Position numbers and translations under genes: made by a program. Below, piece by piece: positions 1 through 40,722 of a stretch of 40,722 nucleotides of DNA. This DNA is from Spirochaetes bacterium ADurb.Bin133 (GTDB lineage: Bacteria; Spirochaetota; GWE2-31-10; MWDO01): contig MWDO01000002.1 in NCBI GenBank assembly GCA_002070605.1, forward strand, positions 1-40,722, in the 5' to 3' direction. Below the pieces are notes generated by a model. The model was not told where the DNA came from, ran no database searches, and was given only the letters and a program-made list of their open reading frames with translations. Every line of letters begins with the position of its first letter. Position 1 is the stretch's first letter.

Positions 1-69
1 AACATCATCCATCTATACAGGCTCGAAGCCTATGATGTCGCTTTCGATGTAAGACTGACCGTTGATTAA
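1..69 (+). CDS. Possible 3' end of an unidentified plus-strand gene
   Basis: The first plus frame is open from base 1 to a TAA at 67-69 and would encode the last 22 residues of a protein (ends in RLTVD). The composition is protein-like, and a perfect 7-bp AT hairpin (63-81) starts at the stop, as expected at a gene end. The fragment is too short to identify, and the minus strand is also open here, so this is a weak call. Confidence 0.3.
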   Translation, partial: NIIHLYRLEAYDVAFDVRLTVD

Positions 70-110
70 ATATATTAATCATATGTACGAGCTCGAAGCT
101 CATGCGTCCT
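2..110. repeat. Two related CGA-loop hairpins and an AT hairpin
   Basis: Bases 19-31 fold as AGGCT-CGA-AGCCT and bases 89-101 as GAGCT-CGA-AGCTC. The two outer stem pairs differ between the copies but stay complementary. Around the first copy, ACATCAT (2-8) also pairs with ATGATGT (32-38). Between them lies TGATTAA-N5-TTAATCA (63-81). The tail ATGCGTCC after the second hairpin resembles the dispersed CATATGCGTC repeats of this window. Function unknown. Confidence 0.4.
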
Positions 111-186
111 AACAATCTTTCATCGTACTTAACCAAACTTGGTTCAATTATAACCGCTTTAGCAGATTTAATCAATACTTTTACCT

Positions 187-210
187 TAGCTCCATATGTG
201 TCAATTTATT
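187..210 (+). repeat. Dispersed CATATGTGTC repeat copy
   Basis: TAGCTCCATATGTGTC followed by AATTTATT matches the units at 14641-14890 almost base for base. It lies just downstream of the stop codon of the minus-strand kinase gene that ends at 230, so it is in a non-coding 3' flank. Confidence 0.7.
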
Positions 211-229
211 ATTTATCAGGGAGCATATT

Positions 230-1399
230 TTACGCCTTAGGAAGCAATATCTCAAATCTCGTGCCGGCGTCTTTTCTACTGAACACTTTTATCAACCCGT
301 TGTGACTCTCAATAATCCCTTTAACGATAGGCATACCCAATCCCGTGCCTTTCTTTTTATTAGTATAAAACGCTTCAAAAATCTTTGATAATTCTACTAT
401 ATTCATGCCGACGCCGTTGTCCTGAATCGTCCATTTTACCCAGTTGTTTTCCGCGACGGTTTTTATGATAATTAATCCCTCTTTTAAGATAGAGTCCGCC
501 GAGTTTGAAACAAGATTATGAAAAACTCTGCTTATTTTTTCAGAATCAATCATCACTAGCGAATCGCACTTCTCGTTAAAAATAATTTTTACGTTCTTTC
601 TTAATAACTCTTCTTTAACGGTATCTACAAGCGTTGATAACAACGAAGAGATATTTATCGGCATTTTGTTAAGGACAATCTCTCCTCTGGAAAACTCCAA
701 CAATTCGGAGGTCATTTTAATTAATCTATCGACTTCGCTCATAATAACGTCGGACGATTTTTGTATCTTTTCATTATTGCCCGAATACATTCTAATTAAT
801 TCGGCGTAAGCTCTGATATTTCCCATTGGGTTTTTTATATCGTGAATTATTAATGAAGCAAATTTGCCTATTACGGAGAGTTTCTCTACCTGAATTAATT
901 CGTTTTGAGTCTTTTTTAGTTTGGCATACGCGGCTTCGAGTTGTTTGTTTCTTTTTTCAAGGTCTTTAATATAGGCGCTGTTGGTCGTTCTTACCGTCGA
1001 ACATATACTTCTGGCTATTTCTAACGACATATCTGAAAATGATCTTAACAATTTTTTAAAGGAGTCTTTATCGAGTCTTAACAACTCTATATTCGTCGTA
1101 GCTCTAATCGTCGCGCTTCGCGGCAATTCGTCAATTACAGCCATTTCTCCAAATACCTCTCCTTCCGATTTGGTTGCAAGAACTTCCTCCTGAGATTCTT
1201 CTCCTTCTTTTACTATCTCAACTTTTCCCTTGACGATAATATAAAAAGCGTCGGCAATCTCATTCTCCTTGATTATCGTCTCTCCCTTTTTAAAAGAAAG
1301 TTCGCGGGAGAGCTCGGCAATTTGCCTCAAATCTTTCTCGGATAAGTTGCTAAAAATAATATTATTTTTCAAAACGTCAATTTTTTCTTCAATTTTCAT
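230..1399 (-). CDS. Cyclic-nucleotide-domain sensor histidine kinase
   Basis: Soluble histidine kinase of 389 residues with no membrane segment. Residues 1-125 form a cyclic nucleotide-binding domain with an intact phosphate-binding cassette (FGEMAVIDELPRSA, residues 83-96, including E85 and R94). A coiled coil (about 142-175) leads into the DHp helix with H186 in IIHDIKNP. The ATPase part has the N-box HNLVSNSAD, DNGVGM and GTGLGM. It would autophosphorylate in response to cAMP, cGMP or another ligand. The start overlaps the 3' end of the upstream membrane kinase gene by 11 bp and has no clear ribosome-binding site, so translational coupling is likely. It is the last gene of the exb/TonB operon. 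No response regulator is present in the window. Confidence 0.9.
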   Translation of the reverse strand: MKIEEKIDVLKNNIIFSNLSEKDLRQIAELSRELSFKKGETIIKENEIADAFYIIVKGKVEIVKEGEESQEEVLATKSEGEVFGEMAVIDELPRSATIRATTNIELLRLDKDSFKKLLRSFSDMSLEIARSICSTVRTTNSAYIKDLEKRNKQLEAAYAKLKKTQNELIQVEKLSVIGKFASLIIHDIKNPMGNIRAYAELIRMYSGNNEKIQKSSDVIMSEVDRLIKMTSELLEFSRGEIVLNKMPINISSLLSTLVDTVKEELLRKNVKIIFNEKCDSLVMIDSEKISRVFHNLVSNSADSILKEGLIIIKTVAENNWVKWTIQDNGVGMNIVELSKIFEAFYTNKKKGTGLGMPIVKGIIESHNGLIKVFSRKDAGTRFEILLPKA

Positions 1400-3125
1400 C
1401 TTTTATATAAGGCAGCGTAAAATAAAAAGTACACCCCTTTCCCCCTACGTTATTTTTTGCCCAAATCGAACCGTTGTGATTCGCTATTATTTGAGAGGCT
1501 ATATAAAGTCCGAGTCCCGTACCGGATTTATTGTCTTCTAGTTTTTTAAACTTATCAAATATCGCTTTTTCTTTACCCTCTTCAATTCCGCTTCCCGTGT
1601 CGGCTACTCCTACTTTTATCACATTCTCCTCCACTCGAGCGCTAATTTTGATCATTCCCTTATCTTCGGTAAATTTAAAAGCGTTCGAGAGTAAATTTGA
1701 TAAAACGTGTTCTATTTTCTCTTTATTGCCGTTAACAAGCGGTAAAGGCGTCTGAACGTCCCAAACGAAGTCAATCGTCGATTCTTTCGCCTGAACTTCA
1801 TATATAGTATAAAAATATTCCAAAATCGGTAAAATGTCAATTGGAGAGTATTGAGTTTTGTACAAATTTTCTTCTTCCCTTATAGAAACCAAAAAATCGT
1901 TTAACATTTTTGTCAGTCTTTCAGTTTCTCTGACAATTTTTTTTACAAAATCTTTCTTCTTATCTTCCGAAAAATTGGGATATTGTAAAATCATCGTCGC
2001 ATATCCGTTTATAACGGTCAAAGGATTTTTTATATCGTGAACTATCGTATAAAAAAGATCGGTTTTTTGGTTGTTATATTCTCTTAACTTTTCAAGGGCT
2101 TCTTTTAAACTTTTTGTTCTTTCGAAAATTTTAATCTCTAAATTTTGATTAATCGAATTAATTTGCTCTTCGTTTATTTTCAAGAAGGACGAAACTTCGT
2201 TTATTTTGTTTGCAAGATCGCCGATTTCATTATCGTTTAGTATTTCCAACTTATCGTCGTAATTGCCTTTAGAAATCTTCCCGACGCTATCAATTATCAA
2301 ACCGAGCGGAACGACTAACTTATTATTCATTAAAATGAAAAACGCGCCGGTCGATATTATCCAAAGCAAAACTACAACCGCCGCTATAAATTTTATCCTA
2401 TCAAACCTAACGCTATACATTTTCTTCGGCGCTTCAACCTCAATTTTATATTTATCCGCGCCTTGCAGTATCCTAAATTTGCTTATGAAATAGAAAGAGT
2501 TCTCTTTGTCTTTAGGATTAAATATTTTTTTTGTATTAAATACCGTTTTGCCGCTTTCCGTATCTATTACTTTAAAATTTATCCCCATTAAACTGGGACT
2601 TTCAAGACAGTTTTTATTAATAACGATCTTTGCGTAAATATAATAAATACTATTTCCCGCAGAGCTTACCGGAAACACGTAATTAAAATATATGAGACTG
2701 TCAAAAAAATATATTTCATCGAGAGCTTTTTGAACGCCTACAAATCTATTGTTATCGTCGTCGATAGTCTTACAAAGAATCTCCGTTTTCCCATTTATTA
2801 TCGTATACAAAACGAAACCGTTAATTTCGAGTTTTTTTGAAGACTCTTCAAAATATTTTTTAATTCCGCCCCAATCTTTATTTTGTAATTTTTTTAAAAA
2901 TCCCGAATGATACAACATAGAATTTATCTTGTCAAAACCTTCGTATTTTTTTTGATTTATCGCCTTCTCAAAATAGGTCAAACTATTATTAATAATTTTC
3001 TTATTATTTAAATTCTCTTCATATTTGAATAATATCGTTAGCACAACGCCTATAATTAAAGTCGGAATATAAAAAAACAGTATAGAGTATAAAAATATTT
3101 TCGAAGCAATTCTTTTATTATTCAT
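1389..3125 (-). CDS. Membrane sensor histidine kinase with HAMP domain
   Basis: Sensor kinase of 578 residues. Transmembrane helix 1 lies at about 9-32. An external sensor region spans about 33-243, with no family recognised by eye. Transmembrane helix 2 lies at about 246-267, followed by HAMP (about 268-320) and a coiled coil. The DHp domain has H363 in FYTIVHDIKNP, and the HATPase domain has N477/N481 in SNLLSNAFKF, DTGSGI (509-514) and GTGLGL (535-540). All catalytic boxes are intact. It starts 8 bp after the TonB-like gene and overlaps the next kinase, so it belongs to the same operon. The presence of two kinases and no receiver-domain protein suggests that the partner is encoded elsewhere. 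Confidence 0.9.
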   Translation of the reverse strand: MNNKRIASKIFLYSILFFYIPTLIIGVVLTILFKYEENLNNKKIINNSLTYFEKAINQKKYEGFDKINSMLYHSGFLKKLQNKDWGGIKKYFEESSKKLEINGFVLYTIINGKTEILCKTIDDDNNRFVGVQKALDEIYFFDSLIYFNYVFPVSSAGNSIYYIYAKIVINKNCLESPSLMGINFKVIDTESGKTVFNTKKIFNPKDKENSFYFISKFRILQGADKYKIEVEAPKKMYSVRFDRIKFIAAVVVLLWIISTGAFFILMNNKLVVPLGLIIDSVGKISKGNYDDKLEILNDNEIGDLANKINEVSSFLKINEEQINSINQNLEIKIFERTKSLKEALEKLREYNNQKTDLFYTIVHDIKNPLTVINGYATMILQYPNFSEDKKKDFVKKIVRETERLTKMLNDFLVSIREEENLYKTQYSPIDILPILEYFYTIYEVQAKESTIDFVWDVQTPLPLVNGNKEKIEHVLSNLLSNAFKFTEDKGMIKISARVEENVIKVGVADTGSGIEEGKEKAIFDKFKKLEDNKSGTGLGLYIASQIIANHNGSIWAKNNVGGKGCTFYFTLPYIKDEN

Positions 3126-3133
3126 ATATTTAC

Positions 3134-4072
3134 TTAATAACCAATGGAAATTTGAATTATCCCGATAGATTTTACGTTGGATTGTATAAATTTGTAATTT
3201 CTTTTGAATTGTTCAATAATATCAATGTCCCAATAGGCGTTGCCGGTAGATTCCAATACTTTTACGCCGCCGATCAAGCCGTTTTCAAAAACTTCAAACT
3301 CTATCGTTATCTCCGTTTTCAAGCCTAAAAGGGCGATCTCCTCCGGCGGGTTTATACTATCCGATTTTGTAACCGCTCTAACCATATTTCCTTTCCACTT
3401 GATGTTATTATCTCCGTAGACTTCGGCGGCGCTATTGTCGCCGGCTTTGTCGCCGTTCCCGCTTATATTTATGTTATCCAATAAATTTTCAAGATCGCCT
3501 TTTTCAGCCGCGCCGTCGCTAAAACTATTAGATTTTTTAGTACTCGTATCGTTGGCGGCAAATTCGCTCTTAATTTGCTCTCTCTTCAAATTTTCGTTTT
3601 CAAAATATTTATCAAACAAATTTTCATCTTTTATAGGAACCGTCTCTTTATTTTTAGTTATATTTTCGGTTACAACCTCATCGGTTTTGGCGTTTTCGTC
3701 GGTCGCCGCTTTTTCCGTAATATTATCGGTTTCGACGACGTTTGAAGAGGTTATTTCGTTTTTATTCTCGGTTTTAATCGCCTCTTTCTTTTCTTTTTCA
3801 ATTCTTTTCAGCATTTTTTTTGATTCTTCTCTACTTTTGTCAAGAATCTTCCGTTTTTTTGAGTCGTCGAGTTTGTTAAACTCTTCCATTACTTTATCGT
3901 GAAGTTTTACCGTTACTACGACAACCTCGTCCTTTTTTTTAGTATAGTCGAAAATATTAGAGAAAAAAATTATTAACAACAGTAAAATGTGAAAGCTTAC
4001 CGAGAATAAAACAGCGTATTGAAGTCTTTTTCTCTCCTCTCTTTTTTCAATAGGATTAACTTCGTCGTTCAT
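3134..4072 (-). CDS. TonB-like energy transducer
   Basis: 312 residues. A short cytoplasmic N-terminus is followed by one membrane helix (about 20-42), a long charged K/E/N-rich periplasmic linker (about 45-215), and a C-terminal TonB/AgmX-type domain. That domain runs from NPPEEIALLGLKTEITIEF through GLIGGVKVLESTG and ends in ISIGY. In the family this domain contacts outer-membrane or envelope partners, and ExbB/ExbD drive it with the proton gradient. The start has a good AAGGA ribosome-binding site. The gene lies 42 bp after exbD. A TolA or gliding-type transducer is possible instead of a classical TonB, since the linker lacks Pro-Glu/Pro-Lys repeats. Confidence 0.8.
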   Translation of the reverse strand: MNDEVNPIEKREERKRLQYAVLFSVSFHILLLLIIFFSNIFDYTKKKDEVVVVTVKLHDKVMEEFNKLDDSKKRKILDKSREESKKMLKRIEKEKKEAIKTENKNEITSSNVVETDNITEKAATDENAKTDEVVTENITKNKETVPIKDENLFDKYFENENLKREQIKSEFAANDTSTKKSNSFSDGAAEKGDLENLLDNINISGNGDKAGDNSAAEVYGDNNIKWKGNMVRAVTKSDSINPPEEIALLGLKTEITIEFEVFENGLIGGVKVLESTGNAYWDIDIIEQFKRNYKFIQSNVKSIGIIQISIGY

Positions 4073-4114
4073 AAAATCGCTTCCTTTTGGTATAGTCCCG
4101 CCTCGTAAAAATTG

Positions 4115-4528
4115 TTAAAATTTTTTATTGATAGCAAGATCTATACTTTCATACCCTTCTACTCTTAATACGTCCATGACGTCAATAAGAAGTTGATACT
4201 CTATACTTTTATCCCCGTAAATTATTACCGATTTCTTTAACGAATAATTTGTTTTTAGTTCCGTCTGCAATATATTTCGAAAACCGGCAATATCTGTTTT
4301 TTTATCGCCAATCGTAATATTATTTCTACTCAAAACGACAATTTTCAAAGGAACTGAAGATATATTTGTAAGATTTTCGGCTTTCGGCATATCAAGCTCC
4401 ATTCCCGTTATCGTTTTTACCGTCGTCGCCACCATAAAAAATATTATCAATTGAAATACGATGTCTATCATAGGCACCATATCGACAAGAGCTTTAGGTT
4501 TATTTCTTCGCGCAAATTTAATCGACAT
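4115..4528 (-). CDS. exbD: ExbD/TolR-type proton channel subunit
   Basis: 137 residues, the usual length. One membrane helix (about 18-38) carries the essential aspartate D22 in the MVPMIDIVFQLIIFF segment, equivalent to D25 of E. coli ExbD. A small periplasmic domain follows. With ExbB it forms the proton-driven motor that energises the TonB-like protein encoded directly downstream. It starts 3 bp after exbB stops. TolR is the alternative name. The adjoining TonB-type protein and the absence of Pal/TolB favour ExbD. Confidence 0.92.
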   Translation of the reverse strand: MSIKFARRNKPKALVDMVPMIDIVFQLIIFFMVATTVKTITGMELDMPKAENLTNISSVPLKIVVLSRNNITIGDKKTDIAGFRNILQTELKTNYSLKKSVIIYGDKSIEYQLLIDVMDVLRVEGYESIDLAINKKF

Positions 4529-4531
4529 ATT

Positions 4532-5167
4532 TTACCCCTTTAGCGATTTTTTTCTCAAAAGCACTAAAACCAACTCGTTTGCTTGAGTCTCCATTTTCAA
4601 TATCATATTATTCACTTTATTAGTTAAATAATTATAAAAAATCGTAGTAGGAATCGATACGATAAGCCCAAAAGCGGTCGTCAACAACGCCTTGGATATG
4701 CCTCCCGCTAACATCTCCATACTGCCTAGAGCGCTCTTTGAGCCGATTAAACCAAACGCTTCCATATTTCCCTGAACGGTCCCCAGCAATCCCAATAAAG
4801 TAGAGATATTAGCTATAGTTCCTAAAGTAGTTAGAAAACGCTCGAGTTTAGGGATTTCAAGGCTTCCGGCGTCTCTGATAGCCTCTTTGATATATATTTC
4901 GGGATAATCCTTACGTTTTATTCCCGCTTTCATCATATTAGTAACGGGCGACGGCGAATTATCGCATATCGCCAGAGCTTCGTCGTAACGAGCGGCGTTA
5001 ATGGCGGAAGAGAGACGTTCTATGACTTTTTCTTCCTTCTTGGTAATTTTATTGATATACATAAATTTTTCGATTATTATAACGACCGCTACGATACTGC
5101 ATATTAATATACAGCTCATTATGACCGGTCCTCCGTCGATAAAAAGTTTAAATAAATTCGCAAACAT
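4532..5167 (-). CDS. exbB: ExbB/TolQ/MotA-type proton channel
   Basis: 211 residues with three predicted membrane segments: about 10-32, about 112-135 and about 155-180. The conserved channel stretches TLLGLLGTVQGNMEAF and ALLTTAFGLIVSIPTT are present. Together with ExbD it makes the inner-membrane stator that converts proton flow into movement of the TonB-like protein. A strong purine-rich ribosome-binding site (AGGGGGGAA) precedes the ATG. It is the second gene of the operon, 40 bp after the lipoprotein gene. Confidence 0.92.
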   Translation of the reverse strand: MFANLFKLFIDGGPVIMSCILICSIVAVVIIIEKFMYINKITKKEEKVIERLSSAINAARYDEALAICDNSPSPVTNMMKAGIKRKDYPEIYIKEAIRDAGSLEIPKLERFLTTLGTIANISTLLGLLGTVQGNMEAFGLIGSKSALGSMEMLAGGISKALLTTAFGLIVSIPTTIFYNYLTNKVNNMILKMETQANELVLVLLRKKSLKG

Positions 5168-5207
5168 ATTCCGCTATTCCCCCCTAAAAAATATAGTTAT
5201 AAGACTT

Positions 5208-6170
5208 CTAAAATTTCTCCAATTCCTGCAATCCTATTTTTTCGAGCTCTTCCGATCTGTTAAAATAGATGGAAGCCGACTCGTAGTCTCTGATCAACGT
5301 TTTTACCATCCCTATGTTGTAGGCGGCTATGCCTCGCGAAAACGACGGATTCTCCAAATCTGAGTAAATATCTTCCCAAATAATTAGAGCTTCGTCGAAT
5401 CTATTGGTATTAATGTATTTTTGAGCTTTGTAAAATTTTTCGTTAAATCCAAACTTAAAATACACAAGCTCCTTACTGATAGGTTGCAGACGCTTAGAAA
5501 AAAATTCTCTAAAAAATCTCTCGATAATTCCGCTGAACAAGACTTCGTTTTTTATATCTTTTATATTTTTTTTAGCAAAATCTTCCAAACTCGGAATACG
5601 GGAGCTCTTACTTATCGAATCCTCGAGATTGGAATACTCTCTTTGTATGCAACTCTCCCCTTCTATCGAGAAAACGGCGTCGTCGGATAAATCGAGGTTT
5701 TTATAAGTCAGACTATTTCGAGAAATTTTTACGTATATCGAGGCGTCGATAGACTTCCAATAGTTAATATTGTTGTGGAAAACCAAATACTTACCGTTAT
5801 CTTTTTGAACGGGCGGCTTGGAATTTTCTATCCAACCCTCAAATATTTGATAATCAAACTTCTTGATATTAAAGGTCAACTCATGACTGAGTTCGTCGTT
5901 CTTGACATTGGAAATAGTAATTTTAGGGATCTCTAACGCTCTGTTTCTATAAAACTTGACGATATATTTTTCAAATTCCTTACCGAACGTTTTATTCTCG
6001 GTAATTATATTAATATTTTTAACATGATTAAAATCAACGTCGTCAAATTCTAAAAACCTCTCTACCACATACCGCGTTTTGATCGTCAAACATGAAGAGA
6101 AAATAATCGTTATAAATATAAATACGAGCGAAATTAAAAATATTTTTATAAGTCTTTTCGGTATAACCAT
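5208..6170 (-). CDS. Lipoprotein with C-terminal TPR-like helices
   Basis: 320 residues. An N-terminal signal helix ends in a lipobox (FSSC, Cys27), so this should be a lipid-anchored envelope protein. The middle is beta-rich and not recognised with certainty; the pattern is reminiscent of DUF6340 lipoproteins. The last 80 residues look like a tetratricopeptide-type helical pair (NTNRFDEALIIWEDIY and later GIAAYNIGMVKTLIRDYESA). As the first gene of the exbB-exbD-TonB operon it may be an envelope partner of that motor (inference). A TATAAT at 6178-6183 sits close to the start codon, but no good -35 is visible. Confidence 0.7.
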   Translation of the reverse strand: MVIPKRLIKIFLISLVFIFITIIFSSCLTIKTRYVVERFLEFDDVDFNHVKNINIITENKTFGKEFEKYIVKFYRNRALEIPKITISNVKNDELSHELTFNIKKFDYQIFEGWIENSKPPVQKDNGKYLVFHNNINYWKSIDASIYVKISRNSLTYKNLDLSDDAVFSIEGESCIQREYSNLEDSISKSSRIPSLEDFAKKNIKDIKNEVLFSGIIERFFREFFSKRLQPISKELVYFKFGFNEKFYKAQKYINTNRFDEALIIWEDIYSDLENPSFSRGIAAYNIGMVKTLIRDYESASIYFNRSEELEKIGLQELEKF

Positions 6171-6298
6171 AACCTTTATTATATCCCATTTTCTAAGATT
6201 ACGTACATTATCGTAAAATATTTTAGCTATTATATCCGTAATCTAATTCAAATATTCCTTTTCGTCAACAATATTAAAAAGATTTTACATAGAAGAAA

Positions 6299-8101
6299 TT
6301 ATAAATTTCTTCTCCTTTCAACCTCTTTTAATCTAACTTTTCTCAATCTTATCTCTTTTGGAGTAATTTCAACCAATTCGTCGTCGTTAATATAGGTAAT
6401 GCATTTTTCCAACGGCATCAAAGTCGGAGCGGTCAAAATAATATTCTCGTCGGATCCCGAAGCTCTTAAATTCGTCAATTTCTTTGTTTTTCCCGGATTC
6501 ACGACAAGATCGTTACTCCTGTTGTGTTCGCCGATTATCTGCCCTTCGTAGACCCTTATTTGCGGCGGATAGAACAACTTGCCTCTCTCTTGTAAATTGA
6601 AAAGAGCGTATGCTACCGTAGTACACTCCTCCATAGCTATTAATACCCCGTTATTTCTCGATTTAATATCTCCGGCGTATTCGTCAAATTCGAGAAATAC
6701 ATAATTCATCAACCCCATACCTTTGGTTATTGTTAAAAATTCTGACTTAAATCCCAAAAGTCCTCTGGTCGGTATTTTGTGTCTCAACCTGATAAAACCG
6801 ACGTCTTTCTCCATGTCGATATATTGCCCTTTTCTTTTGCCTAGCGCTTCGATTACGGCTCCCATAGATTCTTCTTCTATATCCACAACCAACTCTTCGT
6901 AAGGCTCCAAAATTTTACCGGATTCGTTCTTTAGTATTACTTCCGGTCTTGTTACCTGAAATTCATACCCCTCTCTCCTCATCTTTTCAATCAGTATTGA
7001 TAAATGAAGTTCGCCTCTGCCGGATACTTTATAGCCCACCGCGTCTTTAAGTTCTTCGACAACCAGCGCGACGTCGGATAACGTTTCTCTGAAGAGTCTT
7101 TCTCTCAAGTGTCGGGACGTAACAAATTTTCCGTCGCGGCCTGCAAAAGGGGAGTCGTTCGGTATAAAATTCATAGATATAGTCGGCGGATCGACCTTAA
7201 TTGTCGGCAGGGGAATAGGATTATCTCTATCGGTAACGGTCTCTCCGATCATTATATCTTCAACTCCCGCGACGGCTATTATCTCTCCAACCGAAGCCGT
7301 ATCAGCCTCGATCATAGAATTTGCGTTAAATTTATAAATCTTGGAGATCCTGACGTCGGTTAAATTTTTATCGTAATTTGATACCGCCGCCTCCTGATTT
7401 ACCGAAAGTTTTCCCGACGTAATCTTCCCGATAGCGAGTCTTCCAAGATACGGGGAATAGCTAATCGAACTGACTAAAAGCTGAAGAGGCGCTTTTACCT
7501 CCCCTTTCGGCGAAGGTATATAATTTACGATCTCGTCGTATAGCGGATTCATATTAACCGGGTCGTCGGCTAAATTCTTTTTTGCGTAGCCGTCTTTACC
7601 GGAGGCGTAAATTATCGGAAAGTCCAACAAATCGTATGGAGCGTTAAGTTTGAAAAAGAGCTCTATTATCTGTTCGCGAACCCATTCGCATCTGGCGTTT
7701 GGTTTATCAATTTTGTTGACGACGACGATAGTTCTCAAATTCAGAGCTAGCGCTTTTTTTAGAACGTAAAAAGTTTGAGGCATCGGACCTTCGGCGGCGT
7801 CGACTAACAACAAAGCGCCGTCGACCATATTCAATATTCTCTCGACCTGACCGCTAAAATCCGCGTGTCCGGGGGTATCGATAATATTTATAAAATAATC
7901 CTTATATTTAAAAGAGCCATTTTTGGACGTTATTGTGATGCCTCTTTCTCTCTCTAACTCGCCCGAATCCATAACTCTCTCTTCTATTTGCCGGTTATCT
8001 CTAAACATTCCGCTTTGTTTAAACATTTTATCGACTAAAGTGGTCTTACCGTGATCTACGTGAGCGATAATAGCGACGTTTCTAATTTTTTCAACATTCA
8101 T
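6299..8101 (-). CDS. typA: Translational GTPase TypA/BipA
   Basis: 600 residues, the normal length. The GTPase domain has P-loop AHVDHGKTT (13-21), the RGITI switch I, DTPGH and NKID. EF-Tu-like domain 2, an EF-G-like domain and the TypA-specific C-terminal domain follow (VNPGKTKKLTNLRASG is typical). The protein acts on 50S assembly and stress-related translation. The ATG follows GAAGGGAATAT. A 9-bp hairpin (6291-6313) overlaps the stop codon and may act as a weak terminator. The gene lies 112 bp after hslU and may or may not share its promoter. Confidence 0.97.
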   Translation of the reverse strand: MNVEKIRNVAIIAHVDHGKTTLVDKMFKQSGMFRDNRQIEERVMDSGELERERGITITSKNGSFKYKDYFINIIDTPGHADFSGQVERILNMVDGALLLVDAAEGPMPQTFYVLKKALALNLRTIVVVNKIDKPNARCEWVREQIIELFFKLNAPYDLLDFPIIYASGKDGYAKKNLADDPVNMNPLYDEIVNYIPSPKGEVKAPLQLLVSSISYSPYLGRLAIGKITSGKLSVNQEAAVSNYDKNLTDVRISKIYKFNANSMIEADTASVGEIIAVAGVEDIMIGETVTDRDNPIPLPTIKVDPPTISMNFIPNDSPFAGRDGKFVTSRHLRERLFRETLSDVALVVEELKDAVGYKVSGRGELHLSILIEKMRREGYEFQVTRPEVILKNESGKILEPYEELVVDIEEESMGAVIEALGKRKGQYIDMEKDVGFIRLRHKIPTRGLLGFKSEFLTITKGMGLMNYVFLEFDEYAGDIKSRNNGVLIAMEECTTVAYALFNLQERGKLFYPPQIRVYEGQIIGEHNRSNDLVVNPGKTKKLTNLRASGSDENIILTAPTLMPLEKCITYINDDELVEITPKEIRLRKVRLKEVERRRNL

Positions 8102-8213
8102 ATATTCCCTTCTTTGTTAATGCGCTTAATCTCTTTTTTCTGAAATATTTTACAAATCGTAGAAATAATTTTAAATATGATCTTTTACAGATATGTCTAA
8201 CTTCCGATTACGA

Positions 8214-9572
8214 CTATAAAATATATTTTGATAAATCTCGATTTTCAATAATATTTTTTAAAGCGTTATTGACAAATTCTTTGTTTACCTCTACAGATTT
8301 CTCTTCCATTTCCGGAGCGTTAAAACTTACGTCTTCTAACAACTTTTCCATTATAGTGTGAAGTCTTCTAGCGCCGATATTTTCCATTTCTCCGTTGACG
8401 GTATTCGCATATTCCGCTAGCAAATCGATCGCGTCTTCGGTAAACGTCAACTCAACCCCTTCCGTTCTCAGAAGTTCTTTGTACTGCAAAATCAAAGCGT
8501 TCTTTGGAGTAGTCAATATTGCCACAAAGTCGTCTTTCGATAAACTCTGCAATTCGACTCTAATAGGGAATCTTCCTTGAAGTTCCGGTATCAAATCGGA
8601 CGGTTTACTCATATTAAAAGCGCCCGCCGCTATAAAAAGTATATGATCGGTTTTGACCGGTCCGTATTTTGTATTTACCTGAGAACCTTCCACTATAGGA
8701 AGCAGATCTCTTTGCACTCCTTCTCTCGATACTTCCGCTCCGCTGGAATTTCTCGATTTAACGGCGACCTTGTCTATCTCGTCTATAAATATAATTCCCT
8801 CGTTCTCAACTCTAAAAAGAGCGGTTTCGATTACTTTGTCCATATCCAACAGCTTCTCTATCTCCTGGTCGAGAATGATTTTTTTTGCTTGAGCTACGGT
8901 TACTCTTTTCTTTTTCTGTCTTCCTCCGCCAAATATTCCGCCTAAATCGCTCATATTTATCCCCATACCCTCGAGACCCGTTCCGGAAAATATTTCTACC
9001 ATCGGGCTGGCGTTTGTCGTCGTAGTAATTTCAATAAACCTATCGTCAAGTTTGCCTTCGTCAAGCAAATAAGCCATTTTATCTTTCGTATCGCTATAAT
9101 CCGGCATATTCATCGCCTCTTTTTTTAAAGCGGTTTTCGTTTCCGGAAGAAGACTTTTTAATATAATTTCTCTGGTTCTTCTTTCGCCTTCCGATATAAC
9201 GGACTCTCTCAATTCGCCCTTAACCATGTTAACCGCGACGTTTAACAGATCTCTTACCATGCTCTCGACGTCCCGCCCGACGTATCCGACTTCGGTATAT
9301 TTTGTCGCCTCCACCTTAACGAACGGAGCTTTACAAAGTTTTGCAAGCCTTCTGGCAATTTCAGTTTTTCCGACGCCCGTCGGTCCAATCATAATAATAT
9401 TTTTTGGGGCTATCTCGTCCCTCATCGCCTCGGACAACTGTTTCCTTCTGGTTCTATTTCTAAGAGCTATCGCGACCGCCTTTTTTGCATCCTTCTGTCC
9501 AATAATATATTTATCAAGCTCTTCAACTATCTTACGAGGAGTCAAATCGTCAATATCTTTTAATAACGTCAT
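8214..9572 (-). CDS. hslU: HslU, ATPase subunit of the HslUV protease
   Basis: 452 residues, typical. This is an AAA+ unfoldase with Walker A GPTGVGKT (63-70), the pore motif [14 protein letters not shown], an inserted I-domain (about 110-240) and Walker [11 protein letters not shown]. The C-terminus SKYIL corresponds to the tail that inserts into HslV and activates it. The ATG overlaps the hslV stop by 4 bp, giving translational coupling. The complex degrades misfolded and regulatory proteins in the cytoplasm. Confidence 0.98.
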
Positions 9573-10114
9573 TTTAACTCCTCCAATATAACAGAATGGT
9601 TAGTGTATATGCAAATATCCGCGGCAATTTCAAGAGACTTCTTTGCGATCTCGCCGGCGCTTAAACCGGGATTTTCCATATAAGCTCTTGCCGCGGACAG
9701 AGCGTAATTGCCTCCGCTGCCAATCGCCGCGATACCTATATCGGGCTCCACGACGTCGCCGCTTCCGGAAATAATAAAAATATTATTTATATCGGCTACG
9801 ACAAGCATAGCTTCAAGCCTTCGTAAATACTTATCCGTTCTCCACTCTTTGGCAAGCTCGACAGAAGCGCGCACGATATTTCCCCGATACTCGTTTACCT
9901 TTACTTCAAACTTATCAAACAGATTAAAAGCGTCCGCCGTACTGCCCGCAAACCCTATTATTATCTTGTTATCGTAAATTTTACGTATCTTCTTTGCGTT
10001 GCTCTTTAAAACTGTGGAACCAAAAGTAACCTGACCGTCCGCCGCCATAGCGACCTGATTGTCTTTTTTAACGACAATTACCGTCGTAGATCTAATCTTA
10101 TTTTCTTCTTTCAT
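9569..10114 (-). CDS. hslV: HslV, peptidase subunit of the HslUV protease
   Basis: 181 residues. It is a proteasome-beta-like N-terminal Thr hydrolase. The sequence begins with a 9-residue propeptide, then TTVIVVKK, so T10 is the expected nucleophile after processing. AADGQVTFG and [10 protein letters not shown] are family hallmarks. AGGAAG precedes the ATG. In many bacteria xerC lies directly upstream; here 4.9 kb of accessory DNA separates hslV from xerC. Confidence 0.97.
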
Positions 10115-10200
10115 ATAACTTCCTGATTCGCTAATGATAATAAAATTTATTTAAAATGTAAATATTTATTTTGACTATTTACGCAACTTGGCGTTTTTTT

Positions 10201-10229
10201 GGAAAATCGACGCATATAGGACGCATACG
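10201..10229 (-). repeat. Partial CATATGCGTC repeat, minus orientation
   Basis: Read on the minus strand, this stretch gives TATGCGTCC followed by TATATGCGTCGATTTTCC. The second part matches the unit at 14912-14930 (ATATGCGTCGAATTTCC) with a single difference. It marks the left edge of the island between xerC and hslV. The remaining bases of 10115-10341 hold no gene or clear signal. Confidence 0.55.
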
Positions 10230-10341
10230 TTTCTAGATGAAAAAACGCATATTTAGATTATTTTATTTTTCTGATTCTAAAATTATTTTTATCATATATG
10301 CAAAAATTGTTCTCTAATTCGTTTGTGAAATTATTAAGAAT

Positions 10342-10554
10342 CTATTTAACAAGTTCGGATGCGTATAACAAGCAAGCATATATATCTTCTTTTTCTATTT
10401 CAGGATAATCTTCCAATAACTCCTCTATTGTAACGCCGCCTGCAAGAGCTTTAATTATTTGTTCGACAGAAATTCTTAATCCTCTTATTATTGGTTTATC
10501 AAGTAAAATATTTTGATTAACAGTTATTCTATCTAATAAATTATCAGTTACCAT
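10342..10554 (-). CDS. DUF433 antitoxin-like protein
   Basis: 70 residues matching the DUF433 pattern throughout: DRITVNQNILLDKPIIRGLR, then a winged-helix-like IEELLEDYPEIEKEDIYACL. DUF433 proteins are usually antitoxins encoded next to a PIN-like (DUF5615) toxin. AGGATAAAAT precedes the ATG. No toxin gene follows in the 227 bp before hslV and none precedes it, so it appears to be an orphan. Its codons are more AT-rich than those of the flanking core genes. Confidence 0.85.
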   Translation of the reverse strand: MVTDNLLDRITVNQNILLDKPIIRGLRISVEQIIKALAGGVTIEELLEDYPEIEKEDIYACLLYASELVK

Positions 10555-10651
10555 ATTTTATCCTACTTATAACTACTAATTATCTTAAATATAATTAAAA
10601 ATCTTCTTTAAAAGCAATTATTTTTAGAATTTGTTTTTTAATAGTTTATTT

Positions 10652-11347
10652 CTATTTCTTTATTTCATTATTACTAGATTTATCGGTTTTCTTTTCAGAT
10701 TTTACAAAATTATTCATTTCATGCAATAAACTTAGACGAATACATTTTTTTTCAATACCATTACTAATATTCTTCATGTTTCGCTCAACGTCTTTATAAG
10801 CAAAATCTTTTTCTAACTCTTTATAATTAAAATATTTATTGAAAGTAGACCTTAGAAATAAAACTTGATATGCAGGATTATCTGAATTATTATTAGCCGC
10901 CTTGATACTATTTTGCAATCTTGATGCAATATTTAATCCGCAACTGATAAATTCATCAGAATCGTTTATTTTAATATCAAGTTTTTTAATAAGTCCGTTG
11001 GATATTCCAAAGGTTAATCCCAGCGGTTCAATTTTTATATTTATTGATTTATCAACCGTTGATTTAAATTCCTCTTTAAAAGAGTGGCATAATTCTTTTA
11101 AAAACATTAATATATCTTTACCAATATTCTCTTTAATATCAAAAAAAAATATATACCCGTCCCCTGTGAATTTATAAATTTCAAAAAAATTATTTATATT
11201 AAGTTTATTTATAATCTTAAATAAATTACTATGGAAAAATTTCCATATATCTGTGTCCATATTAGCATTAAGATCTTCCATAATTTTTGTTGAAGAACAA
11301 ATATCCATAAAAACAATTAACTTTTCATCATCTACTTCTACCTTCAT
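10652..11347 (-). CDS. Stand-alone class III nucleotide cyclase
   Basis: 231 residues containing little beyond one class III cyclase catalytic domain. The metal-binding aspartates are D15 (FMDICSST) and D63 (KFTGDGY), and the transition-state pair is N139/R143 in GLNIASRL. The base-selecting positions read K59 and C136. Adenylate cyclases usually carry Lys with Asp/Thr, and guanylate cyclases Glu with Cys, so the product cannot be assigned. There is no membrane or sensor domain. AAGGAG precedes the ATG. The gene is AT-rich relative to its core neighbours. The neighbours (DUF433, beta-propeller protein) are not known cyclase effectors. A Pycsar-type cyclase was considered but no effector is adjacent. 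Confidence 0.8.
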   Translation of the reverse strand: MKVEVDDEKLIVFMDICSSTKIMEDLNANMDTDIWKFFHSNLFKIINKLNINNFFEIYKFTGDGYIFFFDIKENIGKDILMFLKELCHSFKEEFKSTVDKSINIKIEPLGLTFGISNGLIKKLDIKINDSDEFISCGLNIASRLQNSIKAANNNSDNPAYQVLFLRSTFNKYFNYKELEKDFAYKDVERNMKNISNGIEKKCIRLSLLHEMNNFVKSEKKTDKSSNNEIKK

Positions 11348-11423
11348 CTTTATTCACTCCTTAACAGTTTAATTATTATATGTTTATCATTAAATTAGAT
11401 AATACATTTCTCTCTCCAAAATT

Positions 11424-11465
11424 CGTCCGTTCATAATCGCGTAAAGCGACGATTATGAACGGACG
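11424..11465 (-). terminator. 16-bp perfect hairpin, probable terminator
   Basis: CGTCCGTTCATAATCG (11424-11439) pairs perfectly with 11450-11465 around a 10-base loop. On the minus strand the stem is followed by AATTTT, so it may terminate transcription from the beta-propeller gene. Confidence 0.5.
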
Positions 11466-11490
11466 GCAAAGTCCCCCGCATGTCTCCCGT

Positions 11491-11530
11491 CCCCTTCAGG
11501 TTGCGCCCCTACGGGCGCAACCTGAAGGGG
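11491..11530. repeat. 18-bp perfect hairpin with a 4-base loop
   Basis: CCCCTTCAGGTTGCGCCC (11491-11508) is perfectly complementary to 11513-11530, with loop CTAC. It lies 10 bp downstream of the beta-propeller gene stop. No T-run follows on either strand, so it is a strong RNA or cruciform structure and not a standard intrinsic terminator. Confidence 0.75.
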
Positions 11531-11540
11531 CTACTGCCCC

Positions 11541-13445
11541 CTACGGCGTCGCGCCGTACTTCACGAGAACTACGTTAACATCGTAATAATTAGTCCCCGA
11601 ATAGCTCCCCGCGACGCTAACTCCGGGTCCGTAAGTATAACTTTCCATTCCTCTCTGATACCCCGCCGCGTAAACGTTACCCGAACTATCGACGGCGACG
11701 GAATTAAACTCCGAGTAGTCATCCCCCGCCGTAACGCTCTTAGCCCATAGAGCAGTTCCCGACGAATCGTACTTCACTAGAACTACATTACAGTCTGAAT
11801 AACTCCCCGCGACGCTAACCCCCTCTCCGTAAGTAAGACTTCCCGTTCCGTATTGATACCCCGCCGCGTAAACGTTACCCGAACTATCGACCGCGACGGA
11901 ATAAAAGCGCGAATAACTCGTCCCCGCCGTAACGCTTTTAGCCCATAGCGCCGTTCCGGAAGAGTTATACTTCACAAGAACTACATTATTACTCCAATAA
12001 GTCCCCGCGACGCTTACTCCCTCTCCGTAAGTATAACTTCCCGTATCATCTTGATACCCCGCCGCGTAAACGTTGCCCGAACTATCTACCGCGACGGAAT
12101 TAAACTCCGACCTGTCATTCCCCGCAGTTACGCTTCGAGCCCATAGCGCGTTTCCCGAAGAGTTATACTTCACAAGAACTACATTATTATTCCAATAAGT
12201 CCCCGCGACGCTAACCCCCTCTCCGTAAGTAAAACTTCCCCTACCATCTTGATACCCCGCCGCGTAGACGTTACCCGAACTATCTACCGCGACGGAATAA
12301 AAGCGCGAGTAGTCATTCCCCGCAGTTACGCTCTTAGCCCATAGCGCAGTTCCCGAAGAGTCGTACTTCACGAGAACTACATTAGAGCCTGAATAACTCC
12401 CCGCGACGCTAACCCCCTCTCCATAAGTAAAACTTCCCGTTCCGCCTTGATGCCCCGCCGCGTAAACGTTACCCGAACTATCGACCGCGACGGAATAAAA
12501 GAGCGACCAACTCGCCCCCGCAGTTACGCTTTTCGCCCATAGCGCCGTTCCCGAAGAGTCGTACTTTACTAGAACTACATTATAGCCGGAATAACTCCCC
12601 GCGACGCTAACCCCCTCTCCGTAAGTATAACTTCCCGTTCCTCTTTGATACCCCGCCGCGTAGATATTTCCCGAACTATCTACAGCGACGGAATTAAATT
12701 CCGATGTATCCGTCCCCGCAGTTACGCTCTTAGCCCATAGAGCGGCTCCCGAAGAGTTATACTTTACCAGAACTACATTACCATCGTAATAATCAGTCCC
12801 CGCATAGCTCCCCGCGACGCTAACCCCCTCTCCATAAGTATAACTTCCCGTTCCCTTTTGATACCCCGCCGCGTAAACGTTACCCGAACTATCTACAGCG
12901 ACGGAATTAAATTCCGATGTATCCGTCCCCGCAGTTACGCTCTTAGCCCATAGCGCGGGATTAGAGTCAAACATCCACCCGGCGTAAAGTATAGTATTAG
13001 TCGTTATAGTATCTAAGTCAAAGTTCCATAGGTTGATTAGAGTAGATTCTTTATACCACCCTGAAAAAATATAATTCGTTTTTGTAGGATCTATCGGTTG
13101 AGTTACTTTTCCCCCATAATTTATTGTTTGCGAATTTACAAAACTTCCTCCGTCTGAATTAAAAGTTACTTCATATAACGGAGCGATCGTCGTTGAAGTC
13201 GACGTTGTCGTTGGAGCGATTGTAGTAGTAGACGGAGTAATTGTCGTTGTTGTGGTAGTAGTAGACGCATATGCGTCAATCGTCGTAGACGTGGACGACG
13301 TTGTAAACATATCAACGGTCGTCGTATTTCCGATTAGTTCATTATATTCATCTCTCGTTTTATCGTTAATCCAATTACACGCAAAAGGGATTAACAAAAA
13401 AAACGCCAAAACTGCCAAACCTATCGATTTATTTATATTATTCAT
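11541..13445 (-). CDS. SBBP-repeat beta-propeller lipoprotein
   Basis: 634 residues from the ATG at 13445, chosen because GGAGGATAAT lies directly before it; an ATG at 13457 would place that site inside the gene. A signal peptide ends in lipobox IPFAC. A Thr/Ser-rich linker (about 45-90) is followed by an InlB B-type (Listeria-Bacteroides) repeat ending in ILYAGW. Seven SBBP repeats of about 66 residues then follow, each starting LWAKSVTAG and containing VAVDSSGNVYAAG and NVVLVKY. Seven copies match one closed seven-bladed propeller. The repeats are nearly identical except at a few clustered positions. The DNA is richer in GC than its neighbours. Surface location is inferred; the ligand is unknown. 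Confidence 0.85.
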   Translation of the reverse strand: MNNINKSIGLAVLAFFLLIPFACNWINDKTRDEYNELIGNTTTVDMFTTSSTSTTIDAYASTTTTTTTITPSTTTIAPTTTSTSTTIAPLYEVTFNSDGGSFVNSQTINYGGKVTQPIDPTKTNYIFSGWYKESTLINLWNFDLDTITTNTILYAGWMFDSNPALWAKSVTAGTDTSEFNSVAVDSSGNVYAAGYQKGTGSYTYGEGVSVAGSYAGTDYYDGNVVLVKYNSSGAALWAKSVTAGTDTSEFNSVAVDSSGNIYAAGYQRGTGSYTYGEGVSVAGSYSGYNVVLVKYDSSGTALWAKSVTAGASWSLFYSVAVDSSGNVYAAGHQGGTGSFTYGEGVSVAGSYSGSNVVLVKYDSSGTALWAKSVTAGNDYSRFYSVAVDSSGNVYAAGYQDGRGSFTYGEGVSVAGTYWNNNVVLVKYNSSGNALWARSVTAGNDRSEFNSVAVDSSGNVYAAGYQDDTGSYTYGEGVSVAGTYWSNNVVLVKYNSSGTALWAKSVTAGTSYSRFYSVAVDSSGNVYAAGYQYGTGSLTYGEGVSVAGSYSDCNVVLVKYDSSGTALWAKSVTAGDDYSEFNSVAVDSSGNVYAAGYQRGMESYTYGPGVSVAGSYSGTNYYDVNVVLVKYGATP

Positions 13446-13458
13446 ATTATCCTCCATC

Positions 13459-14277
13459 TTAAAATTTATAACAAAAACTTATAGCCATGCTATCCATGCC
13501 TGTTTCAATATCAAAAGATATACTTTTATCTTTATATACGCTCATAGCGATTCCGGGAATTATTAAAATTGCTCCAATACTCATCGGAACAATGCCGCCG
13601 ACCAATCCTCCGATAAAATCATTATGAGCTTTCTGCCAATTTTCATACGGCTCTTTATTAGCAATTATCGCGTCTTGCTTTGGTCCCAAATAAGCCAAAT
13701 CAATTATTAAAACGGTCAATCCCGATAATAAAGAAACGCTTCCGACCGTAATTAACGAAATTCCTGCAATATTTACATTGTTTAACCTATTTGATTTTTT
13801 ATTTTCTATTTTTTTTACCTTTGTCTCCGTTAACTCCCCAATTAAAACATTTATTAACTCAGGAATATCGTCCTCATTTTTTGTGGTGATATTTTTAGCA
13901 AATTGAGCGGAACCGGTCGAGACTTCAACGCCTCTAATATTTATAGTTATATTATTTCCAATTTTGGTTACGCTTCCAAGAATAACGAGTTTAACGCCGT
14001 ATAGATTGCCTAATTCTTCGCGCAAGTTTTCGTTAAAATCATCGGAGTTTTGTAATTTAAGTTCCGCCATTAATTTATCGATCTGATTTCTTTCAATTAC
14101 CTCATACTTTTTTGTATCTATAAGCGCGGTTGTTAAATTTTCAACAATTGCTTCTGTAAGAGTTGCATCGACGCCCTTTGGAACAAAATTTAGAATCGCA
14201 ACTTTAATTTTATCTTGCGAAAATAAAACATTTATAAAAAATAATAGAAAAAAAGGAATAATAACATTTTTTTTCAT
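13459..14277 (-). CDS. CsgG-like envelope protein
   Basis: 272 residues. A signal peptide (cleavage likely after LFSQ, residue 21) is followed by a CsgG/LpoB-like domain, about 23-150: KVAILNFVPKGVDATLTEA, YEVIERNQIDKLMAE, GVKLVILGSVTKIG. Two hydrophobic segments (about 168-192 and 218-246) and a short C-terminal part follow. Related domains occur in curli secretion channels, LpoB and FlgO/FlgT-type proteins. It lies directly upstream of the beta-propeller lipoprotein gene, so a role in that protein's assembly or export is plausible but unproven. Confidence 0.75.
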   Translation of the reverse strand: MKKNVIIPFFLLFFINVLFSQDKIKVAILNFVPKGVDATLTEAIVENLTTALIDTKKYEVIERNQIDKLMAELKLQNSDDFNENLREELGNLYGVKLVILGSVTKIGNNITINIRGVEVSTGSAQFAKNITTKNEDDIPELINVLIGELTETKVKKIENKKSNRLNNVNIAGISLITVGSVSLLSGLTVLIIDLAYLGPKQDAIIANKEPYENWQKAHNDFIGGLVGGIVPMSIGAILIIPGIAMSVYKDKSISFDIETGMDSMAISFCYKF

Positions 14278-14402
14278 CCGGACAATCTCCTAAATTTCTT
14301 AAATTAATTTTATTATAAAACCATCCAAAACGGTTATTAACGCGAGTAAAATAAAAAATATCTATAAATTTTGCTAGAAATGAAAATATTTGCGAAAATT
14401 TC

Positions 14403-14430
14403 TTGACAATTAGGCGGAAATCCTTATAAT
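14403..14430 (+). promoter_or_regulatory. Consensus sigma-70 promoter
   Basis: TTGACA (14403-14408), a 16-bp spacer and TATAAT (14425-14430): both hexamers are exact consensus. The A/T-rich upstream bases could act as an UP element. The predicted start (about 14437) lies inside the heptamer repeat. The transcript would cross the repeat array and then run antisense to xerC; no protein-coding gene follows on this strand. Confidence 0.65.
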
Positions 14431-14432
14431 CT

Positions 14433-14509
14433 CTTGTATCTTGTATCTTGTATCTTGTATCTTGTATCTTGTATCTTGTATCTTGTATCTTGTATCTTGT
14501 ATCTTGTAT
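14433..14509 (+). repeat. 11 tandem copies of CTTGTAT
   Basis: Eleven perfect 7-bp units in a row begin 3 bp after the -10 box of a consensus promoter. Uninterrupted arrays of this kind change copy number by slippage. Confidence 0.95.
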
Positions 14510-14640
14510 CTGCGAACATTCGGATTCCTTGCGGGAAAATTTAGAATATTCTAGTTTAGAATTTATTTGTTGTCAATAGTTTTTTGATAATATTTATTTT
14601 TTGTCGCATATACGTCTTTTTTTAGGGGGCAGTCCCAATC

Positions 14641-14968
14641 CGCTCCATATGTGTCAATTTATTCGTCGAGGAGCGACACATATGTGTCAATTTCTCATCG
14701 AGGAAGCGACGCGACGCATGCAGCTCCATATGTGTCAAATTCTTCGTCGGGGAGCGACGCGGCGCATATGTGTCAAATTATTCGTCGGGGGGCGGCGCGG
14801 CATATACAGCTCCATATGTGTCATTTCTTGTCGGGGCGGCACGACGCGGCGGGTATAGCTCCATATGTGTCAATTTATAGCGGGGAGTAGCCGCGGCGTA
14901 TATAGCTCCATATGATATGCGTCGAATTTCCATCGAGAAGCGACGCGGCGCATATGCGTCGAATTTTT
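14641..14968 (+). repeat. Array of eight CATATG-centred degenerate repeats
   Basis: CATATG cores start at 14646, 14679, 14727, 14765, 14813, 14862, 14909 and 14951, so units are 33-49 bp. The common pattern is GCTCCATATGTGTCAATTT, then TCGTCGGGGAGCGACGCGGC. One core lies in a 14-bp palindrome GACACATATGTGTC (14675-14688). Whole units resemble each other and there are no unique spacers, so this is not CRISPR. Related single copies occur at 187-210, 10201-10229 (minus strand) and 28381-28395. Confidence 0.85.
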
Positions 14969-15850
14969 TTATTTCCCGTGAGGATGATATTTGTAGTGAA
15001 TATCCTTCAACTCGTCCAATCCCAAATGGGTATATATCTCGGTTGTAGATAGATTTGAATGCCCCAGTAATATTTGAACGGTTCTGATGTCGGCGCCGTT
15101 TCTTATAAGCGTCGTCGCAAAACTATGTCTCAGCCCGTGAGGCGATATATTTTTTAAGAGCGCGGTTTCACGAATTCTTTTTTCCAAAATATACCTTACC
15201 CCCCGATCCGACAGAGCGCCGCCTTTTCCGTTAACAAATAAAGAGTTCGTTTTAGGATTAAATTGGTCTCTTATAGCCAGATATTCCGATAGCGCCGTTT
15301 TAAATTTATCGCCGTATATGACGGTCCGTTGTTTATCTCCTTTTCCTACTATCGTTATCTCCCCGTTTTTATTTTTAACGTCGCTAAGGCGCAACGAAAC
15401 GGCTTCGGATACTCTGAGTCCCGTTGAAAATATCAGTTCAAATAGCGCCGCGTCCCGATAATCTTCTTTATTGTTGCGCTCAAAAGAGATTAGTTTGGAA
15501 TACTCTTCGTCGAATAAAAAATTCGGAAGATACTTTTTTGTTTTTAACGATTCTACCTCCAATATGCCGGCTTTGTCGATATATCCAAATCTTTTTTTGT
15601 ATTTAACAAACCCTTTTAGCGCCGATATAATTCTATTTATCGAGCTATTTTCAAGTTTTTCCCTATTTAGTTCCGCCAAAAAACTTCTGACTTCAGATCT
15701 TTTAATTTTATAGAAATCAATATTTTCGCTTTCCAAAAAGTTGAAAAATTTTTTCAAATCTTTTTGATAACTTTTTTTTGTGTTTTCGGAAGAGCCTTTT
15801 TGGCTCGATAAATAATCCAGATAATTATTTATTTCTTTATCGTATTCCAT
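14969..15850 (-). CDS. xerC: Tyrosine recombinase XerC/XerD
   Basis: 293 residues, typical. The N-terminal SAM-like domain (about 5-90) clamps DNA. The catalytic domain has the complete set R146, K170, H238, R241 (HGLRH), H264 (LLGHS) and nucleophile Y273. It resolves chromosome dimers at dif. The name XerC follows the gene order next to topA; XerD cannot be excluded. The gene starts 12 bp after the topA stop with no clear ribosome-binding site. A 10-bp unit (ATGGAATACG) is duplicated at the start, creating a second, out-of-frame ATG at 15860 that opens a 7-codon mini-ORF. Confidence 0.93.
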   Translation of the reverse strand: MEYDKEINNYLDYLSSQKGSSENTKKSYQKDLKKFFNFLESENIDFYKIKRSEVRSFLAELNREKLENSSINRIISALKGFVKYKKRFGYIDKAGILEVESLKTKKYLPNFLFDEEYSKLISFERNNKEDYRDAALFELIFSTGLRVSEAVSLRLSDVKNKNGEITIVGKGDKQRTVIYGDKFKTALSEYLAIRDQFNPKTNSLFVNGKGGALSDRGVRYILEKRIRETALLKNISPHGLRHSFATTLIRNGADIRTVQILLGHSNLSTTEIYTHLGLDELKDIHYKYHPHGK

Positions 15851-15862
15851 CGTATTCCATAA

Positions 15863-17968
15863 TTAATGTTCTTCGATTTGTTTGTATCCGCAATTTTCAT
15901 CGATGCAAAGTTTATAAGTCCCGTAAATTTTATCGTTTTTCTCAATTAAAAACTTTCCGCATTTGGGACAGTTATACTCGGTCGGCTTAGACCACGTAAC
16001 AAAGTCGCATTCCGGATAATTTGTGCATCCGTAGAACTCTTTGCCCCTTGCCGCTTTTTTTCTGCCGACAATTTTACCGCCGCAGTTTTCTCTGGGACAA
16101 TCGGCTAACGGAATAGGCTTGGAATTCCTGCATTCGGGGAAACCGCTGCAAGCTAGAAAAAAACCGTATTTGCCGAGTTTCTTCAACATCGGTTTCCCGC
16201 ATTTATCGCACAACTCGCCCGTCTCCTCCTCAAAGGATTTTTTATGACTTTCCAGAGACCTCTGCGCGATCTCTACCTTTTCGATAAACGGCGAATAAAA
16301 ATCGGTCAACAACTTAATATCGGACGTCGTCCCGTTTTCTATGCCGTCGAGGTCCTTCTCCATTTTCGCGGTAAAATCGACGTCGACAATATTGGGAAAA
16401 GAGGTCGTTATTATTTTATTAATTAATTTACCCAAAACCGTCGGAATTAATTGTTTTGATTTTCTAACGATATAGTATCTGTCCTGGAGCGTCGATATTG
16501 TGGGAGCGTATGTCGACGGTCTTCCGATCCCGTTTTCTTCAAGAAATTTGATTATAGCGGCGTCCGTATATCTCGGAGGGGCTTGAGTAAAATGTTGTTC
16601 CGGTAAATATTGTTTAAAATTTACTTTTTCTCCCAATTCAAATTTTACTTTTGCCGATTTTTCCGTCTCTTTGGATTTTAATAAATTCAAACACAAGTTA
16701 AATCCCTCTTTCAAGGTCGTCGAATTTGATATTTTAAAATCAACGTTTCCGCTTGTAATGTAGAAAACGGTATTTTCATAAACGGCTCCTATCATTTGCG
16801 ACGCGACAAAACGCTCCCAAATTATAGAGTAGATTTTGAACTGGTCTGGAGTTAAATATTTTTTTACGGACTCCGGAGTTCTGTACGCCGAAGTAGGTCT
16901 AATCGCCTCGTGGGCGTCTTGAGCTTTATCGGATTTTGAATAAAATTGGGCGTTATCCGGAAGAGCGTCTCTATAATTTTCCGCGATATATTGTCGAACC
17001 TCGTCTATCGCTTGATTTGAAATACGGGTAGAGTCGGTTCTCATGTAAGTTATTAAGCCTATTCGCTCGCTGCCAAGGTCGATCCCCTCGTATAGCTGTT
17101 GAGCGACGCTCATAGTCTTTTTTGAAGTGAAATTAAATCTGTTCGCCGCCGTTTGCTGTAATTTAGAAGTTATAAACGGAGGCGTCGGCTTTATAGTTTT
17201 AGGCGTCGTTTGGATATTAGAAACGACAAAATTATTAACGTCGATTTTTTCCAGTAAAATATCTATTTCGTTTTTATTTCTAAATTCAATCTTCTCTCCG
17301 TCGACTTTGTGTAACTCGGCGGTTATCTCTTTTTTATTTTTTACAAACTCCGCTTTCAAAGTCCAGTATTCTTTCGGAATAAAAGCCTCAATCTCCTCTT
17401 CTCTTTCGCAAATAACTCTAAGGGCTACGGACTGCACTCTTCCGGCGGAAAGTCCCCGTTTAACTTTTTCCCATAGTATCGGAGATATATTATATCCGAC
17501 AAGTCTATCCAACGTTCTTCTAGTCTTCTGAGCTTTTATTTTATTCATATCTATCTCTCGGGGTTCTTTAATGGAATCCAAAATAGCGCTCTTAGTTATC
17601 TCGTTAAAAACTATCCTTTTTATCGGTAAATCGGGATGTTTTTTAGCGATAGCTTCTCCAATGTGATAGGCTATCGCTTCCCCTTCTCTGTCGTTATCGC
17701 TTGCCAGCAACGCCTCCTTGCTTTTTGAAGCGTACCTTTTTAATTCGTTAAGAATTTTCCCTTTGCCTCTGACCGTAATATATTCGGGTTTAAATCCATT
17801 TTGTACGTCTATTCCCATTCTGGATTTGGGCAAATCAATTATGTGTCCCATACTTGCGGCAACAATATAATCCTTCCCCAAATATTTGTTTATTGTTTTT
17901 GCTTTTGCCGGAGACTCCACTATAACAAGAATTTTATCCTCTTTTGATTTGCTTTTTTTTGACTGCAT
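15863..17968 (-). CDS. topA: DNA topoisomerase I
   Basis: 701 residues. The TOPRIM domain starts with LVIVESPAKAKTI (E18) and carries the acidic metal site D91/D93 in SDNDREGEA. The nucleophile is Y308 in GLITYMRTDSTR. Three C-terminal tetracysteine zinc fingers bind DNA: CDKC with CSGFPEC, CPRENC with CTNYPEC, and CPKC with CIDENC. The enzyme relaxes negative supercoils. GGAG lies 10 bases before the ATG. Adjacent xerC suggests co-transcription. Confidence 0.98.
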   Translation of the reverse strand: MQSKKSKSKEDKILVIVESPAKAKTINKYLGKDYIVAASMGHIIDLPKSRMGIDVQNGFKPEYITVRGKGKILNELKRYASKSKEALLASDNDREGEAIAYHIGEAIAKKHPDLPIKRIVFNEITKSAILDSIKEPREIDMNKIKAQKTRRTLDRLVGYNISPILWEKVKRGLSAGRVQSVALRVICEREEEIEAFIPKEYWTLKAEFVKNKKEITAELHKVDGEKIEFRNKNEIDILLEKIDVNNFVVSNIQTTPKTIKPTPPFITSKLQQTAANRFNFTSKKTMSVAQQLYEGIDLGSERIGLITYMRTDSTRISNQAIDEVRQYIAENYRDALPDNAQFYSKSDKAQDAHEAIRPTSAYRTPESVKKYLTPDQFKIYSIIWERFVASQMIGAVYENTVFYITSGNVDFKISNSTTLKEGFNLCLNLLKSKETEKSAKVKFELGEKVNFKQYLPEQHFTQAPPRYTDAAIIKFLEENGIGRPSTYAPTISTLQDRYYIVRKSKQLIPTVLGKLINKIITTSFPNIVDVDFTAKMEKDLDGIENGTTSDIKLLTDFYSPFIEKVEIAQRSLESHKKSFEEETGELCDKCGKPMLKKLGKYGFFLACSGFPECRNSKPIPLADCPRENCGGKIVGRKKAARGKEFYGCTNYPECDFVTWSKPTEYNCPKCGKFLIEKNDKIYGTYKLCIDENCGYKQIEEH

Positions 17969-18009
17969 TTTTCGTTCGCTCCGCTTTTTTAAGATGAAGA
18001 ATCCGGAAT

Positions 18010-18138
18010 TTATTTTATAAGAGAGGCTAATCCCGCAATCAGCAACTCTATCGATATTCCCGCCGCTATTATTACGATAGGAACCAGGAATTCCCTTTTT
18101 AAATTGAAAGTATTTTCAAGACTCTTTTTCTTTGCCAT
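18010..18138 (-). CDS. Small membrane protein (42 residues)
   Basis: A short reading frame with an ATG at 18138 preceded by GGAG at good spacing. It encodes a basic N-terminus (MAKKKSLENTFNLKREF), one hydrophobic helix (about 18-40, containing VPIVIIAAGISIELL) and a Lys end. The gene sits between the SH3 lipoprotein gene (12 bp away) and topA, on the same strand. Family not recognised. The strong ribosome-binding site and membrane-helix composition support it as real. Confidence 0.6.
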   Translation of the reverse strand: MAKKKSLENTFNLKREFLVPIVIIAAGISIELLIAGLASLIK

Positions 18139-18150
18139 AAACAACGACTC

Positions 18151-18549
18151 CTACTTAATGCCAAATAATATTTGCTCGCTTCTTTTGATCGCCTCTTCCT
18201 GAGTGTTAAATATCTCAAGATACGATCCAAATATCCACCCGACTTCGCCTTTATAATCTATGAAATACCAATAATCTTTAACATTGTCAAAGACTTTTAT
18301 AGAGTTTTCTTTTTTAATAATTTCAATAACAGATCCCAGCGGAAGATGATTAATAATATTTGATTCCTCTTCAGGGATTTCCCTTAGTTTTAATAGATCG
18401 AATTTTGTAATAGCCCATTGATTGCTTGCCGAAGGAGTTCGCGTTTCGCTTAGATCAATATAGAATGTTTTAGCGCCGCTCTCTTCCTTGCAAGAGTAAA
18501 ACGATAAGAAAAACGCGGCAATAATTGCTATATAATGGATATTTTTCAC
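18151..18549 (-). CDS. Lipoprotein with bacterial SH3-like domain
   Basis: 132 residues from a GTG at 18549. This start gives a clean lipoprotein signal (MKNIHYIAIIAAFF, lipobox FYSC). Upstream ATG (18570) and TTG (18576) starts fall at or inside a 9-bp hairpin (18569-18595). The rest resembles an SH3b domain: LLKLREIPEEESNIINHLP, GSVIEII and GEVGWIFGSYLEIF. Such domains bind peptidoglycan or envelope ligands. It lies between eno and a small membrane protein gene. Confidence 0.75.
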   Translation of the reverse strand: MKNIHYIAIIAAFFLSFYSCKEESGAKTFYIDLSETRTPSASNQWAITKFDLLKLREIPEEESNIINHLPLGSVIEIIKKENSIKVFDNVKDYWYFIDYKGEVGWIFGSYLEIFNTQEEAIKRSEQILFGIK

Positions 18550-18568
18550 GGCTCTTATTAATACCGTC

Positions 18569-18595
18569 ATCGGCAAGTCGCAAACGCTTGCCGAT
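18569..18595. other. 9-bp hairpin between eno and the SH3 lipoprotein gene
   Basis: ATCGGCAAG (18569-18577) pairs perfectly with CTTGCCGAT (18587-18595), loop 9 bases. It has no T-run in the minus direction, so a processing or attenuation signal is as likely as a terminator. Confidence 0.45.
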
Positions 18596-18609
18596 AATCG
18601 ATAATATTG

Positions 18610-19932
<1,323 letters not shown>

Positions 19933-19950
19933 TTAAATTTTAATATAATC

Positions 19951-19967
19951 CCGGTTTATTAAACCGG
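19951..19967. terminator. Palindromic hairpin between the PPDK-like gene and eno
   Basis: CCGGTTTA and TAAACCGG flank a single T. In the minus direction an AT-rich tract follows, but no long U-run. It is a possible weak terminator or RNA processing site upstream of eno. Confidence 0.4.
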
Positions 19968-19985
19968 ATAATTCTCAAGATTTTT

Positions 19986-22880
19986 TTATGAATTTTTCAA
20001 TTCTATCTGAGCAATAGCCAACTTAGCTACCGGAATACTATAACCCGAACATGAGACGTAGTTCAGTTTTGCGTTTCTCAGAAATTCAAGATTTATCGGA
20101 TCCGCCCCTTGTTCGCCGCATAGCCCGACTTTCAAATCCGGTCTGCTCATCCTGCCTCTGTGAGTCGATATAGAGATCATCTCTTTAACCGGTTCGGTCA
20201 ACACCTGAAAAGGATTGGCTTCGATAATATCGTATTTACTATAATCGGGCATAAACGAGTTGAAATCGTCTCTCGACAACCCGTGAGTAGTCTGAGTCAA
20301 GTCGTTTGTGCCGAAAGAGAAAAATTCCGCATATTGCGCTATCTCCCCCGAAGATAAAGCCGCCGCGGGAAGTTCTATCATAGTCCCTACTTTATATTCA
20401 ATAGGTTTTTTAACTTTCAATTTCTCCCTGCAATCAGCCTCGGTTTGTATTATACCTTTTATCGTTTGACCTTCGATCTTCTTTCCTTGTCGAATGTATT
20501 TTAATTCCTGAATGTTCATAATTATCGGTATCATAATCTCCGGAATTACGTCGATCCCTTCGGATTGAAGCATATAAGCCGCTTCAAAAATAGCCGAAAC
20601 CTGCATTTCGTAAATCTCAGGATAAGAAATCGCTATTCTACACCCCCGATGCCCAAGCATAGGGTTGACCTCTTTTATCGAATCGCATTTATGATAGACT
20701 TCTTCGGCAGTCGTCGAAGGGCTTGCCTTTTTAAAATAAGCCAAAAAATCTTCCATTTCGTCTTGAGTATGCGGAAGAAACTCGTGTAAAGGGGCGTCCA
20801 GCAATCTGATAGTTACCGGATATGGATGCATAGTTTTAAATATTTCATAAAAATCTTTAGTCTGCATCTCCTGCAATTTATCCAAAGTTTTCTTTCTATC
20901 GACGCTATTCGAAGCCATTACCATCTCTCTAAAAACGTTAATTCGCTCGTCTTTAAAAAACATATGCTCCGTTCTGCACAACCCTATGCCTTCTCCTCCA
21001 AATTTCTTTATCAGAGCGGCGTCTTTAGGCGTGTCTCCGTTACCCATGACTCTAAAGTCTTTCATATGCTTATTAATAATCTCGATAAGCTCCAACAAAC
21101 CCGAATCTTTAGGATCCGGCTCTATCAGATCCGCCTTCCCTATAATTATCGAAGGTTTGCCGTAGAAAGGAACGTCCAAAGTTATATATTCGCCCTCCTT
21201 AACTACAATATCGCCTATAGATAGTTGTTTTTTAACGGCGTCAATTTTGACTTCCGAATTTACTAAGGATACTTTCCCGTACTGCCTTGCTACGACCGAC
21301 GCGTGCGCGGAATAACCCCCCTCGCAAGATAAAACGCCGTTAGCAACCTCGATACCCTTTACGTCTTCCGCATAAGTCGCGGCTAAGCATAGTATAAAAT
21401 TCTTATCCTGCTCGTCGGCGACAGCTTTCTTATAGGCGTCGAGCAACCCATCAGTGCTAAAATACGCTCTACCTCTCGCCGCTCCAGGCGCCCCCGTTAT
21501 TCCCCCTTTAACCGTTTTTAGCTCTTTTAACGAATCGGGATTAATGATAGGGTGAAGTATATCCGACATCTCCGAAGGGTTCAGTTTTAAAAGTAAATAT
21601 TTCTCGTCTATTACTTTTTTCTGGAGAAGGTATAATAAGCTTTTTAGTTCGGCTTGAGTAGATTTAGTCATAACCGAGCTCTGCTCTATAATCCACAATT
21701 GTCCTTTTTCAACGGTAAACTTTATCTGTCTTATCTCTTTAAAGTATAACTCTATGTTATCGGCTATCTCTTCCAGCGTTTTCTTAAACTTCGGATCAAT
21801 TTTATTAATATCTAACGAATCCGATCCGGAAGTATCGTCAAATTTATTTTGATAATAGCTTCCTTGTAAAGATTTATCTCCGTTGACTATATTTCGAGTA
21901 TAAAATTTTCCGGAATAAGAATCTTTCCCGTAGTTACCGTAAACCATCGGTTGGACAATAATGGCCGAATCTTCATCGTCCATATCTTCTAAACTTAAAA
22001 ATTCGGAAGATCTCTTTAACAAAAATTCTAACTGGTAATAAGCGTCTTGAAAAAACTCTTTTGGCAAATAATTTCTAGCTTCCTCAATAATTTCTTTATA
22101 ATCGTTAATTTCCGAAGGTTCGTAATTTATTGTGAAAAGAATCCTATCTGCGTGTTTTTTAGCGTATTTCTCATACTCCGTCTCTACGACCTCTTTATGT
22201 TCCAAATAAGTTAAAGTATCAAGAATTTTCTTTTTGTTTTTTAATCCGTTCTCTAAGGAGAGGTTATATCTTTTATTTTTAACGTCTTTTACATAAATTG
22301 AACTTATTAGATATTTTTCTTCCGTAAGATTGATTTTTTTTAGAACGTTATTTTCAAACTCGTCCGCGGCGATCTTTACCGGTATATCTATCCTATCCAG
22401 AAAATCGGAAAGATTTGCAATTAATTTATCGTCTTTAGCTTTTTTTACTTCTATCTTACATAGGAGATCGATGACGCCTCTTATCAGATATTTCGCGTAT
22501 TCGTGATAAGCGAAATGCTCGCCTACGATTTTCTGAAAACCCGCGATAGTTTTATCCGTTAATCCTATCGTATGAATAGAAGGATACGTTACTATTTCCA
22601 TAGAAGGGCTTATAACAATCTTCAATATAGCCGGATTATCCGTGTCGTCAAATTTCTTATCTATTTCTTTTTCAGCTTTAGCGCAAAAATCCCGTAAAAC
22701 TTTCGACAGGTCTTTATCTTTTAATTTAGACGCAATCTCGGTATCGATTATCAATCCCGGTAAAATCGGCATTTTTAATTGCGATAACTCTTTTGCTCTT
22801 ATCCCTCGTATTCCGATTTTATCTACTATTTGATCGCTCGGACACTCTACTTTAGAAAAATAATGTATATTTTTCCCCAT
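19986..22880 (-). CDS. ppdK: Pyruvate phosphate dikinase-like protein with degenerate ATP-grasp domain
   Basis: 964 residues with the three-domain PPDK layout. The swivelling domain has the phospho-His site SAHASVVA (H526). The PEP/pyruvate barrel has CRTEHMFF, IRLLD, NPMLGHRG, GTMIE, FGTNDLTQ and GLCGEQGADP (C921), so its PEP ligands look intact. The N-terminal ATP-grasp domain is eroded. The usual VRSGA reads VISPS at about residue 90. The usual IEFT...LQTR segment reads IKFT...IEQS at 386-402, losing the acidic, Gln and Arg ligands. The GGKGANL loop is absent. Either the protein no longer uses ATP or it binds it differently. It lies downstream of cfpA and a 330-residue gene and upstream of eno. 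Confidence 0.85.
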   Translation of the reverse strand: MGKNIHYFSKVECPSDQIVDKIGIRGIRAKELSQLKMPILPGLIIDTEIASKLKDKDLSKVLRDFCAKAEKEIDKKFDDTDNPAILKIVISPSMEIVTYPSIHTIGLTDKTIAGFQKIVGEHFAYHEYAKYLIRGVIDLLCKIEVKKAKDDKLIANLSDFLDRIDIPVKIAADEFENNVLKKINLTEEKYLISSIYVKDVKNKRYNLSLENGLKNKKKILDTLTYLEHKEVVETEYEKYAKKHADRILFTINYEPSEINDYKEIIEEARNYLPKEFFQDAYYQLEFLLKRSSEFLSLEDMDDEDSAIIVQPMVYGNYGKDSYSGKFYTRNIVNGDKSLQGSYYQNKFDDTSGSDSLDINKIDPKFKKTLEEIADNIELYFKEIRQIKFTVEKGQLWIIEQSSVMTKSTQAELKSLLYLLQKKVIDEKYLLLKLNPSEMSDILHPIINPDSLKELKTVKGGITGAPGAARGRAYFSTDGLLDAYKKAVADEQDKNFILCLAATYAEDVKGIEVANGVLSCEGGYSAHASVVARQYGKVSLVNSEVKIDAVKKQLSIGDIVVKEGEYITLDVPFYGKPSIIIGKADLIEPDPKDSGLLELIEIINKHMKDFRVMGNGDTPKDAALIKKFGGEGIGLCRTEHMFFKDERINVFREMVMASNSVDRKKTLDKLQEMQTKDFYEIFKTMHPYPVTIRLLDAPLHEFLPHTQDEMEDFLAYFKKASPSTTAEEVYHKCDSIKEVNPMLGHRGCRIAISYPEIYEMQVSAIFEAAYMLQSEGIDVIPEIMIPIIMNIQELKYIRQGKKIEGQTIKGIIQTEADCREKLKVKKPIEYKVGTMIELPAAALSSGEIAQYAEFFSFGTNDLTQTTHGLSRDDFNSFMPDYSKYDIIEANPFQVLTEPVKEMISISTHRGRMSRPDLKVGLCGEQGADPINLEFLRNAKLNYVSCSGYSIPVAKLAIAQIELKNS

Positions 22881-22899
22881 ATTTACTCCTCCTAACTAC

Positions 22900-23892
22900 C
22901 TAAAACAAAGAGAGAATCTTCGTCGGATCTCCCTTCAAAAAATCCTCAAATCTATTGCTGGCGCCTTGCGAAAGGTATCTTCTAAGCTTAGATATATCCC
23001 GAAATTCTGCGCCTAGTAGCGATATATAAATATTTGTTCCATGTTTAACTTTTCCCCACTTAAACAAAGTATTTAGATCTTTTATCTCCTCTCCGTCGTA
23101 AAATACCAAAACTTTAATATCGGGATACTTGTTTTCGTAGGAAGCGATAATCTTTTTCCAAGCTTCGACGTTGCCGTTGTGGAAAAGCTCGTTAGCGACG
23201 GTTATGCCGTATTGCGGCGACAACTTCTTCTTCGCAGACGACCGAACTTCGATCGGCTTCTGCATAGCTAACGCTTCCTTAATAACGCTTTTTGCGCTAG
23301 CGCTCTTTTCTACAACCTTAACGCTCTGAATCTTCTCTTCCTTTTCTATCGTAATCGCAACAGCCTTTGGTTTTTCCATGAATGCGCTTACGTCTCCGTA
23401 TTTTTCTCCATTCATAAGATTTATTATAGCCTTAGCCGCTTTTTGAGCCAAATTCAAGTCAAATTCATCTTTAAAATAGCCAATATAAATGGCTACCATC
23501 TCATTTTCTTTTAGTTTATCTATATTTTTCCAGCTATTTTCGTTTTTAGGATTAATCAAAGTCTGTCCCAATTGCGGGTGATAGTAGGACAATACAACAT
23601 CAAACATATTCCACTTCTTAATCTCGTCCGAGATCGTCGCCAAAGGTTTGGAATAGTTGTTTTTAAGGTTAAAAGTTTTTGAGTAATATTTATACTTGTC
23701 AATCAATAAAGCGCTTAAAATAGGCGAAAACTGATATTGATCGACGTTCTTTTCCTCAAAAGCTTCGTTTATTACGTCGGCTAAGTTTTCTTTATTCTCA
23801 AATTTTTTTATAATTTTATTAACAAATTTAAAATGTCTCAACGCGACGTTAAAACCCAACCTACTGCTCAGAAAATTCAATTGATTCTTCAT
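22900..23892 (-). CDS. Conserved spirochaete protein of the cfpA locus
   Basis: 330 residues, no signal peptide or membrane segment. The N-terminal half is helical. A charged linker spans about 175-225. The C-terminal 100 residues look like a compact domain: ANELFHNGNVEAWKKIIASY, LVFYDGEEIKDLNTLFKWGKVKHG, then a helical end FEDFLKGDP. I do not know a function. Its position between cfpA and the PPDK-like gene matches, from memory, TP0747 of T. pallidum. It starts 91 bp after the cfpA stop, beyond a strong terminator, and ends 19 bp before the PPDK-like gene. Confidence 0.7.
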   Translation of the reverse strand: MKNQLNFLSSRLGFNVALRHFKFVNKIIKKFENKENLADVINEAFEEKNVDQYQFSPILSALLIDKYKYYSKTFNLKNNYSKPLATISDEIKKWNMFDVVLSYYHPQLGQTLINPKNENSWKNIDKLKENEMVAIYIGYFKDEFDLNLAQKAAKAIINLMNGEKYGDVSAFMEKPKAVAITIEKEEKIQSVKVVEKSASAKSVIKEALAMQKPIEVRSSAKKKLSPQYGITVANELFHNGNVEAWKKIIASYENKYPDIKVLVFYDGEEIKDLNTLFKWGKVKHGTNIYISLLGAEFRDISKLRRYLSQGASNRFEDFLKGDPTKILSLF

Positions 23893-23942
23893 ATCATACT
23901 CCTATTATATATTCCGCTTGGAATAGTATAACAAAAAAAAGT

Positions 23943-23970
23943 AAAAAAAGCGGTATAAACCGCTTTTTTT
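23943..23970. terminator. Intrinsic terminator after cfpA
   Basis: A-tract plus GCGGT, loop ATAA, ACCGC plus seven T. The 12-bp stem works in both directions. It lies 14 bp downstream of the cfpA stop, separating cfpA transcription from the next gene. Confidence 0.9.
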
Positions 23971-23983
23971 ACAAGTGTTTTAC

Positions 23984-25939
23984 TTAAATCTCGGACAATC
24001 CGCCGTCGTCGTCTTTACTTACGTCGACTATTCCCTCGGGAGCTCCGCTAACGATAGTTTCAGTCGTCGAAGTCTCCTCTAAGAAATTCATCTGATAGTT
24101 ATCTTCAGAAGTTTCCGCAGCGCCAAAAGATTGGTTTATATCTTCTCTAATTGTCGATCTTCTTCTTGAGAACGAAGCAAAAGCGGCGTCTTGGAAGCCT
24201 TTACTAACTCCGTGTAAGAACTCGTTCAAAACGTTAGCCATAGCGTTTAGAGTATATTTCTTTCTCTTAATGGAAGTAATATCGACGTCTAAAACAATAC
24301 CCGGTTGAACGTGGTAAGGATTAATTTGATAGTCAAATCTTGCAAATTCCTTAGAGATAAAAGCAAGTCTCTCTTCAATAGCTACTCTTTCGACTGGATT
24401 TTGGTTGGCGTAAGTTTTAGTCAACTTTTCGTTCATAATAACGATTCTTTTCTTAATCTCTTCTTTCTCTATCGTGTACGATCTGTTCATCTTTTGAACG
24501 TCCGTATCCTGGGGTTTAACAAACGTTACTTCATTCCACTCTTTTTCCGATAAATTGTACTCAAATTGATCAAAACCGTCGGAAGTCCTTCTTTTATTAA
24601 TTTTTTTCAGGAGTTTCCCCGATAGATCGTCAAAATCTATCTTGGTTTTTTTCATTTGGTACATCTCTTCAATAACGTCCCAAAGTCTGATAACCTCGAC
24701 ATAAAACGCTTCGTATTGCTTATCGTACGCCGTCCTATCCGCCGTAAGTTGTTCTTGATCGTAATACGTTAATCTTACTTGGTATCTCTCGTCCGGTAAT
24801 TGGGACTCGTCGGCGTCTTCGTACTCTTTAATGATACAATCTCTTGCGTTTTTCAAATTTTCTACGTATTGATAACCCATTTTTGAAGTGTCAAGAATAC
24901 CCGTTATTGAGTTGATCGCGGTGTTAAATCCTCTGTTTCTGATATTTTCATTATCAATAATTTTTTTCAAATTTTCTCTAACGTTTAGCGCGTCAAAATC
25001 GGCGTCTGAAATCTCGGCTCTCAAACCTTCCAGACTATCAAAAATTGTTTTAGCGACAAATTTATATCTCGGACTATCCGCGTTATCTTTTTCGTCGGAG
25101 GTGTAATCCTCGACTTTAGCCAATTTTTCAAACATTACTTCAGTATCGGTCAAATCTTCTTTACCTTCATCGGCTCTGGCGTCTTTCAACGCTTCAATCT
25201 CTTTATCCAGTAAATCGACTATGTGTTTTGAAACTAAATCTTTAATAAGATAATTAACCGTAGTCTGATAGTGGAAAATAGGAGATATTAACTCCGAATC
25301 AAGAATATTGACGGACAATTTAACGTCCGTAACCGTTTTTGGTTTAGCATAGTTGTCTTTGAAAGAACATTTAACGATAGAATAAGCGTTCTCGCCTCTT
25401 ACAAACGCGCCGACGTCTACTTTTTGTCTAAGTAAAGCGTTTGTCTCATTTTCGAGATCGTTCATCCCTCTTTGAACGTGTCCTTGCAAATGCCCGTACA
25501 TATTGATCATCGACTTCTCGATCTCGCCGGTATTGAACTTGTCCATACCGCCGATTTGATCCAAAAGCTGGGCTATCTCTCTAGGCGTATATCGCGCGAG
25601 AGTTTTCATCTCTTCCCTGTCGACAAAATTTCGGATCTTTTTAACCATCTCGTCTTCTGTCGTCGTAATGTATCGGTTAAACATATTTTGGTAGTTTTGG
25701 TTAAAATAGTTATAAATTTTCTCTTTTAAACCGCCCATTACGTCCAATCTTTCCAAAGCCGGCTTAGGTAATTTTGCGCTAATATGATTCATTACCTTGT
25801 CGACTTCTTCTCTGATAACTGTCTCGACTTCGCTCTGTTGATCTCTAAACTCTTGCGCTAAAGAATTTCTCGAACCAACCGCGCTTGGTTTTTCCGGATG
25901 AAAAACGTTAGGACTTTTTGGTAAATCCAGATGTGCCAT
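23984..25939 (-). CDS. cfpA: Cytoplasmic filament protein CfpA
   Basis: 651 residues, long and mostly alpha-helical and charged, without signal peptide or membrane segment. The start [19 protein letters not shown] and the [19 protein letters not shown] stretch match treponemal CfpA as I remember it (about 680 residues). CfpA forms the ribbon of cytoplasmic filaments under the flagellar basal bodies of treponemes and affects cell division. The acidic C-terminal tail (about 610-651) looks disordered. A consensus -35 promoter upstream and an intrinsic terminator downstream suggest an independent, well-expressed unit. AAGGAG precedes the ATG. Confidence 0.85.
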
Positions 25940-26390
25940 ATTTAACTCCTTAAATTAGTATCAAATTAAAATGTTGCATACGGTCGTCCCGTTCAAGCAA
26001 CTCTACATCGCTATAATGTAGTATTTAATTTTAAATGTCAAGCGTTGAAAACATTTTTTTATTTTACACAATTTATTTTTATTAATCAATATAAGAATTC
26101 ATAAAATTTAAATTTAATAACTTTTTTCGAAACGCGCTATTATAACAATCTCAAAGTTTAACAGAATTTGTTTTGGAAAAAAATATATTTTAGATAATTT
26201 TATAGATTTTAGCATAATTTCGCCGCTTCCGGTCGCGCAAATCCCGCCGCCGATTCTATTTTGTCGACGATTATAAATTTGCGAATTTTTTAAAGAGTTT
26301 AATTTAATCGCGGTCGACTCTAACGATATAAATCTTTTAATATTTGACAAATCAGAAAAATTGTATTAAGCTTCTTTTACAGGATATTTA
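25940..26390. other. 451-bp divergent intergenic region
   Basis: It separates minus-strand cfpA from the plus-strand restriction cassette. It holds the cfpA promoter and a small inverted repeat near 26003-26021. The remaining bases are AT-rich. A 78-codon minus frame at 26114-26350 has no ribosome-binding site or protein-like pattern. Confidence 0.6.
26013..26041 (-). promoter_or_regulatory. Probable cfpA promoter
   Basis: On the minus strand, TTGACA (26041-26036) is exact -35 consensus. A 17-bp spacer leads to CATTAT (26018-26013), 4 of 6 matches. The inverted repeat CTACAT/ATGTAG (26003-26008 and 26016-26021) overlaps the -10 and start region and could be an operator or a 5' RNA hairpin. 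Confidence 0.5.
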
Positions 26391-27437
26391 ATGATTATCG
26401 ATGCAAAAATTACGGGAATAAAATATACCCCGTTGTTATGTAAAAATTTAAAGACTTATGATATTAATGATCTTGATTTAGCCTTGTCAAAAGATTCTTC
26501 CTTTATTTTGAAAGTTAAAAAAAATAATTTACCGGTTAGTTGGTGGGTGTCTTCAAAAAGAACCAGATCGTATCCTTTTGCAAGAGTTTATAATACTCTT
26601 GGTCATGTCGGAAAAAAAATAACTATTATTCCATTTGTAAAAGATGAAGGAATTGACGGCGATAGAGATTTTATTCAGTGGGATACAATATCTTTAATGA
26701 GCTTGCTGGATGTAAATGTTATTATTGCATATTATTCAGAAGCTGAGAAAAACAAAAAGTATCAAAATAAAATTTCTAATCAAAAATATGATATTGAATA
26801 TCTTAAAAAAAAGATTGATGAAATTTTATCATATAAGTCAAGCGCGCTTCATTGGAATATAGAACAATTAAAAAATATATCTACAATTGCTGAATTATCA
26901 AAAAAGAACTATGAGCTTATTAGTTTTAAAAATAGTATAAAATTACACTCTACCGATGAAATTGATAAAAGAATAGAAAAAATAAATGATAGTATTTCTA
27001 TTTTTATGAATGAATCTAGAAAAAAGGCAAAAGCAGCTCAAGAAAGAGAATCAATAACAATTCAGCCTAAAGAATATTTATCTAATGGAATTAAAGCGCA
27101 AATAAACATTAAAAACTATCTCGGCGGTATTTATTATTTAACATCGGATGAAGCAATGCTCGAGAAAAATAAAATATTTATTATCGAGGGTAAACATTCA
27201 AAAAATAATGTTTTACCAAGTTTAGACGATATAAAAGACGGTTTATTGAAAATGATTTTATACGTAAATCTGAAAGATGTCGAAGTAGAAGGAAAATTGT
27301 TTGATCCTATTCCTGTTTTAAAATTAACGTCAAAAAATATGTATAATTATGAAATATTAGATAAAAAGAAGAAAATTATCATTGATACGCTTCAACAAGA
27401 AGCAAAAATAAATAATTTTGTTTTAAAAATTGAATAA
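26391..27437 (+). CDS. Putative type II restriction endonuclease
   Basis: 348 residues, no membrane segment. The central part is coiled and Lys-rich (about 118-215). A PD-(D/E)XK-like site is visible as D253 followed by E266-G-K268 in IFIIEGKHS, with the helix DDIKDGLLKMILY after it. This arrangement is common in type II endonucleases. The direct neighbour, 8 bp downstream, is a DNA adenine methyltransferase, which supports the assignment. Recognition site unknown. AGGA precedes the ATG. Codon use is much more AT-rich than in cfpA, suggesting recent transfer. Confidence 0.75.
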   Translation: MIIDAKITGIKYTPLLCKNLKTYDINDLDLALSKDSSFILKVKKNNLPVSWWVSSKRTRSYPFARVYNTLGHVGKKITIIPFVKDEGIDGDRDFIQWDTISLMSLLDVNVIIAYYSEAEKNKKYQNKISNQKYDIEYLKKKIDEILSYKSSALHWNIEQLKNISTIAELSKKNYELISFKNSIKLHSTDEIDKRIEKINDSISIFMNESRKKAKAAQERESITIQPKEYLSNGIKAQINIKNYLGGIYYLTSDEAMLEKNKIFIIEGKHSKNNVLPSLDDIKDGLLKMILYVNLKDVEVEGKLFDPIPVLKLTSKNMYNYEILDKKKKIIIDTLQQEAKINNFVLKIE

Positions 27438-27445
27438 AGGATTTT

Positions 27446-28291
27446 ATGATAGAAATAGTTAGCCCTTTAAGGTACCCAGGCGGAAAATCAAGAGCGATAA
27501 AAAATATTTTGCCTCTTATTCCTTATAATTTTGACGAGTTTATTGAGCCTTTTGTCGGAGGAGGCTCTGTTTTTATATCTGCTAAGCAAAATATTTTCAA
27601 TAATGCAAAATATGTAATTAATGATTTAAATTTTGATTTATATTGTTTTTGGAAATATGCAAAAGAAAAAAATAGAGCTTTGTATAATGAAGTTTTAAAA
27701 ATAAAAGAACAACAAAAGGATGGTAGAGTTTTATTTGATTATTATACTAAAAATTCGGATTTTAGCGATTTTGACAAGGCGGTAAGATTTTTTATATTGA
27801 ATAGAATAACATTTTCAGGAACTGTCGATTCCGGCGGTTATTCTCAAAAAGCATTTGAAGGAAGGTTTACCTATTCTTCAATAGAGAGAATTAAACCTTT
27901 ACAAAAAATATTAGAAAATGTCGATGTTTTTAACAAAGATTATGAAGAAATAATTTATAGAAAAGGCAATAACAATTTTATTTTTTTAGACCCTCCTTAT
28001 TATAGACAGGCGAAATCGCGGCTATATGGTAAAAATGGCAATTTACATACTTCATTTGATCATATTAGATTTGCCGAGAGCATGAAAAAATGTAAACACA
28101 AATGGCTTATAACTCTCGACGACACAAAAGAAATAAAAGATTTGTATGACTTTGCATATATAAATGAATGGGAATTACAATATGGTATGAATAACTACAA
28201 AAAGGAAAAAGCTGAAATAGGAAAAGAACTTTTTATATCGAATTATAAAATTAAATTGCCTAAAAAATATAAAGAAATGGAACTTTTTTAG
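27446..28291 (+). CDS. DNA adenine N6-methyltransferase (D12/Dam class)
   Basis: 281 residues. The N-terminal RYPGGKSRAIKNIL stretch binds S-adenosylmethionine, EPFVGGGSVFIS (about 34-45) is motif I, and DPPY (182-185) is the catalytic motif IV. The order is that of the Dam/D12 class. It would protect host DNA from the endonuclease encoded 8 bp upstream. The AT-rich codon use is shared with that gene. The specificity cannot be read from sequence. Confidence 0.93.
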   Translation: MIEIVSPLRYPGGKSRAIKNILPLIPYNFDEFIEPFVGGGSVFISAKQNIFNNAKYVINDLNFDLYCFWKYAKEKNRALYNEVLKIKEQQKDGRVLFDYYTKNSDFSDFDKAVRFFILNRITFSGTVDSGGYSQKAFEGRFTYSSIERIKPLQKILENVDVFNKDYEEIIYRKGNNNFIFLDPPYYRQAKSRLYGKNGNLHTSFDHIRFAESMKKCKHKWLITLDDTKEIKDLYDFAYINEWELQYGMNNYKKEKAEIGKELFISNYKIKLPKKYKEMELF

Positions 28292-28340
28292 ACGACAAAA
28301 GCAAGTTTAAAAATACCCGTTAAAAAAAAAATAGACGACC

Positions 28341-28442
28341 GGTATCCGTCAGTTTTTTGGGGAATTAAAAATATTTGTTTCATATGTGTCAATTTCTTAT
28401 ATGCATTATTTTCTCCCGCCCCAAAAAAACTGACGGAGTACC
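28341..28442. mobile_element. Inverted-repeat (MITE-like) element carrying a CATATGTGTC repeat
   Basis: The left arm at 28341-28362 (GGTAT, CCGTCAG, six T, GGGG) is complementary to the right arm at 28419-28442 (CCCC, seven A, CTGACGG, AGTACC), apart from single-base bulges. Between the arms is one dispersed repeat copy (CATATGTGTCAATTT, 28381-28395). No protein is encoded. GCATTATTTTCT occurs twice, once inside (28403-28414) and once outside (28450-28461) the right arm. No clear target duplication is seen. Confidence 0.5.
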
Positions 28443-28499
28443 TAAATAGGCATTATTTTCTTTACAAATCTCTTTTTTTTTTATAAATATCTATTTAAT

Positions 28500-29963
28500 A
28501 TGAAAATCGTCAAATTACTGTTTTTAATTACATTATTGTGTTTATCGGGTTGCTACAACAGAGATCGGTCTTTTTACAATACTAAGGGGTTGTCCGAGTC
28601 GGAATTTAATATCTCAAAACATACCGAGGCAAATACGATAAAACTGTACATACCAAAACAAAAGTTGGAACTTTTTTTCGGAAAAGATTTTATTCCGGTT
28701 TACAACAAATTTTTAAATCTTGACGACGACGCCGAAGAGGAGTATCTTATCGCTTACAAAAAAAACTCCTCGTCTCCTATTAATATTTTTATATTTGATA
28801 TATTAAGAAACGATATAATAAAGAAGAAATTCTCTTTCGATACGATAATAGCCTCCGAAGAAAATTTTTCTATACAAGTTCAAAATTTAATGACCCAAAA
28901 CGACATAAACTTGCTAATTGACGGAAAATCTTCCGACGGTAAAAACGTCCTGTATATTATCGCCTATGAGAAGGACAATTACAAACTAATCGATACCTTT
29001 ACGGCAAATTTTTCCGCGTTTATCGACTATATCGAGATAGAAACCGAAAAAGGTAAATATAACGTTCTAAACAGCGTTATAACTATCAATAACTCCTTTA
29101 GTTCTACAAACGCTAATATTAAGAAAAAAGATACGTATAAATGGAACGACGAAAAAAAAGAGTTTTACTTGTACGATAGTTCGGAAATTTTATCCGATCA
29201 AAATATTCAAATAGATCCGTCGATTTACTCGTCTGAAGAAAATTATTTCAATTATATAAAAGGATTTTGGTATCCTTCCGAATATAAAGATTTGATAGAC
29301 AAAGATAAATTATCGCCCGACGATTACTCGGTAGATTCGTCTCAATTTATATACTTTTCCGACTCGCCGAAAGAGGTCAATATCAAATACGGAGACTACA
29401 TAGACAGGTATTTGATAATAAAAATTTCTAAATTATGGCAATCAAAACCGGGGTTAAGATTTTTGTTGAAAGAGTCGACTAATCCGGATAATAGCTACTA
29501 TAAAATTCTCGACATTTATTTGACCTCGCCGACCGTTTTAAAGACAAGCGGTCCGGACAGATATACCCTAGGATCGTACGTTAGACTTCAAAAGCCTTTT
29601 ATCGAATACATTATTGACAAAAAAAAGGAAGATTATAGTAAAAAAACCGGAGATATGAATAAATTCTTAATCGGGGCTTATAAAAACCAAAAAGAAACGG
29701 AGATAGATTTTCAGGATAAAACTTTTTCGGTAAAAAACGGCAAGTTGCTCGAATCCGGGTATTATAAAATAAATTATAACGATAACGTTTATCTGTTGAG
29801 TTTTATATTTGAAAATAAATACAATCTTTTAGATCGGAAAAATTATCTTTTAAATTTATCTGAAGATAAAAGTCGTCTATCGTTAATTCCGTTGGAATTC
29901 AACTTAAACGGTTATACTATTGAGAATATAAAACCGATCGAATTTAAAAGAATAAGTAATTAA
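28500..29963 (+). CDS. Lipoprotein, possibly pallilysin-related
   Basis: 487 residues. A signal peptide ends in lipobox LSGC (Cys18). The remainder is rich in beta strands, Tyr and Asp/Asn. The segment KFLNLDDDAEEEYLIAYKK followed by NIFIFDI resembles the Asp-rich strand repeats of pallilysin-type treponemal lipoproteins. In T. pallidum, TP0751 lies close to cfpA (from memory). No HExxH motif is visible, so protease activity is not claimed. No ribosome-binding site precedes the ATG; TATAAA at 28482-28487 with TTTACA 15 bp before it suggests a leaderless or nearly leaderless mRNA. Confidence 0.65.
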   Translation: MKIVKLLFLITLLCLSGCYNRDRSFYNTKGLSESEFNISKHTEANTIKLYIPKQKLELFFGKDFIPVYNKFLNLDDDAEEEYLIAYKKNSSSPINIFIFDILRNDIIKKKFSFDTIIASEENFSIQVQNLMTQNDINLLIDGKSSDGKNVLYIIAYEKDNYKLIDTFTANFSAFIDYIEIETEKGKYNVLNSVITINNSFSSTNANIKKKDTYKWNDEKKEFYLYDSSEILSDQNIQIDPSIYSSEENYFNYIKGFWYPSEYKDLIDKDKLSPDDYSVDSSQFIYFSDSPKEVNIKYGDYIDRYLIIKISKLWQSKPGLRFLLKESTNPDNSYYKILDIYLTSPTVLKTSGPDRYTLGSYVRLQKPFIEYIIDKKKEDYSKKTGDMNKFLIGAYKNQKETEIDFQDKTFSVKNGKLLESGYYKINYNDNVYLLSFIFENKYNLLDRKNYLLNLSEDKSRLSLIPLEFNLNGYTIENIKPIEFKRISN

Positions 29964-30004
29964 TATAAATTATATATTTTTAATGATTTTACAGGAGAAA
30001 GATT

Positions 30005-31084
30005 ATGAAAAGAGTTTTTAATTTTAGCGCCGGTCCGGCTATTTTACCGCTTGAGATACTCGAGAAAGCGTCTAAAGAGATAGTAAATTTTAAAGAGAGC
30101 GGGATGTCGTTGATGGAAGTTTCCCACAGAACTCCTTTATACGAAGAGGTTCACAACGAAGCGATCGCTTTGATCAAGGAAGTTTATTCCGTTCCCGATA
30201 ACTTTGACGTTTTATTCCTTCAGGGCGGAGCTTCGTCGCAATTTTTTATGGTTCCTATGAACGTAAGCGTTTCAGGCAAATCTGCCGGTTACGCGATAAC
30301 CGGTACGTGGGGCGAAAAAGCCTTGAAAGAAGCGAAAATTCAAAAGAGAGACGTCGTTATGCTATGCAATACAAAAGAGTCCAATTTTAATAATATTCCA
30401 AAAAACATTGAGATTAAAAGCGATTTATCGTACGTCCATATAACGTCAAACGAAACCATCCAGGGGGTTCAATTTAAAAAATATCCCGAAACCAACGGCA
30501 TACCTCTAATAATCGACGCGTCGTCGGACGTTTTTTCGTACAAAATTGACTGGAAAAATATAGGGATACTATACGCCGGCGCTCAAAAGAACGCAGGTCC
30601 GGCGGGCGTTACGATTGTTATCGTAAGAAAGGATTTATACGAGAGAGAGAACGACTCTATTCCCACTATGTTAAGATATTCTACTCACGCTAAAGAGAAT
30701 TCTCTCTACAATACTCCGCCGGTATGGTGTATTTATATGCTTATGTTGAATATGAAATGGCTGAAAAATCTGGGAGGTATCGACGCTATCGCCAAATTGA
30801 ACGAGAAAAAAGCCAATTTGATCTACAAAGCTATAGACGAAAGCGCCGGTTTTTATATAGGTCATGCGGAGAAATCGGTAAGATCTCTTATGAACGTAAC
30901 GTTTGTATTAAAAAATAAAGAGCTCGACGCAAAATTCATAAAAGAATCCGAGGAGTTGGGGATGTTGGGATTAAAGGGGCACAGATCCGTAGGAGGTATG
31001 AGAGCTTCTATTTATAACGCGATGCCCGTCGAGGGTTGCGAAAAGCTGGCGGAATTTATGAAGAATTTTGCTTCAAAAAACTAA
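30005..31084 (+). CDS. serC: Phosphoserine aminotransferase
   Basis: 359 residues, a typical SerC. It makes 3-phosphoserine from 3-phosphohydroxypyruvate and glutamate, using pyridoxal phosphate. FNFSAGPAILP at the N-terminus, LQGGASSQF (cofactor phosphate), IIDASSD and K195 in GAQKNAGPAG (Schiff base) are present. AGGAG precedes the ATG at good spacing. The ThyX-like gene follows 9 bp after the stop. Serine supplies one-carbon units for thymidylate synthesis, so the pairing makes metabolic sense (inference). Confidence 0.96.
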   Translation: MKRVFNFSAGPAILPLEILEKASKEIVNFKESGMSLMEVSHRTPLYEEVHNEAIALIKEVYSVPDNFDVLFLQGGASSQFFMVPMNVSVSGKSAGYAITGTWGEKALKEAKIQKRDVVMLCNTKESNFNNIPKNIEIKSDLSYVHITSNETIQGVQFKKYPETNGIPLIIDASSDVFSYKIDWKNIGILYAGAQKNAGPAGVTIVIVRKDLYERENDSIPTMLRYSTHAKENSLYNTPPVWCIYMLMLNMKWLKNLGGIDAIAKLNEKKANLIYKAIDESAGFYIGHAEKSVRSLMNVTFVLKNKELDAKFIKESEELGMLGLKGHRSVGGMRASIYNAMPVEGCEKLAEFMKNFASKN

Positions 31085-31093
31085 GGGAGCTTT

Positions 31094-32542
31094 ATGATAA
31101 TTAATTTAGCCGGATTTAACGTCGATATTGAAAATATAAAAAAAATAGATAACTTTATTAAAAACAATACGTCCATTGAAGAGTTAAAAACTCTTCAATG
31201 GACGCCTGAAACTATAAGCGCTTCTTACGCCAGAATATCGAGAGATCCCAAACCGATTAACGAGCTAAGAGAAGACGCCAGAAACGAGATAGACAAAACC
31301 CGCAAGTCTAATAAAACGATAATATTCGATATGGGGCACGCCTCTATCGCGGAACACGCCGTATTTAATTTTGATATAATAAATATAAGCCGGTATTTGT
31401 CGGAATTTATCCAGAAATCCAGATTAGTATCTTTTACCGAAAAATCCCAGCGTTACATAAAAATTGGTCGGGACAACTATTTTCCGGCGGAGTTTGAGTC
31501 CGATCAAAGCTTTCTAAATAGATACAATAGATTAGTAGACGAAATATTTTCTACTTATAATATCATTCACGACGCGCTTATACCCTATTTTACCGGAAAA
31601 TTTAGCAATATTACAAGAGAAAACAAATCTTACAGAGACGTGATAAATCTCGCTAAAGAGGACGCAAGATATGTATTGCCCTTATCTGCTTTGACGCAAA
31701 TGGGAATGACAATAAACGCCCGTAATCTCGAAAAACTAATCAAAAAGTTGTACTCGTCGGATTTGCCGGAATTTCATCTTCTTGCAAAAAAACTCTTTGA
31801 ATCTGTAAATTCCTACGCGCCGTCTTTAATAAAATATATCGAGCCGACGCCGTACGACGTTAAAACTTATCCTAATCTAAAAGAATTTTTTAACGGAGCT
31901 ACATACGCAAAACCAAGAAAAGAAGTAGAACTGATAAATTTTGACAAAACCATAGAAGATAAAATAGTCGCCTCCCTATTGTTAAAAGTATCGGATATTA
32001 GTTACAAGCAAGCCTTATATTACGTAAAAAAACTTACCGTCGAAGAGAAGATCAAAATAATCGATATTTCAACGGAAGGGCTATCAAAACACGACTCTTT
32101 ATTGAGAGAATACGAAATGGGTTTCCTCGAATTCGGCATATTGATTTCCGCTACGGCTTTCGCTCAATTGAAAAGACACAGAATGTCGACGATTATCGAC
32201 GGCGAATACTCTCCGAAATTGGGGGTTACTGTTCCGCAATCCATAGTCGAAGTTGGAAAAAAGAAATTATTTTTGGAAATAATCGAAAAAACTAACGAAC
32301 TGTATTATTACGCTAAAAACAGTTGGGGCAACGCTTCAAATTATCTTCTGACAAATTCTCATAGGAAAAACATTATTTTAAAATGCAATTTCCGGGAACT
32401 GACTCATATATCAAGGCTAAGATCCGACTCGCATTCTCAATGGGACGTTAGAAATATTTCCGACAAAATGAGCGCTCTTGCAAAAACCAAACTTCCCATT
32501 ATAGCGAGGCTTTTAGGCGGAAAAGATAGTTTCGGCGGCTAA
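31094..32542 (+). CDS. thyX: Tandem ThyX-like flavin-dependent thymidylate synthase
   Basis: 482 residues, about twice the usual ThyX length, made of two ThyX-like halves. The first half carries KSRLVSFTEKSQRY (108-121), the ThyX signature with RHR changed to KSR and NE to TE, plus EDARYVLP (188-195). The second half carries RHRMSTIIDGEYS (361-373), with RHR intact but the SxRY end lost, plus FRELTHISRLRS and QWDVR. The signature residues are therefore divided between the halves. Long ThyX-like proteins of this type occur in spirochaetes and deltaproteobacteria as I recall. Thymidylate synthesis is likely but not certain. Confidence 0.8.
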   Translation: MIINLAGFNVDIENIKKIDNFIKNNTSIEELKTLQWTPETISASYARISRDPKPINELREDARNEIDKTRKSNKTIIFDMGHASIAEHAVFNFDIINISRYLSEFIQKSRLVSFTEKSQRYIKIGRDNYFPAEFESDQSFLNRYNRLVDEIFSTYNIIHDALIPYFTGKFSNITRENKSYRDVINLAKEDARYVLPLSALTQMGMTINARNLEKLIKKLYSSDLPEFHLLAKKLFESVNSYAPSLIKYIEPTPYDVKTYPNLKEFFNGATYAKPRKEVELINFDKTIEDKIVASLLLKVSDISYKQALYYVKKLTVEEKIKIIDISTEGLSKHDSLLREYEMGFLEFGILISATAFAQLKRHRMSTIIDGEYSPKLGVTVPQSIVEVGKKKLFLEIIEKTNELYYYAKNSWGNASNYLLTNSHRKNIILKCNFRELTHISRLRSDSHSQWDVRNISDKMSALAKTKLPIIARLLGGKDSFGG

Positions 32543-32598
32543 TCCCTAAATATCTGCCTTGACAAATAAAAATCGCCGAAACTGTGTTATAAAGAACG

Positions 32599-32637
32599 TC
32601 AACCAAAGGAAAGCGCGGACGCCGTAGGTTGATTTTT
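32599..32637 (+). terminator. Intrinsic terminator after thyX
   Basis: TCAACC (32599-32604) pairs with GGTTGA (32627-32632), followed by a T-run; a small CGG-ACG-CCG stem lies inside. It sits between the convergent thyX and minus-strand genes. A second inverted repeat, AGTTTCGGCG (32528-32537) with CGCCGAAACT (32574-32583), spans the thyX stop. Confidence 0.6.
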
Positions 32638-33457
32638 AAAACAAACTATTACTACTACCGTACGGAGGATAAAAAACGCCGATAATAACGAATGGGTTTT
32701 TTGCCCAACCATGAAACTGTCTCGTTGTACCTAAAAATAAATATAAGTCTTTTTTCTGAAATTCCGTAAGATATGTCTGTTTAACTTTTTCTATCGCTAC
32801 TTTAGCATTATTATTTGAATATTTTAAGCAATTCCAATATAATTGTCCGATTTCCCAATCTTCTATCATTAAACAACTTTCTTTCCCAGTTTCATCAGTA
32901 AATTTATATGAAAACTTATATGGAACCTTTTTTACTAACTCAAAAGTTTCTTTAGCTCTTAATTCTTCTTCTGTATCAAATAAAGTTGGCTGTTTTATAT
33001 CGCTGTTGATTTTTTTTACCAAATTACTGTCCCAATCATCTTCTGATTTTTCAATTACAAAATCAATTATTTTTGAAGGTTTAAACAAAACAAGGGATAA
33101 TTCATTCTTATTGGCTTTCTCAATTATTTCATCTAAGTTTTTATAAATTACAAGATTATCAAGTATTATTCGTTTTCTTTGTTCCCATTTATTTTTTGTA
33201 TCAATTTTATCTAGTAGCTTAATTGTATTGATATTTTTAATTTTATAACTTTCCGGTCTCGGATCTGAAGAATTTTTAATTAAATCCATGTCAACCCATT
33301 GATATTTTTGGTATTTTTTTTCATACTCTAACAATCTGAATGGAATAGGATAAATTCTTATCCATCTGAAGTCTTCTGTAATACCTGCGGTACATACTAA
33401 TTCCGAGTATTTTTTTGAAAGGGTAGGATATGTTTTAATCAGTATTAATACTTTCAT
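32636..33457 (-). CDS. Conserved protein coupled to a DUF488 gene
   Basis: 273 residues, no signal or membrane segment. The N-terminal strand MKVLILIKTYPTLSKKY, then ELVCTAGITEDFRWIRIYPI, and the C-terminal block LFLGTTRQFHGWAKNPFVII look like conserved motifs. I recall similar proteins beside DUF488 genes, but I know no function. The start overlaps the DUF488-fusion stop by 4 bp (ATGA), so the two are translationally coupled. The sequence is strongly AT-rich compared with core genes. A role in defence is inferred from the upstream restriction gene only. Confidence 0.65.
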   Translation of the reverse strand: MKVLILIKTYPTLSKKYSELVCTAGITEDFRWIRIYPIPFRLLEYEKKYQKYQWVDMDLIKNSSDPRPESYKIKNINTIKLLDKIDTKNKWEQRKRIILDNLVIYKNLDEIIEKANKNELSLVLFKPSKIIDFVIEKSEDDWDSNLVKKINSDIKQPTLFDTEEELRAKETFELVKKVPYKFSYKFTDETGKESCLMIEDWEIGQLYWNCLKYSNNNAKVAIEKVKQTYLTEFQKKDLYLFLGTTRQFHGWAKNPFVIIGVFYPPYGSSNSLF

Positions 33458-34341
33458 AAGTTATTGACTCCAATACCAAACTTTTTATTTATAATATTAC
33501 CTATTCTTGAGCGGTGGCATGAGGTATAATCTTTTTCAAAACAAGTTAGCGCTATCCTTTTTTTTGTGTTATAAAGATGCGCAACTTTTAATATAGCTGT
33601 AGTTTGATGAGCTAATATACCTTTCTCGTAGCGCTCAAAAAGTTTTTGGTAGTCGTCAAATGAACGCAGATTCTGCCGTTCGTTTGATTCAATGCCTAAT
33701 TCAGGAATGTGCAAATACTCGATATTTAATTGGTTTAATGAGTTAGATAGGTTTTTTTTGGAAAAACCGTATTTCATACTTATTGGATTTTTTCTAACAT
33801 CAATTACAAGGTTAATATTATTTAGTATAATGTCATTCAAATACTGATCGATTGTTTTTCCTTCGTAACCGATTGTAAAAAATGATTTTTCATAAGTATT
33901 AACAGTTAAGTTAAAATCTTTACCTAAAATATCACCGATTATTAGACTTTTAGATGCAAAATAAGGATACTTAGTATAAACATACTTTATTAAGTCTCTG
34001 CCCTTAATATTTTTATAAATATTGAAAAATTCTAAAATTAATATTTTATCGTTTTCTTTTAAATAATTGAAATAATTGAAATTGTCTTTAAGTTCAATTA
34101 TTTCATTATTTTGGATAAATTCTAATTCCTCAAGCCTTCTTAAATCTGCATACGACTGAAAGGAAAAAGGGCCATATTTATATGGTAAAAAGAAATATGT
34201 TTGATTATCGCTAGCATATTCTTGTTGATAAAGAAATAAATACTTTTGAAAATCAGTTTTATTTAATTTTTTACCAAAAACATACAATAAAGCTAATAAA
34301 AATCGCTGTCTATAAAATTGGGGCGGTTTTCTTTCAGCCAT
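33454..34341 (-). CDS. YwgA-like/DUF488 fusion protein
   Basis: 295 residues from the ATG at 34341, chosen because GGAGGG lies 7 bases before it; it overlaps the restriction gene stop by 8 bp. The N-terminal half (to about 150) resembles the YwgA/SocA-like winged-helix family (KTDFQKYLFLYQQEY, YKYGPFSFQSY). The C-terminal half is DUF488: FFTIGYEGKTIDQYL, LVIDVRKNP, LHIPELGI and a terminal CFEKDYTSCHR. The Cys/His/Arg cluster is typical of DUF488. Molecular function is unknown. It is the middle gene of a coupled three-gene set. Confidence 0.8.
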   Translation of the reverse strand: MAERKPPQFYRQRFLLALLYVFGKKLNKTDFQKYLFLYQQEYASDNQTYFFLPYKYGPFSFQSYADLRRLEELEFIQNNEIIELKDNFNYFNYLKENDKILILEFFNIYKNIKGRDLIKYVYTKYPYFASKSLIIGDILGKDFNLTVNTYEKSFFTIGYEGKTIDQYLNDIILNNINLVIDVRKNPISMKYGFSKKNLSNSLNQLNIEYLHIPELGIESNERQNLRSFDDYQKLFERYEKGILAHQTTAILKVAHLYNTKKRIALTCFEKDYTSCHRSRIGNIINKKFGIGVNNL

Positions 34342-37300
34342 TATTTCCCTCCACAATTTTTATCTCCTCATCAGTCAATCCATATAACTTATAGACCAAA
34401 TTGTCAATCTGATTATCAATCAAATCAATCTTCTGTTTATATAATTTTTTATCGCTATCGCTTTTTGCATTGTGATATAATTTTTGTGTTTCAAGCATCT
34501 GATCTACTAGGGAGACGAGTTTATCATGCTGGGCTTTTTCAGTTGAATTAGAAAAATCTATTTTTCTAATTGGAAGATTTTCTACAAATTGCTTTCTAAA
34601 TCTTAAATATCCTCCACTTATATGAGCAATAGAATATTTTAAATGGAAATATTTATTTAATAATCTTGAATTTAATAGAGATAGAATATATTTTAATGAA
34701 AAATCACAGAAATTATTATTAAGATATAAAAAATAAATTGTTTTGAGACATAATAACCCTTGATTATCATAAGAGCCATTAAACATTAATCCAATATCAC
34801 GGAAAAATATTTTTTCTTTCTTAAATATTTCCAAGGGTTTACTTTCTGGTATTTTTGACATATCATATTTTACAAAATTATTATTCCATTGATGAAAATA
34901 TCCACTTTTTATATCTTTTCCAATTAAATATTTCTCACTATCATTGTCATTTATTAGTAGTTTTTCTGGAGGTGGTCTAAAACCTCTTGTTATATTAGAA
35001 ATATTACCTAATAAAATAGAATTATTTTCTACCTTATTAATCCAATTATTACCAATTGTTGAAAAATCAAAATGAAACTCATTTTTATAAAAATCTTTTT
35101 GTTTTCTTTTTTTAAAATAAGGCAAATCTCCATTTATGAATTTATCACAAAATAAAACTTCATTATTATTTCTATTATTAATATCACTTTCTCTTTCTAA
35201 AATAATAATATAAGGATAAACGGATGCTTGAGAAAAAACATTATCATAAGAAACATCGATTGCTTTTACGAATTTTGAATTATCAAGTATATATTTCCTG
35301 ATATTAAGTCCATAATCTGAAATCAAGAATTTATTAGATACAATATAACCAAACAAGCCAGAAGTCTTTAATATACTAATCCCTTTTTCTATAAATAAAA
35401 CATAAATATCGTATTGTTTTATAGCTGAAATATACTTGTTATTTAAATAAATTTTTACATCATTCTCTATGGTATCGCTTCTCACATACGGCGGATTACC
35501 GATAACTACGTCAAAGCCGCCGGCATCAAATTCGTAATCATCCCAATTTGTAAAAGGATCAACAACGGAATGAACTTTATTTATAGCATATTCGTCGTAT
35601 TCCCATTTATCAACGTGTTTTAAATGATTGTTTTTCACATATTCAAGCGCATTAAAAAGATGAGTTTCATCTTCAAGAAAAGAATTGTTGTAGGATTTTG
35701 ACCAGAGGCTCTGCCGGAATCCTTCGCCCTGAACCGTCGATTTAAATCGACGGTTCGCTTGGACGGCAGAATTTCCTTTCAGATGTTTTACAATCTTTTC
35801 AATATCGTTACCCATATCTGCAATTATTATATGAACATGATCGGGTAAAATAGAACAGGCGAGAATTTTACAACCAAATTTTTCTTTTGTATTTATAAAA
35901 CATTCAACAATCAAATCTATCTCTTCCGGTTTTAATAAAACAGCTTCGTTACCGTTTGATATTCTTGAATATTTTGTTTCAAATGTGATGAGATGAAATT
36001 TTGATGCGCTTTTTTTCCCGAAAATTTCCGGAAACTCTTTTTCCCAATCAAACACGTTTACTTTCCTCATTGTTTCCAAATCAGGGAACAACCCGCGATT
36101 TAAATCGCGGGTTACCCGGGAAGTATAAAAATCGCTTCCGATTAATGAATTTCCGCATTTGATATTATTATCAAGAGACGGCAGGAGTTTAAAATCGCTA
36201 TGCTTAAAGAGATAACCTTCCGACTCCTTACTTTCATTTTCAAGAAGTTTCAAATATAACGAAAGTTTAGTAACTTCTACGGCTTGCGGGTCGATATCGA
36301 CGCCGTAAATATTGTTAATCAATATTTTCTGTTTTTCTTCGATTGTAAGTTTATAATTATTTTCAGAAACCTGATAGATTTTTTCTTCTTTCAACGCTTT
36401 TTTTAGATTTTTTTCTTTTGTCCAGTATTCAAGATAAAAATTTAATAAATACTGATACGCGCCGACAAGAAACGAACCCGAACCGCAAGCGGGATCGCAT
36501 ATTTTTAATTTTGATATTTCATCGAGAGTTTGATTTCTTATCTTCTCCCCAATAGTATTTTCAACTATATAATTGACGATATATTGAGGAGTATAATAAA
36601 CTCCGCCGGCTTTTCTTACCTCCGGTTTTTCTTCAATTATCGCAGTATGCCCGTCTTTAACGTTACGAAACTTTATCGTTTTACCAAGGAATTGCTCGTA
36701 AATATTACCGAGTATCTCGATAGGCAAAATCGAAAACTCATAAGGGCATTCGGGATAATACAATCCTTTTATTATAGAAATAAGAACTTTATCGTCAATT
36801 CTTAACCCTCTACTTAAGTCGGGGGTTGAGGGCGGTTGTAGCCATTCCTCCGGCTGAAACAATCCTGCATTATATTTATTGTTTGCCGTAATAAAAAGGT
36901 TGTTTAGTCTATAATATACAAAATTTTCTCTTTTATCCTTTGCGTTTTCTATTTTCGTCAAATTTAATAAATTCTCGTAAGGTTCAATCTCTTTATCTTC
37001 TGCAATTCTTAAAAATATTATCCTATCGATGATTTTTTGGACTGCATTATTCAGGTTATAAATATCAATATCGTTATTTCTTAGCGCGATGTTTTTAGCA
37101 AGTTCGGTTCGCCAATCTTCGACTAATTTCAATAATTCTTTATCAACCTCGCCCGTTCCCTTTTTATTTTTGTTCTCTTCTATATACTTGTCAAAACTCC
37201 CTTTCAAAATGGCGCTCTTTGAAAAAGTGTTAAAAATAAAGTCAAAATGTTTTTCGTACTCATCGTAAGTACAATAAAAAATTCTGGCGACGCTCGCTTT

Positions 37301-37732
37301 ATCGTTTTTGTCCGGTTTGATTCGGGTATCATAAATAGCAAATTCCTCAAAATCTGTAAGAATAGACAGGGGCAGTTTTGCCGTATATCCGTATCGTCTA
37401 ACTTGAAATGCCGGCGAAATTTCTTCTTTAATGTAGACCGACGGCTTTTTGGCTTCGACAAAGAATTTCCTCTCTTTTCCTATCCTAAATGAATAATCCG
37501 GAGCTTTTTGCTTCCCTTCAATCTGAATTTTATCTTCCCTGACTACTTCCCGATATTGTTCCGAATATCCTTGTAGATTTCTAACGTCCCAATCAAGTAG
37601 TTCAAAAAATTTATCGATAAAATCGACTCTTGTATTTGCCTCGTCGTAGATAGAGCTTTTATATTGCTTAATATTTGATTGAAATTGATTGACTAACTCG
37701 TCTAATTTCTCTTTCTTTTCGTTAATATCCAA
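34334..37732 (-). CDS. Type IIG-like restriction-methyltransferase with an inserted HUH/Y1 domain
   Basis: 1132 residues from a TTG start at 37732; GGGAAG precedes it, and an in-frame stop lies upstream with no ATG between. The N-terminal nuclease domain has a PD-ExK site (D79, E93, K95). A helical connector follows. The methyltransferase core has motif I DPACGSGSF (413-421) and catalytic NPPY (746-749). Between them, residues about 565-725 are an IS200/REP-transposase-like domain with HVH (632-634) and Y698. The C-terminal third (about 755-1060) is the probable target-recognition domain and is much more AT-rich. Three REP-like palindromes lie in frame. The gene begins 17 bp after a lipoprotein gene and is coupled to the DUF488 fusion. 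Confidence 0.88.
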   Translation of the reverse strand: MDINEKKEKLDELVNQFQSNIKQYKSSIYDEANTRVDFIDKFFELLDWDVRNLQGYSEQYREVVREDKIQIEGKQKAPDYSFRIGKERKFFVEAKKPSVYIKEEISPAFQVRRYGYTAKLPLSILTDFEEFAIYDTRIKPDKNDKASVARIFYCTYDEYEKHFDFIFNTFSKSAILKGSFDKYIEENKNKKGTGEVDKELLKLVEDWRTELAKNIALRNNDIDIYNLNNAVQKIIDRIIFLRIAEDKEIEPYENLLNLTKIENAKDKRENFVYYRLNNLFITANNKYNAGLFQPEEWLQPPSTPDLSRGLRIDDKVLISIIKGLYYPECPYEFSILPIEILGNIYEQFLGKTIKFRNVKDGHTAIIEEKPEVRKAGGVYYTPQYIVNYIVENTIGEKIRNQTLDEISKLKICDPACGSGSFLVGAYQYLLNFYLEYWTKEKNLKKALKEEKIYQVSENNYKLTIEEKQKILINNIYGVDIDPQAVEVTKLSLYLKLLENESKESEGYLFKHSDFKLLPSLDNNIKCGNSLIGSDFYTSRVTRDLNRGLFPDLETMRKVNVFDWEKEFPEIFGKKSASKFHLITFETKYSRISNGNEAVLLKPEEIDLIVECFINTKEKFGCKILACSILPDHVHIIIADMGNDIEKIVKHLKGNSAVQANRRFKSTVQGEGFRQSLWSKSYNNSFLEDETHLFNALEYVKNNHLKHVDKWEYDEYAINKVHSVVDPFTNWDDYEFDAGGFDVVIGNPPYVRSDTIENDVKIYLNNKYISAIKQYDIYVLFIEKGISILKTSGLFGYIVSNKFLISDYGLNIRKYILDNSKFVKAIDVSYDNVFSQASVYPYIIILERESDINNRNNNEVLFCDKFINGDLPYFKKRKQKDFYKNEFHFDFSTIGNNWINKVENNSILLGNISNITRGFRPPPEKLLINDNDSEKYLIGKDIKSGYFHQWNNNFVKYDMSKIPESKPLEIFKKEKIFFRDIGLMFNGSYDNQGLLCLKTIYFLYLNNNFCDFSLKYILSLLNSRLLNKYFHLKYSIAHISGGYLRFRKQFVENLPIRKIDFSNSTEKAQHDKLVSLVDQMLETQKLYHNAKSDSDKKLYKQKIDLIDNQIDNLVYKLYGLTDEEIKIVEGNNG
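35560..36040 (-). other. HUH/Y1 REP-transposase-like domain inside the restriction gene
   Basis: This codes for residues about 565-725 of the restriction-methyltransferase. It has the order of a Y1 REP-associated transposase: KFHLITFETKYSRI, ILACSILPDHVHIII (HUH motif H632/H634), IEKIVKHLKGNSA, LWSKSYNNSFLEDETHLF, then ALEYVKNNHLKH with Y698. All catalytic residues are present. No stop or frameshift marks the joints. Confidence 0.8.
35731..35756. repeat. REP-like palindrome 1, within coding sequence
   Basis: Perfect 26-bp palindrome with half-site GAACCGTCGATTT. It encodes RRFKSTV of the HUH domain. Flanking TCTGCCG (35710-35716) and CGGCAGA (35764-35770) add an outer stem. Confidence 0.85.
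36090..36113. repeat. REP-like palindrome 2, within coding sequence
   Basis: Perfect 24-bp palindrome with half-site AACCCGCGATTT, sharing the CGATTTAAATCG centre and AACC/GGTT ends with palindrome 1. It encodes TRDLNRGL, immediately before the HUH domain. Confidence 0.85.
36804..36827. repeat. REP-like palindrome 3, imperfect
   Basis: 24-bp palindrome with arms AACCC/GGGTT and centre ACTTAAGT; one mismatch and one G-T pair. Read in the same frame as palindrome 2, it encodes TPDLSRGL, near the end of the linker before the methyltransferase core. Confidence 0.7.
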
Positions 37733-37749
37733 AACAACTTCCCGATTGA

Positions 37750-38412
37750 TTATTCTTTATTTTTTTCTTGTTCAATCAGCTTCTTTTTGTTTATATAGTA
37801 GTATCCCAATTCATTTTTAAGCTCTTCGCTTATAAACGTAGATTTTTCAACAAACGTTAGTTCGTCGTCTGTTATCGTCCCGTCCAAAAGTTTTTTTCTA
37901 TATAGTTCAATATCTTCTCTATAGTTCTCTATTCTATTAGCGTCGCTTTCTCTTTGAAACCGCTCCTCTTGCTCTTGTCTAAATTGATTAATCGCATCGT
38001 ATTTTGTAATATTCCCCTTAGGGTCCCAAGGAATTCCATTTAGATCGATAATCTTTTTATTTACCAGATGATACGTGCTAGCCCCGTCTATAGACGAAGC
38101 TATCGGAACGGTAAGAGCGCATCCGAGTAGAGAGTAGTATATGGGATCGGATATCGTTCTATCGATAGGGATGATCGGTTGCGAGCCTCCGCCTTGCGTC
38201 GGAGCAAACAAGATCACTCCGACCATGCTCGTAACAAACAGAACGGTATACAACGCGGCTTTTACCGTATCGCCGTTTCTATAATGACCGATCAAAGGAA
38301 CTCCAAAATCGGCAAGAGGAGGCGAGTCTTTATTGATTTTTAACGTTAAACATCCGTTTAATAATAATACTATCATACAGATATAGACGATTTTTCTAAA
38401 ATTCTTTTTCAT
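37750..38412 (-). CDS. Lipoprotein with hydrophobic middle segments
   Basis: 220 residues from the ATG at 38412, chosen because AAGGA is well spaced from it; an ATG at 38421 overlaps the nadC stop. A signal peptide ends in lipobox LLNGC. Residues about 50-75 and about 95-112 are hydrophobic (VKAALYTVLFVTSMVGVILF and YYSLLGCALTVPIA), and the C-terminal half is a charged helix with Glu/Arg/Lys. The pattern resembles small P13/DUF5683-like envelope lipoproteins, but no family is certain. It is coupled to nadC and lies 17 bp before the restriction gene. Confidence 0.7.
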   Translation of the reverse strand: MKKNFRKIVYICMIVLLLNGCLTLKINKDSPPLADFGVPLIGHYRNGDTVKAALYTVLFVTSMVGVILFAPTQGGGSQPIIPIDRTISDPIYYSLLGCALTVPIASSIDGASTYHLVNKKIIDLNGIPWDPKGNITKYDAINQFRQEQEERFQRESDANRIENYREDIELYRKKLLDGTITDDELTFVEKSTFISEELKNELGYYYINKKKLIEQEKNKE

Positions 38413-38417
38413 TAGAT

Positions 38418-39254
38418 TCATTCCTTTTTCAATGAAAAATCAAAAACCTTAACGGTGTGAGTAAGTTCGCCGAAAGAGATATAATCTACTCCGATCTCTC
38501 TTATAGCTTTTATTTTTTCAAGCGTCATATTGCCCGATATCTCTATCTCCGCTTTTTTATCGATAATTTTTACCGCCTCTTTCATATTATCAATACTCAT
38601 ATTGTCGAGCATTATCCTATCGACTTTACAAGAGAGCGCTTCTTTTATTTCGTCGAAATTTCTTGTTTCGACTTCTATTTTAAATCGATTTTTCCAACGA
38701 GCTCTAACTTTTTCCACAGCTTTTGATACGCCTCCGGCGGCGTCGATATGGTTGTCTTTAATTAATACCATATCGTAAAGACCGATGCGATGGTTTTCGC
38801 CGCCGCCGGTTTTTACGGCGTATTTTTGAAGATTTCTCAATCCGGGTATAGTTTTTCTTGTATCAAGTATTTTTACGAAACCGCCCGCCTCTTTGACAAA
38901 CGCGTTAGTTTTTGACGATATTCCGCTTAGATGCGATATAAAATTTAAAGAGGTCCGTTCGCCTTTCAACGCCGTTTTAATATCCCCTTTTACTCTTGCG
39001 ACTATATCTCCTTTTTTAAGAGCGTCTCCGTCTTTAAAATAAAATTTTACGTCGCTTTTTTTATCGATTATTTTAAAAACTTCGGTAAAAACCTCCGCTC
39101 CGCATAAAATTCCATCGTCTTTAGCCAAAAGTTTGAAAGTTACCGATTCTTTTTCCGTAAATATCGAATCCGTAGTAACGTCGCCTAATTTATCCAAATC
39201 TTCTTTCAAAGCCCTTTTTATAAGGGGAATATAGTCGTTTTTTGACAATCGCAT
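38418..39254 (-). CDS. nadC: Nicotinate-nucleotide pyrophosphorylase (quinolinate PRTase)
   Basis: 278 residues, typical. It converts quinolinate and PRPP to nicotinate mononucleotide in NAD synthesis. EDLDKLGDVTTD near the N-terminus, LNFISHLSGISS, DTRKTIPGLRNLQKYAVKTG, GGGENHRIGLYDMVLIKDNH and IEVETR are hallmark stretches. AAGGAA precedes the ATG. No nadA or nadB is present in the window. A lipoprotein gene and then the restriction gene follow closely on the same strand. Confidence 0.97.
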   Translation of the reverse strand: MRLSKNDYIPLIKRALKEDLDKLGDVTTDSIFTEKESVTFKLLAKDDGILCGAEVFTEVFKIIDKKSDVKFYFKDGDALKKGDIVARVKGDIKTALKGERTSLNFISHLSGISSKTNAFVKEAGGFVKILDTRKTIPGLRNLQKYAVKTGGGENHRIGLYDMVLIKDNHIDAAGGVSKAVEKVRARWKNRFKIEVETRNFDEIKEALSCKVDRIMLDNMSIDNMKEAVKIIDKKAEIEISGNMTLEKIKAIREIGVDYISFGELTHTVKVFDFSLKKE

Positions 39255-39343
39255 CGATTATTCCTTAAGTTAATTTTAAAACTGCGCTCAAAGTATTTTA
39301 TCACAATAATTCTAACTTTTAAATCTAAATGTCAAAAATTTAT

Positions 39344-39372
39344 TTGAAAGAGGCGGATCAAAATGTTAATAT
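39344..39372 (+). promoter_or_regulatory. Probable metY promoter
   Basis: TTGAAA (39344-39349), a 17-bp spacer and TAATAT (39367-39372), 27 bp before the ATG. It is the best sigma-70-like pair in this short divergent region. No riboswitch fits between it and the start codon. Confidence 0.4.
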
Positions 39373-39398
39373 AACTTCCAATTTTAAGGAGCGGGCTT

Positions 39399-40697
39399 AT
39401 GAAAAAAACAAATTTAGATCAAGCGCATTTTGAGACCCTTGCGCTACACTCCGGACAGGAGGTAGACGCCGATACTTTATCTAGATCTCTTCCTATATAT
39501 AGGACAAGTTCTTATCTTTTTAAAGACGCCGACCATGCGTCAAATTTATTCGCTCTTAAAGAACAGGGGTATATTTATACCAGAATGGGCAACCCAACTC
39601 AGGAAGTTTTGGAAAAAAGAATTAGCGCTTTAGAAGGGGGAGCGGCGGCTCTTGCTTTGTCGTCGGGCGCTACCGCAATTTACTATTCGATAATAAATAT
39701 TTGCTCAAACGGCGACGAGGTTGTAGCCGCCTCAAATTTGTACGGCGGAACTTACACGATGTTTAAAGATATACTTCCTCAATTTGGCATCAACGCTAAA
39801 TTTGTCAATATAAGAGATATAAATTCATTTGAACGAGCTATAAACGACAAAACAAAAGCGATATTTATAGAGACGATCGGAAATCCTCTTTTAGACGTCG
39901 CGGATATAGCGGAAATTTCAAAGGTCGCTAAAAAATTTGAGTTGCCGCTTATTGTCGATTCGACTTTTACCACGCCTTATCTTCTTCGACCGATTGAATA
40001 CGGCGCCGATATCGTCGTCCACTCTCTAACAAAATGGATCGGAGGGCATGGAACCGCTATAGGAGGCGTAGTAGTCGATTCCGGAAAATTTAACTGGAGA
40101 AACAAGAAGTTTAAGCTGTTTAACGAGCCGGACGAGAGTTATCACGGATTGAGATACGCGTGGGATCTCGGAGATATGAACAGTATCGCTTTTACGGTCA
40201 GGATGCGGCTTGTTCCTTTAAGAAATCTCGGCGCCTGCATATCTCCCGACAACGCATGGTTTTTTTTACAGGGACTTGAAACGCTTTCTCTCAGAATGGA
40301 AAGACACTCTTACAACGCCGCTAAAGTCGCCCAATTCTTAGAAAATTCCGATAAAGTAAAGTGGGTCAGATATCCGGGGCTTGAATGCGATTCCTGCCAT
40401 AGCGTCGCAAAAAAATATCTGAAAAACGGATACGGCGGGATGGTTGTGTTTGGTATAAAAGGCGGCAAAGAAGCCGGTAAAATATTTATAGAAAATCTCA
40501 ATATATTTTCGCATTTAGCAAACGTCGGCGACGCAAAAAGTCTCGCTATACACCCGGCTTCCACGACGCACTCGCAACTTTCCGAAAAAGATATGGAGTT
40601 GGGCGGTTTGACGGAGGATCTGATAAGATTATCCATAGGTATTGAGAATATCGAAGATATTATTAAAGACCTTGAAAACGCGTTATCGAAAGTATAA
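39399..40697 (+). CDS. metY: O-acetylhomoserine sulfhydrylase (MetY-type)
   Basis: 432 residues, the length of MetY enzymes and longer than MetB/MetC. It is a pyridoxal-phosphate enzyme: LALHSGQEVDADTLSRSLPI at the N-terminus, TRMGNPTQEVLEKR, SSGATAI, DSTFTTPYLLRP, and K212 in HSLTKWIGGHG. It makes homocysteine (or methionine from methanethiol) from O-acetylhomoserine. AAGGAG precedes the ATG. Divergent from nadC. A cystathionine-synthase activity is less likely given the length and the long insert FKLFNEPDESYHGL. Confidence 0.94.
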   Translation: MKKTNLDQAHFETLALHSGQEVDADTLSRSLPIYRTSSYLFKDADHASNLFALKEQGYIYTRMGNPTQEVLEKRISALEGGAAALALSSGATAIYYSIINICSNGDEVVAASNLYGGTYTMFKDILPQFGINAKFVNIRDINSFERAINDKTKAIFIETIGNPLLDVADIAEISKVAKKFELPLIVDSTFTTPYLLRPIEYGADIVVHSLTKWIGGHGTAIGGVVVDSGKFNWRNKKFKLFNEPDESYHGLRYAWDLGDMNSIAFTVRMRLVPLRNLGACISPDNAWFFLQGLETLSLRMERHSYNAAKVAQFLENSDKVKWVRYPGLECDSCHSVAKKYLKNGYGGMVVFGIKGGKEAGKIFIENLNIFSHLANVGDAKSLAIHPASTTHSQLSEKDMELGGLTEDLIRLSIGIENIEDIIKDLENALSKV

Positions 40698-40722
40698 CCG
40701 AAGTTTATTAGATACGACGAAC

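Follow-up and report, generated by a model that had tools for sequence, protein, structure and literature searches.

What does a perfect array of heptamers do between the end of a xerC gene and a pair of genes for exported proteins, and on which strand does it act? The array lies in a 40,722-nt stretch of DNA (bases 1–40722 of contig C2, hereafter the window), part of a 2.99 Mb genome assembled in 103 contigs (95.6% complete). Its spirochaete identity is indicated by the cytoplasmic filament protein CfpA (NF040882, 1046.6 bits). The preliminary description of this locus had reported a consensus promoter firing into two sets of repeats, and these features are indeed present. On the plus strand, TTGACA (from 14403), a 16-nt spacer and TATAAT (14425–14430) match the promoter consensus at 12/12 positions, the sole perfect match in the window. 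Eleven CTTGTAT units follow at 14433–14509, 100% identical and placed at the predicted plus-strand start; the perfect period-7 tract covers 80 bp (14432–14511). Further along, CATATG occurs in the eight units described, at 14646, 14679, 14727, 14765, 14813, 14862, 14909 and 14951, up to the end of xerC (14969, minus strand). The CTTGTAT tract far exceeds what chance would give. Within this genome, runs of three or more consecutive CTTGTAT units are confined to the elements described below (reversed control, 0), and three consecutive units were absent from all 59 other genomes of the phylum searched.

An element family with locus-specific repeat units

The heptamer tract sits in a module of about 200 bp that occurs at three loci in this genome and at two in G001, a sister species and the sole other genome of the genus among 59 relatives sampled. 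A BLAST search with 14290–14640 recovered C1:218-31(-) at 94%, C89:1-159 at 92% and C4:90882-91077 at 79% identity, as well as contigs C160 and C486 of G001. The C486 copy stops at the contig end just before the leader ATG, and its array and gene are beyond the contig. When 84,980 species genomes were scanned with the promoter pattern of the element, only two contigs were returned, both from one MAG (Go_SlDig_bin_318), and they carry the same two element copies as G001. A phage origin of the element was considered and dropped, as neither the promoter nor the array pattern had a match in viral contigs.

Each array is perfect within its locus, and the unit differs between loci. Read on the plus strand, the unit is CTTGTAT in the window (n = 11) and at C1 (n = 7), CTTGTCT at C4 (n = 6) and CTTGTTT in G001 (n = 6). 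On the gene strand these units read ATACAAG, AGACAAG and AAACAAG, and the 11 units of the window have homologous arrays of 7, 6 and 6 units as counterparts. Homogeneous but locus-specific units at paralogous sites are what slippage-type turnover would be expected to give.

The unit number in the window has to be read with the assembly in mind. Many contig ends have exactly 75 bases in common at branch points, which indicates that the assembly words were about 75 bases long. Assemblers of this type would be expected to display a perfect tract in this phase up to a length of 80 bp before running into a cycle. Given words of this size, "11 units" means at least 11. Contigs C1 and C89 share exactly 75 terminal bases, T(CTTGTAT)6CTGCGAGC...GACT, and from this overlap are most likely one locus. 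The branch 75-mer begins exactly where 6-unit and 7-unit arrays would re-converge, which suggests that a 6-unit version of this array was also in the sample; a further element copy could give the same break. Together with the turnover of units between loci, this branch point hints at variation of unit number within the population.

The CATATG array (14646–14968) is a member of a dispersed repeat. The exact 15-mer CATATGTGTCAATTT has 414 copies in this genome, two in G001 and none in three further relatives, and the array gave 65 BLAST matches. Its units contain the palindrome GACACATATGTGTC. As a dispersed repeat that is missing from the G001 elements, the array was rejected as part of a transcript or switch. 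We also considered spread by a REP-type transposase (PF01797), which is unsupported: the PF01797 search of this genome identified no carrier transposase for the repeat, and the sole match was an inner segment of a restriction-methylase protein in the window. That protein (34334–37732, minus strand; 1132 aa) is of the Eco57I restriction-modification type, and its segment 607–702 matches the IS200-like Y1 transposase family.

In G001, topA-xerC is 87% identical to that of the window and hslV comes about 70 bp after xerC. The 4.8 kb from 10183 to 14968 in the window form an insertion that splits the xerC-hslV-hslU order, which is contiguous in G001. The insertion contains the CATATG array, the element, two exported-protein genes and one further gene.

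Orientation, leader ORF and hairpin

A predicted promoter of a leader and surface-protein operon, TTGACA-17-TAGAAT (14548–14576, minus strand, 11/12 match), is kept in every copy covering that part, with TAAAAT as its -10 box in G001 C160. The four copies that extend further have, in order on the minus strand, a Shine-Dalgarno sequence, an ATG, the repeats, a leader, a conserved hairpin and an exported-protein gene, the last being present in all four copies with known flank. Convergent with this promoter is the putative plus-strand promoter at 14403–14430, assigned by sequence match, which scores 12/12 at the three loci of this genome and 10/12 in G001, where the -10 box is CATATT. The neighbours on the plus side are inconsistent: a xerC end, a 136-aa ORF, a gene whose translation reads as a plsC-like acyltransferase and the end of a cheX-like gene. 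Moreover, the copies share no plus-side sequence beyond about 14620, and in the window a terminator-like hairpin with a T-run (14941–14961, plus strand) precedes xerC.

On the minus side, the first gene after the leader in the window (13459–14277, minus strand) encodes a 272-aa exported protein with a CsgG/LpoB-like domain (PF03783, 1.4e-12; PF13036, 1.9e-5) and a hydrophobic N-terminal signal seen in the translation. The second (11541–13457, minus strand) encodes a lipoprotein with a lipobox-type cysteine in its translation, a Thr-rich linker, a Listeria-Bacteroides repeat and SBBP beta-propeller repeats (PF06739, PF09479, NF047494). The gene downstream of the element at C1 encodes a lipoprotein with an FGE-sulfatase domain, and those at C4 and in G001 encode lipoproteins with Listeria-Bacteroides repeats. 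The translations of the downstream proteins show lipobox-type cysteines and Thr-rich linkers, and judged from these features the proteins are probably exported. The SBBP propeller repeats are encoded by a 198-bp tandem repeat (6.8 copies, 11599–12956), which could itself vary by recombination. The stretch coding for the Thr-rich linker is near-identical between the SBBP lipoprotein of the window (13200–13270) and the C4 lipoprotein (L066:257-330), and this similarity suggests module exchange between surface genes that have the proposed switch in common.

Behind the predicted transcript start, the layout is AAGGA (GAGGAG at C4), 5–6 nt, ATG and then the array from about codon 4. In the window the Shine-Dalgarno sequence and ATG of this leader ORF are AAGGAATCCGAATG (14517–14530, minus strand), and the counterparts are GAGGAGTCCGAATG at C4 and AAGGAATTTCTATG in G001. 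The spacer between them differs between the species (TCCGA, TTTCT), whereas the Shine-Dalgarno sequence and the ATG themselves are kept. Read on this strand, the array is (ATACAAG)11 (14432–14511, n at least 11). Because its 7-nt unit is not a multiple of three, each gain or loss of a unit shifts the reading frame.

At each of the four loci exactly one frame of the three runs past the hairpin and on to the gene; the other two end early. In detail, the array at C1 (n = 7) is in the long frame as assembled (62 aa, stop 18 nt before the gene), as is that of G001 (n = 6; 100 aa, stop 24 nt before the gene). The C4 array (n = 6) is in a short frame, and n = 7 would give 67 aa with a stop 31 nt before the gene. 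The window (n = 11) is likewise in a short frame, with a leader ORF of 31 aa (14424–14519, minus strand) whose stop lies 149 nt ahead of the gene; with n = 13 the leader would reach 107 aa and overlap the gene by 65 nt in another frame. Overall, short leaders have 24–38 aa and end 121–251 nt ahead of the gene, against 62–107 aa for long ones, and G001 has an additional frame of 70 aa. By shuffling, the chance of such an open frame was 0.046 for the window, 0.075 for C4, 0.11 for C1 and 0.018 for G001. The loci are homologous over the first ~63 nt, which makes these values interdependent, and taken by itself the open frame has moderate statistical support.

The leader differences between the window and C1, and between the window and G001, change residues in our reading of the sequences. 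A conserved leader peptide was rejected on this basis, and the peptide appears to be free of purifying selection. We also rejected a fusion between leader ORF and surface protein, as the long frame either stops ahead of the gene or enters it in a different frame. The same applies to a stem formed across the array by TTGACAAT and ATTGTCAA, as the inner pairing is lost in G001.

The conserved hairpin (14319–14335, minus strand) lies between array and gene and has a 6-bp stem and a 5-nt loop. All four copies pair, with one- and two-sided (compensatory) changes. None of the other 591 positions tested had such a stem, and 0 of 2000 column-shuffled alignments contained one; since window and C1 are closely related, the four copies amount to about three effective samples. 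With -2.8 to -7.6 kcal/mol the hairpin is weak, and it is followed by UUUUAUAAU or UUUAUAU; a terminator scan did not call it a terminator at the three loci of this genome. On the gene strand of the longer G001 leader there are two terminator-like stems, against 0.1 expected, and a 17-mer from one of them occurs once in G001, so it is not a dispersed repeat there. The long frame reads across the conserved hairpin and both of these stems.

A candidate phase-variable leader and its alternatives

We consider that the element is probably the promoter and 5′ leader of the minus-strand surface-protein genes and acts as a phase-variable leader-ORF attenuator, which we propose because its anatomy matches the pil1 switch of Streptococcus gallolyticus. 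From the sequence we infer that the leader is transcribed and translated, that the array slips in the living population, and which state is ON, as follows. Transcription would start near 14541 on the minus strand from TTGACA-17-TAGAAT, and a ribosome would begin at the Shine-Dalgarno/ATG (14530–14517) and translate the (ATACAAG)n array. Each unit gained or lost would put the ribosome in another frame after the array. Two frames would stop early in the leader, and the third would run through the hairpin to just before the gene start or, in the window, across it. In the long frame, the ribosome would cover the leader, melt the hairpin and hand over to the gene (ON). In a short frame, the hairpin and the naked leader would be left free and the gene kept low (OFF); premature or intrinsic termination, Rho polarity and a closed ribosome site are the candidate routes.

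This model predicts ON and OFF repeat numbers for each locus. With an offset of 10 nt from ATG to array, the unit numbers that open the long frame in this genome are those with n ≡ 1 (mod 3). The assembled sequence would put C1 in the ON state and both C4 and the window in the OFF state, with the frame of the window uncertain because its copy number of 11 is a lower bound. The G001 copy as assembled sits in the long frame.

The promoter-like sequence, Shine-Dalgarno/ATG, array, frames and hairpin are present and conserved at four loci, and this same architecture, found in two species and always ahead of an exported protein, supports the switch, as do the slippage-type turnover of the units, the compensatory changes in the hairpin, the terminator-like stems that the long frame crosses in G001 and the C1/C89 branch point. 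Against it, the hairpin is weak, the leader peptide appears to be free of purifying selection, the long frame in the window overlaps the gene start rather than stopping before it, and open frames of such length are only moderately unlikely by shuffling (0.018–0.11 per locus).

Gradual tuning of the hmwA type, in which the length of an array between two promoters or in a 5′ UTR changes the transcript level without leader translation, would suit the window, where the heptamers lie on the gene strand between the distal promoter (14576–14548) and a possible proximal one (TTAATA-17-TATAAT, 14312–14340, minus strand, 10/12 in the window and C1). The proximal promoter was not found at C4 or G001, however, and such tuning accounts neither for the kept Shine-Dalgarno/ATG nor for the finding that each locus has just one frame open as far as the gene; we regard it as unlikely. 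A neutral microsatellite without any control function, present by chance in the duplicated promoter region of a family of surface proteins, is a rather improbable alternative. Because the copies are paralogous, a single origin accounts for the common array, and both the apparent absence of purifying selection on the leader peptides and the modest improbability of the open frames agree with neutrality. Yet the array is perfect in every copy despite the changed unit and is kept in both species, and the Shine-Dalgarno/ATG and hairpin are kept while the surrounding bases change.

The leader-ORF attenuator could also be part of a larger scheme, in which several loci would independently toggle several surface proteins and the convergent promoter would add an antisense RNA, with array length setting both the frame and a contest between sense and antisense transcription; we give this version only a slim chance. 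The preliminary description had suggested a non-coding RNA, transcribed from the plus strand with repeats at its 5′ end and perhaps antisense to xerC-topA mRNA, to which the perfect plus-strand promoter at three loci, the array at its predicted start and the lack of a plus-strand gene lend some weight, but the loci without xerC, the changed G001 -10 box, the differing plus-side neighbours and sequence, and the terminator-like hairpin before xerC make it very improbable, and it was rejected as the main reading. Its other suggestion, a phase-variable regulator, fits the evidence well.

Comparison with known systems

On/off switching of surface proteins by the gain and loss of repeats is known from a few disease-causing bacteria. 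If the leader-ORF switch proposed here is correct, it would place contingency loci of this kind in a genus with one other known species, from a sludge digester, and the likely pressure would be phages or grazers, not host immunity.

Among other heptamer arrays, the TAACTGA repeats of Beggiatoaceae and cyanobacteria mostly lie within several nucleotides of start codons; they form 169 sets, and the functions of the associated genes show no pattern (PMC4679880). They resemble the present arrays in being intergenic heptamers, and were suggested to act after transcription (PMC4679880). In contrast, the arrays described here are restricted to few loci, where they lie within an ORF, at a distance of more than 140 nt upstream of the gene for an exported protein.

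By repeat length, the nearest known system appears to be the hmwA heptamers of Haemophilus influenzae. At hmw1A, (ATCTTTC)n lies between promoters P2 and P1, and more repeats mean less expression (PMC8262952, PMC2424069). In both cases a heptamer array lies between a promoter and a surface gene, in H. influenzae that of an adhesin, and paralogous loci (there hmw1A and hmw2A) have differing unit numbers. The effect at hmw1A/hmw2A is an inverse, graded one on transcripts between two mapped promoters, whereas the present elements have a leader ORF in which just one frame is open, and only some of them have a second promoter.

The pil1 and pil3 loci of S. gallolyticus are controlled by leader-peptide attenuation with GCAGA repeats (PMC3894217). 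At pil1, the repeats lie in a leader ORF and unit gain or loss shifts the frame; the longer leader disrupts a stem-loop and raises transcription of the surface genes (PMC3894217). Shared with the present elements are the promoter, the Shine-Dalgarno sequence and ATG, a leader ORF built mainly from tandem repeats with a unit length indivisible by three, a stem-loop separating the repeats from the surface genes, leader frames of a short and a long type, and the presence of several loci in one genome. The elements described here differ in their 7-nt unit (5 nt there), their spirochaete host and their lipoprotein and other exported-protein genes in place of pili. Their conserved hairpin is weaker, their long leader mostly stops a short way ahead of the gene, a perfect promoter of convergent orientation lies within the leader, and the units differ between loci; so far they are known from sequence alone. 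In the literature searched, streptococcal pili were the sole case of phase variation by a leader ORF that carries repeats (PMC3894217). If the present reading holds, these loci would be a second, apparently independent case in a distant phylum, with several loci and diverged units, which would imply that this design evolves readily.
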